A stretch of 64,000 nt of DNA from Actinomycetota bacterium (GTDB lineage Bacteria; Actinomycetota; Geothermincolia; Geothermincolales; RBG-13-55-18): contig JACIXC010000004.1 in NCBI GenBank assembly GCA_014360655.1, forward strand, positions 62,001 through 126,000, given 5' to 3'. Both the position numbers and the translations under genes were made by a program. Of the stretch, positions 1 through 64,000 are shown in pieces (the first letter of the stretch is position 1; every line of letters begins with the position of its first letter). The notes beneath the pieces are model-generated. The model worked only from the letters and a program-made list of their open reading frames with translations, was not told where the DNA came from and ran no database searches.

Positions 1-3000
1 TCGAAGTCGCCCCCCGTGTACCCCTCCGCCAGGTACCAGCGGGTGGAGAGGGCGTCGGCCCCCACGGAGCAGTGCCCGGCGCGGCGGCCGCTGAAATACA
101 TGGCCCTCTCCGCCACCACCGGGCGGTCGGTCTCGATCATGGTGGACACCTCGGCCTGGGGGAGGACGGCGTCCACGCTGAGGGTGAAGCGGGAGCGCGG
201 TGAGAGGAGGTAACGGCGCTCCGTGTTCGTCCCGCCCGGCTGCATGAAGACCACCCTGGCGTTCACCGCCTGGTCGTTGGGGTTCTGGATGGTTATCCAG
301 GTCTCGAAGTCTCCCCCTGTGGGGTTGCTGCCCGTGTACCCTTCCGCCAGGTACCAGCGGGTGGAGGGGGAGGGGACGTTGACGTTCACACCCACCTCGA
401 CCAGGGCGGGGGGCACGAACAGGGAGGGGTCGGCGCCGTCCGTCTTCAGGTAGACGGTATATACCCCGTCGGGCAGGGGTTGCCCGTGATCGTCCCTGCC
501 GTCCCAGGAGAACCCCGAGGAGCCCGGGGCGACATGCCTCACCACCCGCGTTCCCTGCAGGACCAGCGCCTCGCTGACGGAGCCGGGAGGGGCGCTGTAG
601 GAGACCTGCGCCGCGGGGCGGGTGCTGCCCTCCCTGGGGGAGCAGGAGAAGGGCCTGGTCTCCAGGCCGCTTATGGTGGATACCCTGGACCTCGCGAGGG
701 TGGAGGGGAGGAGTTGCCGGTTGACCGTCTCGACCAGCGCGCCGCCGGCATCGAAGACCAGCACGGGGATGCGCGCCGCGGGGTCCGCGGCGCCCCAGTC
801 GGCGCAGGCGAGGACGGGGACGCGGCCGGGAAGGTGAGCCGGGTCGTAGAGGAGCCGGTCGCCGGGAAGGTCCACGCGCAGGCGCGCCAAGGCCTCCAGG
901 AGGCAGAAGACCGTGGTGCCCCGCGGGTAGTAACCCAGTGACTGGTGGTAGGCGGAGTCAAGGGAATAGGCGCCGCGCACCCCGCCCGCCTCCAGGCGCG
1001 CCTCCGCCAGGTAGGAGGTGGCCGACGCCGCGTCTGCGAAACCCAGCCCCACCGCCTCGCTGGTGCCCAGGAAGTAGAAGTCGCCGTAGTCGCAGACGTC
1101 CCAGAAACCGCCGTTCTTCTTGGTGGCGAAGTAATACTGCAGGTCGCGGTAGCGCGTGAGCCTGCCCTCCTGGCCTGCGGGCCACCCGTCCGAACCCAGG
1201 TAGTAGCCCAGGGCGTCGCGCCACAGGTCCTGGGAGACCCACTGGTTCTCGTTGTTCACGCTGGTATGGACGTGGCCGTACCTTCTCTCCGTGGCGGCGG
1301 CGGAGGAGAGGATATCCTGCCGCAACCGCTCCAGGTTCGTGGAGGTGATGCCGGCGTCCAGTCCCGAGGCCAGCAGGTAGAGCAGGCCGTTGGAGGCGTA
1401 GATGGAATAAGCCTCCCTCTCCTCCTTGGGGATGTCGGGGTCGCTGCAGACGACGAAATGGTCCCCGGTCCAGAGCTCCTTCTCCATGGTGAGGTTGATG
1501 GTCACCACGCGGCCGTCGCAGGCGTCGATGAAGCCCTGGTCGGGGGAGGCCTGGGCCGCTGCCATCTCCGCCGCCGCCCGGTAGGCGGCGAGCGCCTTCA
1601 CCCCCAGGTAGGTCTGGTTGCTCGCGTGCTGCACGGCGTCGGAGCCCTGGTCGATGGTATTGGAGGTGTTGATGTCGGGGAGGCCGTCGGAGTCGGTGTC
1701 GCAGGCCATCACGAAGGCGACGTAGTCCCTTACGCGGGGGAAGAGCTCGCGCATGAGGGCGGTGTCCCCGGTGTGTTTCCAGTAGCCGTGGAGGAGCAGC
1801 ACGTAATTGGTATTTTCTTCCACGGGCATGTCGTGGGGGTAGGCCATGCCCGTGACCTGGGTGGCCACGCCCATGTCGTGGGAGAGGTACTTTCCCTGCG
1901 CGTTGCTCTTTTCGAAGAGGGGCCACTCCCGCAGCAGCTTGCCCAGGAGGTCCGGCCAGAAGGTGAGGTAGAACCACGCGGCGTTGTACTCCAGGTCGAT
2001 GGTGGAGTGGAACATGCAGGAGGTCCCCTCCCAGACGCTGAACCAGTCCTCGCCCGAGGAGTTGTAGCACCACCAGGTGTTGCTGAGGAAGCTCTGCAGC
2101 GCATAGGCCATGAGGTCCTTTCCCGCCTGCGGGAACGGGGAGAGGTGGGCGCCAGAGAGAAGGTCGTCCACGAAGGAAGTTTTTTCCAGGATGGCCGCGC
2201 GCTCCGCGAGGGCGTACTCCACCACCTCTTCCACGGACCCCAGGTCGGGCCCGGCGGGGTCGTTGTAGAGGAAGCGATAGCTGGTGTCCCCGCGCACGTT
2301 GAGCACCTCGGCGGAGGTGTGGCCCGCGAAGACCAGCCTCCTCTCCTCGCTCCCTCCCGCCGGGAGCGAGAACGACCAGGTGAGGCCGGAGTAACCCTTT
2401 GGCCGGAAAGTATAGACGCCGTGCGCATAAGGAGGAGGATAACCCGGCGGTGAGTCCCATATCCATCCCGTGGAGGTGATGTCGTCATAGTGCCAGGCGA
2501 ACCCGGAGTCATCCTCCGCCGCCACGGCCTCGCCACAGACCACATAGCCCGAGTTGTAGGGGTCGGGCCGGACGTAGCTCTCCCAACCGTAGGTATACCT
2601 GGTATCGTGCCGGTAACCGGGCCTTCCCGCCAGGGGCTGCGGGCTTTCCCCTCCCACGTCGAGGTCCTTGTGCGCCCGCACCAGGAGGAAATCCCCCGTG
2701 ACAGGGGAACCCCCCTCGTTCTCCACCGCGACCTCCAGGTAGACGAAGGGCGCGCTCGAGAGCTTGACGTCGCCGGGGTAGAAGGGCGCGCGCAGGGTGA
2801 CCCTTGCCTCGAAGGGAAGAGACGGGTCCCGGCAGGTATAGGAGACGCCGGTGAGGAGGTCCTCCTGGTCTATGGAGGAGAAAACCGGGTAGCGGTCGGT
2901 GAAGGGAAGGCAGCGTATGTCTCCCTCCGCGTCGCGGAAGGCCAGGACCAACTCGCTCAGGTCGTCGCTCCAGGTCCCGTAGGGCGACTGGCGCCAGGCC

Positions 3001-3716
3001 AGGAGCTGAGGCACGGGGTTGACCATGAAGCGCGAGCCCAGGCGTCCCAGCACCACCTCGTGCAGGTCCTGTCCCGGACCGTTCACGAAACGCAGGGGGA
3101 AGGCGGAGAAGCGGCGGTTCTCCATCACGTTTATCTCCAGGACGGTGTCGCCCCACCGGAGGAAGCGGATGTTGCTCACGGTCGCCTCCCGCGAGAGCGC
3201 CACGAAGTGAAGGTCTATCTCGCCGTTGACGGGAGCGACGCCCGTCACCGTCACCTGGTGGGCCCTGTCCCTGCCCACCAGGGCGCAGAGGTCCAGGTTG
3301 GCGAGGCCGGGGAGGATGATGCCGTTGGCGTAGACGCTGAAGATGCGCTCCCCGGGGTTGTAGGTGGACTCGAAGAAGCTGAACTCGATGTCGTACCAGC
3401 TTTCCCGCAACCCGCTCACGCTGTAATGGAAATCGGGGCCGTACCGCTCCTGCTTGTACTTGTATGGCTGGCGCGTGACGTTGTCCGTTCCCGCGATGTA
3501 GCGGCCGGCATGGGAGACGGACCAGGAGAGGCCGGAGAGTTCCACCACCAGGCGATCATCGCCGGCGGCCGCCCTTCCCGCGGAGAGCAGGAGAAAAAGC
3601 GGGAGCACCACGAGGACGGCGAGCAGCCAGAGGGTTCCCCCGGGACGAAGGGTTCCCCTGGGGCAAGGGATTCCCCTTGGACCTGACGTGCCCGCGCGCG
3701 TGCCGCGCGGGACCAT
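1..3716 (-). CDS. Secreted GH52-like glycoside hydrolase with WYLAEG modules (partial, 3' end outside window)
   Basis: An open frame on the minus strand starts at ATG 3716 and has no stop before the window edge, giving at least 1238 residues. The N-terminus has a basic stretch followed by a hydrophobic segment (about residues 30-50) ending AAAG, a signal peptide. Residues about 490-720 resemble the catalytic core of GH52 beta-xylosidases: a WEGTS motif puts Glu562 where GH52 has its nucleophile, HDMGVA follows, and a TID motif puts Asp689 at the position of the general acid. The GH52 assignment is by remembered motif order, so the substrate is not established. After a FlgD-like segment near residue 1050-1110 (DGVYTVYL), at least two WYLAEGYTG modules begin; the same module type ends the upstream protease. 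It starts about 20 bp after that protease gene and is probably co-transcribed with it. The Shine-Dalgarno is weak. Confidence 0.75.
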   Translation of the reverse strand, partial: MVPRGTRAGTSGPRGIPCPRGTLRPGGTLWLLAVLVVLPLFLLLSAGRAAAGDDRLVVELSGLSWSVSHAGRYIAGTDNVTRQPYKYKQERYGPDFHYSVSGLRESWYDIEFSFFESTYNPGERIFSVYANGIILPGLANLDLCALVGRDRAHQVTVTGVAPVNGEIDLHFVALSREATVSNIRFLRWGDTVLEINVMENRRFSAFPLRFVNGPGQDLHEVVLGRLGSRFMVNPVPQLLAWRQSPYGTWSDDLSELVLAFRDAEGDIRCLPFTDRYPVFSSIDQEDLLTGVSYTCRDPSLPFEARVTLRAPFYPGDVKLSSAPFVYLEVAVENEGGSPVTGDFLLVRAHKDLDVGGESPQPLAGRPGYRHDTRYTYGWESYVRPDPYNSGYVVCGEAVAAEDDSGFAWHYDDITSTGWIWDSPPGYPPPYAHGVYTFRPKGYSGLTWSFSLPAGGSEERRLVFAGHTSAEVLNVRGDTSYRFLYNDPAGPDLGSVEEVVEYALAERAAILEKTSFVDDLLSGAHLSPFPQAGKDLMAYALQSFLSNTWWCYNSSGEDWFSVWEGTSCMFHSTIDLEYNAAWFYLTFWPDLLGKLLREWPLFEKSNAQGKYLSHDMGVATQVTGMAYPHDMPVEENTNYVLLLHGYWKHTGDTALMRELFPRVRDYVAFVMACDTDSDGLPDINTSNTIDQGSDAVQHASNQTYLGVKALAAYRAAAEMAAAQASPDQGFIDACDGRVVTINLTMEKELWTGDHFVVCSDPDIPKEEREAYSIYASNGLLYLLASGLDAGITSTNLERLRQDILSSAAATERRYGHVHTSVNNENQWVSQDLWRDALGYYLGSDGWPAGQEGRLTRYRDLQYYFATKKNGGFWDVCDYGDFYFLGTSEAVGLGFADAASATSYLAEARLEAGGVRGAYSLDSAYHQSLGYYPRGTTVFCLLEALARLRVDLPGDRLLYDPAHLPGRVPVLACADWGAADPAARIPVLVFDAGGALVETVNRQLLPSTLARSRVSTISGLETRPFSCSPREGSTRPAAQVSYSAPPGSVSEALVLQGTRVVRHVAPGSSGFSWDGRDDHGQPLPDGVYTVYLKTDGADPSLFVPPALVEVGVNVNVPSPSTRWYLAEGYTGSNPTGGDFETWITIQNPNDQAVNARVVFMQPGGTNTERRYLLSPRSRFTLSVDAVLPQAEVSTMIETDRPVVAERAMYFSGRRAGHCSVGADALSTRWYLAEGYTGGDF

Positions 3717-3735
3717 GCGCGCTTGCCCGAACCGC

Positions 3736-6054
3736 CTACCGGTTGGGATCGTGACCGAAGACACAGCTCCCTCCTCTCCATGCCGAAGAACCGTAGGAGA
3801 AGTACATGGGACGCTCCGCCACCACCGGCACCCCGTTCAGGGAGGTGACGCGCAGGGAGACGTCTTTGCCCGCCCCCACCGCCTCGTTCACGAAGAGCGT
3901 CTCGCGCGCCCGGGGAGGGACGTAGACCGTCCGGGAGATCACCGGTCCCTGCCCGGGACCCGGGAAGAAGTCCACGCCGGCCACAGCCGCCTCTCCTCCC
4001 GGGTTGGCCAGGGTGAGCCATTCCTCGAAACCGTCGCGGGTGGTCCCCTCCGCGAAGTACCAGTTAATGGAGGGGGATACGGCCCCCACGGCGTTGTGGC
4101 CTCCCTGCACCGTCCCCTTGTAGGAGAAGTACATGGGACGCTCCGCCACCACCGGCACCCCGTTCAGGGAGGTGACGCGCAGGGAGACGTCCTTGCCCGC
4201 CCCCACCGCCTCGTTCACGAAGAGCGTCTCGCGCGCCCGGGGAGGGACGTAGACCGTCCGGGAGATCACCGGTCCCTGCCCGGGACCCGGGAAGAAGTCC
4301 ACACCGGCCACCGCCGCCTCTCCTCCCGGGTTGGCCAGGGTGAGCCATTCCTCGAAACCGTCGCGGGTGGTCCCCTCCGCGAAGTACCAGTTAATGGAGG
4401 GGGATACGGCTCCCACGGCGCTTTCCCCTCCCTGCCAGGCACCGCGGTAGTTGAAATACATGGCCCTCTCGGCGACGATGAAGCCGGCGCTCTGCACCAC
4501 GGCGGACACGTCCTTACCGGGGCCCAGCGCCTCGTTCACGTTGAGGGTGAACCTGCTCGCGGGCGGCACGGAGTAACCCCGGACTTCCTCGCCTCCGCCC
4601 GGCAGGAGAAAGGTGAAGCGGACGTATATGTCCTCCCCTGAGGGATTGAGCACGCAAAGCCATTCCGAGAAACCCTCGCGGGTGGTCCCTTCCGCGAAGT
4701 ACCACCTGTTGGACTGCATGGCGCGCAGCGCGGCGGCCACCTGCAGGATGCCGTGCCCGTGATAGGGGTCCCACCCCGCCGGGCCCAGGTCGCGGCAGGT
4801 CGCGGTTAGTAACCGGGTGATCTCCGGGGGAGAGAGCCTGGGGTCAAGGGAGAGGAGGAGCGCCGCAGCGGCCGCCGCCTGCGGGGCCGCCATGCTCGTC
4901 CCCTCCCCCCACACCAAGGAAAAGCCGGACTGGGGGTTGCCCGCGGTGCGGTAGGACTCCTGGGGGATGCCGTCCCCGTGACCGTCGCCGTTGTCGTCGC
5001 GGGTGAGGTCTCCCCCCGGCGCCACCAGGTCCAACCCCTCCCCGTAGTTGGAGTAGTGGGCGCGCAGGTCGCGGTAGTCCGTGGCGCCCACCGCCAGCAC
5101 GTAGGCGCCCTCGTCGGCGGGGCAGTCCATGCCGCCGGGATAGCCCGGGTCGGAGCCCTCGTTCCCGGCGGCGGCCACGCAGGTCACGCCCTTGCCGTAG
5201 GCGTAGCGCACCGCCTCCCCCACCGTTTCGCTGTGTCGTGGGGAGGCCAGGCTGAGGCAGATCACCCGTGCCCCGTGGTCGGCGGCGTAGCGTATACCGG
5301 AGGCCACGGCGGAGGCGGTGCCCACGCCGTCCGCGTTCAGGACACGCACGGGCATGATGGAACAGCGGTAGGCCATGCCGGCGGCCCGGAAGGCGTTGTT
5401 GTAGGAGGAGGCGATGATGGCGGCCACGTGGGTGCCGTGCCCGTACTCGTCGTCGGGGTAAGCGTCGTTGGCCACGAAGTCGTAACCCGGGACGAAGGAG
5501 GTGTACTGGAAGTCGGGGGCGCGCGAGAAGTAGCCGTCGCTGCGGTAGGCCACCCCGGAGTCCACCACCGCCACCACCACGTCGCCGCTCCCGCCGCCGG
5601 CGATGTCCCATGCTTCCGGCATGGTGATCTTTTCCATGTACCACTGCCTGGGGTAGTCGGGGTCATTGGGCGTGCCCGCCGCCCGGAAGAGGAGGTCCGG
5701 CTCGGCCCAGGCCACCCCCGGCAATCCCTGGAGGCATTCCGGGGACAGGGAGGAGGGGACGTCCAGTAGGAATTCCCCCCCGGGGAGGCGCTCCAGGAAG
5801 CGCGCCCCGCGGGAAAGCAGCTCACCGCGGGCCTTGTCCTGACTCCCTTCCTCCAGGCGCACGATGACCCGTTCGCGGGGGGCTCCATCACCGCTTTCGC
5901 TTCCACCGTCCCCCGCGGCGGAGACGATGCCGGAAAGCGGGAAGGCGAGCAGCAGGACGGCCGAGAGCAGCAACACCGTGAGGAGCCCGGCTTTGTCTAC
6001 GAAACCGTAGCCGCAGCCCTTATCCGCTCCGCCGGCGAGATCTCCCCTGCGCAT
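3736..6054 (-). CDS. Secreted subtilisin-like serine protease (S8) with three C-terminal WYFAEG modules
   Basis: Predicted 772-residue exported peptidase of the subtilase family. I chose ATG 6054, not the longer frame from 6132, because GGAGGA lies 7 bases upstream and the hydrophobic signal segment (LLTVLLLSAVLLLAF) then falls near the N-terminus. A short inhibitor-like propeptide follows (VIVRLEEGS). The catalytic triad is visible: Asp165 in VVDSGVAYR, His206 in YGHGTHVAA, Ser387 in GTSMAAPQA. From about residue 455 there are three modules beginning WYFAEGTTR; the second and third are almost identical over 109 residues, also at DNA level. The protein probably acts outside the cell, with the modules as a wall- or surface-associated stalk; the module role is inference. 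The GH52-like gene follows in the same direction. Confidence 0.9.
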   Translation of the reverse strand: MRRGDLAGGADKGCGYGFVDKAGLLTVLLLSAVLLLAFPLSGIVSAAGDGGSESGDGAPRERVIVRLEEGSQDKARGELLSRGARFLERLPGGEFLLDVPSSLSPECLQGLPGVAWAEPDLLFRAAGTPNDPDYPRQWYMEKITMPEAWDIAGGGSGDVVVAVVDSGVAYRSDGYFSRAPDFQYTSFVPGYDFVANDAYPDDEYGHGTHVAAIIASSYNNAFRAAGMAYRCSIMPVRVLNADGVGTASAVASGIRYAADHGARVICLSLASPRHSETVGEAVRYAYGKGVTCVAAAGNEGSDPGYPGGMDCPADEGAYVLAVGATDYRDLRAHYSNYGEGLDLVAPGGDLTRDDNGDGHGDGIPQESYRTAGNPQSGFSLVWGEGTSMAAPQAAAAAALLLSLDPRLSPPEITRLLTATCRDLGPAGWDPYHGHGILQVAAALRAMQSNRWYFAEGTTREGFSEWLCVLNPSGEDIYVRFTFLLPGGGEEVRGYSVPPASRFTLNVNEALGPGKDVSAVVQSAGFIVAERAMYFNYRGAWQGGESAVGAVSPSINWYFAEGTTRDGFEEWLTLANPGGEAAVAGVDFFPGPGQGPVISRTVYVPPRARETLFVNEAVGAGKDVSLRVTSLNGVPVVAERPMYFSYKGTVQGGHNAVGAVSPSINWYFAEGTTRDGFEEWLTLANPGGEAAVAGVDFFPGPGQGPVISRTVYVPPRARETLFVNEAVGAGKDVSLRVTSLNGVPVVAERPMYFSYGSSAWRGGSCVFGHDPNR
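3793..4427 (-). repeat. Direct repeat of 327 bp within the protease gene
   Basis: Two copies, about 3793-4100 and 4120-4427, have a period of 327 bp (109 codons). By eye only a handful of substitutions separate them, for example gacgtctttgcc versus gacgtccttgcc. They encode WYFAEG modules 2 and 3 of the protease. The near identity points to recent duplication or gene conversion; the first module of the same protein is clearly diverged. Confidence 0.9.
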
Positions 6055-6282
6055 CCCGGTTCCTCCGGTTTCATATGAAAATGGTTCGGCTCGTTTTCCC
6101 GTGCTATGCATGTGACGCCTTTCGCGCGTCACGGTTCCCTCTTGCCCCAGAGCCCGTTTCCCCTCCGGGCGTAAGTCCCGGATACCTGATGATATCCGAT
6201 GATATACGATAAGACGATTGTGCGGTAAAGCAAGGCAAGAATTCCAGGCGCCGTCATGCGGTGCGGTAGGAGGGACGCAGGC

Positions 6283-7446
6283 TTATCCCTGCCCCGGGCC
6301 GCGGGAGGCCAGGTAGGCCTCCAGGCGGCGCGCCCCCTCCTCCAGCCTGTCCAGCCGGTTGGCGTAGCTGAAGCGTATGTAACCCTCCGCCCCGCTGCCG
6401 AAATCTATCCCCGGGGTGACCGCCACGCGGGTGTTTTCCAGGAGCTCCATGGCGAAGGAATAGGAATCGTCGGTGAAGCGCTTCGCGTTGGCCAGGATGT
6501 AGAAGGCGCCGTGGGGCTCCACCGCCACACCGAAGCCGATCTCGCGCAGGCGGGGGAGGAGGAAGCGGCGCCGCTGGTCGTAGGTGCGCACCATGGCCTC
6601 CACCTCCTCGCCGGCCTCGGTGAGGGCGGCGATGCCCGCCCACTGCACGAAGTCGTTGGCCGAGATGAAGAGGTTCTGCATCATCTTCTGTATGGGGCGC
6701 ACGAATTCCGCGGGGGCGATGAGGTATCCCAGGCGCCAGCCGGTCATGGCGTAGAGCTTGGAGAAGCCGTTGATGACGAAAGCGTGCTCTGTGAATTCCA
6801 GGATGGAGTGCTCCCTGCGCTCGTAGACCAGCCCGTGGTAGATCTCGTCGCTCACCACGTAGAGCCCCTTGCGGGCGAAGGCCGCGATCTCCTCCATGGT
6901 CTCCGGCTCCAGGAGGTTCCCGGTGGGGTTGGAGGGGGAGTTGATGATGACGGCCCTGGTCCTTTTCCCCAGGCGCTTCTCTATCTCCTCCGGGCGGTAC
7001 TGGAAACCGTCCTCCTCGAAGACCGGGACCTCCATCGGTCTGCCGTCAACGAACTCCACGATGTTGGGGTAGCAGGCGTAGCATGGGTTGGACAGGATGA
7101 CCTCGTCGCCGGGGTCCAGGAGGGCGGCGAAGAGGAGGAGCATGGCCGGGGAGCTGCCGCTGGTGACGACGACGCGGTCGGGGTCCACCTCCACGTGGTA
7201 TTTCTCGCGGTAGTGCTCGCATATGGCCTCGCGCAGCTCCCGCACGCCCTGGCTGTGTGTGTAGTGGGTCTTGCCCTCCAGCATGGCACGGTAGGCGGCC
7301 TCCTTGACGCAGCGCGGGGTGTCGAAGTCGGGCTCACCCACCTCCATGTGGACGACGTCGTGTCCCTCGCGCTCCATCTGCAGGGCCTTCTCCAGGACCT
7401 CCATGACGATGAAGGGCGGTATGCGTTCGCCGCGGCCGGCTGTCAT
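6283..7446 (-). CDS. PLP-dependent class I/II aminotransferase
   Basis: A 387-residue fold-type I aminotransferase of the aspartate aminotransferase superfamily. Visible signatures are VGEPDF near residue 36, SNPTGNL in the middle, and NGFSKLYAMTGWRLGY, where Lys230 should form the Schiff base with pyridoxal phosphate. Length is normal for the family. The start at ATG 7446 is supported by GGAGGT six bases upstream. The gene is divergent from the translin gene; no biosynthetic partner sits next to it, so the amino acid substrate cannot be named. It probably acts in the cytoplasm in amino acid biosynthesis or interconversion. Confidence 0.88.
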   Translation of the reverse strand: MTAGRGERIPPFIVMEVLEKALQMEREGHDVVHMEVGEPDFDTPRCVKEAAYRAMLEGKTHYTHSQGVRELREAICEHYREKYHVEVDPDRVVVTSGSSPAMLLLFAALLDPGDEVILSNPCYACYPNIVEFVDGRPMEVPVFEEDGFQYRPEEIEKRLGKRTRAVIINSPSNPTGNLLEPETMEEIAAFARKGLYVVSDEIYHGLVYERREHSILEFTEHAFVINGFSKLYAMTGWRLGYLIAPAEFVRPIQKMMQNLFISANDFVQWAGIAALTEAGEEVEAMVRTYDQRRRFLLPRLREIGFGVAVEPHGAFYILANAKRFTDDSYSFAMELLENTRVAVTPGIDFGSGAEGYIRFSYANRLDRLEEGARRLEAYLASRGPGQG

Positions 7447-7493
7447 CGGCTACCTCCGGGATGCCGCTTCCCCTGCAACGAGATTGAAGAACA

Positions 7494-7535
7494 TTATATT
7501 ACACGGGGAAAGGGTTATATTACACGGGGAAAGGG
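7494..7535. repeat. Perfect 21-bp tandem duplication between divergent promoters
   Basis: The unit ttatattacacggggaaagg(g) occurs twice back to back (7494-7514 and 7515-7535) in the 173-bp gap between the divergent aminotransferase and translin genes. Each copy carries an AT-rich TATATT that could serve as a -10 element. It could be a duplicated promoter or operator half. Confidence 0.85.
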
Positions 7536-7619
7536 GAAAGGGCGGCGCATGATGTATAGTTTATCGGGAAGGATAATGGCGAGACCGGGAGGCGGTCGCT
7601 TCATCTGGAAGGAGAGGCC

Positions 7620-8252
7620 ATGGACTGGGAAGCCCTGCGGACGCGCATACGCGCCGATTTCGAGGCCAAGAACAATACCCGGGAGGAGGTCCTGAGGCTC
7701 TGCCGGTCCCTGGTACAGGTCTCCAGCTACGTCATCCGCAGCGTGCACAGGGGGGAGAGGGAGGAGGCGGAGAGGCTGTTGCGGCAGGCGCGGGACCTCT
7801 CGGCCAACATCACCCACATCACCGCTGACCACCCTGAGGTCTACACGGCCGGCTTCGTGCACGACGCGCAGAAGGAATACGCCGAAGCGTGCTCCACCTT
7901 CGCGCTCATCAACGGAGAAGCGCTGCCCGGCCCCGAGGAGCTGGGCGTTGAGTACCCGGCCTACCTGAACGGCCTGGGGGAGGCGGTGGGAGAGTTACGC
8001 CGCGCCATCCTGGACCTCGTCCGCGAGGGGCACCTCGAGCGCAGCGACGAGCTGCTCTCGTTCATGGACGACATCTATTACCTCCTGGTCTCCTTCGACT
8101 ATCCCGACGCCATCACCGGCAACCTGCGCCGCACCACGGACATGGCGCGGGGGATCATCGAGCGCACGCGGGGCGACCTCACCACCGCCATCCGGCAGAG
8201 CAAGCTCAGGCAGGCCATCTCCGAGCTCGAGGAGCGCCTGAAAAACGGCTGA
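7620..8252 (+). CDS. Translin-family protein
   Basis: A 210-residue, largely alpha-helical protein. The C-terminal stretch with SFDYPDAITGNLRR followed by ARGIIERTRGDLT matches the conserved core of translin, a single-stranded DNA/RNA-binding protein best known from eukaryotes and also found in archaea. The N-terminal part (REEVLRLCRSLVQVSSYVI) fits the first translin helices. The start at ATG 7620 follows GGAGAGG with suitable spacing. Family members form multimeric rings that bind nucleic acid; with TRAX they can act as an RNase, but no TRAX-like partner or obvious acidic catalytic triad is seen here. The bacterial role is unknown. It is convergent with the TetR gene downstream. Confidence 0.75.
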   Translation: MDWEALRTRIRADFEAKNNTREEVLRLCRSLVQVSSYVIRSVHRGEREEAERLLRQARDLSANITHITADHPEVYTAGFVHDAQKEYAEACSTFALINGEALPGPEELGVEYPAYLNGLGEAVGELRRAILDLVREGHLERSDELLSFMDDIYYLLVSFDYPDAITGNLRRTTDMARGIIERTRGDLTTAIRQSKLRQAISELEERLKNG

Positions 8253-8253
8253 A

Positions 8254-8272
8254 CCGGGGATGTGATCCCCGG
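8254..8272. terminator. Hairpin between convergent translin and tetR genes
   Basis: A perfect 7-bp inverted repeat (ccgggga / tccccgg) with a five-base loop starts directly after the translin stop codon. There is no strong T-run, so terminator function is only likely. Confidence 0.5.
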
Positions 8273-8330
8273 GCACCGCCACGCATTTCGCGTGGTTCCG
8301 TATCCCTTGACGGCTGGATCGGTACTCGCC

Positions 8331-9062
8331 CTACCCCTCCCCTGCGCTCTCCTTTGCGCCGGTCCCCGCCGCGAAGAGTTCCCGCTCCATGGCTTTCAAG
8401 AAGCGGTCGATGCCCATCTGGGAGGTGGCCATGGCACGGGACTGGTTTCTGACCAGCTCGAAGGCCAGCCGTGTGAGATCGCGATCCTCGTCCCAGAGGA
8501 GGCGCGAGAGGATCAAGCCCACCGAGGATCCGGCGATGAAGGTAGCGGCCAGCTCGGTGTCGCAGGGGATGATCATGCCCCGTTCCAGTAACATGTCCAG
8601 GCTTTCCGCCATCTTCTTTCTCGCGAACACCGCCTGGTTTTCCACCTTCTGCGAGAAGGCGTTATCCCGGCCCATGGCTAAACGGTAGATAATGGAAGTC
8701 AGGTGAGGGTTGTCCCTGTGAAAACGGAGATAGTCGAGGGCGTTCTGCAACCACGCTTCGAGCGGCCGCCCGCCGCCCAGGACGGCTTCCCTTAAGCGGG
8801 CGCTGTTTCTTTCGAGAATGTCCGTAAGCTGTTCGAAATAGGAATTGACAAGCTTGAGAAAGACGTCCTCCTTGGAATCGAAGTAGTTGTAGAAAGTCCC
8901 CCGCGCCACGCCGGAACTTTCCACGATCTCGGTGACCGAAGCGGCATGGTATCCCTTGGTGGCGAATATCCTCGCGGCCTCCCGCAGGATCTGCTGCTCC
9001 CGTTCCTCACGCGCCAGGGAACCCCTTTTTCTCGCCAACGGCGGACCCCCGAAAGACGTCAT
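8331..9062 (-). CDS. TetR-family transcriptional regulator (paralog 1)
   Basis: A 243-residue regulator with an N-terminal TetR helix-turn-helix: ILREAARIFATKGYHAASVTEIVESSGVARGTFYNYF at about residues 25-60 (described in two overlapping pieces, ARIFATKGYHAAS and TEIVESSGVARGTFY). The C-terminal ligand domain is similar along its whole length to the neighbouring TetR (shared FRFHRDN, LTSIIYR and FELVRNQSRA motifs), so the two are paralogs from a tandem duplication. The start at ATG 9062 has AAAAGGA just upstream. Both lie immediately upstream of two paralogous secreted lipases with TetR-like palindromes in their promoters, so lipid-responsive repression is a reasonable inference. Confidence 0.92.
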   Translation of the reverse strand: MTSFGGPPLARKRGSLAREEREQQILREAARIFATKGYHAASVTEIVESSGVARGTFYNYFDSKEDVFLKLVNSYFEQLTDILERNSARLREAVLGGGRPLEAWLQNALDYLRFHRDNPHLTSIIYRLAMGRDNAFSQKVENQAVFARKKMAESLDMLLERGMIIPCDTELAATFIAGSSVGLILSRLLWDEDRDLTRLAFELVRNQSRAMATSQMGIDRFLKAMERELFAAGTGAKESAGEG

Positions 9063-9114
9063 TTCCTTTTCTGAAGAGCCGAATCCGAAGAGAGCAAACG
9101 ACGGAACATATTAT

Positions 9115-9126
9115 GTCACCCGTGAC
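9115..9126. promoter_or_regulatory. Possible inverted-repeat site upstream of tetR paralog 1
   Basis: GTCAC and GTGAC flank two bases (9115-9119 and 9122-9126) about 55 bp upstream of the tetR start. It resembles the GAC..GTC cores of the lipase-promoter palindromes only loosely. The rest of the 220-bp gap between the two tetR genes shows no gene. Confidence 0.2.
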
Positions 9127-9282
9127 CAGCAGAGGCAAGCCACGGGCGTCTCCGCTTCCCGCAGGAAGGCGGCTCGCTGATCCTCGAGGGGCACGGTTGC
9201 GTCTGGCCCGGTTCGACGCCGGCGCGACGGAGGGAATGGTCCCGCCGCAGGAGACCGGAGGACAGGCAGGTCACGATACACG

Positions 9283-10035
9283 TCAGGGTCCCGGTGTGGC
9301 CCGCTCACTCTCGGGAGCGGGGTTTTGGTTGGCGTCGACTGTTGTTTCCTCCATCAGGGAGGGCTTGACGTGGAGGCTTTTTTCCATGGTCGCGAGGAGG
9401 CGGTCGACCACACGCAAGTTCACCGCCAGGGCTCGGGACTGGTTCTTCACCAGCTCGAAGGCGACCTTTTCCAGGTCGTAGTCCTTGTTCGTCGTCACGA
9501 AGTGCATGATGATCTCCAGGGCAGCCCCGGTGATGATGGCCGCGGCCACGTCGAAGTCGCACTGTATGATGAAGCCGCGCTCCGCGAGCATGCGCAGCTC
9601 CGCAGCCAGCACGCGGCGCGAGTAAAGGGCGTAACTCTCCAGCTTTTCGGAGAAAACGGCCTCCTGTCCCATAGCCTGACGGTAGATGATGGAGGTGAGA
9701 TCGATATTGTCGCGGTGGAAACGGAAGAAATCCAACGCGAAGTCCAGCCAGGCGAAGAGGAAGTTGCCGTCCGCCATCAAGGCTCTCTTGATGCGCACGC
9801 TGTTGGCCTCGAGGATCCTGTTGAGGTTCTCAAAGTAGATGTCTATGATGCGTAAAAAGATCTCTTCCTTGGATTTGAAGTAATGATAGAAGGTGCCCCG
9901 CGCCACCCCGGCGCTTTCCACGATGTCCGTAATCGAGGTGGCGACGTATCCCTTGGCGGCGAATATCTTGATGGCCTCGTGCAAAAGCTGCCTCTCCCGC
10001 TCCTTGCGGGGCAGCACCCTTCTCTTCCCACCCAT
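9283..10035 (-). CDS. TetR-family transcriptional regulator (paralog 2)
   Basis: A 250-residue TetR regulator. The DNA-binding helix-turn-helix spans about residues 18-55 (IKIFAAKGYVATS, then TDIVESAGVARGTFYHYF). The ligand domain aligns collinearly with the neighbouring paralog 220 bp downstream. The start at ATG 10035 is supported by GAGGAG five bases upstream. It is transcribed away from the lipase gene at 10797; the 760-bp intervening region carries two palindromic sites. TetR repressors often control a divergent neighbour, so regulation of the adjacent lipases by one or both paralogs is the simplest reading. The C-terminal tail of about 25 residues is low-complexity and not conserved between the paralogs. 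Confidence 0.92.
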   Translation of the reverse strand: MGGKRRVLPRKERERQLLHEAIKIFAAKGYVATSITDIVESAGVARGTFYHYFKSKEEIFLRIIDIYFENLNRILEANSVRIKRALMADGNFLFAWLDFALDFFRFHRDNIDLTSIIYRQAMGQEAVFSEKLESYALYSRRVLAAELRMLAERGFIIQCDFDVAAAIITGAALEIIMHFVTTNKDYDLEKVAFELVKNQSRALAVNLRVVDRLLATMEKSLHVKPSLMEETTVDANQNPAPESERATPGP

Positions 10036-10796
10036 GCTGACTCCTCGACATTCCCGCTCCGGAGGCTCGTTCCCCCTCGCTCAGCATGAAGATATCAGAC
10101 GCAGGCTTGGCGAACAACAATTTCCGGAGGAATTCAGATTTTCAAAGTCTGTTATCCCGTCTGAAAACGTGAGCTCGCTCCGGCTCACGGCACCGATATC
10201 CCATGCCTACTTGCGTGGCGGCAGCCGAGGCAAAAGGACTGCGCCCGGGGGCGAGGTCACCCTCGTGTCCGTGACGCGGGGAAACGCGGACCGGATTCAT
10301 CCCCGGAGGTAAGAGGTGCCTGCCGCTTCCCGCTCGGGTCGGAGGGATGCCCGCGTATTTAGGCCCGGGAAGTGACTGTAGCCTTGCGCGCGCAGCAGGA
10401 AAGGCGCTCTCGATATGCGCTGGCGACGGTCATCGCCGTGAAGAAAGAAATTATACTTGATTGTCAGTAAAATGAAATCGTCCACGATGGCTGTAATCCT
10501 GCAGGTTGTTTAGCAGGAGATATCAAGCATATCCGTTAAAGAAAAAATGTATTGACTAGTCAATCTAATATATGTTAACTTGTCAATAGTTTCTTTCTCG
10601 TATTGTAGGGTGGAATTGGCTGTTTGTTGATTCTTTAACGGTCGGCCCTGGACACCGCATTGGTACTCGTTCCCGTATCTGCGGTGCATGCGGACAGGTG
10701 CGATGGGTTAACGGACAAGGGGGGATGCTAGAGGGAAGATCGGTCGTTTTCAGGACGGCGTCATTTTTTCTCGAAAGATAGAAAGGGGGCAAACGA
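10036..10796. other. Long divergent regulatory region between tetR and lipase 1
   Basis: No convincing gene is seen in these 760 bp. The tetR-proximal half is GC-rich. The lipase-proximal part turns AT-rich around 10430-10600 and contains the paired palindromes described separately. The lipase RBS (AAAGGGGG) lies at its end. The AT-rich core and operators about 230 bp upstream of the lipase start suggest a long 5' untranslated leader. Confidence 0.6.
10547..10589. promoter_or_regulatory. Two tandem TetR-type operator palindromes upstream of lipase 1
   Basis: Site one, 10547-10566, is TGTATTGACTAGTCAATCTA with a perfect 12-bp core TTGACTAGTCAA. Site two, about 10570-10589, carries a degenerate left half (GTTAAC) and a good right half (GTCAATAG). 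The centres are about 23 bp apart, near two helical turns. The first closely matches the perfect palindrome upstream of lipase 2. Binding by the nearby TetR proteins is inferred from proximity and symmetry. Confidence 0.7.
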
Positions 10797-12143
10797 ATGA
10801 GGCGAGGGTTGAGTTACTTCCTGTGTGTATTCCTGTCGGCGTTGTTGGCTTTGGCGCTCATGGCCCCGGCGCTCGCGAATCCTGCGGCAACGGTGACCGA
10901 GGCCGGGGAGGACCTCTATACCGTCACCACCGCCGACGGGGTGGAGCTGGTGATCAAGCACTACCTTCCCGCGGAGGGCGCCCTTTACCGTACCGGGGCA
11001 CAGCCGGTCATCCTCATGCCGGGCCTGCTCTGCAACAACAACTTCTACGAGGTTAGGACGCCCAAGGGGGCTTCCTACAACGGAGTGAAGCTCCCGGAGG
11101 ACCTCCCCGACTGGGCCGAGGGCGATCCCTACATCGAAGCGGACCCCATGAAGTTCTACAGCCTGGCATATTACCTGTGGGACCAGGGATACGACGTGTG
11201 GACTGCAAACTACCGCAGCGAGGGACGTGACGAGATGCGGTGCGGTGGCGCCGGCCCCTTCGCCATCGACGAGCTGGGCGCCAACGACATGCCGGCCATC
11301 GTGACCAAGGTACGCGAGCTCACGGGACAGAAGCCGGTGTGGATAGGACACAGCATGGGTTCCACCATGGCCTACATGTACCTGCAGGGGGCGAGGTTCA
11401 CGGATCCCACCAACACCCAGAGCAAGATCGTCTCCGACCCCGCCCTGGTGGCCGAGAGGAACGACGGGGAAGGCTCGCAGGCCCTCAAGGGCCTGGTGGA
11501 CCTAGACGGTCCCGTGATCCCGGGAGGCTCCATAAACCCGTTGTTGCGGCCGCTGGTCTTCATGCTCCTGGGGGTGCCCATGTACGTTGACCTGCGCCCC
11601 CTCACCGCCAACTTCGGCTACCTGGCGTCCAATCCCATGCTGGCCCTGCAGTCGCTCCTGGCGGCCATGTCGGGGATCATCGGACTCGTTCCCGGCATGG
11701 ACATCTTCAACATCGTGCGCCTCATCAACCCCGGGAACATAAGCGGTTGCGTCTCGAACTTCTTCTTCCAGTTCGTGGTGGACGGCGTGAGCGCCAGGGT
11801 GCTCACCCACTTCGCGGACGCCATCACCTACCGCAAGTTAAGGGAGGACTGGCACAACGCGCCCAAGTGGGGACAGGTGCCGCCGGCGCCAAAGGCGGGA
11901 GACGGTTATTATTACTACTCCGACAACCTGGCCAAGATAAGCCTTCCCGCCCTGGTCATCGCCGACGCAACAAAGGACATCACCAACCCCGGCGACGTTA
12001 AGGGCTTCTATGACAAGAAGACCAGGGACGCCAGGGACCTGTATTTCATGATCCCCAACACCGCCCACGTGGACCTGGTCATCGGCTTGAACGCCCCGCT
12101 GGAGCTGTTCCCGAAGATAGGGTCTTGGCTGGCGAGCCTGTGA
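10797..12143 (+). CDS. Secreted alpha/beta-hydrolase, acid-lipase-like (paralog 1)
   Basis: A 448-residue predicted exported esterase or lipase. A clear signal peptide covers residues 1-27 (hydrophobic run ending APALA). The alpha/beta-hydrolase fold is indicated by VILMPGLLCNN (oxyanion region), nucleophile elbow GHSMGS with Ser186, ADATKDITNP as the likely acid strand, and NTAHVDLV with His424. The overall plan, with a long lid-containing insertion, resembles the eukaryotic gastric/lysosomal acid lipase group. It should hydrolyse ester lipids outside the membrane; the natural substrate is unknown. RBS AAAGGGGG precedes ATG 10797. A closely similar paralog follows at 12566, each gene with its own palindromic operator. 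Confidence 0.87.
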   Translation: MRRGLSYFLCVFLSALLALALMAPALANPAATVTEAGEDLYTVTTADGVELVIKHYLPAEGALYRTGAQPVILMPGLLCNNNFYEVRTPKGASYNGVKLPEDLPDWAEGDPYIEADPMKFYSLAYYLWDQGYDVWTANYRSEGRDEMRCGGAGPFAIDELGANDMPAIVTKVRELTGQKPVWIGHSMGSTMAYMYLQGARFTDPTNTQSKIVSDPALVAERNDGEGSQALKGLVDLDGPVIPGGSINPLLRPLVFMLLGVPMYVDLRPLTANFGYLASNPMLALQSLLAAMSGIIGLVPGMDIFNIVRLINPGNISGCVSNFFFQFVVDGVSARVLTHFADAITYRKLREDWHNAPKWGQVPPAPKAGDGYYYYSDNLAKISLPALVIADATKDITNPGDVKGFYDKKTRDARDLYFMIPNTAHVDLVIGLNAPLELFPKIGSWLASL

Positions 12144-12214
12144 CGGCCGCCCGTCCGGCGGAATGGAGGTCACGCGCTCACTCTGGGGTTTGCCGCACCC
12201 GTAGCATGCGGAAG

Positions 12215-12243
12215 GATCACCTCCCGGTTTCCGGGAGGTGATC
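12215..12243 (+). terminator. Strong hairpin downstream of lipase 1
   Basis: A perfect 13-bp inverted repeat (GATCACCTCCCGG and its complement) has a three-base TTT loop and is followed by gcttttg. It lies 72 bp after the lipase 1 stop and separates it from the lipase 2 promoter. Confidence 0.8.
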
Positions 12244-12380
12244 GCTTTTGCCTGGCGGGAACAAGCGTTTCGGTTCCCCGTGATGAAGGGGTTCCCCGTT
12301 ACGGAATCGTGGCCGGCGCTTAAACCGTAAAACACCGGACGATCGTGAGGCTTGCCGGCGGCGAACGGGAAGCCAAGAAA

Positions 12381-12400
12381 TGTATTGACATGTCAATACA
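12381..12400. promoter_or_regulatory. Perfect 20-bp palindrome, TetR-type operator upstream of lipase 2
   Basis: TGTATTGACATGTCAATACA is its own reverse complement over all 20 bases. It lies 166 bp upstream of the chosen lipase 2 start and is followed by AT-rich sequence (ttattagataaac) that could hold the -10. The core matches the site upstream of lipase 1 (TTGAC-2-GTCAA) and a variant before the SCP2 gene at 58566. Confidence 0.8.
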
Positions 12401-12565
12401 TTATTAGATAAACTGATTGGTAACAAACATGTTCGCGTCTATGAACCCCTGCATCATGGCACTTCCACAAATAGGAGAAGAAGGGAAAGGGGGTATGGCC
12501 ATGACAGGTTAGTGCACCGTCAAAAGCGTTGCATAATGCGGTTTCTAACGCGAAAGGGGGATGTG

Positions 12566-13903
12566 ATGAGGGGGAGATTCTCTGGCTTCACCGCTATTTT
12601 GCTGGCCGCGCTCATCGCGCTTCTCGTGATCCTTCCCGGGACGGCAGGTGCCGCGACCTCCACGCAGCAGGAGATGTACAAAGTCAACACCCTGGATGGG
12701 GTGGAGATCGTCCTGAAGCGGTACCGTCCCGACGCCGCAAGCGCTTTCCGCGCCGGGAAACAGCCGGTCATCCTCATGCCGGGGATACTCTGCAACCATA
12801 ACTTCTTCGACCTTCACACCCCGGAGGGGGAGAGCTGCGGGGTGAAGTTGCCCTCCGACCTGGCGGATTGGGCCAAGGGAGACCCTTACGTGAACGCGGA
12901 CCCCATGAGGTATTACAGCCTTGCTTACTACCTCTGGGACCAGGGCTACGACGTCTGGCTTGTGAACTACCGCGGCGAGGGTCGCGATCCCGTCAGAAGC
13001 GGGGGCGCCGGCGGCTATGCCATCGACGAGCTTGGGATCTATGACATGCCGGCCATAGTCACCAAGGTGAGGTCGGTAACGGGCAAGAAGCCGGTATGGA
13101 TCGGGCACAGCATGGGCTCGACCATGGCTTACATGTACCTGCAGGGGGCCAAGTTCAGCAGCGCCTCGGACGCAGGCTCACACGTCGTTTCCGACAGCTG
13201 GCTGGCCTCCCAGCGCAACAACGGGACAGGTTCGCAGGCGTTGAAGGGGTTCGTGGACCTGGATGGACCGGTAATACCAGGCGGTTCCATACCCGCCTTG
13301 CTGCAGGTGCTGCTGTGGCCGGCGTTGTCCACTCCACTATACCTGGACCTGAGGCCGCTCACTTCCAACCTGGGCGGATTGGCCGCCGATCCACTCATGG
13401 CGCTGGAGACCATGGCCCGCTGGCTGTGGGGAACGATAGGATATCCCGATCTCGGGCTGCTGAACCTGTTGCTGCTCATCAACCCCGCCAACATGGATCC
13501 CGGGGTCTCCAGGTATTTCTTCCGGTACGGGCTGGACGGGGTGAGCACCCGGGTTGTGGCACAGTTCGCCGATGCCATCGTCAACGGCAAGCTGAGGGAG
13601 GATTACCGCAACGGGCTCCTGAATTCCCTTCTGGTGGCTCCGCCGGAACCCCGCTCCGGTGATGGTTATTACTACTACTCGGACAACCTGGGCAAGATCA
13701 AGCTACCCGCCCTGGTCATCGCGGACGCCACCAGGGACATCACCAACCCAGAGGACATCAGGAGCTTCTACGACAGGAAGACCCGCAACAGCAAGGACAG
13801 GTACTACGTGATCTCCAACACCGCCCACGTGGATCTGGTGATGGGGTTGAACGCGCCCAAGGAGCTCTTTCCGAAGATCGGGGACTGGCTGAAGTCGCTT
13901 TGA
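12566..13903 (+). CDS. Secreted alpha/beta-hydrolase, acid-lipase-like (paralog 2)
   Basis: A 445-residue paralog of the preceding lipase, alignable from the signal peptide to the C-terminus. I chose ATG 12566 rather than the upstream start at 12512, because AAAGGGGG lies just upstream and the signal peptide (FTAILLAALIALLVILPG, ending AGAA) then starts properly. The nucleophile is Ser182 in GHSMGS; the acid (ADATRDITNP) and histidine (NTAHVDLV) motifs are kept. The two enzymes differ most in the middle lid region, so they may differ in substrate. The gene has its own promoter with the 20-bp palindrome and is not simply in an operon with paralog 1, from which it is separated by a strong hairpin. 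Confidence 0.87.
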   Translation: MRGRFSGFTAILLAALIALLVILPGTAGAATSTQQEMYKVNTLDGVEIVLKRYRPDAASAFRAGKQPVILMPGILCNHNFFDLHTPEGESCGVKLPSDLADWAKGDPYVNADPMRYYSLAYYLWDQGYDVWLVNYRGEGRDPVRSGGAGGYAIDELGIYDMPAIVTKVRSVTGKKPVWIGHSMGSTMAYMYLQGAKFSSASDAGSHVVSDSWLASQRNNGTGSQALKGFVDLDGPVIPGGSIPALLQVLLWPALSTPLYLDLRPLTSNLGGLAADPLMALETMARWLWGTIGYPDLGLLNLLLLINPANMDPGVSRYFFRYGLDGVSTRVVAQFADAIVNGKLREDYRNGLLNSLLVAPPEPRSGDGYYYYSDNLGKIKLPALVIADATRDITNPEDIRSFYDRKTRNSKDRYYVISNTAHVDLVMGLNAPKELFPKIGDWLKSL

Positions 13904-14027
13904 GGCGCGGAGCGGATGCCCGCGCGGTCGGTGGGCCGGAGCGTAGAAAGGCAGGGGCGAGAGCGCGCACGCCGCTGACCTTGCCGGTATCTTGGCGGTC
14001 GAGATCAAAGGCCGAAAGTCGCCGGGC

Positions 14028-14069
14028 GCAAGTCGCCCCCGAGGGTGGCCTCCCGAGGGGGCGACTTGC
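14028..14069. terminator. Large hairpin between convergent lipase 2 and dtxR genes
   Basis: A perfect 13-bp stem (GCAAGTCGCCCCC, 14028-14040, pairs with 14057-14069) encloses a smaller GAGG/CCTC hairpin. It sits in the 417-bp convergent gap, which holds no gene that I can see, and is well placed to act as a bidirectional terminator. There is no T-run. Confidence 0.55.
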
Positions 14070-14320
14070 CGCTACGAAAGCATACCCCTCTCGGCGGTCA
14101 TGCCCGGCACGGGGTAGCTGGGCGCGGAGTGCCCGGCTTACCTGGATGGCCTGGGGGAGGCGCACCGGGTAGGCATGCGCATCTTCCGACCTTGATATGC
14201 ATTGCATGCACGGCGACGGAGCGTAGCTCTCGGCCACTACTTCCGACACGCGGAGACAACGACCGCCCCGTGCCCTCGTGTCTGGCGGACGCTGCACGTG
14301 AGGATCGAAGACGCGACTCC

Positions 14321-14995
14321 TCAGACCAACTTGCGCACGTAGATGGAGTTGGCCAGGTGCCAGCCCACGGTGCGGCGATTCCTGCCCACCACGGCCTGCA
14401 GGGGCCCCTTGAAGGGATCCTTGGTTATCACCCTGATCCTAACCCCCGGCTTGATCCCCAGCGATGCCATGAACTGAAGCAACTCGGGCTCGTCGTCCTT
14501 CACGCTGATGACCTCCGCCCGCTCCCCGGGTTCCAGGGAATAGAGTGTGGTTTCCTCCACCCTGACGTCCTCTACCTTGGAGGGTATGGGGTAGCCGTGG
14601 GGGCAGACCTTGGGGCGGTTGAGGGCCACGAAGAGCCTCCTCTCCACCTCTTCGGAGATCTGGTTCTCGAAGGGGAGCGCCTCCTCGTGGGCCTCGTGCC
14701 ACTCGAACCCGAGCATGTCGGTGAGGAACCTCTCCACGATGCGGTGACGGCGGATGGCCTTCACCGCCATCTTCTCTCCCTCCGGGGTGAGGGTGATGCC
14801 GTGGTAGGGGGTGTAGTTGATCAACCCCTTTTGGGAGAGCTTCTTCAGCGTGTCGGTCACGGTTGAGGGAGCGAGCCCCATGGACTCGGCCAGCGCGGTG
14901 GTGGACACCGGGCTGGATGCCTGCTGCAGGCGGAAGATGTGCTTGAGATAATCTCCGAAAAAATCCCTTGCGGAAGGGTTGCGTGGCGATTTCAT
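14321..14995 (-). CDS. DtxR/MntR-family metal-dependent transcriptional regulator
   Basis: A 224-residue regulator. I chose ATG 14995 (MKSPRNPSARDFF...) over the longer frame from 15067, because GGGGGAG lies seven bases upstream and DtxR proteins start at this winged helix. The N-terminal helix-turn-helix (TTALAESMGLAPSTVTDTL) is followed by the metal-binding dimerisation domain (RRHRIVERFL, HEEALPFENQISEEVE, CPHGYPIP). A C-terminal FeoA/SH3-like domain runs from about residue 150 (LEPGERAEVISV, LGIKPGVRIRV). It should sense Fe(II) or Mn(II). No metal transporter is adjacent, so targets other than its own promoter are unknown. It is divergent from the pyrophosphatase gene. Confidence 0.93.
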   Translation of the reverse strand: MKSPRNPSARDFFGDYLKHIFRLQQASSPVSTTALAESMGLAPSTVTDTLKKLSQKGLINYTPYHGITLTPEGEKMAVKAIRRHRIVERFLTDMLGFEWHEAHEEALPFENQISEEVERRLFVALNRPKVCPHGYPIPSKVEDVRVEETTLYSLEPGERAEVISVKDDEPELLQFMASLGIKPGVRIRVITKDPFKGPLQAVVGRNRRTVGWHLANSIYVRKLV

Positions 14996-15033
14996 GTGCA
15001 CTCCCCCAAAATCCTTGAAATTTTGAATAACCC

Positions 15034-15045
15034 AAATTATAATTT
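15034..15045. promoter_or_regulatory. AT-rich palindrome in the dtxR / hppA divergent region
   Basis: AAATTATAATTT is a perfect 12-bp palindrome about 40 bp upstream of the dtxR start, set within an AT-rich stretch (15008-15062) unlike the flanking GC-rich DNA. It could be a -10 region, an autoregulatory operator, or both. Confidence 0.35.
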
Positions 15046-15198
15046 CGTCGTTCCGAATTTTCAACAAGAACCAGAACCTGGCGGCTCGCGGTTATACGAT
15101 ACCTTGTGCCGCCGCGGAAGCGGTTGAAGGCGGGCAGACGCCCGCAAAGATAGAAGGCCTCGTGGGAGGAATCGCGGTAAAAGGGGAAGGAGTGAGAT

Positions 15199-17331
15199 AT
15201 GGAGTACTGGGCCTTAGCCACGGGGGGTGCCGCGCTGGTGGGCCTGATCATGGCCTTCATCTACGCCAGGATGGTCACCAGGGAAGCCCCCGGCGACGAG
15301 AAGATGCAGTCCATCGCCGGAGCCATCCGGGAGGGGGCCATGGCCTTCATCCGGAGAGAGTACCAGGTGCTGGCCGTGTTCGTTCTCATCGTCTTTGCTC
15401 TCATCGCCATCTTCATCTGGTACAAGCCGGTGGATATAGTCAACGGTGAAAGGGTCATAGGGCAGAGCACCTATACCGGTATCTATACCGCCATCGCCTA
15501 TGTCCTGGGAGCCATCTGTTCCATGACGGCAGGGTTCATAGGGATGAACATCGCCACCAAGGCCAGCGTGAGGACAACTCATGGTGCGGAAGAGGGAGGT
15601 ACCGGCAAGGCACTGACCATAGCCTTCCGCGGCGGCGCCGTGATGGGCCTCACGGTAGCCGGCCTGGGGCTGCTGGGCCTCTCCGTGGTCTACCTGGTCT
15701 TCGTGAGGTGGTGGCAGGTGGTCACCAGCCCCGCCGGGCAGGCCTCCATCATCACCGGGTTCAGCCTGGGCGCCAGCTCCGTGGCCCTCTTCGCCCGCGT
15801 GGGCGGCGGCATCTACACCAAGGCGGCGGACGTGGGCGCGGACCTGGTGGGCAAGGTGGAGGCGGGCATCCCCGAGGACGACCCGCGCAACCCAGCGGTC
15901 ATCGCCGACAACGTGGGGGACAACGTGGGGGACGTGGCGGGCATGGGCGCCGATCTCTACGAGTCCTACGTGGGATCCATCGTGGCCCCCATCGCCCTGG
16001 CGGCCACCGTTTTCGCCCTCTCCGGAGCGGGGGGCGTGACCAAGGGCATGCTGCTCCCCATGCTCATCGCAGGCGTGGGCATCATAGCCTCCATCCTCGC
16101 CAGCTTCTTCGTGCGCAGCAAGGAGGGCTCGCATCCCTCGCGGGCCCTTAATACCGGCAGCTACGGGGCGGCGCTGCTCACCACCATAGGCACCCTCTTC
16201 GTGGTCCTCTTCTGGTTACGCGGCGTGGATGCGGTGAAGCACCCCATAGGCTTCTGGATCTCCATAGTCGCCGGACTGGCCGCCGGGCTGGCCATAGGGT
16301 TGATATCCGAGGTCTACACCTCCGACCGTTTCAAGCCGGTGAAGGAGATCGCCAAGTCCTCGCAGACGGGTCCCGCCACCACCATCCTCTCCGGCTTCTC
16401 GGAGGGCATGGAGAGCACCGCCAGCGCCATCATCCTGTTGGTGGGGGCCATTGCCGGAGCCTACCTGGCCGGGAACTGGGCCATGCCCGACGTCGCCAAC
16501 AGCGGCATCTACGGGATAGCCCTGGCGGCCATCGGCATGCTCTCAACCACGGGTATGACCGTTTCCGTTGACGCCTACGGGCCCATCGCCGACAATGCCG
16601 GAGGGATCTCGGAAATGAGCGGGAGACCGCCGGAAGTGCGCAAGATAACCGACTCGCTCGACGCCCTGGGGAACACCACCGCGGCCATCGCCAAGGGGTT
16701 CGCCATCGCCTCCGCCGGGGTCACCGCCCTGGCCCTCTTCAAGGCCTACACCGCGGCGGTGGGTATCACCATCATCGATCTGGGCAGGTGGCAGACGGTG
16801 GTCGGCCTCTTCCTGGGGGGGATGTTCCCCTTCCTCTTCTCCTCCATGGCCATCAAGGCGGTGGGTAGCGCGGCCTACGATATGATCGAGGAGGTCCGCC
16901 GCCAGTTCCGGGAGATCCCTGGCCTGAAGGAGGGGAAGGAGGGGGCTCGGGCGGAGTATGCCCGATGCGTGGACATCTCCACGCGGGCGGCTCTCCGGCG
17001 CATGATCCCACCCGCCTCCATAGCCGTGATCAGCCCGGTGGTCATCGGCCTGTGGGACAACCAGGCCCTGGCCGGGTACCTGGCCGGCGCCCTGGTGGTT
17101 GGATTCCTCATGGCCATCTTCATGGCCAACGCCGGAGGCGCGTGGGACAACGCCAAGAAATACATCGAAGCGGGAAACCTGGGCGGGAAGGGAACCACCA
17201 CCCATGCCGCGGCGGTGGTGGGGGACACCGTGGGCGACCCCTTCAAGGACACCGCCGGTCCCTGCATGAACATCATGATCAAGGTGATGTCGGTCATCGC
17301 CCTGGTCTTCGCGCCCCTGTTCATAAGGTGA
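15199..17331 (+). CDS. hppA: Membrane-bound ion-translocating pyrophosphatase (likely K+-dependent)
   Basis: A 710-residue polytopic membrane protein of normal length for the M-PPase family, with about 16 hydrophobic segments. It couples pyrophosphate hydrolysis to pumping of H+ or Na+ across the cytoplasmic membrane. Signature motifs are [18 protein letters not shown] and [14 protein letters not shown] for Mg-PPi binding, and the C-terminal [14 protein letters not shown]. The [10 protein letters not shown] segment has Ala where K+-independent enzymes have Lys, which indicates a K+-dependent enzyme. Whether Na+ or H+ is pumped cannot be settled by eye. RBS GGAAGGAG precedes ATG 15199. It would conserve energy from biosynthetic pyrophosphate, useful for an anaerobe on a small energy budget. 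Confidence 0.97.
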
Positions 17332-17368
17332 CGTAGCGCCCGCATCGCTTGCGGGAGAAGAAAGAAGG

Positions 17369-17391
17369 CCGCCGCCCCCTGCGGGCGGCGG
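17369..17391 (+). terminator. GC-rich hairpin downstream of hppA
   Basis: CCGCCGCCC and GGGCGGCGG form a perfect 9-bp stem with a five-base loop, followed by ttccctt. It begins 38 bp after the hppA stop. Confidence 0.6.
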
Positions 17392-17441
17392 TTCCCTTGC
17401 GGGGCAAGACGATGCCGGGGATAGGCGCACCTCGCCCCGCT

Positions 17442-17733
17442 GCGCGCCACGGCTACCCCGCGCCGCGGTAAGGTCAGGTCACGCATTCGCATCCAAGTCA
17501 GGCTTCTAGAAAGCGCGCCACGGCTACCCCGCGCAGCGGTGATGTCAGGGTGGGCGGCCCTCGCCCTTAAGGCGGGCATCGTGATGCCTTATCCCCGGGC
17601 AAGGCGGGAGGGGCAGGGAAGGAGGCCCCTCCCGCGGGCGCCGTTGTTCCAAGTCAAGATCCACATTCGATCCTGGAGATTGACACGGTGACGAGGGGGT
17701 CTTTCGCGAGCGCCGTTGTTTCATGTCAAGGTC
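17442..17733. repeat. Two pairs of short direct repeats with about 71-72 bp spacing
   Basis: One 37-bp pair (17442-17478 and 17513-17549, starting gcgcgccacggctacc, three mismatches) and one 24-bp pair (17638-17661 and 17710-17733, starting gcgccgttgtt, few mismatches) lie in the 539-bp gap between hppA and marR. The similar period in both pairs suggests one decayed repeat family. No gene is evident in the gap. Confidence 0.7.
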
Positions 17734-17843
17734 TACCCCAAAGCGATGCTGTATCGTTTCGGCAGGCGCTTTCCGGGTTGAAAAAGATCGGGAGACCACC
17801 AAAGCCTTACGTTGACGCGGGCGGCATGCAGCAAATATAATAA

Positions 17844-17856
17844 TTAGCATAGCTAA
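17844..17856. promoter_or_regulatory. MarR-type operator at the marR promoter
   Basis: TTAGCATAGCTAA contains 5-bp inverted halves TTAGC and GCTAA separated by three bases, 14 bp upstream of the marR start and overlapping an AT-rich TATAAT-like stretch at 17835-17842. The same arms and spacing occur upstream of the ABC exporter at 18530. Confidence 0.7.
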
Positions 17857-17870
17857 ATGTATGGAAGGGG

Positions 17871-18344
17871 ATGGAGTTGAAAGGTACCGGCCGCGAGGAG
17901 CTGGCGGAGCGCTTCATGGAGAGCCTGGGCGCGATCATGCGCGCGCGGGGAAACGCTTTCCGAAAGGTGGTAGGCCGGCAAGGGATCACCATGCCCCAGT
18001 TTTTCCTCCTCAAGATGGTCAAGGCGCATGACGAGATGACCGTCACCCAAATCTCCAGGGCGATGATGGTGGCGGTGCCCACAGCCAGCCGCATGATCGA
18101 CAACCTCTGCGAAAAAGGATGGCTGGAACGGCGGAAGGACCCGGAAAACCGCCGCGTGACCATGGTGCGCCTCACGCGGAGGGGGCGGAATATCCTGCGG
18201 GAGATGGGGGACCTGCAGAAGAAGGAGCTCCTGAAGCTCATGGACAGGGAGGACATCGGGGAGATAGAGGCCTTCGTCGCATGGCTGGAGAGATTCAGCG
18301 CCAGGCTCTCGGCTGCGCTGGAGGAAGCCGGAAAGCTGGAGTAA
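17871..18344 (+). CDS. MarR-family transcriptional regulator
   Basis: A 157-residue winged-helix regulator. Helix-turn-helix and wing are visible: MTVTQISRAMMVAVPTASRM, then LCEKGWLERRKDPENRRV, with the typical MarR wing D-x-R-x-x-x-V. The start is uncertain: ATG 17871 abuts the GGAAGGGG ribosome-binding site, so TTG 17877 with better spacing is an alternative; the difference is two residues. An inverted repeat just upstream recurs before the downstream ABC exporter, so the protein probably represses itself and the exporter until a drug-like or lipophilic ligand is bound. Confidence 0.92.
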   Translation: MELKGTGREELAERFMESLGAIMRARGNAFRKVVGRQGITMPQFFLLKMVKAHDEMTVTQISRAMMVAVPTASRMIDNLCEKGWLERRKDPENRRVTMVRLTRRGRNILREMGDLQKKELLKLMDREDIGEIEAFVAWLERFSARLSAALEEAGKLE

Positions 18345-18529
18345 GCCGGAAAGGAAGAGGGGGACTTGGGGCGCTGATGAAACACGCCCAGGCTTACGCA
18401 AGCACGGCAGGGAAAATGGAAGTTGCGGCGCAACAGGGGAGAGGGAACCTTCCGGTGAGGCCATGTTTCCCGGGTGGATCACGGGGCCGGGTCATTGACA
18501 GAAGGCAAGGGGGGCATTAATCTATCTAC

Positions 18530-18546
18530 ATTTAGCAGTGCTAAAT
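18530..18546. promoter_or_regulatory. MarR-type operator upstream of the ABC exporter
   Basis: ATTTAGCAGTGCTAAAT is an inverted repeat with perfect 7-bp arms and a three-base spacer. Its inner arms TTAGC/GCTAA and spacing are identical to those at the marR promoter. It lies about 215 bp upstream of the ABC ATPase start; the remaining 415-bp gap shows no gene. Confidence 0.75.
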
Positions 18547-18722
18547 TAACTCGCGGAAGCGCCATGGCAGTGAGGGATGGGAGCGCGTGAGGCGGCGCCC
18601 GGCCCGGGAGGACCTCCAGCCGGCATAACGGCGGGGTGAAGGGAGCATGGCGGGGGTGGGCGGATCCGCGTGATCCCGTTGCGGGGAAGGCGGGTATGCG
18701 GCGGAGGAGACGTTGAAAGGCG

Positions 18723-18754
18723 ATATGACATAAAGGAGATATGACATAAAGGAG
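18723..18754 (+). repeat. Perfect 16-bp tandem duplication carrying the ribosome-binding site
   Basis: The unit atatgacataaaggag occurs twice in direct succession (18723-18738, 18739-18754). Each copy contains a minimal ATG-ACA-TAA frame and an AAAGGAG Shine-Dalgarno; only the second serves ATG 18760 with correct spacing. Confidence 0.9.
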
Positions 18755-18759
18755 TGAGC

Positions 18760-19746
18760 ATGGACGGGTACGCGGTGGAAGTGGAGGGCCTGGTGAAGAA
18801 GTTCGATGAGCTGGTCGCGGTGGACGGCGTCTCCTTCACCGTGGACCGCGGCGAGGTCTTCGGTTTCCTCGGCCCCAACGGGGCGGGGAAGACAACCACC
18901 ATCAACATGCTCTGCACCCTGCTGGCCCCCACGGCGGGCACAGCCCGGGTCAACGGGTACGATGTCCGGACCCACAGGAGCGAGGTGCGCCAGTCCATCG
19001 GCCTGGTCTTCCAGGACCCCAGCCTGGACGAGCGCCTAACCGCCAACGAGAACCTGGACTTCCACGCCGTCATCTACGCTGTCCCGGCCTCCGAGAGGGA
19101 TAGGCGCAAGCGGGAGCTCCTGGAGATGGTGGACCTGCTGGACCGCGCGGACGACCTGGTGATCACATTCTCCGGGGGCATGAAGAGGAGGCTGGAGATC
19201 GCCCGAGGTCTCCTGCATCACCCCAAGGTCCTCTTCCTCGACGAGCCCACCATAGGCCTGGACCCCCAGACCCGCAAGTATATCTGGGAATACATAGATG
19301 GCCTCAAGAAGAGGGAGGACACCACCATCTTCCTCACCACCCACTACATGGAGGAGGCCGAACACTGCGACCGCATCGCCATCATAGACCACGGGAAGAT
19401 CATCGCCATGGACACCTCGGAGAACCTCAAGAACATGGTGGGCGGCGACGTGATACGCATGAAGACCGCCGACGACGCGCGGGCCGAGGAGGAGCTGAAG
19501 CGGAAATACGACATCAACATCCTGGAGGACCGCGACTGCCTCTGCTTCGAGGTGGACCGCGGCGAGGAGTTCATCCCCCGGTTGATCCGCGACTTCGGGG
19601 TCGCCATCCAGTCCATCAGCCTGCACCGCCCCACGCTGGACGACGTGTTCCTCAAGCTCACCGGCAGGGAGATCCGTGAGGAAGGGGCGGACGAACTCGA
19701 GATCATGCGCAGGACGGTGCAAGTGCGGCCCCCCTTCGCCAGGTAG
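18760..19746 (+). CDS. ABC exporter ATP-binding protein (DrrA-like)
   Basis: A 328-residue ABC ATPase. Start ATG 18760 follows AAAGGAG by five bases; the in-frame GTG at 18754 lies inside that site. Walker A GPNGAGKTTT is at about residues 38-47, the signature is FSGGMKRRLEIARG, and Walker B VLFLDEPTIGLDPQ ends the core. The C-terminal extension of about 90 residues (ending in HRPTLDDVFLKLTGREIR) is the domain seen in daunorubicin-resistance-type exporters. With the permease 68 bp downstream it should form a homodimeric ABC-2 export system, probably under the MarR regulator. The substrate is unknown. Confidence 0.95.
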   Translation: MDGYAVEVEGLVKKFDELVAVDGVSFTVDRGEVFGFLGPNGAGKTTTINMLCTLLAPTAGTARVNGYDVRTHRSEVRQSIGLVFQDPSLDERLTANENLDFHAVIYAVPASERDRRKRELLEMVDLLDRADDLVITFSGGMKRRLEIARGLLHHPKVLFLDEPTIGLDPQTRKYIWEYIDGLKKREDTTIFLTTHYMEEAEHCDRIAIIDHGKIIAMDTSENLKNMVGGDVIRMKTADDARAEEELKRKYDINILEDRDCLCFEVDRGEEFIPRLIRDFGVAIQSISLHRPTLDDVFLKLTGREIREEGADELEIMRRTVQVRPPFAR

Positions 19747-19813
19747 GCGCGGGAGAAAGGTCGCGGACGGGGAAAGGCTTGAGAGACGAGGCGAGATCGG
19801 AGGAGTAAACGAT

Positions 19814-20809
19814 ATGGGCGCGCTGGAAGAAAAAGTGGTAGACCAAGCCCAGGGGGAGGAAAGGACGGTTCGCCGTCGCGGCTCGTCTTCCCTGGAAAGA
19901 AGCATGCGGGGCGTGTATATCATATGGCTGCGCGAGTTCAAGCGTTTCTGGAGGGACAAGCCGCGCCGCATAGGGGGTTTCGCCCAGCCCATCATCTACC
20001 TGGGGCTGCTGGGCGTGGGCATGCAGAGCGCCTTCAAGGTGTTCGGCGGGGGGGACGTCCCCTACATCAAGTTCATGTTCCCCGGCATCGTCGGCCTGAC
20101 GGTGCTCTTCACCGCGGTCTTCTCCGCCATTTCCATTATCTGGGACAGGGAGTTCGGGTTCCTCAAGGAGGTGCTGGTCTCCCCCGTCCCCCGTTCCTCC
20201 GTGGCCCTGGGAAAGATAATCGGCGGCTCCACCACCGCTCTCATGCAGGCGGCCATCTTCCTGGCGCTGGCCTTCACTCCCTGGGTCTACGGGTTCAGCC
20301 TCTCCACCCTGTGGAAGGTGCTGGCGGTGCTGCCACTGATCATCCTCATGGCCATGAGCCTGACCTCGCTGGGGGTGGCGGTGGCGGCCCGCATGACCTC
20401 CATGGAGGGCTTCCCGATGGTGATGAACTTCCTCCTCATGCCGCTCTTCTTCCTTTCCGGCGCCTTCTTCCCCCTGCAGGGGCTGCCGGGATGGATGGAT
20501 TTCCTCACCAAGATAGACCCCCTCACCTACGGGGTGGACGCCCTGCGGGGCATCATGCTGCGCGGTCTCGACATGGGACAGGGGGCATCCTCCGCCCTCT
20601 CGCAGTTCGCGGTGTGGTTCAAGGACCCCCAGATCTACCAGATAGGGATGGGCAAGGGGTACCCGGATCCCGCCGCCCTCTCCGCCATGACCCAGCGGGC
20701 CGCCCTCCCCGGGCAGGCCCATCCGCTGTGGCTGGACATCGTGATCATGACGGGGTTCGGGGTGTTCCTCTTCGCCCTGGCCCTCTGGCAGTTCAGCCGC
20801 GCCGAGTAA
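19814..20809 (+). CDS. ABC-2 type exporter permease (DrrB-like)
   Basis: A 331-residue integral membrane protein with about six hydrophobic segments, typical of the ABC-2 permease family. ATG 19814 was chosen because GGAGGAG lies eight bases upstream; the longer frame from 19676 overlaps the ATPase gene. Recognisable regions are the amphipathic N-terminal helix (WLREFKRFWRDKPRR), FPGIVGLTVLF, EVLVSPVPRSSVALGK and the C-terminal LFALALWQFSR. A loop of about 60 residues near positions 235-300 is longer than usual between the last membrane helices and probably faces outside. It works with the preceding ATPase. Confidence 0.93.
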   Translation: MGALEEKVVDQAQGEERTVRRRGSSSLERSMRGVYIIWLREFKRFWRDKPRRIGGFAQPIIYLGLLGVGMQSAFKVFGGGDVPYIKFMFPGIVGLTVLFTAVFSAISIIWDREFGFLKEVLVSPVPRSSVALGKIIGGSTTALMQAAIFLALAFTPWVYGFSLSTLWKVLAVLPLIILMAMSLTSLGVAVAARMTSMEGFPMVMNFLLMPLFFLSGAFFPLQGLPGWMDFLTKIDPLTYGVDALRGIMLRGLDMGQGASSALSQFAVWFKDPQIYQIGMGKGYPDPAALSAMTQRAALPGQAHPLWLDIVIMTGFGVFLFALALWQFSRAE

Positions 20810-20885
20810 CGTAAGAAGCGCCGGCACTTCTGATTTAGATCATATCCCCTGGTTATTTTCCGCACTAAAGGGGCATCATGCTTAT

Positions 20886-20907
20886 AGTGCAGCGAAATCG
20901 CTGCACT
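20886..20907 (+). terminator. Hairpin after the ABC exporter operon
   Basis: AGTGCAGCGA and TCGCTGCACT pair perfectly around a two-base AA gap (effectively a smaller stem with a four- to six-base loop). It sits 77 bp after the permease stop. A second hairpin, CCCCCAT/ATGGGGG at 20990-21006, follows in the leader of the multicopper oxidase gene. Confidence 0.5.
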
Positions 20908-21093
20908 CTGGAAAATCGGGTTCTGCGGACTGCGCAAGCGAAAAGGCAGATGGTGAAGGTCAAAGATCGCCGCACGACATTCCGCTCGACCCCCATGAGA
21001 TGGGGGATGCATGACAATTGAAGAAGACGACATATCCACAAGCTGGAAAGTCGAGTCCGGTGAACTGCGCAAAGGAAAACGATGGAAATGAGG
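20908..21093 (+). repeat. Two diverged 51-bp repeats in the leader of the multicopper oxidase gene
   Basis: Copies at 20908-20959 and 21043-21093 share a pattern beginning ctggaaa-tcg-gt and continuing actgcgcaa, then gaaaa and gatgg. By eye roughly three quarters of positions agree. Between them lies the CCCCCAT/ATGGGGG hairpin. They lie in the 367-bp leader region before the oxidase. They do not match any riboswitch consensus I know. They could be a duplicated regulatory RNA element or the remains of a mobile repeat. Confidence 0.55.
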
Positions 21094-21176
21094 GAAGGAT
21101 CCACGGCATGGCGTCTTTCTTATCCGGTCGGGTGCCGATGCCTCTAGGATCGCGGGGACGGGAAGGGAAAGTGAGG

Positions 21177-24100
21177 ATGGGGGAAATGAAGAAATCCAAG
21201 CCTGGAGGGTCCATCGCCTTGGCAACGCTGTTGCTGGTCGCCTTCCTGGTGGCGGCCGGACCGTACAGCATGGTGACGACCGCGGTGGCGCAGGACAACG
21301 GCGATATCGAGCGCCCCACGGATACGAGGGTTACCCAGGAGGAGAGGCAGGCGGCGGCGGACAGGGCGATAGCGGCAGGCCTGGAGACGGGGCCGGAGTA
21401 CAGGGCGGCGGCCAATGGGAATACCATCGGTCCTGGTGATACGCCCGATTATTTCGGCATGCCCAATTACGCCAACAGCCCGTTCCCCGAGGTCTTTGCC
21501 GCGCCACATGAGCCCGCACCGCCCGTGACCTCCACCATCTTCTACTTCGCCGAGGGTACCTGCCGCCCCGGCTTCGACCCCTACATCAGCATACAGAACC
21601 CGGGCGGCACCGCCGCAGAGGTTACCATCACCTACATGAAGGGGGACGCCACCACGGCAGCCGAGACCCTAACCGTCCCCGCCAACTCCCGCGCCACCGT
21701 CCTGCCCCGCAACACCCTGGGGACCGGGGACGATCCCGCCCATGACTTCAGCGCCAGGGTGGAATGCACCAACGGCCAGCAGATCGTGGCCGAGCGCCCC
21801 ATGTACTTCAACTACATGGGGAAATGGACGGGCGGGCACGACGTGGTGGGAGCGATCGAAACCTCCACCGTCTTCTACTTCGCCGAGGGTACCTGCCGCC
21901 CCGGCTTCGACCCCTACATCAGCATACAGAACCCGGGCGGCACCGCCGCAGAGGTTGCCATCACCTACATGAAGGGGGACGCCACCACGGCAGCCGAGAC
22001 CCTAACCGTCCCCGCCAACTCCCGCGCCACCGTCCTGCCCCGCAACACCCTGGGGACCGGGGACGATCCCGCCCATGACTTCAGCGCCAGGGTGGAATGC
22101 ACCAACGGCCAGCAGATCGTGGCCGAGCGCCCCATGTACTTCAACTACATGGGGAAATGGACGGGCGGGCACGACGTGGTGGGAGCGATCGAAACCTCCA
22201 CCGTCTTCTACTTCGCCGAGGGTACCTGCCGCCCCGGCTTCGACCCCTACATCAGCATACAGAACCCGGGCGGCACCGCCGCAGAGGTTGCCATCACCTA
22301 CATGAAGGGGGACGCCACCACGGCAGCCGAGACCCTCACCGTCCCCGCCAACTCCCGCGCCACCGTCCTGCCCCGCAACACCCTGGGGACCGGGGACGAT
22401 CCCGCCCACGACTTCAGCGCCAGGGTGGAATGCACCAACGGCCAGCAGATCGTGGCCGAGCGCCCCATGTACTTCAACTACATGGGGAAATGGACGGGCG
22501 GGCACGACGTGGTGGGAGCGACGGCTCCGGCGGGCTCCTTCTACTTCGCCGAGGGTACCTGCCGCCCCGGCTTCGACCCCTACATCAGCATACAGAACCC
22601 GGGCGGCACCGCCGCAGAGGTTGCCATCACCTACATGAAGGGGGACGCCACCACGGCAGCCGAGACCCTCACCGTCCCCGCCAACTCCCGCGCCACCGTC
22701 CTGCCCCGCAACACCCTGGGGACCGGGGACGATCCCGCCCACGACTTCAGCGCCAGGGTGGAATGCACCAACGGCCAGCAGATCGTGGCCGAGCGCCCCA
22801 TGTACTTCAACTACATGGGGAAATGGACGGGCGGGCACGACGTGGTGGGTCTGCCGGTTTCCCCCGTCACCCTGCCCGCTTTGCGCGTTGTTCCGGGAAC
22901 CGGCATGAGGAAGTTCGTGGACACCCTCCCTGGTATGGGGGTTGTCAACGCCAACAACCTCGGACAGTACATACCCGTCGCCGTCCCGGACCAGAGTACC
23001 TACCCGGGCTCGGATTACTACGAGATCGAGCTCGGAGAATACATGGAACAGATGCACTCCGACCTGCCGCCGACAAAACTGCGGGGGTACAGGCAGGTGA
23101 ACACCGCCGATCCGACGGTGAGTGTGTTCAACTACCTGGGGCCCATGATCGTGGCTCAGAGGGACCGTCCCGTGCGAATAAAGTTCACCAACAAGCTCCC
23201 GACGGGAGCCGGCGGCGATCTCTTCCTACCGGTCGACACCACGATGATGGGGGCGGGCATGGGCCCGAAAATGACCATGCCCCATCACGTGATGCAGGTA
23301 GGGGGAGCTGGGACTACGGTTGAGGTCATGACCATGGATCCCCACACCTTCCAGGCAGGCATGCGGGTCATGTTCCAGGACTTCCAGCCCGCCGCCTATA
23401 ACGGGGTTTTCCCGGTCCTCTCCGAGGGCCTCGACGCCACGCACTTTCGGGTCACCCTAAACGTGGACCCTGGCGGGGACCCCACCGTTCTCGGCCGCAT
23501 AGCCGAGGTCTACACGCAGAACCGCGCGGCCGTGCACCTTCACGGCGGTTTCACCCCCTGGATAAGCGACGGCACGCCGCACCAGTGGATAACGCCCGCC
23601 GGTGAGATCACCAGTTACCCGGAGGGCGTAAGCGTCGTGAACGTCCCCGACATGCCTGACCCCGGGGACGGTTCCATGACCCTCTTCTATACCAACCAGC
23701 AGAGCGCCCGGCTGCAGTTCTATCACGATCATGCCTGGGGAATAACGCGCCTAAACGTCTACGCTGGAGAGGCCGCTCCCTACATCATCGAGGACCAGGT
23801 GGAAAAGGACCTCATCAATGGCACCAACCTGAGCGGTGCGAACCCCGGTCTGGCCAGGGTCATCCCCGCCGAACAGATCCCCCTCGTGATCCAGGACAAG
23901 ACCTTCGTGCCCGACGCGGAACAACTGGCGTGGCAGGACCCCACCTGGGACGAGTCCCGCTGGGGCGGCAAGGGCAACCTGTGGTTCCCGCACGTCTACA
24001 TGCCTAACCAGAACCCGGCTGACCCCGGGGGCTTCAACCAGTTTGCGCGTTGGCACTATGGACCGTGGTTCTGGCCTCCGACCAACAACATCAAGTACGG

Positions 24101-26051
24101 CCCTGTCCCCAATCCCTACTACGACCCTGTCAACGCGCCCTGGGAAAACGAGACCATCCCCGGGGTGCCCGATGTCTCCAGTGTCATGGAGGCCTTCATG
24201 GACACGCCGGTGGTCAACGGGACGGCCTATCCCACCGTTACACTGCAGCCGAAGGCGTACCGTTTCCGCATCCTCAGCGTCGCGGACGACCGCTTCTTCA
24301 ACCTGCAGCTCTACGAGGCAGACCCGTCGGTGGTAACGCCGGACGGGAGGACCGATACCGAGGTGAAGATGGTGCCGGCCGTGGCCACCGATGGGTACCC
24401 GGAAACCTGGCCCACGGACGGGAGGGAAGGCGGCGTTCCCGACCCCGCGACGGCCGGTCCCGACTGGATCCAGATCGGGACCGAGGGCGGTTTCCTGCCC
24501 GAGCCGGTGGTGATACCCGCCCAACCCATAGACTGGCAGACCGATCCCACGCTGTTCAACGTAGGCAACGTGACCTCCCACTCGCTGCTCCTGGCTCCGG
24601 CGGAGCGGGCCGACGTCATCGTGGACTTCTCGGCTTATGCCGGCAAGACCCTCATCCTCTACAACGACTCGCCGGCGCCTTTCCCGGCACGCGACCCGCG
24701 CTACGACTACTACACCGGCGCCCCGGATCTCACCGACACGGGCGGTGCGCCCGCGGTGATTCCCGGCTATGGACCCAACACCCGGACCATCATGCAGATA
24801 AAGGTGGCCGCGGCCCCCGGTGCCGCCCCTTACGACGTGGATGCGCTGAAGGCGGCCTGGGCCAAGACCGCCACCAGCCCGGGCGTCTTCGCGTCGTCCC
24901 AGGACCCCATCCTCGTGCCCAGCGCCGCCTACAACTCGGCCTACGATGCGAATTTCGCACGGGATCCATACGTAAGGATCTTCGAGTCCCAGAAGAGCTT
25001 CCGGACCATCTCCGGCGCGACGGTGACCATCCCCTTCCAGCACAAGGCCATCCAGGACGAGATGGGCGAAGCCTTCGACATGGAATACGGGCGCATGTCC
25101 GGGTTCCTGGGCCTGGAGCTTCCGAACACGGGGGCCCAGAACCAGAATTTCATCCTCTACCCGTTCATCTCGCCTCCCGTCGACATCACCATCGACAACA
25201 TTACGCCCTCCGAGCCCCTGCCCGGAGATGGGACCCAGATCTGGAAGATAACCCACAACGGGGTGGATACTCACCCGCTGCACTTTCATCTCTTTAACGT
25301 GCAGGTGATAAACCGGGTGGCCTGGGACAACATGGTGATGCCTCCGGATGCCAACGAGCTGGGCTGGAAAGAAACGGTAAGGGTCAACCCCCTGGAGGAC
25401 ATCATCGTAGCCCTGCGACCCTATGCTCCCACCGTCCCCTTCGCGGTGCCTGACAGCATCCGGCCCATCAACCCGGCTATGCCGCTGGGCGAGCCGCTGA
25501 TGCAGCCTCCGCCGCTCGGCGAGTGGGTCGAGCCGGGAGGCACGCCGACTATGGACGACGGCGTAGAGGGGCGGATCAACAACGTCCTGGTCAACTTCGG
25601 CTGGGAGTACATGATGCACTGCCACATCCTCTCACACGAGGAGATGGACATGATGCACGAGCTGTCCTTCACGCCCGCCCGTACCGCCCCGGCCGCGCCG
25701 GACGGCTTGGTTGCCGTGGCGGGCGCGGGACCACAGATAACCCTCACCTGGAACGACAATTCCGCCGACGAGATGTACTTCGTGATTCAGAGGACCACCG
25801 ACCCCATGACCGTCCCCTGGGAGACGGTCGCCAACGTGCTGACCTCGGACCGGCCGGGGACGAGCCCTCCGGCGGAGACCTACGTCGACACCACGGTCGC
25901 GGCGGGGACCACCTATTATTACCGTGTGATAGCAGCCAACGTCGTAGGCTACCTGCCACGGGTGCCGTATAGCGACCCGGAGGCCATAGGCTTCCCCACC
26001 GTGCGGGCGGATTCGACGCCCTCCGGCGTGGTCTCGGTCACGACTCCCTAG
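21177..26051 (+). CDS. Giant secreted multicopper oxidase with four tandem FAEG modules and a fibronectin III domain
   Basis: About 1624 residues. ATG 21177 or 21186 is preferred because the signal peptide (IALATLLLVAFLVAAGPYS) then lies at the N-terminus; the frame extends back to 21018. Four modules starting FYFAEGTCRPGF, 111 residues each and almost identical, occupy about residues 122-560. A three-cupredoxin multicopper oxidase follows with all copper motifs: HLHGG near 785, HDHAWG near 849, HPLHFH near 1365 and HCHILSHEEMDMM near 1480. A Met/His-containing insertion of about 60 residues (TMMGAGMGPKMTM, MPHHVMQ) precedes HLHGG. A fibronectin III-like domain ends the protein (about 1505-1605). 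Related enzymes (CotA, bilirubin oxidase) oxidise phenols, bilirubin or metals with oxygen; the substrate here is not known. Most similar multicopper oxidases are near 500-600 residues. Confidence 0.92.
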   Translation: MGEMKKSKPGGSIALATLLLVAFLVAAGPYSMVTTAVAQDNGDIERPTDTRVTQEERQAAADRAIAAGLETGPEYRAAANGNTIGPGDTPDYFGMPNYANSPFPEVFAAPHEPAPPVTSTIFYFAEGTCRPGFDPYISIQNPGGTAAEVTITYMKGDATTAAETLTVPANSRATVLPRNTLGTGDDPAHDFSARVECTNGQQIVAERPMYFNYMGKWTGGHDVVGAIETSTVFYFAEGTCRPGFDPYISIQNPGGTAAEVAITYMKGDATTAAETLTVPANSRATVLPRNTLGTGDDPAHDFSARVECTNGQQIVAERPMYFNYMGKWTGGHDVVGAIETSTVFYFAEGTCRPGFDPYISIQNPGGTAAEVAITYMKGDATTAAETLTVPANSRATVLPRNTLGTGDDPAHDFSARVECTNGQQIVAERPMYFNYMGKWTGGHDVVGATAPAGSFYFAEGTCRPGFDPYISIQNPGGTAAEVAITYMKGDATTAAETLTVPANSRATVLPRNTLGTGDDPAHDFSARVECTNGQQIVAERPMYFNYMGKWTGGHDVVGLPVSPVTLPALRVVPGTGMRKFVDTLPGMGVVNANNLGQYIPVAVPDQSTYPGSDYYEIELGEYMEQMHSDLPPTKLRGYRQVNTADPTVSVFNYLGPMIVAQRDRPVRIKFTNKLPTGAGGDLFLPVDTTMMGAGMGPKMTMPHHVMQVGGAGTTVEVMTMDPHTFQAGMRVMFQDFQPAAYNGVFPVLSEGLDATHFRVTLNVDPGGDPTVLGRIAEVYTQNRAAVHLHGGFTPWISDGTPHQWITPAGEITSYPEGVSVVNVPDMPDPGDGSMTLFYTNQQSARLQFYHDHAWGITRLNVYAGEAAPYIIEDQVEKDLINGTNLSGANPGLARVIPAEQIPLVIQDKTFVPDAEQLAWQDPTWDESRWGGKGNLWFPHVYMPNQNPADPGGFNQFARWHYGPWFWPPTNNIKYGPVPNPYYDPVNAPWENETIPGVPDVSSVMEAFMDTPVVNGTAYPTVTLQPKAYRFRILSVADDRFFNLQLYEADPSVVTPDGRTDTEVKMVPAVATDGYPETWPTDGREGGVPDPATAGPDWIQIGTEGGFLPEPVVIPAQPIDWQTDPTLFNVGNVTSHSLLLAPAERADVIVDFSAYAGKTLILYNDSPAPFPARDPRYDYYTGAPDLTDTGGAPAVIPGYGPNTRTIMQIKVAAAPGAAPYDVDALKAAWAKTATSPGVFASSQDPILVPSAAYNSAYDANFARDPYVRIFESQKSFRTISGATVTIPFQHKAIQDEMGEAFDMEYGRMSGFLGLELPNTGAQNQNFILYPFISPPVDITIDNITPSEPLPGDGTQIWKITHNGVDTHPLHFHLFNVQVINRVAWDNMVMPPDANELGWKETVRVNPLEDIIVALRPYAPTVPFAVPDSIRPINPAMPLGEPLMQPPPLGEWVEPGGTPTMDDGVEGRINNVLVNFGWEYMMHCHILSHEEMDMMHELSFTPARTAPAAPDGLVAVAGAGPQITLTWNDNSADEMYFVIQRTTDPMTVPWETVANVLTSDRPGTSPPAETYVDTTVAAGTTYYYRVIAANVVGYLPRVPYSDPEAIGFPTVRADSTPSGVVSVTTP
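21540..22856 (+). repeat. Four tandem 333-bp repeats inside the multicopper oxidase gene
   Basis: Units begin at 21540, 21873, 22206 and 22539, exactly 333 bp (111 codons) apart. Only a few bases differ. Copies 1 and 2 share ccctaaccg and cccatgac, while copies 3 and 4 share ccctcaccg and cccacgac, so the array looks like repeated recent duplication or conversion of pairs. Copy number may vary between strains or be mis-assembled from short reads. Confidence 0.95.
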
Positions 26052-26062
26052 GGCTAGGAACG

Positions 26063-26096
26063 AGCGGGGGAGGGGGAGATGCCCCCTTCCCCCGCT
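26063..26096 (+). terminator. Terminator hairpin after the multicopper oxidase
   Basis: AGCGGGGGAGGGGG pairs with CCCCCTTCCCCCGCT around a short agatg loop, 12 bp after the stop, and is followed by tgctttcc. The rest of the gap to 26467 has no gene; an AT-rich tataataatg near 26353 may be the -10 of the next gene. Confidence 0.75.
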
Positions 26097-26467
26097 TGCT
26101 TTCCGGAAGCGGAGGCGGGCTTTCCGAACCTTCCGCAAATGAAACGAAGCCCGTGTACTTGGCCCGCTGATGGGGGAGCTTGAGCCGGTTTTCGGAAAGT
26201 TGCGGGGATAAAAGTTGTGGGGACATATGAGCTTGCGGCCTTGTGCCGGGGCAACCCATCCGAACCGTCTCGCCTGCTTTACCCCGGCCCTCCCGCCCTC
26301 CTTTGTTTCCCGGGAGGACGTGGGAAGATGGATGAAAAATCGCGCTTGCGTTTATAATAATGACGGCTTCCAACGGCTAAGTCAGCAGCAAGCGATAAAA
26401 CCAGCGCGGCTTTGGGCGGAAGATTCAGCGGGATAAGGTCACGTCGGTCTCATGCGAGGAGGTCATG

Positions 26468-28330
26468 ATGGCTTACGGAAACATGGGGAAGATCCTGGAA
26501 GTGGACCTCGCCTCGGGAAGCATGAAGGCAAGGGAGCTCCCCGAGGAAATGTACCGGGAATACATCGGTGGAGCCGGCCTGGCCGCCAAGCTGCTCTACG
26601 ATCACGGGCACCTGGACGCTGAACCCCTGGATCCCGCAAGCCCGCTCATCTTCGCCGCGGGACCCCTCACCGGGATCGGGCTCTCCGGGTCCAGCCGCCT
26701 CTCGGTGGGTGCGCGCTCGCCCCTGACCGGCATCTGGGGGCAGGCCTCCTGCGGGGGCAACTTCGGCCCCGAGCTGAAGCGCTGCGGATACGATGCCATC
26801 TTTTTCCATGGCCGCGCGTCGGGGCCCGTCTATCTCCTCCTGGAAGACGATGAGGCGCGCCTCGTCGACGCCTCAGACCTGTGGGGGAAGGACACCTACG
26901 AGACGACGGACATCCTGAAGGAAAGGCACGGCAAGACCCACAAGGTGCTGGCCATAGGGCCGGCGTCCGAGAACCTGGTCCCCTTCGGGAGCATCGTCAA
27001 TGACAAGGGCCACGTCTTCGGGCGCGCGGGCATGGGCACGGTCATGGGCTCCAAGAAGGTAAAAGCAATCGTGGCCAGGGGCGAGAGGAAGCTCCAGTAC
27101 CGGGACCCCGAGAGATTCGCGGAACTCGCCAGGACTTACCAAGGTTGGGTGGAGAGAAGCGGCATGACCAAGGCCCTGCGCGCCTTCGGCACAGCCTGCA
27201 ACATGGAGTCGAAGATGATCGAGGGCGACGTGCCCACCCGCAACTGGGGGCTGGGCATATGGGAGGAGGGCGGCGAGCGCCTCTCGGGGATCACCATGGA
27301 CGAGGAGATCAAGGTGGGGAGCCGCGCATGTCGGGGTTGCCTGGTGCGCTGCAAGCCGGTGGTGGAAGTCCCGGAAGGACCCTACGCCATGGGACCGGGA
27401 GCCGGCCCGGAGTACGAGACCCTGGGCGCCTTCGGCACCATGCTCATGAACCCGAACCTGGAGGCGGTGGCCTGGATCAACGATTTCTGCAACCGCTCGG
27501 GGATGGACACCATCACCTGCGGGGCCACCTTCGCCTGGGCCATGGACTGCTACGAGAACGGCATCCTCAAGCCGGAGGATTACGAGGGCATAAGGCTGGA
27601 GTGGGGAGACATAGACACGGTGATATCCCTGCTGCCCAGGATCGTCAGGCGGGAGGGGAAGCTGGCGACCCTGCTGGCCATGGGTTCCCGCGCCGCCTCC
27701 CGGGAGGTGGGGGGCGGCAGCGAGCGCTTCCTCACCGACAGCAAGGGACTGGAAGCCCCCATGCACGACCCGCGCCTCGACTGGGGGGACGGCCTGGCCT
27801 ACGCCGTCTCCGTGCGCGGTGCCTGCCACGTCTCCAACATGATGTACCAGCTGGAGTGGGGGGCCATACGCTTCCCGGAGATAGGGCTGGACAAGCATTA
27901 CCGGGGGATGAGCACGGAGTACAAGGCGGAGGCGGCGGCCAAGACCTCCGACCTGGGGTGCATCATGAACTCCGCCTGCTGGTGCGTCTTCCCGGCCACC
28001 TCCTTCACCATCCCGCTGCTGCGCGACCTCTTCAACGCCGTGGCCGGCTACGGCTGGGAGATCGAGGACATGATGCGCGCGGGGGAGCGCGTGTGGTTCC
28101 TGCAGCGCTGCCTGGGCCACATCTGGGGTGCCACGGGGGCCGACGACCGCTTGGGCCAGAGGATCATGACCCCCACGAAGGAGGGCTCCATCGCGGGCGT
28201 GGTCCCCGACATGGAGACCATGCTGCGGGAGTTCTACGAGTATCGCGGGCTGCAGGAGGATGGCAGGCCCAGGCCCGAGGTGCTGCGCTCCCTGGGCCTC
28301 TCCTACCTGGAGAAGGACATCTACAAGTGA
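26468..28330 (+). CDS. aor: Aldehyde:ferredoxin oxidoreductase (tungsten enzyme family)
   Basis: A 620-residue member of the tungsten-pterin AOR family, of normal length. ATG 26468 has GAGGAGG five bases upstream; ATG 26465 is only two bases from it. The N-terminal pterin-binding domain shows YIGGAGLAAKLLYD and LTGIGLSGSSRLSVGARSP. Cluster ligands are ACRGCLVRC near residue 288-296 and a later Cys in the LGCIMNSACWC region near residue 498, consistent with the one 4Fe-4S cluster of the family. It should oxidise aldehydes to carboxylic acids with reduction of ferredoxin, or run in reverse on acids. Which aldehyde is used cannot be read from sequence. The convergent DUF362 ferredoxin protein next door could be an electron partner. 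Confidence 0.93.
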   Translation: MAYGNMGKILEVDLASGSMKARELPEEMYREYIGGAGLAAKLLYDHGHLDAEPLDPASPLIFAAGPLTGIGLSGSSRLSVGARSPLTGIWGQASCGGNFGPELKRCGYDAIFFHGRASGPVYLLLEDDEARLVDASDLWGKDTYETTDILKERHGKTHKVLAIGPASENLVPFGSIVNDKGHVFGRAGMGTVMGSKKVKAIVARGERKLQYRDPERFAELARTYQGWVERSGMTKALRAFGTACNMESKMIEGDVPTRNWGLGIWEEGGERLSGITMDEEIKVGSRACRGCLVRCKPVVEVPEGPYAMGPGAGPEYETLGAFGTMLMNPNLEAVAWINDFCNRSGMDTITCGATFAWAMDCYENGILKPEDYEGIRLEWGDIDTVISLLPRIVRREGKLATLLAMGSRAASREVGGGSERFLTDSKGLEAPMHDPRLDWGDGLAYAVSVRGACHVSNMMYQLEWGAIRFPEIGLDKHYRGMSTEYKAEAAAKTSDLGCIMNSACWCVFPATSFTIPLLRDLFNAVAGYGWEIEDMMRAGERVWFLQRCLGHIWGATGADDRLGQRIMTPTKEGSIAGVVPDMETMLREFYEYRGLQEDGRPRPEVLRSLGLSYLEKDIYK

Positions 28331-28357
28331 CCGCGGGCGCGGGCTTTGCGCTCCCGC

Positions 28358-29440
28358 TCAGTCGTCGATGGGGATGAGTTCGTATTTCTTGCTGCCCAGG
28401 CCCATCTTCTCCGCGTAGTCCACCTGCTTCTGGCAGTCCACCACGGGGTAGATGGAGTGGAAGACGTCCCGGCCCGCCCTTTCGTTCAGGAGGTCCAGGC
28501 TGGCCTGCTCTATGGCCACGATATCCCGGCTGGCCAGGATGCCGATATCCTCAACCACGCGGGCGTCGTTGTAGTTCCAGCAGTCGCAGTCCGGGGTGAC
28601 GTTGATGAGGAAGCTGAAGAAGGCGACCTTGTTCTCCTTGCCCTTGAGCGCTCCCATGCAGTACTCCACCACCTTCTTCTGCGCGTTCTCCAGCACCCCG
28701 GTGAGGCGCACCTGGATGGCCGCCTTGAAGCACATGACGGTGCATTCCCCGCACCCGATGCACTTGCCGCGGTCTATCTTGGCATATTTTTCCTTGCCCT
28801 TGCCGGTGAGGCTGATGGCGCCCGCAGGGCACCACTCCAGGCACTTGCCGCACCCGATGCAGCGCTCGCGGTTCACCGCCGGCTTGATGTCCGAGTGCAT
28901 CTGCTGCTTGCCGCCCCGGCTCCCCATGCCCATCCCCACGTTCTTCAGGGCGCCCCCGAAGCCCATGAACTCGTGGCCGGTGAGATGGGACATGACCACG
29001 AAGGCATCGGCCTGGTAGAAGGCGGAGGCGATCTTCACCGACTTGAGCAGCTCCCCCTCGATGGGCACCTCGTGGAAATCGTGGCCGCGCAGGCCGTCGG
29101 CGATGATGACGGGCGCACCAGTCGTCTCCATGGTGAAGCCGTTGGCGGCGGCGGTCTGCAGGTGCCTCAGCGCGTGAGCCCTCCCCCCCACGTAGAGGGT
29201 GTTGGAATCGCTGACGAAGGGCCTCCCTCCAGCCTTCTTCACCTCATCGACCATGGTTCGTATATAGATGACGGGGATATAGGCGGTGCTCCCCGCTTCC
29301 CCGAAGGAGGTCTTTATGGCCACGAAGTCCCTTTCCTCGATGATCCCCTTCAGGCCTACCTTCTTGCAGAGCTCGGAGAGCTTGTGCAGCATCCCCCGGT
29401 TGGGGCCGCAGTGCATGTTGGCCAGGTAGACTTCGGACAT
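28358..29440 (-). CDS. DUF362 protein with two 4Fe-4S clusters
   Basis: A 360-residue iron-sulfur protein. The DUF362 domain (AIKTSFGEAGSTAYI, VSDSNTLYVGG, SHLTGHEFMGFGGALKNVGMG, in separate places) surrounds a bacterial-type 2[4Fe-4S] ferredoxin segment at about residues 190-240: CIGCGKCLEWCP and CIGCGECTVMC. Start ATG 29440 has GGAGAGGAGG upstream. DUF362 proteins are common in anaerobes, often beside redox enzymes, and their reaction is not established. It converges on the tungsten enzyme gene with only 27 bp between stops, so the two are not in one operon but may act together. Confidence 0.9.
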   Translation of the reverse strand: MSEVYLANMHCGPNRGMLHKLSELCKKVGLKGIIEERDFVAIKTSFGEAGSTAYIPVIYIRTMVDEVKKAGGRPFVSDSNTLYVGGRAHALRHLQTAAANGFTMETTGAPVIIADGLRGHDFHEVPIEGELLKSVKIASAFYQADAFVVMSHLTGHEFMGFGGALKNVGMGMGSRGGKQQMHSDIKPAVNRERCIGCGKCLEWCPAGAISLTGKGKEKYAKIDRGKCIGCGECTVMCFKAAIQVRLTGVLENAQKKVVEYCMGALKGKENKVAFFSFLINVTPDCDCWNYNDARVVEDIGILASRDIVAIEQASLDLLNERAGRDVFHSIYPVVDCQKQVDYAEKMGLGSKKYELIPIDD

Positions 29441-29708
29441 GCGTGTACCTCCTCTCCTTTACGGCAAGGCGACCTGTCGCACCCATTTTAATACATTTCC
29501 TCGCGCCTTACCGACCGGCTCCTTCATGCGTGGATAAGCCCGATGCCGTTCGTTTCCGGTAGGTCAAGGTTTCCCCATTTTGTTCCAAACTATTATATAT
29601 GTTAGCGGAGGGTTCCGCTGGAGGAGGCTTAAGCGGAGGGCGCCGCGGTGAGTGCGTCGCGGGGAACATGATATGGAACAGCGCGTAATTTCGTCGGAGG
29701 AAGGTAAC

Positions 29709-29756
29709 ATGACCATGAGCGGCGAAAGCATGTGCGAGTGCAAGGAGATGATGTGA
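29709..29756 (+). CDS. Possible 15-codon leader peptide with a CxC motif
   Basis: A tiny frame, MTMSGESMCECKEMM, has a very strong ribosome-binding site (GGAGGAAGG, four bases before ATG 29709) and ends in TGA two bases before the ATG of the next gene at 29759. The main gene itself has poorer spacing to any Shine-Dalgarno (AGGAG inside the small frame). This arrangement looks like translational coupling. It could be coincidental; no peptide evidence exists here. Confidence 0.4.
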   Translation: MTMSGESMCECKEMM

Positions 29757-29758
29757 AG

Positions 29759-30820
29759 ATGCAGGAACTGTGTGCCGAGTGTGGTGTTCCCTCCTACTTC
29801 AGCAGCCAGCACCTTTGGCTGAACAACGGGGATATCATAAACGCCACGCTGACCCACGAGCGCCTGACCTTCCTGGAGTTCGAGTTTTTCGACCATGTCG
29901 TAAACGAGGTGGAGCGGACTCTCGGGACCTCGATAGAGCATATCGTGATCACCACGGCGCAGGCGGCCGTGCGCATGTATGTCGCATCCCTCCTGCCGGA
30001 AGGCGTTGGCGACATGATAAGGGCGGGCACGCTCAGCCTGGATAACCTGCACAAGGGCCTCATCGAGGTGGCCGCACTGACGGGGTTCGGAAGGTACGAG
30101 GAACGCGAATCGCGTTACCGGCAGGACGAGGATGATTTCCACGTCGTGAGCATCAAGCGTCCTTTCTCCGTGTACCTGACCGCGGCGACGCACGGCGCCG
30201 CCTACGAGGCCATGTTGGGGTACGACCACGATGTAAGGTATGCGGAGGTGGCCCCCGGGGTTTACGAAATGACCGCCTTTCCTTCACCACACCCGGAAGA
30301 CCTGAGGGAGAGGCTGGCGCCGCGCATGTACGAGCACCGGGACGGCGACCTCGATCTGGAGAGATGCGGGACCTGCGGGGTCCCGAAGTCGCTGCAGAAC
30401 CTGTCCTGGAACGTGGAAGAGGGCACCATCACCAGCAAGATCACCGGCAGGCGGCTTTCCATAAGCGGCCCCAACCTCATCATGCCCATCTTCGAGGAGC
30501 TGGAAAAGGAGCTGGGAGAGGAGATCCCAGCCATGGTGGTGGATGCCGTGCGGGGCTACGCCCGCGGCGGCGTGCTGCCCCCGGGACTTCTCGAGGACAG
30601 GGAGGCGTTCCGCCACGAGCTCGCCCTGCGGGGACTGGGCAACCTGGGACTCCTCGAAGTGGATTCCCGCAAGCTCGAGATGCTGCAACGCAACGTGTGC
30701 CTGCCCCCGGTGGTGGTGGGGTTCGTGCAGGGGATGTACGAAGACCTCCACGGGGTGGAGTCACGGGTGGAGTGGAAGGTCGACGAGGCGGGCGACCTCC
30801 ATATCGTCATCTCCGCCTGA
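29759..30820 (+). CDS. Unknown cytoplasmic protein with two CxxCGVP repeats
   Basis: 353 residues from ATG 29759 (GTG 29753 is an alternative). I do not recognise the family. The protein is internally duplicated: residues about 1-75 start CAECGVPSYF, then an LxLNNG-type strand and a helix FEFFDHVVNEVERTLG; residues about 205-290 start CGTCGVPKSL, then WNVEEGTITSKITGRR and a helix IFEELEKELGEEI. Each half thus has a CxxCGVP motif suited to zinc or iron binding, a beta hairpin and an amphipathic helix, then a helical segment. There are no signal peptide or membrane segments. The arrangement faintly recalls V4R/heme-NO-type small-molecule sensors, but that is speculation. It is preceded by the small coupled frame. 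Confidence 0.75.
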   Translation: MQELCAECGVPSYFSSQHLWLNNGDIINATLTHERLTFLEFEFFDHVVNEVERTLGTSIEHIVITTAQAAVRMYVASLLPEGVGDMIRAGTLSLDNLHKGLIEVAALTGFGRYEERESRYRQDEDDFHVVSIKRPFSVYLTAATHGAAYEAMLGYDHDVRYAEVAPGVYEMTAFPSPHPEDLRERLAPRMYEHRDGDLDLERCGTCGVPKSLQNLSWNVEEGTITSKITGRRLSISGPNLIMPIFEELEKELGEEIPAMVVDAVRGYARGGVLPPGLLEDREAFRHELALRGLGNLGLLEVDSRKLEMLQRNVCLPPVVVGFVQGMYEDLHGVESRVEWKVDEAGDLHIVISA

Positions 30821-31094
30821 TGCAGCCGTTGTGGTGGCAGGAAAGCACAACCTGTCGCGTAAGTTCTGACCGTATCATGCTTTCCCTGGAGGCCGGCTTC
30901 TGCGCGTGCCTACGGCGCGGTGTAGCGACACTTTCTTCCAATAGACCGGTCCCCTCTTCCCATGGACGGGTCTCGCGCGCAAGAGAGCGGACGGCACCGG
31001 ATGCTCTCCGTGGTTAAACGGCTACAAGCTTCGGGAGCAAGCAAGCGCCGTAAAACCAACCCCTAGCGCGGGCCGGATTGATAAACCGCGGTAC

Positions 31095-32789
31095 TCAGCC
31101 CAGCTTGTCCTTGGCCATCTCCTTCAGCTCGCGCTTGAGGATCTTGCCCACGCCGCTCAAGGGAAGCTGGTCCACGAACTCCAGGACCTTGGGGACCTTG
31201 TAGGGAGCCACGTTCTCGCGCAGGTACCCCAGGAGCTTTTCTTTCTCCGCGTCGCTTCTCTCCACGCCCGGCTTGAGGATGATGAACGCCGCCACCCGCT
31301 CCGAGCCCGGTCGTTCCGGGTCGGGCACGCCGATGGAGGCGGCCATGTCCACGTCGGGGTGCTTGACCAGCACGTCGTCCAGCTCACGTGTGAAGACCTT
31401 GAAGCCGGAGACGTTGACCATGTCCTTCACACGGTCCACGATGTAGAAGTAACCGTCCTCGTCCATGTAGGCCACGTCGCCGGTGTACATCCAACCGTCG
31501 CGCACGGCGTTGGCCGTCTCCTCGGGCTTGCCGAAGTAACCCTGCATGAGCTGCGGGCCGCGCACGGCGATCTCCCCGGGATCGCCCGGGGCGGCCAGCT
31601 CTCCGGTTTCGGGGTCCACCAGCTTGAACTCGGTGTCGGGGAGGGGCATGCCGATGGAGCCGGGCTTCTTCGTGCCGTAGCGGGGGTTGCAGCAGGTGAC
31701 GGGGGAGGTCTCGGTCATGCCGTAGAGCTCGATGAAGCGGTTCTTGCCGATAACGCCCTCCAGCTCGCCGATGCTCTCCGGGGGGAAGGGGGCCGCCGCG
31801 CTGAGGCAGAACTTGATGCCCGAGAAATCGAGCTTCTTGAAGCCCTCCTCCTTCATGAGCTGGTAGAAGACGGTAGGCACGTTGACCACGACGGTCGGCC
31901 TGTGCTTCTTGATGAAGGCCACCAGGCGGTGGGTGTCGCGCGGGTCGGGCACGCACACCTGGGTGGCCCCGTAGGTGATGCAGAACCCTCCCAGGGCAAG
32001 GCCCGCGATGTGGAAGAGGGGGAAGGCTGAGACGGCCACCTCGTCCGGCTTGAGGTCCAGCCAGGTGAGGGTCTGCAGGCGGTTGCACATGTAGCTGCGC
32101 TGGGTGAGCATGGCCCCCTTGGCGGGCCCCGTGGTGCCGCCCGTGTACATGAGGAAGATGAGGTCGTCCATGGACCGCTTCACCTCCACCGGGTCGGAGG
32201 GCATGCCCTTGATGGCCTCGAGGAAGGGCACCACCTTCTTGCCGGCCAGGGGCCGCGTCTCCGCGGTGGGGATCTTCTTGGCGAGCTTTCCCAGGATGCG
32301 CAGCGGCGCCGGCATGAAATCGCCGATGCCGCTGACGAGTACCGTGGAGAAGTCCACCCTGTCCGCCACCTCGGCGACCTTGTCGAAGAGGATGTCGGTG
32401 GTCAGGATGACCTTGGCCCCGGAGTCCCTGAGCTGGTGCTCCATCTCGTGGGCGGTGAGCAGGGGGCTCAGGCCCGTGGAAACGCCCCCCGCCTTCTGCA
32501 CCGCCACCACGCCGATGTAGTGGGCGGGGATGTTGGGCATGTGCATGCCCACCACGTCGTCGGGCTTCAGGCCCTGTGAGATGAGGTAGGCGGCCAGCTG
32601 GTTGGAGAGCTTATCCATCTGGCGATAGGTGATCTCGCGGCCCATGTAGATGATGCACGTCTTGTCCGGGTATCTTTTCACCGCCTCCCGGAACTTCTCG
32701 GCGAAGGTCTTTTCCTCGTACTGCAGGGTGGGCGGAACGTGCTCATCGTAGTTCTGCAACCAGGGTTTACCGGCGTAAACGTCGCTCAT
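31095..32789 (-). CDS. Long-chain acyl-CoA ligase (AMP-forming)
   Basis: A 564-residue member of the ANL superfamily, normal length for FadD-like ligases. Motifs in order: P-loop YTGGTTGPAKGAMLT near residue 215, YGMTETSP near 345, the hinge YTGDVAYMDEDGY with YIVDR near 450, and the C-terminal catalytic Lys in LSGVGKILKREL near 549. It activates fatty acids to acyl-CoA through an acyl-adenylate in the cytoplasm or at the membrane. ATG 32789 follows GGAGGGGG. With two secreted lipases, an SCP2 protein and acyl-CoA synthetase subunits in the same window, a role in using scavenged lipids is plausible. No TetR-type palindrome is seen before it. Confidence 0.93.
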   Translation of the reverse strand: MSDVYAGKPWLQNYDEHVPPTLQYEEKTFAEKFREAVKRYPDKTCIIYMGREITYRQMDKLSNQLAAYLISQGLKPDDVVGMHMPNIPAHYIGVVAVQKAGGVSTGLSPLLTAHEMEHQLRDSGAKVILTTDILFDKVAEVADRVDFSTVLVSGIGDFMPAPLRILGKLAKKIPTAETRPLAGKKVVPFLEAIKGMPSDPVEVKRSMDDLIFLMYTGGTTGPAKGAMLTQRSYMCNRLQTLTWLDLKPDEVAVSAFPLFHIAGLALGGFCITYGATQVCVPDPRDTHRLVAFIKKHRPTVVVNVPTVFYQLMKEEGFKKLDFSGIKFCLSAAAPFPPESIGELEGVIGKNRFIELYGMTETSPVTCCNPRYGTKKPGSIGMPLPDTEFKLVDPETGELAAPGDPGEIAVRGPQLMQGYFGKPEETANAVRDGWMYTGDVAYMDEDGYFYIVDRVKDMVNVSGFKVFTRELDDVLVKHPDVDMAASIGVPDPERPGSERVAAFIILKPGVERSDAEKEKLLGYLRENVAPYKVPKVLEFVDQLPLSGVGKILKRELKEMAKDKLG

Positions 32790-33208
32790 CTTACCCCCTC
32801 CTTACCGTAGATGCCTCCATCCCGTTCGGTATTCGTATGTGCGCGGGGCGGCCCACATCACGACCGGGTTTCTGCGGCGCCTCCCGGAACAGGTGCTTCG
32901 CTTGCCGGAGCGAAGGTCTTCTCCCCCGGCCTCCTCCGTTGCACGTGCCCGCGCGTACTACCTCCTGCCGACTGCCTACCCCGCCCCTAATATAACAAAG
33001 ATCGCTCATGAGGTGTAAATCGGCTACCGCGGCCGGCCGGGGCGTGTGCTGGTTGAGAACGGAGAGGCGCCCATCTGCAGCGTATGGGGAGGTCACCGGC
33101 GTCATGCCGTGGGTTCGCCCACCGACACCGTGGAGGTTGCCTGCGCCATGGCGGCGAACGGGGCGATCGCAGGAAGCATGCCGTGGCCCGGGAAGCGGAC
33201 CCGGTGTT
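32790..33208. other. Intergenic, no gene seen
   Basis: 419 bp between the acyl-CoA ligase start and the sensor kinase stop (both minus strand). It should contain the ligase promoter. An AT-rich patch near 32985-33010 (ctaatataacaaag) is the only obvious promoter-like stretch. No hairpin, repeat or short gene with a convincing ribosome-binding site was found. Confidence 0.5.
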
Positions 33209-35758
33209 TCACCTCAGGGTGAAGCGGAAGGTGGAGCCGCCCCCAGGGCGGGGTTCGTACCAGATGCGCCCTCCGTGGGCTTCCACGATCTCCCGGGCGA
33301 TGTAGAGGCCCAGCCCCATTCCCGGCTTGGAGTGGTGGAGCACCTCATCCACCTGGTAGAAGCGCTCGAAGATGCGCTCCCGGTCCTTTTCCGGAACCCC
33401 GGGGCCCCGGTCCATGACCGAGACCCACAGCTCGCCGGAACGCTCCGCGGCGGAGATCTCCACCGGCGAGCCGTCCGGCGAGAAATTCACCGCGTTGTCC
33501 AGGAGGATGATGAGGAGGCGGGTTATCCTCTCCGGGTCGATACGGCGCGGGGACAGCCCGGGAGGCACCGATATCCTGAAGCGGCCCGCGAACCCCTTGC
33601 CTTCCATCTCCCTGACGGCATTCTCGATGAGGGGTCCAACATCCGTGTTTCTGCGGTTGAGGGGAAAGCGCCCCCGCTCTATGCGGGAGACGTCGAGCAG
33701 TTCCCTCAGCAGCATGTCCAGGCGGTCCGCACCGGCGCTGATGGTTTCCAGTATATCCCTTTTCGCCTCCCGCGACATCATGTCCTCGTAATCGAGCAGG
33801 GTTATGGCGTAACCCTTCATGAGGGTGATCGGGTGTCGCAGCTCGTGGGAGGCGATGTCGATGAAGTCCTTGAGGCCCTGTTCGCGGGAGAGCCGTTCTT
33901 CCTCCACCGCCAGGGCGCGTGCCAGGGTTCCCAGCATCTCCGCCTCGGCGTCCGAGAGCACCCTTTCCTCCCGGCTGAATACGGAGAGGAACCCCATGGT
34001 CCTTCCCATGCTTACCACGGGGTGGCTGGCGCAAGAGGAATACTTATCGTACAGGGAGAAGGCGCAGTCGCGGCAGCGGACCTGTAACGCTTCCCCGCCG
34101 TGGAAGACCGTTTCCCGGACACCCTCCTCGATGAGGTGGTGGAGAAAACAGCCGGCGGGGTTTTCGTGGACCCGGAAATCCACCCCATGCGGCGTGGTGA
34201 AGAGGATGGAGAGCCGGCCCCTTTCCTCGCGGGCGTAGGAGATATGATCCGCTTCCAGGATTTCCCTTGCGGCGAGGATAATCCTCTCGATGTTGGCGAT
34301 GACGTCCGGGCCCAGGGAGGTGAAGAGGCGGTTGAGCGTCTCCAGGCGGGCGCGGGCGCGGCTGCGCTCGCTGATGTCGCGGGCGTTGATCACCACCCCT
34401 CCCACGGCCGGGTCGCGGAGGAGGTTGTAGCCGGTCACCTCCAGTTGCAGCCAGTTGCCGTCTCGGTGCCGGAAGCGGACCTCGTGATGTCCACGCGAGC
34501 CCGGGTGTTCCCGGGACCTGAGAAAGACGTCGCGGGCCCTGTTCCTGTCCCCCGGATGTACGAACTCGAAGATGTCGCTCTCCGCCAGCTCCCGCTCGCT
34601 GTATCCGAGCACCCTTGCGACGGAAGGGCTCTGGTAGGTGACCCTTCCCTCCGCATCGAGGATGAGGATGAGGTCCAGGGAGTTCTCGATGAGGGAGCGG
34701 AAACGCCGTTCTTCTCCCTCCAGTCTGTCCAGCATGCCGTTGATGGAGCGGCTGAGACTCGCTATCTCGTCTTTCCCGCTCGCGGCGACGCGGAGGGAAG
34801 GGTCTCCCGCGTCGCCGATGGCGGCGATCTCCCGGTCGAGGCGGCTCACGCGGCGCAGGAAGGTCCTTTCGAGCAGGAGGAAGATCATGGCGAAGATGAC
34901 CAGCGAGGACATGGCCAGAAAGGCCATGTAATAGAAGAAGGTGCGCAGGCCCTCGCGGTGGATGGTCCTTTCCATGTTCACCCGCAGGATGAGTGCGGGA
35001 TTCCCGCGTATATCCTGCAGCAAGCCGTAGGCATGCAAGTGGTTCGAGCCCTGCACCTGTACGGGGAACTCCTCTCCCCCCAGCAGGCGGCTCTCCGCCT
35101 GCAGCCAGTCGGCGTCGTCCGTCTTCAGGCCCGCGGCCCCTAACTCGACATCAAGGCGGAAAGGGGCGATGATGCGCGCCATCTCCTCCTCGTCCAGCAG
35201 GCGGCCCATGACCAGGGCGCCCCGCGGGGGGCCCACGCCCCTGCTGGTGAGGATGGGTTGGGAGGAGACCAGGAAAGGTCCATCGAGCGTCATGAGCAAT
35301 CCGGAGACGCCCTCCCCTGTGCTCGCGGGTTGCAGGAGGGGGGAGCCGGGAGAGAGGTGAGCGAGGAGGCCCGTCGGGAGTGGTGTTTCCCGCTCCCGGA
35401 CGAGGTCCATGCCCTTGGCTTGAACGATCCCTCCCTCGACGTCGAGGAACGCGACGGCCTGCACGCGTATGCCCACGAGGGAACCCTCGTTCAGGTTGGC
35501 CTCCACGTATTCCCGGGAGCGGTCCTCCATGAAGGCGTAGGTATCGTCCCACACGGCCCAGTCCCTGGTCGTGCGCGAGAGGTCATCGACCTCGCTGCGG
35601 ACGGCGTCCAGGGCACGCGCGGCGTTTTCCTCCGCCTCCTTCCTTTCGAGGCCCCGGTATCCGCCCATGATGAACACCCAGGACAACAGGTGGAGCAGCC
35701 CCATCAGGAGCAGGAAGGTGAGAACGGAAGCAAGTACGGCTTTCCTACGTAGAGACAA
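33209..35758 (-). CDS. Membrane sensor histidine kinase (CHASE4-HAMP-PAS-GAF-HisKA-HATPase)
   Basis: An 849-residue kinase starting at TTG 35758, supported by GGAGGA five bases upstream. Transmembrane helix 1 spans about residues 8-32, followed by an extracytoplasmic CHASE4-like sensor (TTRDWAVWDDTYAFM) and helix 2 near 272-300. A HAMP linker, a PAS domain (about 352-470) and a GAF-like domain (about 485-620) come next. The GAF-like domain has a cysteine cluster (CFLHH, CRDC, SSC) that could bind metal or an iron-sulfur cluster. The HisKA box IASHELRHP carries phospho-acceptor His638. The HATPase has N, G1 (GPGVPE) and G2 (GMGLGLYIAREI) boxes. No response regulator is adjacent. Confidence 0.93.
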   Translation of the reverse strand: MSLRRKAVLASVLTFLLLMGLLHLLSWVFIMGGYRGLERKEAEENAARALDAVRSEVDDLSRTTRDWAVWDDTYAFMEDRSREYVEANLNEGSLVGIRVQAVAFLDVEGGIVQAKGMDLVRERETPLPTGLLAHLSPGSPLLQPASTGEGVSGLLMTLDGPFLVSSQPILTSRGVGPPRGALVMGRLLDEEEMARIIAPFRLDVELGAAGLKTDDADWLQAESRLLGGEEFPVQVQGSNHLHAYGLLQDIRGNPALILRVNMERTIHREGLRTFFYYMAFLAMSSLVIFAMIFLLLERTFLRRVSRLDREIAAIGDAGDPSLRVAASGKDEIASLSRSINGMLDRLEGEERRFRSLIENSLDLILILDAEGRVTYQSPSVARVLGYSERELAESDIFEFVHPGDRNRARDVFLRSREHPGSRGHHEVRFRHRDGNWLQLEVTGYNLLRDPAVGGVVINARDISERSRARARLETLNRLFTSLGPDVIANIERIILAAREILEADHISYAREERGRLSILFTTPHGVDFRVHENPAGCFLHHLIEEGVRETVFHGGEALQVRCRDCAFSLYDKYSSCASHPVVSMGRTMGFLSVFSREERVLSDAEAEMLGTLARALAVEEERLSREQGLKDFIDIASHELRHPITLMKGYAITLLDYEDMMSREAKRDILETISAGADRLDMLLRELLDVSRIERGRFPLNRRNTDVGPLIENAVREMEGKGFAGRFRISVPPGLSPRRIDPERITRLLIILLDNAVNFSPDGSPVEISAAERSGELWVSVMDRGPGVPEKDRERIFERFYQVDEVLHHSKPGMGLGLYIAREIVEAHGGRIWYEPRPGGGSTFRFTLR

Positions 35759-36168
35759 GTCGTTCCTCCGTTTCGCTGCCGCTCAACTCCTGTAACCTCC
35801 CGTCCTTCGCATCAGGGTCGGCGGGATTCCGACCGCGGCCCCATGGCAAGGGGTCCGACCACGCGGTGGATCTTTCCCGCAGGCATGCCGCCAACCCGGC
35901 TGCTTCTTCGCCGCGGGTCCGCCACCCACCCGGTTCCTTCGGCCTTTCCGCGGGGTGCCGCGCCTTCTCCCGCATCCGTTTCCCTGCAATTGATGATTCG
36001 GCACAAGATGCGTTTGCATAAAGTGCGTTATGCGGTGCCTGTCGTTGACCGGTTCCCGTGCCCGCCCTACCCGGCGGCGAGGGCGAGGGCGGGATGCACA
36101 CCGGCAGGGGAACTGAAAACGGATAGATCCGGGCGGACCGCGGCACGCGTCCGCGGCAAGACCGGCCG
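35759..36168. other. Intergenic, no gene seen
   Basis: 410 bp between the FAD oxidoreductase stop and the sensor kinase start, both on the minus strand. It holds the kinase ribosome-binding site (GGAGGAACG at its left end). Overlapping frames on both strands look like coding shadows of GC-rich DNA, rich in Arg, Pro and Gly with no supported starts. Nothing else stands out. Confidence 0.5.
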
Positions 36169-37962
36169 TTAAGGCATGCCGGGGATGTCCATGCCGTCCG
36201 CGGGATCCGCTCCGGCCAGCACGTACTCCGCAGCCCGCAACCCGCTGAACAAGGCGGAGGGGACACCGCCCATGGCCAGCATGGAAAAAGCCTGGTGACC
36301 GGCCATGAAGAGGCCGGCAATGGGGGTGCGGACAAGCTCCCGCGCCTCCCCCGACGGGTTGTCCCTGAAATCCCAGGACCAGCCGGCGACCGCGCCCTCG
36401 CTGCGTCCGCCGCGCTCCTCGAAGGTGAGGGGCGTGGCCACGTCCATGACCTCGACGGACCCCTGCAGTCCTGGGAGCAGGTTGGAAACCTCTTCCACCA
36501 GGGCCAGGCCCAAGCGACTCTTGTAGGAAGCGTAGGTGGCCGTTCTCCTGCCGGGCGAGGGGCGGTATGCCCGGAAATGGGAGTGTTCCGCGGGCGTCCG
36601 GATGACCAGCACCGCCCTGCCCTCCGGGGCAAGTGAAGGGTCGTCCGCGCTCAGCAGGGCGACCTCCGTTTCTTCGCCCGCCAGGTCCCGTGGGTCTATC
36701 TCGTCCCGGGACCAGTCGGGCCCACCGTCCCGGGGATGGCCGCCGCTCCACCGGCGGTAGATGACGCGATGTCCCTCGCGGAAAGCGGAGAGGTCCACGC
36801 GGTCCGTGTCGATACCCAGGCAGACCTGCAGGTTGGAGGAGGTCTGCCGGGCCGCGGCGATCGCCCTCACGATTTCCGCCGGGACATCCCCTGGTTCCAG
36901 GAGGCGCAGGAAGGCGTGCTTGAAGTCGGTGTTGCACACGACGGCGGACGCGCGGTAGAAGGTCCCGCCTCCCGCGATCACACCCTTCACCCTCCCTTTA
37001 TCCACCACGATACGGTGTGCGGGGCAGCGCAGGAGGAGCACCCCCCTCGGTAGCCCTGCGCGCTCTCCGTCCACGATCGCGCAGCCGGGCCGTGGGGGCG
37101 TTTCCGGGCATGCGGCCTCCCCTGGCGCGCCCGGCTGTGGCAGACCCCGCATCCCGCCGGCGTGCCCCCAACCGTTATCCTGCCCGCGGGCGGGGAGGGC
37201 GCTCCATCCGAGGGGGGCGGCCAGGAGGTCGCAGAGCCCGCGCATACCTCCCCGGGGATAGTGGATGCCGCTCTCGCAGAGAAGGGACCACATGGAGGCG
37301 AGAAAGCCCAGCCCGGCATAGGGCTCCCGCGTCCCCGCGCTGCCCAGGATGCGCCGCAGCCGCCAGTCCCTGGTTATATTTACCAGGTAGGAAGCGGCGC
37401 TCGCGCGCGGGTCAGGGGGTTCCGGGGGTCCTTCGGCCCCCGGGTCGCCGTGCGGCGCCGCGGGTTTTCCCTGCACATGTGCAGCCTTCTTCCCTTGCGG
37501 GGGTCTGCCGGGCGCCAAGATCCGCGCCATGGGAGATATGCTGCCGATGCGCGCCCGCAATTGCCCGGACAGCGAGGACATGTCCAGGAAAAACCTCGTG
37601 ACCCCCTCTTTTTCCCCCGGGAAGAGGGCGGAAAGCTCTGTTACCATTTCCTGGTAGGGGAGTGAAAGGGGTGCGGAGATGCCGAAGGCGTGCAGGCGGT
37701 AGTGAACGCGCTGGAAGGATGGCGTTTCCCTTGTGCCGAGTTGAAAGAGGACTCCTTCGACCAGTTCCGGGTGGGCGAATCCCAGGGGGCCCATGGGGAA
37801 GTGGTATCCCTTCCGGCGGTAGGAGTAGGCGGTCCCGCCGGGATGGGGGCCCGCCTCCAGGACCAGCACCCGCAGGCCCTCACGCAGCAGCCTTACGGCT
37901 GCGGTGAGCCCGCCCAGGCCTGCCCCCACCACGATCACGTCCCACTCGTCTTCCGTTCCCAT
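36169..37962 (-). CDS. FAD-dependent oxidoreductase of the phytoene desaturase / retinol saturase type
   Basis: A 597-residue flavoprotein. The N-terminal Rossmann motif VVGAGLGGLTAAVRL (residues 11-25) and LVLEAGPHPGGTAYSYRRKG are typical of the CrtI group; the C-terminus has the matching FAD motif (LFMAGHQAFSMLAMGGVPSAL). Compared with usual members (about 490-530 residues), it has two extra low-complexity segments rich in Pro, Gly and Ala near residues 150-195 and 245-295. No phytoene synthase or other carotenoid gene is nearby, so the substrate is not known. Such enzymes desaturate, saturate or isomerise polyenes or related lipids. Confidence 0.87.
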   Translation of the reverse strand: MGTEDEWDVIVVGAGLGGLTAAVRLLREGLRVLVLEAGPHPGGTAYSYRRKGYHFPMGPLGFAHPELVEGVLFQLGTRETPSFQRVHYRLHAFGISAPLSLPYQEMVTELSALFPGEKEGVTRFFLDMSSLSGQLRARIGSISPMARILAPGRPPQGKKAAHVQGKPAAPHGDPGAEGPPEPPDPRASAASYLVNITRDWRLRRILGSAGTREPYAGLGFLASMWSLLCESGIHYPRGGMRGLCDLLAAPLGWSALPARGQDNGWGHAGGMRGLPQPGAPGEAACPETPPRPGCAIVDGERAGLPRGVLLLRCPAHRIVVDKGRVKGVIAGGGTFYRASAVVCNTDFKHAFLRLLEPGDVPAEIVRAIAAARQTSSNLQVCLGIDTDRVDLSAFREGHRVIYRRWSGGHPRDGGPDWSRDEIDPRDLAGEETEVALLSADDPSLAPEGRAVLVIRTPAEHSHFRAYRPSPGRRTATYASYKSRLGLALVEEVSNLLPGLQGSVEVMDVATPLTFEERGGRSEGAVAGWSWDFRDNPSGEARELVRTPIAGLFMAGHQAFSMLAMGGVPSALFSGLRAAEYVLAGADPADGMDIPGMP

Positions 37963-38340
37963 GCGTCCCCCCGCATCTCGTCACGCTCGGGATGGAACTC
38001 GCGATAGAACATAAACGCTCGCCCGGTTTACGGCCTCGCGGCGGCGTTCCAACGGCGTGCGGCCCGTCCCTCTCCCTGCACCCGGCAGGTCCGGTGTTCT
38101 TCCCCGCGCATGGTGCTTCGTGATATGCCGTTTCCATCTATTCTACCCGCTTGATGCCCTGGCCCCTCCCTGCCCATGGCCCGCCGCGGGCGTTCCCCGT
38201 GGGCCGGCGTCGCTCGCAGCCAGACCGGAAAGACTGCGCCCCGGGGGCGACCCGGTGTGGCGGGGTGACATCCCGTACCCTCTCGGTTAATATGCGGTGG
38301 AGGGTTTGTTTTAGGCACGCGTGAGCGAGGCGGGTCCTCA
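37963..38340. other. Divergent intergenic region, no gene seen
   Basis: 378 bp between the divergent FAD oxidoreductase and acyltransferase genes. It must contain both promoters. A TTAATATGC stretch near 38287 is the best -10-like sequence for the acyltransferase gene. No palindrome or small gene was found; frames here are Arg/Pro-rich shadows. Confidence 0.45.
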
Positions 38341-39147
38341 ATGTGGCTGCGTTACGTGATATTCAGGATACCCTTCGCCCTGGTGGCGAGGTCAGGGAAG
38401 TACAGGCTCGGGGTCAGCGGGCGCGAGAACGTGCCGCGGTACGGTCCCTTCATCGTGGTCTCCAACCACCAGAGCAGCACGGACATCATAGCCGTCGCCC
38501 TGGCCCTCAAGCCTGCCCTCCTCCATCACCACATGTGGCCTTGGGCCAAGAAGGAGATCGAGACGGGGGCGGAGGGTTTCCTGGGCAGGATGCTCTGGAA
38601 GGTCTTCGGGGTCATCCCCATCGACCGTTCGGGAGGGGACAACTCGGACGCCATCCGCCTGAGCCTGAAGTACCTTCGCCGGGGGGAGCTGGTCTTCGTC
38701 TTCCCCGAGGGGACCCGCAGCAAGCCGGGCGAGGTCAAGCCCTTCCAGTTCGGGGTGGCCAACCTGGCGCGGGCCGCCCCGGCACCCATTCTGCCCGTGG
38801 CCGTCTACCGCAGGGAGGACGGGGGCATACAGGTGAACATCGGCAAGCTCTTCACCCTTCCCCCCAAGAGGAGGATGTACGAGGTGCTGGAGGAGCTGGG
38901 GGAGAAGGCGGAGGGGCGCTTCATCCAGCAGGTGGAGACCCTGCGCCAGTGGGTGGACACCGTCCCCATGGACAAGAAGGGCATGAAGCTCATCGCCAGG
39001 ATGATCCGCATCGTCACCGATTTCGTCTCCCGCCAGGACATCCCCTTCGACGTCTTCTTCCGCCTGGCCGAGGAGGAGGACAACGAGTTCATCCGCGACC
39101 GCGTGATGGAGCTCCTCCCGCCGGGCTGGAAGAAGGTCAGGGCCTGA
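38341..39147 (+). CDS. plsC: 1-acylglycerol-3-phosphate acyltransferase (PlsC-like)
   Basis: A 268-residue acyltransferase of the PlsC family. The catalytic HX4D motif is in NHQSSTD (near residue 41), and the second block is FPEGTRSKPG (near 121). These enzymes transfer an acyl group to lysophosphatidic acid at the cytoplasmic membrane to make phosphatidic acid. The C-terminal extension after residue 190 is longer than in the shortest members and has no recognised motif. No strong Shine-Dalgarno precedes ATG 38341. The cysteine synthase gene follows 30 bp downstream, probably in one transcript. Confidence 0.9.
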   Translation: MWLRYVIFRIPFALVARSGKYRLGVSGRENVPRYGPFIVVSNHQSSTDIIAVALALKPALLHHHMWPWAKKEIETGAEGFLGRMLWKVFGVIPIDRSGGDNSDAIRLSLKYLRRGELVFVFPEGTRSKPGEVKPFQFGVANLARAAPAPILPVAVYRREDGGIQVNIGKLFTLPPKRRMYEVLEELGEKAEGRFIQQVETLRQWVDTVPMDKKGMKLIARMIRIVTDFVSRQDIPFDVFFRLAEEEDNEFIRDRVMELLPPGWKKVRA

Positions 39148-39177
39148 GGGGCGCGGTTGAGGGGAAAGGAGGCGGCG

Positions 39178-40116
<939 letters not shown>

Positions 40117-40323
40117 GGAGTCTTTGGATCGCACTTTCCTGCAGGGAATCACGGGTAGAGGTGCGGGTATGCGTGTGCGGCGGACGGCGTGGGCGAAGCG
40201 CGACACGTCGGGGAGAGTCATGCATCAAGGAAAGAGAGCAGCCGGCTCCCATTGCTATAATGTAGGCTATGACGGTAAGGATTTTCGGGGTTGGGGGAAG
40301 CCGGCAAAAGAAAGGATCGCTTC

Positions 40324-41754
40324 ATGGAAGATAATGATAGAGGCGACTTGAGGCCGTTCTTCGAGCCCCGCGGCGTGGTCATCGTGGGTGCCCGGCGCTC
40401 GCCCGGCTTCGGCTTCGTGCTTCCCCTCGCCCTGCAGCGACAGGGCTGGGGAGACCGGCTCTTCCTGGTGAACCCCGCAGGGGGAGAGCTGCACGGCATG
40501 CCCCTTTACCCGGGCGTGGCCGAGGTGCCCGGAGACCCCGACCTCGCGGTGGTCATCGTGCCCGCCGAGGCGGTGCCGCGCACTCTCGAGGAGCTGGGGG
40601 AGCGCGGCATCAGGCACGTGGTCATCGAAAGCGCCGGCTTCACCGAGGTGGGGGAGGAGGGAAGGGAGCGCCAGGAGAGGTGCCGGGAGGCGGCCGCGCG
40701 CTACGGGATGCGCATAATCGGCCCCAACTGCGTGGGGGTCATCAACACCGCCAATCGCTTCTCCACCGTGGAGCTGGTGGAGGAGGCCCTCACGCCGGGG
40801 CCGGTGGGGGTTATCGCCCAGAGCGGGGTTTTCGGGAACATCCTCCTGGACGGCCTGCACCAGCGGGGGGTCTACATATCCAAGGCGGTGACCCTGGGGA
40901 ACCGCATGGACGTGGACGAGTGCGAGGTGCTCGAGTACATGCACGGCGACCCTGGAACCCGCCTGGTCATGATGTACCTGGAGGGGGCCGCCGACGGCCG
41001 CAGGCTGGTGGACACCCTGCGCCGCGTGACCCCCGACAAGCCGGTGCTCATCCTGAAGAGCGGCCGCACCGGCAAGGGGAGGGAGGCCACCGCCTCCCAC
41101 ACCGGGAGCATGTCCGGGGAGGACGCCCTCTACGAGGCGGCCTTCCGCCAGGCGGGAGCCGTGCGCGCCCGGAGCCTGGACGAGCTGGTGGACCTGGCCC
41201 GCGTCTTCTCCACCCAGCCCCTGCCGCGGGGCAACCGACTGGGCATCGCCACCTCCAGCGGTTCCCTGGGAGCCCTGGCCACGGACGCCGCCGTGGAGGC
41301 GGGATTGCTCCTGCCTCCACTGGGCGAGGAGACGACGCGGCGCATGCGCGCCATCGCGCCCCGCTGGATGAACGTGCGCAATCCCCTGGACGTAGGGCCC
41401 TCCGGTGCCTACCTCCCGGCCATGCAGGCCCTCCTGGAGGACCCCGGCATCGACATGGTGCTCTCCATCATGGTCATCCCCTTCGCCACCTTCCGGGAGT
41501 TCATGATACGTGGGGTCTCGGTAAAGGATTTCCTGGGCAGCACCGCGGGCCTGCGGGAGCTGGCCCCGGAGAAGCCGCTGGTGGCCTGCTCCATCGGCGA
41601 CCAGGGCTTCCTGGACGACCTGGACCGCGCCGTGGGGCCCGACGTCCCCGTGCTACATTCCCCCGAGCGGGCGGCCCGCGCCCTCGCCGCCCTTCACGTC
41701 TACCGCCGGGCCCGGGAGAGGTTGGCCGGTCGTGATCACGCCGCGCGAGCGTAA
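40324..41754 (+). CDS. ADP-forming acyl-CoA synthetase, alpha subunit (CoA-binding and ligase-CoA domains)
   Basis: 476 residues from ATG 40324 (GAAAGGAT upstream; the frame opens at 40291). It has an N-terminal CoA-binding Rossmann domain (VVIVGARRSPGFG, IIGPNCVGVIN) and a succinyl-CoA-synthetase-like part with the phosphohistidine motif in ASHTGSMSGEDALYEAAFRQ. The beta (ATP-grasp) subunit domain is absent, so it must work with a partner encoded elsewhere. In archaea and some anaerobes such enzymes convert acyl-CoA plus ADP and phosphate to acid plus ATP, giving substrate-level phosphorylation. A TATAAT at 40256 may be its promoter. A paralog lies at 56674-58122. Confidence 0.88.
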   Translation: MEDNDRGDLRPFFEPRGVVIVGARRSPGFGFVLPLALQRQGWGDRLFLVNPAGGELHGMPLYPGVAEVPGDPDLAVVIVPAEAVPRTLEELGERGIRHVVIESAGFTEVGEEGRERQERCREAAARYGMRIIGPNCVGVINTANRFSTVELVEEALTPGPVGVIAQSGVFGNILLDGLHQRGVYISKAVTLGNRMDVDECEVLEYMHGDPGTRLVMMYLEGAADGRRLVDTLRRVTPDKPVLILKSGRTGKGREATASHTGSMSGEDALYEAAFRQAGAVRARSLDELVDLARVFSTQPLPRGNRLGIATSSGSLGALATDAAVEAGLLLPPLGEETTRRMRAIAPRWMNVRNPLDVGPSGAYLPAMQALLEDPGIDMVLSIMVIPFATFREFMIRGVSVKDFLGSTAGLRELAPEKPLVACSIGDQGFLDDLDRAVGPDVPVLHSPERAARALAALHVYRRARERLAGRDHAARA

Positions 41755-41985
41755 GGCTCGGGTTTCCCGCAGACGATGTTTATTCCCTTCCTGTACCTGG
41801 GTATAAATCCTACACGAACCGGATCGATGTAAGGAACGCCAGGCACACACGGCACACGTGGTGTAGAGAGAGCATACATCCCACCCGTCGAAGTAGACCC
41901 AGTAGACCCGCAGCCACTCGTGAACCCGATTCTTAAGTCCTTGGGCTAGCGCCGACCTTTGCCCGGCGAAAAGGGGAGGTGGAAG

Positions 41986-44697
41986 ATGGTGGAGATCAAG
42001 TTGAACGGGACGACGGTGGCGGCGGAGGAGGGGAACTCGATCCTGCAGGCGGCGGAGGCGGCCGGGTTCCCGATACCTACCCTCTGCCATCATCCCGCGC
42101 TGGCTCCCGCGGCCTCCTGTCGCATATGCGTGGTGGAGGACGAGTCCACCGGGCGTCTGGTCACAGCGTGTGACACCCGCGTGCGGGAGGGGATGTCCGT
42201 CCTCCTGGACACGGAGAAGGTGAGAAGGGCACGGCGCGCGGCTATCGAGCTCATCTTCTCCTCCCACCCCGTGCACTGCGAGGTATGCGAGAAAAACAAT
42301 GCGTGCGTGCTGAAAGAACTGGCCGTGAAGGAAGGAATCAACGGCCGGGAGCTCTCCTTCGTCCAGGACCTGCGCCCGGTGGTCGACGCCAACCCCTTTT
42401 ACCTGCGCGACCTCTCCAAGTGCATTTCGTGCGGGATCTGCATCAGGGCATGCCAGGAGGTACAGGGGGCCGGCGTCTACGAGATGCGGGGTACGGGAAA
42501 TCGGGCGCGACCGTCCACGGCCATGGACGGAAGCGTGGATTCATCGCCGTGCGAATATTGCGGTTTGTGCGCGTCACTGTGTCCCGTGGGGGCTTTGATG
42601 GCGAAGCCCTTCCTGCACCGCGGAACGGAGGAGAGACGCGTGGTCACCACCTGCCCCTACTGCGGGGTGGGGTGTTCCCTCGAGCTTAAGGTGCGTGAGA
42701 ACCGCATCATCGGGGTCGCGGCGGGAGTGCCGGCATCCGCGAACGGGGTCAGCCTCTGCGTAAAGGGGCGCTTCGGCCTGGATTTCGTGCATCACCCCGA
42801 TCGCCTGCGCAAGCCGTTGCTGAGGAAGGACGGCGAGCTCGTCGAGGTGGAGTGGGAGGAAGCGCTGGATGCCGTGGCCTCGCGGCTTGCGGAGATCAGG
42901 GAAAAGCACGGCCCCCAGGCCGTGGCTTTTCTCTCCTCCGCCAAGGCCACCAACGAGGAGAATTACCTGTTGCAGAAATTCGCCCGCGCGGTGGTCGGGA
43001 CCAACAACATCGACCACTGCGCCCGCTTATGACACAGTCCCACCGTCGCCGGTCTGGCGGCATCTTTGGGCAGCGGGGCCATGACCAACTCCCTCGCCGA
43101 CCTCGCCGAGGCGGAGGTCATCCTGCTCACCGGGAGTAACCCCACGGTGAACCACCCGGTGGTCGGAGAGATCATCAAGCACGCGGTCCTCTCCGGGAAG
43201 GCCAGGCTCATAGTGGTGGACCCCCGTGCCCTGCCCATCGAGGCCTACGCCTCCCTCAGCTTGAGGCCCCGGCCCGGCACCGACGTGGCCTGGATCAACG
43301 GCATGGCACGGGTGATCGTCGAGGAAGGCCTCCACGACGAGGATTTCGTGCGGGAGCGCACGGAGGGTTTCGAGGAACTGCGCCGCGCCCTGGAGGGATA
43401 CGCGCCCGAGGAAGTGGAAAAGATCACCGGCATCCCCTCCGCCGACCTGAAAGAAGCGGCGCGCATGTACGCGGGGGCGGGGCGGGCCGCCATCCTCTAC
43501 GCCATGGGCATCACCCAGCATGTCACGGGGACGGACAACGTGATGGCACTGGCCAACCTGGCCCTGCTCACCGGCAACCTGGGGAAGGAGGGCGCGGGGA
43601 TAAACCCGCTGCGCGGCCAGAACAACGTCCAGGGCGCCTGCGACATGGGCGCCCTCCCGAATGTGTTCCCCGGCTACCAGCGCGTGGATGACCCGGAGGC
43701 GAACGAGAAGTTTTCCCGCGCCTGGGGGAAGGAGCTCCCCACCGTCCCCGGACTCTCGGTGGTGGAGATGGTGGAAGCGGCACGGAGGAAAGAGATACGC
43801 GCCCTTTACGTGCTGGGAGAGAATCCCATGGTCACCGACCCGGACATCGCGCACGTGGAGGAAGGGCTGCGTTCCCTGGACCTTCTGGTGGTGCAGGACA
43901 TCTTCCTGACCGAGACTGCCAGGCTGGCCGACGTGGTTCTGCCCGGCGCCTGCTTCGCGGAGAAGGAGGGGACTTTCACCAGCACCGAGCGCCGCGTCCA
44001 GAGGGTGCGCAAGGCGGTGGAGGCTCCCGGGGAGGCCAGGGAGGATCACGCGGTGATCATGGAGCTCGCGGCACGCCTGGGCTACCGCATGGAATACAAG
44101 GATACGGGGGAGATCATGGACGAGATCGCTTCCCTGACCCCTTCCTACGCGGGGATAAGTCACGCCCGCCTGGAAAAGGCGGGTATCCAGTGGCCCTGCC
44201 CTCAACCCGATCACCCCGGGACCCCCGTATTGCACGTGGGGTCCTTTCCCAGGGGAAAGGGAAGGCTCACCCCCGTGCATTACCGGCCTCCCGACGAGCC
44301 GACCGATAGGGAGTATCCCTTTCTGCTCACCACGGGTCGCCTTCTCTACCATTTCCATTCCGGCTCCCTGACCAGGAGGGTGCGGAGCCTGGCGGAGAAG
44401 GTGCCCCGGGGTTGGGTTTCCCTCCATCCCGAGGATGCCGCCAGGCTGGGTCTTGGCGAGGGTGACGGCGTGCGCCTCACATCGCGGCGCGGGACCCTGG
44501 TGAGCCGCGCCCACCTTTCTACTCGCGTGCAGCCGGGAGTGGTCTTTGCCACCTTTCATTTCAGCGAGGAGAACGTCAACCGGCTCACCAACCCCGCGCT
44601 GGACCCGGTGAGCAAGATCCCTGACCTGAAGGTGTGCGCGGTGAAGGTGGAAAAGGTGGAAGGAGGGGTTGACGATGTCCGTGTCCCCGCAACCTGA
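41986..44697 (+). CDS. fdhA: Selenocysteine-containing formate dehydrogenase, catalytic subunit
   Basis: 903 residues if the in-frame TGA at 43030-43032 is read as selenocysteine (Sec349). The context around it, HCARL-U-HSPTVAGL, matches the active site of formate dehydrogenases (R-V-U-H-G-P-T-V-A), and the frame continues without break as GSGAMTNSLADL to the molybdopterin C-terminal domain. The N-terminal third is a NuoG/HydA-like electron relay: 2Fe-2S domain (CHHPALAP, CRICVVE), HC-x2-C-x5-C, and two 4Fe-4S sites (CISCGICIRAC, CEYCGLCASLCP). CPYCGVGC near residue 222 binds the catalytic-domain cluster. It oxidises formate or reduces CO2 at a Mo or W bis-pterin. Start ATG 41986 follows AGGGGAGG. 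It heads an operon with a NuoEF-like gene, metV and metF. Confidence 0.95.
43045..43061 (+). promoter_or_regulatory. Bacterial SECIS hairpin for selenocysteine insertion
   Basis: GTCGCC and GGCGGC can pair (six pairs, one G-U) around the loop GGTCT at 43051-43055. The stem starts 12 bases after the TGA. The E. coli fdhF SECIS presents the same GGUCU loop sequence at a similar distance, which is what SelB recognises. The RNA fold is read by eye. Confidence 0.8.
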
Positions 44698-46300
44698 GCT
44701 GATGCCCCTGATCCTGGAAGCCTGCGGGGAGAAGGGTTACCTGGACGGGCCGGCACTGGAGAGGATAGCGCGGCGGCTGCGCATACCCGTCAGCCGGGTC
44801 TACGGCTTCCACGCCCAGTTCGCGGAACTCGCCCACCCGCCGCAGCGGCCGCGAGTGATGGTGTGCACGGGGCCGGCGTGTGCCGCGAGGGACTCCCTGG
44901 ACCTGTTGGAGGGGCTGCGGGGAAGGTTGCGGGGGGTGGCGGAAGTGGTGCGCGACCCCGGCCTTACACGCCCGCATCGTTCCCCCTCACTGGTTATCCG
45001 GTTGCCCGGGGAGGGGGAGAGGATGGTGCAGGGCGTCGGCGCGAGCGATCTGGAAGATATTGCCAGGTCGCTGGAAAGAAAGGACCTCTCCGGGTATCCT
45101 CCCACGGAAGGGGATGCCCCGTATCCCGTGGCACGTTGCGGGGAAGAAGGGCTCCCGCCGTGGCTGTCCTCGCTGCAGGAGGGAGGTTCGGAGCCCCCGC
45201 TGGAAAGCTCGTTGCTGGAAAGGGTCGCGCGTGATCCCGCCTTGCTCCTGGAGCATCTGGGAGGATTGAGGCCCGACCTTTCCGACCTGGCGGCGGGAGC
45301 AGCACCTCCCCTTGCCACGCTCGTCTGCGACACGGTGGGGAATTCCCCGGAGAACAGCCCCGACCTGAACCTTTCCCTTTCGTGCCCGCGGACCGTGGTC
45401 GCCGGCGCGGCGCTGGCGGCGGTGGCCATGGGAGCGAAGGACATCGTGTTTTACGTTCCCTGGCACCGTGCCGAGGCCGGTGAGCGCATACGCAGGGCGG
45501 CGGGGGAGATACTCCCAGGGACGGGTATCCGGTACTGCGTTTTCGGGGGGCCGGTGCATATCCCGTGCTCACGGGATATCGGGGTGGCGGCCGTGCTGCG
45601 CGGCATGATGCTGTGGAGGGCGGCGGCGCTCTGCGGGCGGGAGAGTCCACGGCGCATGGAGCCCCCCCTCGCGGTGCTGGACGCCTCCTCCCTGTGGCGA
45701 TTGCCGTGGTCGGTGGAGGGGATGTCGGGGATGGCGGAGGGGAACGCGGGAGAGACCCTGCTTTTGGCCGTCCCCGGGGAATTCCCATGCTGGGTGGAGC
45801 TGCCGCGCCGCGTGGCTGCGGCGGAGTTGGGTCGCTTGCTACCGGGCGGGGCGGGCAAGGGCAAGCCCAAGGGCCTGTACGTGGAAGGGATTGCCGGGGG
45901 GATGTTCCCGGTTTCGGAGGGCGGGACGGAGATCCCGCGCGGGGCGCGCAAGGCTACCGTTATCGAGGAATCCACCTGCACGGCGCGCTGGTCCTTGCAC
46001 CTGCTGGGCAACCTGGAGGAGGGTTGCTGCGGAGGATGTGCCCCGGGGAGGACTGCGCCGGCGGTGGCCGCCCGGATGTTGGGCGACCTCGTTGGGGGAA
46101 GCGGTGGGGGCATGGAGTTGCGGAAACTCGCGGCGTTGCTACTGGAAGCGGAAGGGCTGGCGCTGTGCCCGAGGCTGGGGGAGGCCTTTCCCGCCGTGCG
46201 GGCTTGCCTGGAGAACTTCGGGGACGACTTCCGCTCTTATGAGGAAAAGGAAGGTTTTACGGCGTCGGCCGCCCAAGCCGCGGGGGAAGCCACTAGCTAG
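44675..46300 (+). CDS. Degenerate NuoE-NuoF fusion, formate dehydrogenase-associated
   Basis: 541 residues; ATG 44675 has AGGAGGGG upstream and overlaps the end of fdhA by 23 bases. Residues 1-130 follow NuoE (GYLDGPALERIARRL, VYGFHAQF, VCTGPAC), but the second cysteine pair of the 2Fe-2S site is not seen. The rest follows NuoF order (LVCDTVGNSPENSPDL, a CGEET-like position, then ESTCTARW near 435 and the C-terminal cluster region CCGGCAPGRT and LALCPRLG). The glycine-rich NADH/FMN motif of NuoF is missing, and one of four cluster cysteines appears replaced by Gly. Normal partners pass electrons to NAD(P). Here the flavin site seems lost, so it may be structural, a ferredoxin docking subunit, or decaying. 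Confidence 0.75.
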   Translation: MSVSPQPELMPLILEACGEKGYLDGPALERIARRLRIPVSRVYGFHAQFAELAHPPQRPRVMVCTGPACAARDSLDLLEGLRGRLRGVAEVVRDPGLTRPHRSPSLVIRLPGEGERMVQGVGASDLEDIARSLERKDLSGYPPTEGDAPYPVARCGEEGLPPWLSSLQEGGSEPPLESSLLERVARDPALLLEHLGGLRPDLSDLAAGAAPPLATLVCDTVGNSPENSPDLNLSLSCPRTVVAGAALAAVAMGAKDIVFYVPWHRAEAGERIRRAAGEILPGTGIRYCVFGGPVHIPCSRDIGVAAVLRGMMLWRAAALCGRESPRRMEPPLAVLDASSLWRLPWSVEGMSGMAEGNAGETLLLAVPGEFPCWVELPRRVAAAELGRLLPGGAGKGKPKGLYVEGIAGGMFPVSEGGTEIPRGARKATVIEESTCTARWSLHLLGNLEEGCCGGCAPGRTAPAVAARMLGDLVGGSGGGMELRKLAALLLEAEGLALCPRLGEAFPAVRACLENFGDDFRSYEEKEGFTASAAQAAGEATS

Positions 46301-46311
46301 GGGGGGTGAAG

Positions 46312-46998
46312 ATGAAGAGCATCACCAGGCAGAAGAGTCCCGAGGAGATCGCGAGGATGCTGGGGTCGGCGCGCCAGGTAGCCGTCATCGGCTGCGGGAC
46401 ATGCCCCGCCATGGCCGAGACCGGGGGCCTGCGGGAGGTGGTGGCCATGGCCGACCTGTTGCGGGAGAAGGGCCGGGAGGTCGTCTCGCAAACCGTGCTC
46501 CCCGTGGCCTGCGAGCCCCTTCCCCGCGAGGCCCGCGAGGAATTGTCGCCCCTGCTGGAAAAAGCCCAGGCCGTCCTGGTCATGGCCTGTTCCCTGGGGG
46601 TGCGCATGGTGGCGGATTACGCCGCCCTGCCCGTGCTTCCCGCCTTGGACACCCTCTTCATCGGGAGGGAGGCGGAGCCCGGTTTCTTTACCGAGGAATG
46701 CGCCCAGTGCGGGGAATGCCTGCTGGGCGATTACGCGGGCATCTGCCCCATCGTCCACTGCGCCAAGAGCCTTTTCAACGGGCCATGCGGGGGGTCAGTG
46801 GAGGGAAAATGCGAGGTGGACCCCGATCTTCCCTGCGGATGGCAGCTCATCCACGACCGCATGAAGGCACTCGGCCGCCTCGAGGAGCTCTCCCTCATCC
46901 GGCCCTACAAGGATTGGAGCAAGTCCTTGAGCGGAGGCGCCAGGCGCGCGCGCATACCGGTACCCCCTCCCGGGGATGAGAGTGGAAAGGAAAAATGA
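46312..46998 (+). CDS. metV: MetV-like methylenetetrahydrofolate reductase partner (zinc/iron-sulfur C-terminal domain)
   Basis: A 228-residue protein; ATG 46312 follows GGGGGG (the frame opens at GTG 46306). The C-terminal half has the MetV cysteine pattern: CAQCGEC, GICPIVHCAK, NGPCGGS, GKCEV. The N-terminal half (VAVIGCGTCPAMAETGG) is a Rossmann-like domain with a CxxC. In acetogens MetV is the partner of MetF in 5,10-methylene-tetrahydrofolate reduction, the last step of the methyl branch of the Wood-Ljungdahl pathway. Here metF is two genes downstream, with a histidine kinase gene between. The stop overlaps the kinase start by four bases (ATGA). Confidence 0.87.
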   Translation: MKSITRQKSPEEIARMLGSARQVAVIGCGTCPAMAETGGLREVVAMADLLREKGREVVSQTVLPVACEPLPREAREELSPLLEKAQAVLVMACSLGVRMVADYAALPVLPALDTLFIGREAEPGFFTEECAQCGECLLGDYAGICPIVHCAKSLFNGPCGGSVEGKCEVDPDLPCGWQLIHDRMKALGRLEELSLIRPYKDWSKSLSGGARRARIPVPPPGDESGKEK

Positions 46999-48266
46999 GA
47001 AAACAACTTCTCTACGAGATCTCCAAGCCGGTCATCGCCGCCGTGGGGGTGGAGAACGTCCTGCGCGCCATCGTGGAGTCCATCACCAAGGGCACGGGCG
47101 CGAAGGGCTGCTCCCTGCTGGTGCTGAGCCCCGAGGGGGACAAGCTTTACCGCCGCGTGAGCTACGGCATCAGCAAGGAATACATCGACAAGGGGCCAGT
47201 GGAGATCGACGAAACGGTGCGCGAGGTGCTTGCAGGAAAGGCGGTGGCCGTGAAGGACGTGCTGCACGACCCGCGGGTGCAGTACCCGGAAGCCGCGGCC
47301 AGGGAGGGCATCGCCTCCATGCTCTCCATACCCATGCGTTCTTACGGCGGCATCCGGGGCGTGATGCGCATATACACCTCCAGGCGCCGGGATTTCTCCA
47401 AGGACGAGATCGATTTCCTCGATTCCATAGCGGAGCTCTCCGGGTTGGTACTGGAGAAGGAGGAGGAGCGGGACCGGGTGGCGCTGGAGGCGGAAAAGGC
47501 CAGGCAGGAGCTGCACCGCATGAGCGACGAACGGGAGCACTTCCTCTATTTCATCCGCATGGTGGCCCACGATCTCAAGGCTCCCCTGGCGGCGGTGCAG
47601 AGCTACATCAAGGTCATCCTGCGCGGCAGCACGGGCCCGGTGAACGAGAAACAGAGGGCCTGGATGGAGCGGAGCGTCAAGCGCATAGACGGCATGCTGC
47701 AACTGATCAGCGATATCGTGGACCTGTCCAAGCTGGAAGCCGGCCTCATCGCCCCCGAGCTGGAGACGGTCTCCTGGAAGAACGTGCTGGAGAACTGCAT
47801 AGAGGTGGCCAGGGGCCTGACCGATCCCAAGGGGATCGAGCTGGTGGTGGATATCGACCGGGACCTGCCGGAGATATTCGGTTCGGAGGTACGCCTGTGC
47901 CAGTTGATCAACAACCTGGTCTCCAACGCCGTCCGCTACACCCCGGCCGGAGGCAGGATCCTCCTCCGCGCCTGGCAGGAGGGGGACCGCGTGACGGCCT
48001 ACGTGGAGGACGAGGGGTGCGGGATCCGGCCGGAGATCCTTCCTAAGATATTCGACGATTTCTTCCGGGGGGACCCCGAGGCGCAGGAGGGAACCGGTCT
48101 GGGGTTGTCCATATGCAAGCGCATCGTCGAGATGCACCAGGGGCGCATATGGGCGGAGAGCCCCGCTCCCGGCAAGGACAAGGGAACCCGGGTCACCTTC
48201 ACCATACCCAAGGGAGCCATATGTGACCTGTATTACTGGGACAGGCAGAAGGAGGGGAAGCCGTGA
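46995..48266 (+). CDS. Soluble GAF-domain sensor histidine kinase embedded in the metV-metF operon
   Basis: 423 residues, no membrane segment. A GAF domain (about 15-165; LLVLSPEGDKLYRRVSYG, PMRSYGGIRGVMRIY) is linked by a coiled coil to HisKA with His192 in MVAHDLKAPLAAV, then HATPase_c with an N box (NNLVSNAVRYTPAGG), DEGCGI and GTGLGLSICKRIVE. Its start overlaps the metV stop (ATGA) and its stop overlaps the metF GTG start (GTGA), so all three are probably translationally coupled. Two stand-alone receiver genes follow metF. The GAF ligand is unknown; a cytoplasmic metabolite or redox state linked to one-carbon metabolism is a reasonable guess. The last residues (CDLYYWDRQKEGKP) are unusual for the family. 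Confidence 0.93.
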   Translation: MRKQLLYEISKPVIAAVGVENVLRAIVESITKGTGAKGCSLLVLSPEGDKLYRRVSYGISKEYIDKGPVEIDETVREVLAGKAVAVKDVLHDPRVQYPEAAAREGIASMLSIPMRSYGGIRGVMRIYTSRRRDFSKDEIDFLDSIAELSGLVLEKEEERDRVALEAEKARQELHRMSDEREHFLYFIRMVAHDLKAPLAAVQSYIKVILRGSTGPVNEKQRAWMERSVKRIDGMLQLISDIVDLSKLEAGLIAPELETVSWKNVLENCIEVARGLTDPKGIELVVDIDRDLPEIFGSEVRLCQLINNLVSNAVRYTPAGGRILLRAWQEGDRVTAYVEDEGCGIRPEILPKIFDDFFRGDPEAQEGTGLGLSICKRIVEMHQGRIWAESPAPGKDKGTRVTFTIPKGAICDLYYWDRQKEGKP

Positions 48267-49180
48267 AATCGGGAAGCAACCTGGAAAAAGTGCTGGAGGC
48301 GGGCCACTTCGCGGTGACCGCGGAGATCGGCCCCCCGAAAAGCGCCTCCGCCCGGGTCATAGAGGCCAAGGGGGAACAGATCGGGCACGCCGCCGACGCC
48401 TTCAACGTGACCGATCACCAGACGGGGGTGGTGCGCCTGTGCAGCCTGGCCGCCTGCGCCATCCTGCGCCGCATGGGGCTGGACGCGGTGATGCAGATGC
48501 TGTGCCGCGACGCCAATCGCATACGCCTGCAGGGGGATGTGCTGGGGGCGGTGGCCCTGGACATCCGCAACATCCTCTGCCTTTCCGGGGACCACGTGAA
48601 GTTCGGGAACCACCCGGAGGCCAAGCGGGTCTTCGATATCGATTCCGTGCAGCTCGTCCAGGCGGTGAAGCACATGCGGGACGAGCGCCGTTTCATCTGC
48701 GGCGAGGAGGTGGGGAGCGAGGTGCCCGTGTTCATCGGGGCGGTGGAAAACCCCTATGCCGACCCCTTCGAGTTCCGCACCGCCCGCCTGGCCAAGAAGG
48801 TGGAGGCGGGGGCCGATTTCATCCAGACGCAGGCGGTTTACGACGTCCCCAAGTTCCGCCGTTGGATGGAGGAGGTATGCGAGGCGGGCCTGGACAGAAA
48901 AACGCACATCCTGGCGGGCATCATCCCCGTGAAGTCGGTAGGAATGGCGCGCTACATGCAGAAATACGTTTCGGGGGTGGAGGTCCCGGACGAGTTGGTG
49001 AGGAGGCTGGAGGGAGCCAAGGACGTCAGGGAGGAGGGGATCAACGCGATCCTGGAGATAATACAAGAGGTGATGGAGATACCGGGCGTGCACGGCATCC
49101 ATGTCCAGGCGGTGGGATGGGAGGAGGTTGTGCCGGAGATCATGGAAAGAGCCGGGCTCCTGCCCCGGCCGGTGCTCTGA
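48263..49180 (+). CDS. metF: 5,10-methylenetetrahydrofolate reductase
   Basis: 305 residues from GTG 48263 (GGAGGGG upstream), overlapping the kinase stop by four bases. It is a MetF TIM-barrel flavoprotein: N-terminal strand FAVTAEIGPP with the conserved Glu, NVTDHQTGV, CLSGDH, ENPYADPF, GADFIQTQAVYD, and ILAGIIPVKS. It reduces methylene-tetrahydrofolate to methyl-tetrahydrofolate. With MetV and formate dehydrogenase in one operon it likely works in an acetogen-type methyl branch, or in its reverse, and not only in methionine synthesis. Electrons in MetFV systems often come from ferredoxin or NADH via partner proteins. Confidence 0.95.
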   Translation: MKSGSNLEKVLEAGHFAVTAEIGPPKSASARVIEAKGEQIGHAADAFNVTDHQTGVVRLCSLAACAILRRMGLDAVMQMLCRDANRIRLQGDVLGAVALDIRNILCLSGDHVKFGNHPEAKRVFDIDSVQLVQAVKHMRDERRFICGEEVGSEVPVFIGAVENPYADPFEFRTARLAKKVEAGADFIQTQAVYDVPKFRRWMEEVCEAGLDRKTHILAGIIPVKSVGMARYMQKYVSGVEVPDELVRRLEGAKDVREEGINAILEIIQEVMEIPGVHGIHVQAVGWEEVVPEIMERAGLLPRPVL

Positions 49181-49193
49181 GGAGGTGCTACTC

Positions 49194-49592
49194 ATGCCGC
49201 AGAAGATACTGGTGATAGACGACGATCCGGATATCGTGGACGCCCTCGTGGTGCTGCTGGAGGGCGAGGGTTACGAGGTGGAAACGGCGAGCGACGGCGA
49301 GGAGGGCCTGGCACGGATAAAGGAGCTCAGCCCCGATCTCATCGTGCTCGATCTGCTCATGCCCCGGCTGGACGGTTACGGCGTCTGCAAGACCCTGCAG
49401 GACCCACGCTGGTCCAAGTGGAGGGATATACCAATAATCGTCCTCACCTCCGTGAGCGAAGAGGCCAGCCAGAGGAGGTACGAGCTGGAAACGGGCGTGC
49501 GCATGGACGTGGACGACTACATAGAGAAGCCCATCGATCCCGAGGTGGTGCTGGAGCGCATCCGCAAGGCGCTGGCCAGGAGGGAAGGGTAG
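49194..49592 (+). CDS. Stand-alone response regulator receiver protein 1
   Basis: 132 residues from ATG 49194 (GGAGGTG upstream), 13 bp after metF. A single CheY-like receiver domain: acidic pocket in VIDDDPD, phospho-acceptor Asp in LIVLDLLMP, conserved Thr in VLTSV, and Lys in IEKPID. It has no DNA-binding or output domain. A small insertion (QDPRWSKWRD) precedes the fourth strand. It is likely phosphorylated by the operon's own histidine kinase and may act by protein contact. Confidence 0.93.
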   Translation: MPQKILVIDDDPDIVDALVVLLEGEGYEVETASDGEEGLARIKELSPDLIVLDLLMPRLDGYGVCKTLQDPRWSKWRDIPIIVLTSVSEEASQRRYELETGVRMDVDDYIEKPIDPEVVLERIRKALARREG

Positions 49593-49757
49593 GTTTTGCC
49601 GCGTCGGAGAAGGGGAATGAAGTTAATAACGGAGCCGGAGGAAGGCGTTGCCCATGGCGAAGAGGTGCCGGAGCGAGTTCGAGCCGGGCCCCTTTTTGCA
49701 CAATATGTGTAATATGGGAAAGGGATCGCGCCGCTTGGGAACAAAGGAGGGGGAAGG

Positions 49758-50138
49758 ATGAAAAAGATCCTCTTGGTGGACGACGACCGGGATTTCGTGG
49801 AGGCCACGCGTACCCTGCTTGAAGAGCGGTACGAGGTGGTCGTGGCCTACGATGGGGACGAGGGCATCGCCAAGGCCCGGGAAGTGAAGCCGGACCTCAT
49901 CATCCTGGACGTGATCATGCCCGTGGAGGACGGCTTCACCGCGGCGGACGAGATCGCCGCCGACGCGGAGCTGAGCAAGATCCCGCTCATGCTCCTGACC
50001 AGTTTCGGTTCGCGCATGACCAGGGAAACGGAGATCCCCCGCAGTCGGGGCATGGAGGTGCGGGCGGACGATTACGTCGAGAAACCCGTGGAGCCGGACG
50101 CGCTCCTGGAAAGCGTCAAGAAATTGATCGGGGAATAA
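49758..50138 (+). CDS. Stand-alone response regulator receiver protein 2
   Basis: 126 residues, receiver domain only: VDDDRD, phospho-acceptor Asp in LIILDVIMP, LLTSF and VEKPVEP. It is similar to receiver 1 but separated by a 165-bp gap and has its own Shine-Dalgarno (GGAGGGGGAAGG). It carries a short insertion with RMTRETEIPRSRGM before the last helix. The gap contains an AT-rich cacaatatgtgtaatatg stretch (about 49697-49714) that could be a promoter, so this gene may be expressed both with and apart from the operon. Confidence 0.93.
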   Translation: MKKILLVDDDRDFVEATRTLLEERYEVVVAYDGDEGIAKAREVKPDLIILDVIMPVEDGFTAADEIAADAELSKIPLMLLTSFGSRMTRETEIPRSRGMEVRADDYVEKPVEPDALLESVKKLIGE

Positions 50139-50178
50139 CACCGGGGAACATCGCGGTCTCCTAGTTTCCCGAGGGATC

Positions 50179-50201
50179 GAGGCACGGCGTGAGGGTGCCT
50201 C
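50179..50201. terminator. Hairpin downstream of the receiver genes
   Basis: GAGGCAC and GTGCCTC pair perfectly around a nine-base loop, 41 bp after the receiver 2 stop. No T-run follows. A TATAAT near 50353 in the same gap is a likely -10 for the nitroreductase gene. Confidence 0.4.
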
Positions 50202-50419
50202 AAGGCGGGGCAGGGACGCGCGGTTGATCGCCGCGATCACCGCGAAGCGCGTGCGGATCATGGGTCAGGATCATGGGTCAAGTGCTTTGACGTGCGCCGG
50301 GATCGCGGCAGCACGGCCCCCCTCTTTCCTCTCACGGGTTCCCACCGGGCTTTATAATAAGACTCGCAGATGGCGGGATCGCTTTCAGGACAACGCTTTC
50401 AGGTCACCGGGAGGTGCAC

Positions 50420-51529
50420 ATGGAAAGAACCAAGGAGGCCACGCGCGACTATCCCTCTTTCGCGCGCACACCGTGGACGCTCTGGGAGACCCTTTACGCG
50501 CGGCGTTCCCATAGGAAATATCTTCCAGGCAACCTGGACCCCGATCTGGAGGGAGCGCTGCGGGGTGCGCTGCGCCTGGCCCTTGAGGTGCGCGGTGCGG
50601 GCGAGGGGAGCCTGCTCGCGGTGACGGATCCCCGCCTTGTAGCCGAGTTCAGGAGGAGGGCCCACAGGGGAGCTCCCAACAAGATCAATCTCTGGCTGAC
50701 CAGGGCTCCCATCCTCGGTTTCCTGGCCCTGGCCGTCCCCGCAGGGGATGCGAAGGCGGAACGGCCGCGGGAACTGCCCCGCGCGACGATGGCGGCGCAG
50801 GACGTCGTGCTCTGGCTCACCGAGAGGGGCCTGGGAACATGCTGGCTGGGAGGCGTCAACCAGGAAGAAGTACGGAAGTTATTGGGTCTGGGCCGGGACA
50901 GGGCCGTACCCGCCGCCGTCTCCTTCGGGAAGCCCAAGCCGCGCGTGATGGCGCCGGATTTCGATCACCTCGTCTACCGGACCATATCCCGGCACCGCAG
51001 GCCGCTTCCCGCCGTCGCCCGCCTGCAGGACATGGACGGGCCTTACGTGGTGCGCGACTGGGAAGGGGTGAGCCTTTCCGTCTCGCCCGTCCAGGACGTG
51101 GAAGGTCTGCTGCGCCGGATCCTGGAGGAAGAGGAGAGCGAAGGGGATGTCCCCCTCGAGCCGGCCCTGGAGGCCTGCCTGGAGGCGGCCCGCATCGCCC
51201 CCAGCGCCGCCAACGCCCAGAAGTGGTGTTTCGTGGCCGTCACCGGTGAGGAAAGGCTCGCGGGGCTGGCCGCCGCCTGCGACGTCGATGCCGCCTGGCG
51301 GGCGGCGGTGGTGGGGATGGGGAGGCCCGGGGGGTGGGAGGCCACCTTCTTCGAAAAGCCCTTCTGGATGCTGGACCTGCCCATTGCCTTCTCCCACCTC
51401 TCTCTCATGGCCGCGTCCCTCGGACTCGCCGTGGACGTCCTCACGGACGGCTTCGACGAGGGGAGGGTGAATCGCCTGGTAAAAAATGCCGGTGACCTCC
51501 GCGTCGCCGGCGTCATGGGCATCAGGTGA
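50420..51529 (+). CDS. Two-domain nitroreductase-family protein
   Basis: 369 residues from ATG 50420 (GGGAGGTG upstream). The N-terminal part has the FMN-binding Arg-Ser-His-Arg-Lys motif (ARRSHRKYLPG near residue 24), RATMAAQDVVLWLTERGLGTCWLGG, and AAVSFGKPK, as in nitroreductase-like flavoproteins. From about residue 230 a second, related segment appears (ALEACLEAARIAPSAANAQKW, later LSLMAASLGLAVDV), but without the Arg-rich FMN start. Standard members are about 170-270 residues and dimerise; here a pseudo-dimer in one chain seems likely. The hydride acceptor is unknown. Immediately downstream is the decayed insertion sequence. Confidence 0.82.
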   Translation: MERTKEATRDYPSFARTPWTLWETLYARRSHRKYLPGNLDPDLEGALRGALRLALEVRGAGEGSLLAVTDPRLVAEFRRRAHRGAPNKINLWLTRAPILGFLALAVPAGDAKAERPRELPRATMAAQDVVLWLTERGLGTCWLGGVNQEEVRKLLGLGRDRAVPAAVSFGKPKPRVMAPDFDHLVYRTISRHRRPLPAVARLQDMDGPYVVRDWEGVSLSVSPVQDVEGLLRRILEEEESEGDVPLEPALEACLEAARIAPSAANAQKWCFVAVTGEERLAGLAAACDVDAAWRAAVVGMGRPGGWEATFFEKPFWMLDLPIAFSHLSLMAASLGLAVDVLTDGFDEGRVNRLVKNAGDLRVAGVMGIR

Positions 51530-51549
51530 TCTCCCTGCCGCCCCGCACG

Positions 51550-52704
51550 TTTGTAATTTTTTATCCCGCATGAGCTGAGCCGGGTTGAGCTTGTTGTACT
51601 TGCGCCTTAGCTTGCGCTTGGTGACCTAGTCCACCTCCGGGCTCTCCAGGAGCCTGCGGTACGGGGTCTTGGGCTTGTCGTAGGCTTCTTCACCAGGGAA
51701 CCCTCGCGCACCGTCTCCCGAAGCCTGGCCCTGGGCTGAAAGAAGTTGAGGTATGGGCATAGCACCTCGTAGAGCCGGGCAAGGAGGAGAAGCTGTTCGT
51801 CGGTGTCGTAGCGGAAGTGCCCCACATACTTCCTAACCGCGGTGTAGTTCTTCTGTTCCACGTAGCAGCTGTCTTTTTTTTGTAGGGGCGGCTGCGGGTG
51901 AAGGTGATTTGGTGCCCCTCGCAATACCTCAGAAGATGGGCGTTTATGAACTCTAATCCGTTGTCCGAGTCCAGGCTCAGGAGGGGAAAGGGGAGTTTTT
52001 CCCGGATGTCATCTATGGCTTGGTGGATCCAGACCTGCGCCTTATTGCGGACCGCGCGCAGCTCGGTCCATCCGCTCTTCACATCCGTGGCATCCAGGCT
52101 CTGGCAGCAGTCACAGCTTGCAACCCCCCATCATTGCCCACCAGGTCGATCTCCAGAAGCTCACGCGGGCGTCGTCCCAGCACGAGAAGGTCCTCACCGG
52201 GATCTGGTGCTTTAGCAATGACCCCGGCTTGGTCTTGTGCCGGCTCTTTATCTCCAGCTTGCGCCTCTCGGAAGCGAGCAGCCGCTCACAAGTGGAGGCG
52301 CTCATTCCGAGCAGCTTCTCCCTCACGCCATCCGCCAGCTTAATCTCCCCGAACCTCTCCAGGGCTTTCGTCGTCTCGGGCATGGCCGCCACCAGCCTCT
52401 TCCCGCAGGTAGACTCCATGATGGCCCATACCCTGAGCAGGTGCTTTCTGACCTTGGCGGTGTAGACGGGCTTGCGGCCCCAGCGACGACAGTCGAAGGG
52501 TCCTAAGGCTGCCCTTCCGGACTTTCCCTTCGCAGGCGGTCCTTTCCGTAAGACCCCTGCCGCATAGCTGCGATTGTATTCCGTAAGCGCGCAAAACTGG
52601 TCCATCATGCGGCCTTTCTCTTTCTTCAGGGCCTTCCTGTAGCGCTTGGCCACCTCTTGGGTTATCCTCTTTCTGGTCATCAAATCCAATCTCAACTTCA
52701 TCAC
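51550..52704 (-). pseudogene. Decayed DDE integrase/transposase with several frameshifts
   Basis: The intact N-terminal part (197 residues, 52111-52704) carries the helix-turn-helix region (TRKRITQEVAKRYRKALKKEKG) and breaks off after FSCWDDAR. The catalytic core continues in other frames: SGWTELRAVRNKAQ and SDNGLEFINAHLL (DDE Asp and Glu region), then VEQKNYTAVRKYVGHFRYD. At least two frame changes occur around 52110-52170, one at a T-run near 51866, one near 51680, and an in-frame stop lies near 51626. The last recognisable residues (KYNKLNPAQLMRDKKL) end near 51550. The type is the integrase-core (IS481-like) class. It is no longer functional. Terminal inverted repeats were not identified. 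Confidence 0.85.
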
Positions 52705-52740
52705 CCCCTCGGTCTATTCATGCACCCGAGGGGGTTTTTT
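52704..52740 (+). terminator. Rho-independent terminator at the insertion-sequence border
   Basis: CCCCCTCGG (52704-52712) pairs with CCGAGGGGG (52726-52734) around a 13-base loop and is followed by six Ts. It reads on the plus strand but begins inside the transposase start on the minus strand, and may shield the element from outside transcription. Confidence 0.7.
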
Positions 52741-52890
52741 GCGTGCATCCTTTCGAGTAGATCTTATTTTTGAGGCAACGAATCCGTTTCGTGTAGAAAA
52801 ATTATGAATCAATTCGATAATTAAACTTACAATAAAATGTGATAAAATATAATCGCGTTCAGAGGGTCTCATAAGAAGGGGAAGGTTAAC

Positions 52891-54288
52891 ATGTTAATTA
52901 AAAGGCTAATATTTGGACTAGTTTCTATTTTCTTTTTCCTGGAAATTTCTAGCGTATCGGTGCTTGCCACGCCACCTAAGCAGGCGAAGGGTGCGCATTC
53001 TTCGGGAGGGAGCGGTGTAGATAGAGATTATGATGATATTCAAAAAACAAGATATTTTGCGGAGGGATATACTGGATATTCGTCAAATTGGATTTCGATT
53101 TTCAATATAACCGGAGTCCATCAATTCGTCAGCGTTCGTTGCTACGACGATATGGGAGAATCGTGGTTCGCTTCTGTAGAGGTTGGTAGTGGCCTAAATT
53201 ATAGGAAAGCAATAAATCTAAATGCATTTATTCCTGCGGGAAGAAGCATTGCCACAAAGGTAGTGGCACCGTCTGGTGATATTATGGCTGAAAGGGCTAC
53301 TTATAAAGGTCAAGAAGGGTCCTGCAGTAGCGGTACTGGAAACCCACATTATATGATGTATTTCGCAGAAGGATATTCTGGGCATGATGTATATATCAGC
53401 ATTTTTAATACTTCTACTAGTAGCAGGAACTATGATCTAACTTTTTATGGCGAATCGGGACCAATAAGAATGGTGACAATATATGGTATTCCGCCGCAAA
53501 GAAGAGCTACAGTCAAAGCGGATGATTATATTCCTGGATATCAAGGTTTCAGCACAATAGTAAGCGATCGAGGAATGAACTCTGTATTGGTTGCGGAGAG
53601 GTCGTCTTATGTCGGTACAATCGCGATGAGTAGTAGCGGGACATATAGCCCATTTGTCATAGGTGACCCTCAATATCCATCATTTTGTGCAGAAGGATAT
53701 ACGGATTTTGATAACTTTATAGCGATACAAAATCTTGGGCCGCTGAGCGGAACATGGAGGGTTGAGTATAGGAAAGATTCAGGTAATGCGGAAATCCAGT
53801 ATGCTCACATCCAGAAATGGTCTAGGGGTACTACATCGGAACAATATCAGAATAGCAAACCGCATACTGATATATCGGAGGTTGTATACCAGCAAACACA
53901 GTATATCGAACCTTGTTGCGATTATTCGGCAGAGAGAGCGAGCTATTTTGGATCTTGGGGAACCAGCAACGAAGCACATCATTTTTTAAGACAGCGAGAA
54001 ACATGGTACTTTTCCGAGGTATATTTAGGGCACGATGTATATTTCTCAATATATAATTATAATCCGGGACGCATTAAAATATACATAAGGTATTATACGG
54101 ATCTTTTCGGGCCTTTGCCCATTAAATCTATATATGTTGATGGTGGTGCAAGATATACCATTCATGTTAATAGTGAAGCTATTAATGACCTTCGATGGGG
54201 ATCATTCCCTTGTAGTTGTGGTGTCAAAATTTGGACAACGCAACCCTTAGGGGGTTTCGCAGTTGAAAGAACTTCTTATTTCAATTAG
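52891..54288 (+). CDS. AT-rich secreted protein made of four divergent FAEGYTG modules
   Basis: 465 residues. A signal peptide (RLIFGLVSIFFFLEISSVSVLA) is followed by four modules starting YFAEGYTGY, YFAEGYSGH, FCAEGYTDF and YFSEVYLGH, each about 100 residues and ending in an AERxSY-type strand. It is the same module as in the GC-rich protease, oxidase and glycosidase, but the DNA is strikingly AT-rich (many ATA, AAT and TTA codons). No catalytic domain is present. ATG 52891 follows GAAGGGGAAGG. It lies right after the decayed insertion sequence, so transfer from a lower-GC relative is likely. It may be a surface or adhesion protein; that is inference. Confidence 0.85.
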   Translation: MLIKRLIFGLVSIFFFLEISSVSVLATPPKQAKGAHSSGGSGVDRDYDDIQKTRYFAEGYTGYSSNWISIFNITGVHQFVSVRCYDDMGESWFASVEVGSGLNYRKAINLNAFIPAGRSIATKVVAPSGDIMAERATYKGQEGSCSSGTGNPHYMMYFAEGYSGHDVYISIFNTSTSSRNYDLTFYGESGPIRMVTIYGIPPQRRATVKADDYIPGYQGFSTIVSDRGMNSVLVAERSSYVGTIAMSSSGTYSPFVIGDPQYPSFCAEGYTDFDNFIAIQNLGPLSGTWRVEYRKDSGNAEIQYAHIQKWSRGTTSEQYQNSKPHTDISEVVYQQTQYIEPCCDYSAERASYFGSWGTSNEAHHFLRQRETWYFSEVYLGHDVYFSIYNYNPGRIKIYIRYYTDLFGPLPIKSIYVDGGARYTIHVNSEAINDLRWGSFPCSCGVKIWTTQPLGGFAVERTSYFN

Positions 54289-54316
54289 GAAACCACAAAG
54301 TTGAATAGGGGGCGAC

Positions 54317-55618
54317 ATGAGAGCTAGCAATGAGAAAAATTCAAAACACAAGAATTACAGAGGTGAGCAACATAAGCAAAAATTGTTAATTGCGTTTTTT
54401 GTCTGCATTGTATGTGCTTTTATGTTAGGTTCCATAGCATACATACTTGTAGTGGATGACAATAATAAGGCAATAGCATCGGGGATAAGAAAGAATGCAT
54501 TTAGCACAATGAAAGAAATAAGAAGCTATCACGTTGTTCTAAAAGAGGAAAGTTATTCAGAAAAAGATAATATATCCAAGCCTGAAGTGTTGGGAAACAG
54601 TAGTGCTTTGAGCACTTTGAGCGAAGTATGGTTTAAGGGACCAAACCGATATAGAATCAACACCAAATCATCGGGTATGGAGGAATTGGAAATCGCGCAA
54701 TCTGAGGTTACTATAACGCAAAATGGACGAACAATCTTGATATATAGCCAAGAGAGCGAGGTAATAATATATAATTCGCCACCGTTCGATGATTTGTATG
54801 GGAATTTGTACTGTCCATATGATATAGCAGGCGAGTTAAATGCTTTATGTAATGAAGATGAAATATCTATTGTGGGAGAAGAAAAACACAGCTGTGGGGA
54901 AGCATATAAGGTTGAGAAAAAAATAGAAGGGGATAAATCTGTATCTTCGAATTCAGTAGATCGTGAGATATTATGGGTAGCCAAGGATTCATCGTTATGT
55001 TTAAAGAAAGAGAAGTATATTCGCGGCAAGCTAATATCCAGTCTAGACATCCTTTCCTATGAACTAAACATAGATATACCGGAAGATTTCTTTTCTATCG
55101 AAGTCGGTAATGATAAGCATATAGAGGAACGTGATGGACGATATCGTGAATTGAACATTGAGAAAGCGAATGAAACATGTGGGTTTAATCCAATAGCTCC
55201 GGGTTATTTACCCGAAGGTTATTGTCTTTCATCAACAGGATGGCGCGATCCCAGACCTGCTGGAATACCATTGGATTGTCCACCGGAATATCAGCCTTTA
55301 TGGTTTAAACCTATGTATATCACGTATGATAACGGCTTTTCTGAAATCAATATATGCGAGGCGAAGAAGAATGATTTTTATGCCGTCGGTGATAAAAGGA
55401 AGATTGACAAGAGGCAGATTGAGAGGGGTTTGCTTGATGTTGATATGTCGGGTGAGAATGAAGTATGGGAAATTCGTTTAAGAGGTGGTAATAATGCGTA
55501 TTATAATGCGGATACAATTACACTATCCTTTATTTATAGTGATGTAAAAGTAAGGATAAAGGCTAAATTGCCCTTGGAGGAATTGATAAAGATTGCCGAA
55601 TCTTTCAAGCCCTTATAG
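54317..55618 (+). CDS. AT-rich single-pass membrane protein with RseB/LolA-like and DUF4367-like regions
   Basis: 433 residues. A cytoplasmic basic tail is followed by one membrane helix (LLIAFFVCIVCAFMLGSIAYI, two pieces either side of residue 35) and a large outer part. The outer part first resembles a lipoprotein-carrier/RseB-like sheet (SEVWFKGPNRYRI, EILWVAKDSSLCLKKEKY, ILSYELNIDIPEDFFSIE), then ends in a DUF4367-like segment (APGYLPEGYCLSS, LSFIYSDVKVRI). Proteins of this plan often monitor envelope stress or act beside sigma or anti-sigma factors. None is adjacent here. It follows the module protein by 28 bp with a GGGGGCGAC site and shares its low GC, so both belong to the same imported segment. 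Confidence 0.75.
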   Translation: MRASNEKNSKHKNYRGEQHKQKLLIAFFVCIVCAFMLGSIAYILVVDDNNKAIASGIRKNAFSTMKEIRSYHVVLKEESYSEKDNISKPEVLGNSSALSTLSEVWFKGPNRYRINTKSSGMEELEIAQSEVTITQNGRTILIYSQESEVIIYNSPPFDDLYGNLYCPYDIAGELNALCNEDEISIVGEEKHSCGEAYKVEKKIEGDKSVSSNSVDREILWVAKDSSLCLKKEKYIRGKLISSLDILSYELNIDIPEDFFSIEVGNDKHIEERDGRYRELNIEKANETCGFNPIAPGYLPEGYCLSSTGWRDPRPAGIPLDCPPEYQPLWFKPMYITYDNGFSEINICEAKKNDFYAVGDKRKIDKRQIERGLLDVDMSGENEVWEIRLRGGNNAYYNADTITLSFIYSDVKVRIKAKLPLEELIKIAESFKPL

Positions 55619-55703
55619 CGCTTCAGGGATTTCTTCTCCAAGATCCTATCGCACCTGTGAGGCCTTCTCCGCCCCGCGTCTCCGGACCGGTCCGCGGGCC
55701 TTG

Positions 55704-56585
55704 TCAGCGCCGCCTCTCCGGCCTGATCTCGGTCACCAACATCCCCGCCAGCATGAGGGCGCACCCCAGCCATCCCCTCCAGGTAAGCCTCTCGGCCAGG
55801 AGGAGCATGCCGAAGAGCACGGAGAAGACCGGCTCCATGATGAGCACCACCGAGGTGCGCACCGGCGAGATCTCCCGCTGCGCCCAGGCCTGGATGAAGA
55901 ATGCCGCGGAGGAGGCGAGGACGCCGCAGACGGCGATGGTCGTCCAGGCGTAGGCGCCGCGCGGGAGGATGAAGTCCTCACCGGCGAGGGCGGAAAGCGC
56001 CTGCAGGAGGGCGACCACTCCCATCTGCACCAGGGTGAGCAGGAGCAGGTCATGTGCCGCCACGAAGCGGTCCATGAAGATGATGTGCAGGGAATAGGTG
56101 AAGGCGCAGGCCAGGACCAGCAGGTCCCCCGAGCTCACCCTGAGCCCCGGCTGCAGGGAGAGGAAGCCCAGCCCCACCACGGCCAGGGCCACCGAGACAA
56201 GGGAAAGCAACCCGGGCCTCTTTTTCAGCACGAGGGTGGAGAGGATGGGCACGAAGACCACGAATAGCCCGGTGATGAAGCCGGCGTTTCCCGCCGAGGT
56301 CCTTTGCAGGCCCAGGGTCTGAAAGGTATAGGCTCCGTAGAGGAAGAGGCCCAGCAGGCAGCCGGCGGCCAGCGTCCGGCGATCAAGGTGCCGCAGCGAA
56401 CGACCGCACGCCGGGAGCATCACCAGGAAGGCGAGGGAGAAGCGGTAGGTCATGAAGACGAAGGGGGGCAAGGTCTCCAGTGTCCGTTTCACCAGGGAGA
56501 AGGTGAGGCCCCACACCACGGTCACTGCGAGGAGCGAGAGTTCCGCCTGCCTGGCTCGCGACAGCAGGCGCTTCCCTTTTCTCAT
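55704..56585 (-). CDS. EamA-family (drug/metabolite transporter) permease
   Basis: 293 residues with ten hydrophobic segments in two EamA repeats (LLAVTVVWGLTFSLVKR at the start; VLIMEPVFSVLFGMLLLAERL in the second). ATG 56585 was chosen since AAGGAACAGGAA is upstream and the frame before it (from 56663) is basic and non-conserved. Substrates in this family include amino acids, nucleosides and various metabolites; none can be predicted here. The GC content returns to the high level of the genome at this gene, so the AT-rich island ends between 55618 and 55704. The acyl-CoA synthetase subunit gene lies upstream on the same strand. Confidence 0.9.
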   Translation of the reverse strand: MRKGKRLLSRARQAELSLLAVTVVWGLTFSLVKRTLETLPPFVFMTYRFSLAFLVMLPACGRSLRHLDRRTLAAGCLLGLFLYGAYTFQTLGLQRTSAGNAGFITGLFVVFVPILSTLVLKKRPGLLSLVSVALAVVGLGFLSLQPGLRVSSGDLLVLACAFTYSLHIIFMDRFVAAHDLLLLTLVQMGVVALLQALSALAGEDFILPRGAYAWTTIAVCGVLASSAAFFIQAWAQREISPVRTSVVLIMEPVFSVLFGMLLLAERLTWRGWLGCALMLAGMLVTEIRPERRR

Positions 56586-56673
56586 GTACGGTTCCTGTTC
56601 CTTCCCGGTTGCGGTCCGAAGCGGAAATGCGCGGGGAGCGCGGACGGCACGGTGCGCGGGCAAAAAGCCCCGC

Positions 56674-58122
56674 TCAGCCCCTGGTTTCCAGGAACTGCCG
56701 GTAATCGGCCATGGCGCTCGCCGCGCGGCACGCGGCCTCCACGCTTTGAAAGATGAGGGGCCGGCCGCCGTTGTCCCCGTCTTCCCCCTCCCCGACCTCC
56801 AGCGTGGTGGAGATGTAGAGGGGCACGTCCAGCTCGCGCATTACGCCGTAGAGCTCGTCGAGGTGTTCCATGAAGTACCTGTCCATCGCGGACCATACCC
56901 CGGAGATATCCATGCCCCGCTCGCTTTCGATGCCGGGGTTCTTCCGCCGCGGCGCCCCGATCCACAGGAAGATGACCGCGTCCACCTCCCCGCTCTTCAT
57001 GAGGGTCTCGATGATGGGCTTGATCACCGTGAAGTCGAGGCCCGCGACCAGGTCCACCGGGTTTCCCGGCACCCACCAGGAGGGGAGCATCTTCTCCAGC
57101 GTCTCCAGGGTGCGCGGGGAGAGGCGGGCCACCTCCAGCCCTATCTCACTGCAGAAGTCGGAGGCGATGACCCCCAGGCCGCCGCCGCCGGTGATGATTC
57201 CCACCCTCTTGCCGCGCGGGAGGGGGCGGTTGACGAACGCCGCCGCGGTGATGCCGCAATCCTCGATGGACTGGGCGACGATGACCCCGGCCTGGCGGCA
57301 CGCGGCCTCGAAGAGGTCCCTGCTCACCGCCATGGCCCCGGTATGGGACCTGGCCGCCGCCACGCCGGACTGCGTGCGCCCACCCTTGAGGAGGACCACG
57401 GGCTTGCGCAGGGACACCTCGCGCACGCGGCGCACGAAGTCACGCCCGTCCTGCAGGCCCTCTACGTAGGTGACGATGACCTCGGTTTCCGGGTCCTCCG
57501 CCAGGTAGGAGAGATAATCCACTATGCGGAGGTCGGCCTCGTTGCCGCTGGAGACGGCCTTGGACACCCCGAGGCCGGCGTTATCCGCGTGGGCGATGAG
57601 CATGTTGAGGATATTGCCGCTCTGCGAGACGTAGCTCAGGCTGCCGCGCGGCGGGTGGTAGAGCACGGGCATCCAGGGATAGAGACGGTTGGCGGGGCAG
57701 CAGATCCCCTGGCAGTTGGGGCCGATGAGCACCATTCCCGCCTCCCTGGCTTTTCTTACCAGCTCGCGCTCCAGGGCTTCCCCCTCCGCCCCCAGTTCCT
57801 TGAAGCCGGCCGTGATGACCAGGGCCGCCTTCACCCCCCTGGCCGCGCAGTCGTCGAGAGCCTCCATGACCTGTTGAGAGGGGACGGTGAACACCGCCAG
57901 GTCGATCTCGCCCGGGATGTCCAACACGCGGGGATAGGCCTTGATGCCCAGGACGGTCTCTCGCCCCGGGTTCACCGGGTATATCTCGCCGCGGTAGCCC
58001 CCGGTCAGCAGGTTGTTGAGGATGAGGAAGCCCCACTTGCGCAGGGATTCCGTCGCTCCCACGAAGGCGATGGAGCGGGGATTGAATGCGCGATCGAGGT
58101 TTTTAAGCCTGGCGTTGGACAT
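56674..58122 (-). CDS. ADP-forming acyl-CoA synthetase, alpha subunit (second paralog)
   Basis: 482 residues from ATG 58122, which has GGAGGAG eight bases upstream; the frame opens at 58206. CoA-binding domain (IAFVGATESLRKWG, IGPNCQGICC) and the phosphohistidine region ARSHTGAMAVSRDLFEAACRQ are present, and GITGGGGLGVIASD marks the ligase-CoA domain. As in the 40324 gene, no ATP-grasp beta domain is attached. The two proteins share the overall plan but are clearly diverged, so they may serve different acyl-CoAs (acetyl, branched or aryl). Transcribed with the EamA gene downstream. Confidence 0.88.
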   Translation of the reverse strand: MSNARLKNLDRAFNPRSIAFVGATESLRKWGFLILNNLLTGGYRGEIYPVNPGRETVLGIKAYPRVLDIPGEIDLAVFTVPSQQVMEALDDCAARGVKAALVITAGFKELGAEGEALERELVRKAREAGMVLIGPNCQGICCPANRLYPWMPVLYHPPRGSLSYVSQSGNILNMLIAHADNAGLGVSKAVSSGNEADLRIVDYLSYLAEDPETEVIVTYVEGLQDGRDFVRRVREVSLRKPVVLLKGGRTQSGVAAARSHTGAMAVSRDLFEAACRQAGVIVAQSIEDCGITAAAFVNRPLPRGKRVGIITGGGGLGVIASDFCSEIGLEVARLSPRTLETLEKMLPSWWVPGNPVDLVAGLDFTVIKPIIETLMKSGEVDAVIFLWIGAPRRKNPGIESERGMDISGVWSAMDRYFMEHLDELYGVMRELDVPLYISTTLEVGEGEDGDNGGRPLIFQSVEAACRAASAMADYRQFLETRG

Positions 58123-58680
58123 CTCTGCCACTCCTCCGTGTTTCGATGATGCTTCGTTGCCGCCGAAGCTCCTCCCGTTCTCTCGGCTCCTCGCGTAGAG
58201 CCCCAAGGTCCTCGATGAAACCCCGTCTCCGGAGCTCCATGAGCCGGAAACATATCATGGCTTAAGAACCATATGATCCAGAACCATATAATAATATATG
58301 AAATGTGGTAGCGGCGGGACCTCCCGGGACCCGATGAACCGCACGGGTTCGACGCGAACGCCATGGCATCTCCTCTATGCCCTCCCCGGAACATTCACCC
58401 GGCGCCTGTCCGCCCGTCACCCATCTCCATCCTTGCCCGTCGCCCACAAGCCGGCTCCCTGCCTTCGGACCGCCTGGCCCCGGGCATTGCGTTCCTCATT
58501 CTACAAGACAGCGGCGCCGGGAATATTCGGAAAAACGGTTGACTTCCCCCGCTTCCCCGTTTATAGTAATGACATGTCAGTACTATTTAGGGTATCATGG
58601 CTGTCGGGAGCAGAAAAAGGTAGAAGAAGCAGGGAAAGAGAGCAACATACGCGTAAGGGACCTGGTAAAAGGAGGTAAGG
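58123..58680. other. Divergent regulatory region before the SCP2 gene
   Basis: 558 bp with no supported gene. An AT-rich segment near 58263-58300 contains the direct repeat AACCATAT twice (in aaccatatgatcc and aaccatataata) and is a likely promoter area for the leftward gene. The TetR-type palindrome at 58566 lies near the right end, together with the SCP2 ribosome-binding site AAAGGAGG. Confidence 0.55.
58566..58585. promoter_or_regulatory. TetR-type palindrome upstream of the SCP2 gene
   Basis: AGTAATGACATGTCAGTACT has a perfect TGACATGTCA core and one mismatched pair in its arms. It matches the core of the lipase 2 operator (TTGACATGTCAA) at 12381 and lies 96 bp upstream of the SCP2 start. 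Shared control with the lipases is inferred. Confidence 0.6.
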
Positions 58681-59259
58681 ATGGATCCGGTGAGCGAGAA
58701 CGTGACCGTGAAGGAGTATTTCGAGGAATACGTGCCCAAGCTGGTGGAAGAACAACTGGCCGGCTCGCCCATCTCCGGGATGGAGGGCACCGTGTTCACG
58801 GTGGAGTTCGATATCAAGGGCGACCAGGCTTACGTCTACGGCATCACCGTGAAGGATGCCAAGGACCTCACGGTGAGCGAGGGGCCCCTGGAGAACCCAC
58901 TGATAAAGGTGGAGCTCTCCGAGGATGTATGGCGCAGGGCCGTGACGGGAAAGATGGAAGGCGCCATGGACACCTTCACCGACATGGGACAGGCGGCGAG
59001 CCGCAAGAGGTACGACGCCCTGGTGTCCACCAAGGGGACCATGAACGTCGAGCTCTCCCTTCCGGACGGGTCCACCGCCGACATCAAGGTGGTCTTTAAC
59101 GGGGCCGACTCCCCGGCGGTCTCCTTCAAGGCGGCACTCGAGGACTGGGCGAAGATACAGTCGGGAGAGCTTCCGGGGCCCATGGCCTTCATGCAGGGAA
59201 AGCTGAAGATCGAGGGCGACATGTCCTTCGCCATGGCCCTGGGCAACCTCATGGCGTGA
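58681..59259 (+). CDS. SCP2 sterol-binding domain protein
   Basis: 192 residues, ATG 58681 with a good AAAGGAGG site. The C-terminal two thirds follow the SCP2/sterol-carrier fold: VTISEGPLEN-like strand (TVSEGPLENPLIKVELSEDVW), a helix, and GKLKIEGDMSFAMALGNLM at the end, the typical last strand and helix. Such domains bind lipids or acyl chains in a hydrophobic tunnel. There is no signal peptide. In bacteria they occur alone or fused to dehydrogenases; alone, they likely carry lipids or fatty acyl chains. The TetR-type palindrome upstream ties it to the lipase genes. Confidence 0.85.
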   Translation: MDPVSENVTVKEYFEEYVPKLVEEQLAGSPISGMEGTVFTVEFDIKGDQAYVYGITVKDAKDLTVSEGPLENPLIKVELSEDVWRRAVTGKMEGAMDTFTDMGQAASRKRYDALVSTKGTMNVELSLPDGSTADIKVVFNGADSPAVSFKAALEDWAKIQSGELPGPMAFMQGKLKIEGDMSFAMALGNLMA

Positions 59260-59708
59260 TACGACCGGGAGGGATTGGAAGAAAGAACCGGGAGGAAAGT
59301 TCGAGGACTTAAGGATAAGGGACTCCCTGGCGCGAAACCGCCGATATCCTGAAGGGGACGGGACTGCGGTCCCGTCCCCGCCCTGTTGCGGTGCATGAAG
59401 GAGAAGGCGAGCGCTCCGTCCTCCACCCTGTTTTTTTACGCCATCCGTCACTCCGCAGCGGCGGCAGGCCACGCCCCCGCCGTTCGTGATGAGCCTCGTG
59501 CGGTAAACCTTGCATGAAACATCAGGATCGGGAGGCGGCGGGACGAGAAAAGTACTCGATGAGGGCTTCCATGCTGAGCCCACGTGGCGGATTCCATGCG
59601 TAAGGAAGAAGGGATGACGTTACCGGAGACGGAGGCGAGAGACCACGAGATGCTGTTGATGGAGAAAAGCTCCTATAGTAACATTATGTTGCGCCGAGGC
59701 GCCCACGA
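59260..59708. other. Intergenic before the tRNA genes, no gene seen
   Basis: 449 bp. A short frame at about 59613 (MTLPETEARDH...) has a weak GGAAGAAGG site but runs into tRNA-Thr, so I do not call it. The segment ctcctatagtaac near 59670 may be part of the tRNA promoter. A hairpin ggggacgggactgcggtcccgt-like repeat lies near 59354-59375 (GGGGACGGGACTGCG against GTCCCGTCCCC) and could terminate the SCP2 transcript. Confidence 0.45.
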
Positions 59709-59784
59709 GCCCGCTTAGCTCAGTTGGTAGAGCACATCCATGGTAAGGATGGGGTCAGCAGTTCGAGTCTGCTAGCGGGCTCCA
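59709..59784 (+). tRNA. tRNA-Thr (GGT anticodon)
   Basis: A 76-nt cloverleaf: acceptor GCCCGCT pairs with AGCGGGC, TAGCTCAG D arm, anticodon stem CATCC/GGATG around loop ATGGTAA (anticodon GGT), GTTCGAG T loop, encoded CCA. Confidence 0.95.
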
Positions 59785-59812
59785 TTGCTTGCGAGCCGTC
59801 TTCTGGCATAAT
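59785..59812 (+). promoter_or_regulatory. Probable promoter for tRNA-Met and downstream tuf
   Basis: TTGCTT and CATAAT are separated by 16 bp and lie 30 bp before tRNA-Met. The match is reasonable for a sigma-70-type promoter but is by eye only. Confidence 0.35.
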
Positions 59813-59841
59813 AGATATAGGCGTTAATAAACGTTACTTGC

Positions 59842-59918
59842 GGCGGTGTAGCTCAGATGGTCAGAGCACACGGTTCATACCCGTGGGGTCAGAGGTTCGA
59901 GTCCTCTCACCGCTACCA
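59842..59918 (+). tRNA. tRNA-Met (CAT anticodon, elongator type)
   Basis: A 77-nt cloverleaf: acceptor GGCGGTG pairs with CACCGCT (terminal G-U), TAGCTCAG, anticodon stem CACGG/CCGTG with loop TTCATAC, GGTTCGAGTCC T arm, encoded CCA. The near-complete first pair and lack of the C1-A72 mismatch favour the elongator tRNA. A tRNA-Ile with modified CAT cannot be excluded. Confidence 0.9.
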
Positions 59919-59985
59919 GGATAACCGGGGTATCCCCGTTTAACGGTCATATACGGCAGGATCGCGGATGGTGGCGAGTGCAAGG

Positions 59986-60001
59986 AGCCCGCTTGCGGGC
60001 T
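59986..60001 (+). terminator. Hairpin between tRNA-Met and tuf
   Basis: AGCCCGC and GCGGGCT form a tight hairpin followed by tctcatcc. It could attenuate transcription between the tRNA genes and tuf. Confidence 0.5.
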
Positions 60002-60144
60002 TCTCATCCATTTAGCGGAGTTGTTGCGGCGGTCAAGGTGTGCCGGTTCGGGCCGCGGGCGGCGAGGAAGCCGCCCCGCCTTGCGGGTGTGTTTCCGGCC
60101 TGAGGCGCGGGAAGCGCACGCGTGACGAGAACAGGAGGGTCAAA

Positions 60145-61347
60145 ATGGCCAAGAAGAAGTTCGAGAGGACCAAGCCCCACGTCAACGTGGGCACCATAGG
60201 TCACGTGGACCACGGCAAGACCACCCTGACCTCGGCCATCACCAGGTGCCTGCACAACCAGGGCCTGGAGGTGGAGGAGAGGTCCTTCGACAGCATAGAC
60301 AACGCCCCCGAGGAGAAGGAGCGCGGCATCACCATCGCCATCGCCCACGTGGAGTACCAGACGGAGAAGCGCCACTACGCCCACGTGGACTGCCCCGGCC
60401 ACGCCGACTACATAAAGAACATGATCACCGGCGCCGCCCAGATGGACGGGGCCATCCTGGTGGTCTCGGCCGCAGACGGCCCCATGCCCCAGACGCGCGA
60501 GCACATCCTCCTGGCCCGCCAGGTGGGGGTGCCGGCCATGGTGGTCTACCTCAACAAGGCGGACATGGTGGACGACCCCGAGCTCCTGGAGCTGGTGGAG
60601 ATGGAGGTGCGGGAGCTCCTCACCGAGTACGAGTTCCCCGGGGACGAGATCCCCGTGGTGGCCGGCTCCGCCCTCAAGGCCATGGAGTGCGGCTGCGGCA
60701 AGCGCGACTGCGAGAACTGCGCCTCCGTCATGGAGCTCCTGGACGCCGTGGACGAGTACATCCCCACCCCCGCCCGCGACGTGGACAAGCCCTTCCTCTT
60801 GGCCATAGAGGACGTCTTCTCCATCACCGGGCGCGGCACGGTGGTCACGGGGAGGATAGAGCGGGGCAAGATCCACACCGGCGAGGAGGTGGAGATCGTG
60901 GGCATCCGCCCCACCCAGAAGACGGTGGTCACCGGGGTGGAGATGTTCCGGAAGATCCTGGACGAGGGGCAGGCGGGCGACAACGTGGGCCTGCTTTTGC
61001 GCGGCATAGGCAGGAAGGACGTGGAGCGCGGCCAGGTGGTGGCCGCCCCCGGCTCCATCACCCCCCACGTCTCCTTCCGCGCCCAGGTCTACGTCCTCTC
61101 CAAGGAGGAGGGGGGCAGGCACACCCCCTTCTTCTCCGGCTACCGGCCCCAGTTCTACTTCCGCACCACCGACGTCACCGGCACCGTCACCCTCCCCGAG
61201 GGGGTGGAGATGGTCATGCCCGGCGACAACACGGAGATGAACGTGGAGCTCATCTCCCCCATCGCCATGGAGGAGGGCCTGCGCTTCGCCATCCGCGAGG
61301 GGGGCCGCACGGTGGGGGCCGGGAGGGTCATCGCCATCGAGAGGTAA
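60145..61347 (+). CDS. tuf: Elongation factor Tu
   Basis: 400 residues from ATG 60145 (AGGAGGG upstream; the open frame back to 60040 has no support). GTP-binding motifs [14 protein letters not shown] and NKADM are intact, and domain 2 and 3 motifs follow ([19 protein letters not shown]-less RAQVYVL). An insertion near residue 181-195 ([12 protein letters not shown]) carries four cysteines, found also in other anaerobes and not in E. coli. EF-Tu delivers aminoacyl-tRNA to the ribosome. Codon use is extremely biased to C/G third positions. It opens the translation gene block. Confidence 0.98.
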
Positions 61348-61578
61348 AGAGAAGGGCCGCAGCGTAAGGGAAAACAACGGGCAGACCCCCGCCGTTTCGC
61401 GCAACGCCGTCGACGGAAGCCGTTGAGCCGCCATCCGGACGCCTCGTCGCCAGTGAAAGAGGCGCGCGGGATGGCGTGATGGACGGGGCGGGATGGCGTG
61501 GCAGGGGGCTTGTTGACACCGGGGATGGGGGGATGGTAGCTTATCTTTTCGGCACCGGAAAGGAGCATGTGATATAGA

Positions 61579-61728
61579 ATGAGGGTTCTGGTCACGCTGG
61601 CCTGCACGGAGTGCAAGAGGCGCAACTACACGACGAAGAAGAACAAGAGCAACGATCCCGACCGGATCGAGCTCAAGAAGTACTGCCCGTGGTGCAGGGC
61701 GCACACTTTGCACCGGGAAACGCGCTGA
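61579..61728 (+). CDS. rpmG: 50S ribosomal protein L33 (bL33)
   Basis: 49 residues, starting [17 protein letters not shown] and ending LHRETR. Two CxxC pairs (CTEC, CPWC) show the zinc-binding form of L33. Start ATG 61579 is about 15 bases after AGGAG, somewhat far. Position between tuf and tRNA-Trp/secE is the usual one in many bacteria. A common structural protein of the large subunit. Confidence 0.95.
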
Positions 61729-61802
61729 TATAATATAGGAAAAAGCGAGGAGGGTGCTTCGGACCGTGCGATGCACGAGCACCCGGCTTATGGGAAAAGC
61801 GT

Positions 61803-61879
61803 AGGCCTGTAGCTCCAACTGGTAGAGCGCCGGTCTCCAAAACCGGAAGTTGGGGGTTCGAGTCCCTCCAGGCCTGCCA
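61803..61879 (+). tRNA. tRNA-Trp (CCA anticodon)
   Basis: A 77-nt cloverleaf: AGGCCTG acceptor with CAGGCCT, TAGCTC, anticodon stem CCGGT/ACCGG with loop CTCCAAA (anticodon CCA), GGTTCGAGTCC arm, encoded CCA. Its place before secE is widely conserved. Confidence 0.96.
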
Positions 61880-61905
61880 TTCTTTTTGAGGAGAAGGAGG
61901 AGAGG

Positions 61906-62199
61906 TTGCCGAGCCGGGAAATGCGCCGCATGCAGCAGAAGCTGGGCATGGAGAAGAAGCGTGCCCAGCTGAAGAAGGCCGCTGGCGGGCGCAAGAAGGG
62001 AGGGCCCAAGAAGGAGAGGGTGACCATCTCCCAGTTCCTTACCGAGGTCAGGGCGGAGATGAAGAAGGTGACCTGGCCCACGCGGGACGAGGTCATCTCC
62101 TACACCATCGTGGTGGTGGTGACGGTGGTGATCATGGGCGGGCTGGTCTATTTCGCGGACATCCTCTTCACCAAGCTGGTGGAGATATTCATCCTGTGA
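61906..62199 (+). CDS. secE: Preprotein translocase subunit SecE
   Basis: 97 residues from TTG 61906, which has AAGGAGG five bases upstream; no ATG with comparable support exists. A basic, probably disordered N-terminal extension (about residues 1-38, [17 protein letters not shown]) precedes the SecE core with [20 protein letters not shown] and one membrane helix ([17 protein letters not shown]). SecE clamps SecY in the protein export channel. It is followed 13 bp later by nusG, in the standard order. Confidence 0.96.
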
Positions 62200-62212
62200 G
62201 CGGAGGAACCCC

Positions 62213-62740
62213 ATGGTGGATGCGAAGTGGTACGTGATACACACGTATTCCGGGTATGAGAACAAGGTGAAGAGCAACCTCGAGCACCGCATAGCCTCCC
62301 TGGACATGGAGGACAGGATCTTCAAGGTGGTGGTCCCCACCGAGGATGTCATGGAGATCAAGGGGGGCAAGAAAGAGGTGGTGCAGAAGAAGATGCTCCC
62401 CGGCTATATACTGGTCCAGATGGAACTGGACGACGACAGCTGGTACGTGGTGCGCAACACGCCCGGGGTGACCGGGTTCGTGGGCTCGAGCGCCAAGCCC
62501 ACCCCCCTCACCGAGGAGGAGGCCCTGAAGCTGCTCAAGCCGCCCACGACGGAGAAGCCGCGCCCCAAGACGGAGTTCGAGGAGGGCATGAGCGTGCGCG
62601 TGATCTCCGGACCCTTCGCGGACATGACGGGGACCGTCGCGGAGATCAACATCGATCAGAGCAAGCTGAAGGTCATGGTCTCCATCTTCGGCAGGGAGAC
62701 GCCGGTGGAGCTGACCTTCGACCAGGTGAGCAAGTTGTAA
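62213..62740 (+). CDS. nusG: Transcription termination/antitermination protein NusG
   Basis: 175 residues. The NGN domain ([19 protein letters not shown]) and the C-terminal KOW domain ([18 protein letters not shown]) are intact; length is standard. GGAGG is upstream of ATG 62213. NusG binds RNA polymerase and links it to Rho or to the ribosome. Confidence 0.98.
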
Positions 62741-62756
62741 GGAGGATGGAGGAGGC

Positions 62757-63182
62757 ATGGCCAAGAAGGTCATCGCGAAGATAAAGCTGCAGATACCGGC
62801 CGGCCAGGCCAACCCGGCGCCGCCGGTGGGACCGGCCCTGGGCCAGCACGGCGTCAACATCATGGCGTTCTGCCAGGCGTATAACGCGCAGACCCAGTCG
62901 CAGGCGGGGACCATCATCCCGGTGGAGATAACCGTCTACGAGGACCGCAGCTTCACCTTCATCACCAAGACCCCCCCGGCGGCGGTGCTCTTGAAGCAGA
63001 AGGCGGGCCTGGAAAAGGGTTCGCCGGAGCCCAACGTGCAGAAGGTCGCCCGCCTGACGCGCAGGCAGGTACGCGAGATCGCGGAGCAGAAGATGGCCGA
63101 TCTCAACACCACCGACGTGGAGGCGGCGATGCGCACCATCGAGGGAACCGCCCGCAGCATGGGCATCGTGGTGACGGAGTGA
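62757..63182 (+). CDS. rplK: 50S ribosomal protein L11 (uL11)
   Basis: 141 residues, normal length. Conserved [18 protein letters not shown] near residue 20 and the C-terminal rRNA-binding domain ([21 protein letters not shown]) are clear. GGAGG lies before ATG 62757. It forms the GTPase-associated centre with 23S rRNA. Confidence 0.98.
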
Positions 63183-63281
63183 GGCGCCGCGCCGCGTTCT
63201 CGCCGCGGGCGGCATGCGATATGACGTGAGAATTAGGGCGTGGGAGGGCTGCGGCCCGCCTGGACCACGGAGGTGATCGGA

Positions 63282-64000
63282 GTGAAGAAGAGAAGCAAGC
63301 GCTACCGCGAGTCCCTGTCCCTGTACGACCGCCAGAAGCTCTACCATCCCGCCGAGGCCGTAAGGATCGTCAAGGCCATGCCGGCGAGCCGCTTCGACGA
63401 GACGGTGGAGGTGGCCTTCCGCCTCGGCGTGGACCCGCGCAAGGCCGACCAGATGGTGAGGGGCACCGTGAGCCTGCCCCACGGAACGGGCAAGGAGGTG
63501 CGGGTGCTGGTCATTGCGCAGGGAGACAAGGCCCGGGAAGCGGAGGCGGCGGGGGCGGACATCGTGGGAGGACCCGAACTGCTGGACAAGATCAAGGAGG
63601 GCTGGTTCGAGTTCGACGCCATGGTGGCCACCCCGGACATGATGTCGCAGGTGGGTAAGCTGGGCAAGCTACTGGGGCCCCGCGGACTGATGCCCAACCC
63701 CAAGGCGGGGACGGTGACCTTCGAGGTGGAAAAGGCGGTCAAGGATATCAAGGCGGGCAAGGTGGAGTACCGCGTGGACCGCCAGGGCAACCTCCACCTC
63801 GTGCTGGGGAAGAAGAGCTTCGATGAGCGCAAGCTACTGGAGAACTACGCCGCCGTGCTGGAGGAGATCATCCGTGCCAAGCCGGCGGCGGCCAAGGGGC
63901 GCTACCTCAAGAGCATCACCTTCTCAACCTCCATGGGGCCCGGGGTGAGGGTTGACCCCGCGGTGGTGAGGGACATCCTGGGAGAGGAGAAGGCCGCCGT
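63282..64000 (+). CDS. rplA: 50S ribosomal protein L1 (uL1), 3' end outside window
   Basis: 239 codons are in the window, starting at GTG 63282 (GGAGGTG seven bases before). Residues [16 protein letters not shown] begin it, [24 protein letters not shown] is described by its core [10 protein letters not shown], and [16 protein letters not shown] is near the end, as in L1. The gene should end within a few codons of the edge. L1 binds 23S rRNA at the ribosomal stalk and often represses its own mRNA; the 99-bp leader upstream is where such a site would be. Confidence 0.97.

Follow-up and report, generated by a model that had tools for sequence, protein, structure and literature searches.

The described systems nearest in kind to the signaling module analyzed here are CbbRRS, HoxBC-HoxJ, and EpsW-EpsZ. 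The CbbRRS genes are genetically linked to enzyme genes, and the system includes the hybrid kinase CbbSR and CbbRR1, which has a phosphotransfer domain, and acts on RubisCO transcription. Its kinase and two receiver proteins are associated with an operon for CO2 fixation and with the redox or energy state (PMC3018481, PMC6430793). In the HoxBC-HoxJ system of Ralstonia eutropha, a cytoplasmic copy of a redox enzyme, the H2-sensing regulatory hydrogenase HoxBC, is associated with the histidine kinase HoxJ (PMC6978683), and in the EpsW-EpsZ pair of Myxococcus xanthus direct contact has been proposed as the means by which a single-domain response regulator controls an enzyme (PMC12802240). On the enzyme side, the type II MetVF methylene-tetrahydrofolate (methylene-THF) reductase of acetogens pairs MetF with MetV, an Fe-S/Zn subunit, and lacks RnfC2 and HdrCBA/MvhD subunits; the paper in question describes no signaling gene of the present kind for MetVF types I-IV (PMC8760232). 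An investigation of the Wood-Ljungdahl gene clusters of related actinobacteria (PMC7325909) does not describe the arrangement, and no description of it was found in the literature searched on MetV or MetF with kinases or response regulators.

In the window (the whole stretch of 64,000 nucleotides that was analyzed), metV and metF are split by the gene for a histidine kinase (HK1) and followed by the genes for two receivers (RR1 and RR2), and they are preceded by genes for a formate dehydrogenase (FDH) and a diaphorase-like protein without NADH and FMN motifs, in all of which they differ from the type II genes of acetogens. The genes for RnfC2, HdrCBA, and MvhD, which mark the type III and IV enzymes, were not among the cluster genes in the window. 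In comparison with CbbRRS, the module has a plain soluble GAF kinase, both of its receivers are single-domain proteins, a regulator gene is missing, and the enzymes that the operon encodes are FDH and MetVF. HK1 contains no receiver domain, and no Hpt domain was found among the cluster proteins examined; because it has neither a hybrid kinase nor a phosphotransfer domain, the module is not a member of the CbbRRS group. HoxJ signals to the DNA-binding regulator HoxA, whereas the metVF module has only output-less receivers and a sensing role for its enzymes is putative. The EpsW-EpsZ contact is experimentally supported and involves a phosphoglycosyl transferase and a chemosensory kinase, whereas at the metVF locus contact is putative.

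Gene order and protein anatomy

The cluster, all on the + strand, begins with fdhA (41986..44697), which encodes a NuoG-like N-terminal Fe-S region joined to the formate dehydrogenase alpha subunit. An in-frame TGA at 43030-43032 occupies the active-site selenocysteine position (DHCARL-U-HSPTV), the portion 3' of this codon matches TIGR01591 with an E value of 5.6e-200, and a tRNA-Sec is encoded in the window's genome. A NuoE/NuoF-like fusion gene (44702..46300) lies between fdhA and metV (46312..46998), the latter coding for the Fe-S/Zn subunit of a MetVF-type methylene-THF reductase (PF12225, DUF5981, the MetV C-terminus; E 1.4e-34). The soluble sensor histidine kinase HK1 (46995..48266) has Pfam GAF_2, HisKA, and HATPase_c domains and is followed by metF (48263..49180), the gene for the catalytic subunit of methylene-THF reductase (PF02219, MTHFR; E 3.1e-43), so that metV shares the operon of metF without adjoining it. 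The single-domain receivers RR1 (49194..49592; phospho-Asp D53) and RR2 (49758..50138; D51, T81, and K109) complete the cluster. The sequence-only reading had placed the five genes from metV to the second receiver at these positions with two 4-base overlaps, and both overlaps proved exact: metV, ending in TGA at 46996-46998, shares ATGA with the start of the kinase gene (ATG, 46995), and the end of the kinase gene shares GTGA with the start of metF (GTG, 48263). The start of RR1 at 49194 is preceded by AGGAGG, and that of RR2 at 49758 lies 165 nt after RR1. The placement of the metVF operon behind formate dehydrogenase in the same reading was also borne out, fdhA and the NuoE/NuoF-like fusion being upstream parts of one conserved cluster. 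When the operon was scanned for promoters and terminators, the results were at or close to chance level.

The H (H192, VAHDLKAP), N, G1, F, and G2 boxes of HK1 are present and conserved across 12 orthologues at this locus, and the acidic pair, phospho-Asp, Thr, and Lys of the receivers are invariant in the RR1 and RR2 alignments. No DNA-binding domain was found in RR1 or RR2, and Pfam assigned Response_reg alone to each, in agreement with their initial description as output-less. Such receivers are common in the window's genome, where they account for about 13 of the 33 receiver matches, so contact with an enzyme does not follow from a missing output domain alone. The predicted structure of RR2 has a normal receiver fold (pLDDT 83), with about six residues more than solved receivers after beta4. 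The beta4-alpha4 region, which in receivers usually contributes to the output face, is in RR2 the most invariant region outside the active site, and its extended stretch carries a motif, RMxxETxIPRSRG, that is near-invariant across four families. We rejected this stretch as sole evidence of enzyme binding because RR1 and its unlinked paralogues have a conserved insertion of similar placement; with a like insertion in RR1 and paralogues elsewhere, the feature alone provides no argument for such binding. The AlphaFold model of the kinase, built from two sequences, had a mean pLDDT of 37.7, and nothing was drawn from it. The adjoining FDH gene made formate a candidate cue for the GAF domain, but sensing of formate is not claimed, as no residue evidence points to it.

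Conservation and co-inheritance of the cluster

The comparison set comprised 31 genomes of the window genome's class, 12 of which, from four families (f1-f4), have kinase orthologues at the metVF locus. The order metV-HK-metF-RR1-RR2 is invariable in these 12 loci, with fdhA and the NuoEF-like gene upstream wherever the contig is long enough. Close relatives thus do not uniformly lack the kinase and receivers at metVF; the complete order fdhA, NuoEF-like, metV, HK, metF, RR1, RR2 recurs in four families, in support of the earlier proposal. The 4-nt metV-HK overlap was seen in G000, G013, G011, G016, G007, and G315 and, according to the gene table, in G004, for which an apparent overlap of -82 nt was discarded as a start/stop-picking artifact. 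The 4-nt HK-metF overlap occurs in G000, G004, G013, G011, G016, G007, G010, and G001. The remaining loci have intergenic gaps of 0 to +42 nt, and the translational overlap is not kept in family f4, so the order is conserved throughout whereas the tight overlaps are mainly a trait of the window's own family.

The kinase and receivers co-occur with one MetF subtype (75-100% identity), which is present in 13 of the 31 class genomes. RR2 is found in exactly these 13 genomes, and 12 of them have the kinase at the locus; in the thirteenth carrier (G014) the kinase is invisible because the 3471-base contig ends a few bases past the metF start. The whole set is present or absent between species within genera g3, g5, g6, and g14 and within family f2. 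Carriers and non-carriers of the same genus include G007 versus G008 and G009, G016 versus G015 and G017, G013, G011, and G014 versus G012, and G115 versus G246, and within one family the set is present in G001 and absent from G002; the completeness of the non-carriers G012, G002, and G246 is only ∼80%. In the other 383 Actinomycetota genomes sampled, no RR2 match was obtained at E ≤ 1e-28. A further 34 metVF loci were compared, 17 of them in the class and 17 in other classes with a MetF next in similarity; no kinase or receiver was detected within 1.5 kb in any of them, from which we take the kinase insertion to be specific to this MetF subtype; several of the loci from other classes are ordinary Wood-Ljungdahl clusters with metV immediately 5' of metF. 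A scan of named genomes with kinase peptides returned one close relative, the other matches being distant GAF or kinase sequences whose flanks lacked metVF; the peptides were query-specific, so absence from other phyla does not follow, and the co-occurrence counts cover the Actinomycetota.

In phylogenetic trees, the MetF subtype forms one clade (100/100) with a branching that follows families, and the HK1, RR2, metF, and metV sequences of the locus are each a well-supported group. The HK, metF, metV, and RR1 trees have the same broad f1, f2+f3, and f4 divisions. The dN/dS values were 0.03-0.23 across all five genes; those of RR2 (0.04-0.10) were close to those of metF (0.03-0.07), and RR2 is as constrained as metF. 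HK1 and an unlinked kinase, HK2, fall into separate clades, both fully supported. The receiver adjoining HK2 groups with RR1-type receivers, the RR1 grouping being poorly supported (34/0), and RR2 forms a long, separate branch with full support. HK1-RR1 has a paralogue in the unlinked HK2-RR pair; RR2, by contrast, occurs at this locus alone. In one genome (G010), a further HK1-RR1 pair lies at a distance from metVF and is not accompanied by RR2. These relationships suggest that HK1-RR1 is the basic signaling pair and RR2 the part specific to the enzyme locus, with RR1 the probable primary partner of HK1. The possibility that HK2-RR belongs to another metabolic operon was rejected, as its neighbors vary between genomes (hydroxyethylthiazole kinase, a glycerol-3-phosphate oxidase-like protein, or DNA ligase). 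We conclude that, in this lineage of uncultured actinobacteria, the cluster encoding FdhA, the NuoEF-like protein, MetV, the GAF kinase, MetF, and two receivers is inherited or lost as a unit. The initial proposal of a signaling module wired into the metVF operon is strongly supported by the conserved order in four families, the all-or-none inheritance, the congruent trees, and the purifying selection, and the results point to a putative dedicated signaling link of the kinase and receivers to one-carbon (C1) metabolism.

The enzyme genes

Residues E21, D110, and Q188 of MetF, at catalytic or flavin positions, align with those of solved MTHFRs and are invariant, and the subtype has specific changes, such as T80L and M282Q, at positions that are invariant or nearly so elsewhere. 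In the NuoEF-like fusion the NADH motif GRGGxGFP, the FMN motif NADEG, and the second of the NuoE cysteine pairs are missing, as is part of the cluster ligands. Complex1_51K was below the cut-off or gave no match in all six orthologues tested, in comparison to 161.5 bits for the Wood-Ljungdahl NuoF of the same genome, and the protein is fast-evolving (26-60% identity between orthologues). An NAD-linked role for the FDH of the cluster appears unlikely because the NuoEF-like protein has lost its NADH and FMN motifs and some cluster ligands; the protein is possibly a non-redox adaptor.

The window's genome has three MTHFR genes, one of which, on contig 2, is grouped with metV, nuoE, nuoF, and fdhA in what looks like a Wood-Ljungdahl cluster. 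A Wood-Ljungdahl-type metF was also found in about 10 of the 13 module carriers; at E ≤ 1e-30 there was none in G007 and G315 (both ∼90% complete) or in G013 (98%). Because most carriers also keep the Wood-Ljungdahl metVF, the cluster is a second, accessory C1 redox unit, putatively signal-coupled, beside the Wood-Ljungdahl metVF/FDH set.

Possible modes of signaling

We tentatively favor, while granting it somewhat less than an even chance, a mechanism in which a C1 or redox cue is read by HK1 and the FDH-MetVF unit is tuned through RR1 and RR2 by protein-protein contact. The GAF domain would read an intracellular cue tied to the FDH-MetVF reaction (formate, folate, or redox state), or HK1 might instead sense by contact with the co-translated enzyme subunits; the sequence-only reading had named folate, flavin, or redox state as possible cues and direct contact with the enzymes as a possible action of the receivers. 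HK1 would phosphorylate RR1 and probably RR2 as well. RR2 would carry the output by protein binding, most simply to a complex of MetVF, FDH, and the adaptor, thereby adjusting C1 reduction post-translationally, and RR1 would be a partner, a phosphate sink, or a second output. We count the confinement of RR2 to genomes with this MetF subtype and the near-invariance of its beta4-alpha4 region in support of its output role, and EpsW-EpsZ provides a precedent for direct control of an enzyme by a receiver (PMC12802240). The shared gene order, the co-inheritance, the constraint on all five genes, the intact signaling residues, and the lack of a DNA-binding domain in both receivers also speak for the mechanism. 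Several points count against it: output-less receivers are so common that RR1 and RR2 might just as well act on a regulator elsewhere, DNA-binding or not, the second HK1-RR1 pair of G010 indicates that the kinase pair can function without these enzymes, the extended stretch of RR2 has a counterpart in RR1, and the translational overlap, which family f4 lacks, may reflect compact operon design only.

Control of transcription at one remove is possible but unlikely. The HK1/RR1/RR2 phospho-network would then act on a separate DNA-binding regulator or kinase and set the expression of the operon or of C1 genes generally. CbbRRS of Rhodopseudomonas palustris, with a kinase and receivers lacking DNA-binding output and tied to a CO2-fixation operon, is consistent with such a scheme (PMC3018481, PMC6430793), and with about 33 receiver and 30 HisKA matches in the genome possible partners are present; however, no regulator gene is co-conserved at the metVF locus, and the hybrid kinase and phosphotransfer domain of CbbRRS have no counterpart there.

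We consider it distinctly unlikely that the enzymes themselves are the sensor. In that case the second FDH-MetVF set would be a regulatory complex, HK1 would respond to its turnover or Fe-S redox state, and RR1 and RR2 would relay to metabolism or behavior elsewhere. In favor of this, the set is an extra copy in most carriers, its NuoEF-like protein has lost the NADH and FMN motifs, MetV and MetF are both co-translated with the kinase, T80L and M282Q occur in MetF at otherwise conserved positions, and HoxBC-HoxJ is a precedent for an enzyme read by a kinase (PMC6978683). The catalytic residues of MetF and FDH are nevertheless kept, MetF is under strong purifying selection as in a working enzyme, HK1 has a GAF sensor domain of its own, and in G013 the copy may do housekeeping work, since that nearly complete genome gave no match to a Wood-Ljungdahl-type metF. 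We likewise regard as rather improbable a fuller version, in which a duplicated FDH-MetVF complex has turned into a C1/redox sensor, with a diaphorase that does not use NADH, a kinase made with MetV and MetF that reads the complex directly, and a dedicated RR2 that reports or feeds back; if true, it would be an enzyme-as-sensor system assembled from Wood-Ljungdahl pathway enzymes. That the genes are neighbors and nothing more, an HK-RR pair of general function having been inserted in an ancestral metV-metF gap and held there by operon inertia, is very unlikely and already weakened, for although the gap admits other genes (an unrelated pair in G281) and HK1-RR1 has a stand-alone paralogue, the order kept across four families, the all-or-none loss, and the confinement of RR2 to the locus are hard to square with inertia.

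The electron donor of MetVF enzymes is still debated (PMC8760232), the control of flux at the methylene-THF reductase step is poorly known, and no two-component system tied to this reductase was found in the literature searched. The co-inherited kinase and two receivers are concrete proteins with which to probe whether C1 reduction is controlled post-translationally or by sensing. Binding of the receivers to MetVF or FDH, if it occurs, would add a central-metabolism target to those of single-domain response regulators.

Selenocysteine codon of fdhA and the adjoining NuoE/NuoF-like fusion

The fdhA gene of the module contains an in-frame TGA (window 43030-43032) at the active-site position of the formate dehydrogenase. 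On comparison of the orthologues, the active-site residue is selenocysteine in the window's own genome (G000) and in genomes G013, G016, G007, G010, G003, G093, and G115, and cysteine (TGC) in G004, G011, and G001. The window's genome yielded a tRNA-Sec match of 81.8 bits. The NuoE/NuoF fusion gene (window 44702-46300) has lost the NADH and FMN motifs along with some of the cluster ligands and has evolved fast in comparison to the very conserved genes that adjoin it.

MetF subtype and the metV-metF interval

The MetF subtype encoded at the module locus (metF, window 48263-49180) carries the substitutions T80L, within the LTCRD motif, and M282Q, which set it apart from every one of the 32 MetF sequences that represented the other two groups in the comparison. 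Another actinobacterium (G281) has a gene pair between metV and metF (locus L105, about 210-930), which by eye resembles a nucleotidyltransferase/HEPN pair.

Kinase-receiver pairs and GAF domains away from metVF

An additional pair resembling HK1-RR1, the kinase and receiver of the metVF locus, was located on contig 6 of the module carrier G010 (L040, about 5485-7679), unlinked to metVF; it adjoins Ppx/GppA and DUF501 genes and is followed by another receiver. The paralogous HK2-RR pair, likewise unlinked, lies on contig 5 of G000 (L043, 6746-8693) and is also carried, with varying neighbors, by module-free relatives. Proteins of Desulfobacterota in which two GAF domains lie in tandem, both of them ∼30% identical to the GAF domain of HK1, are encoded near 10001-10933 in stretches L059, L060, and L062-L064 (3625-4557 in L062).
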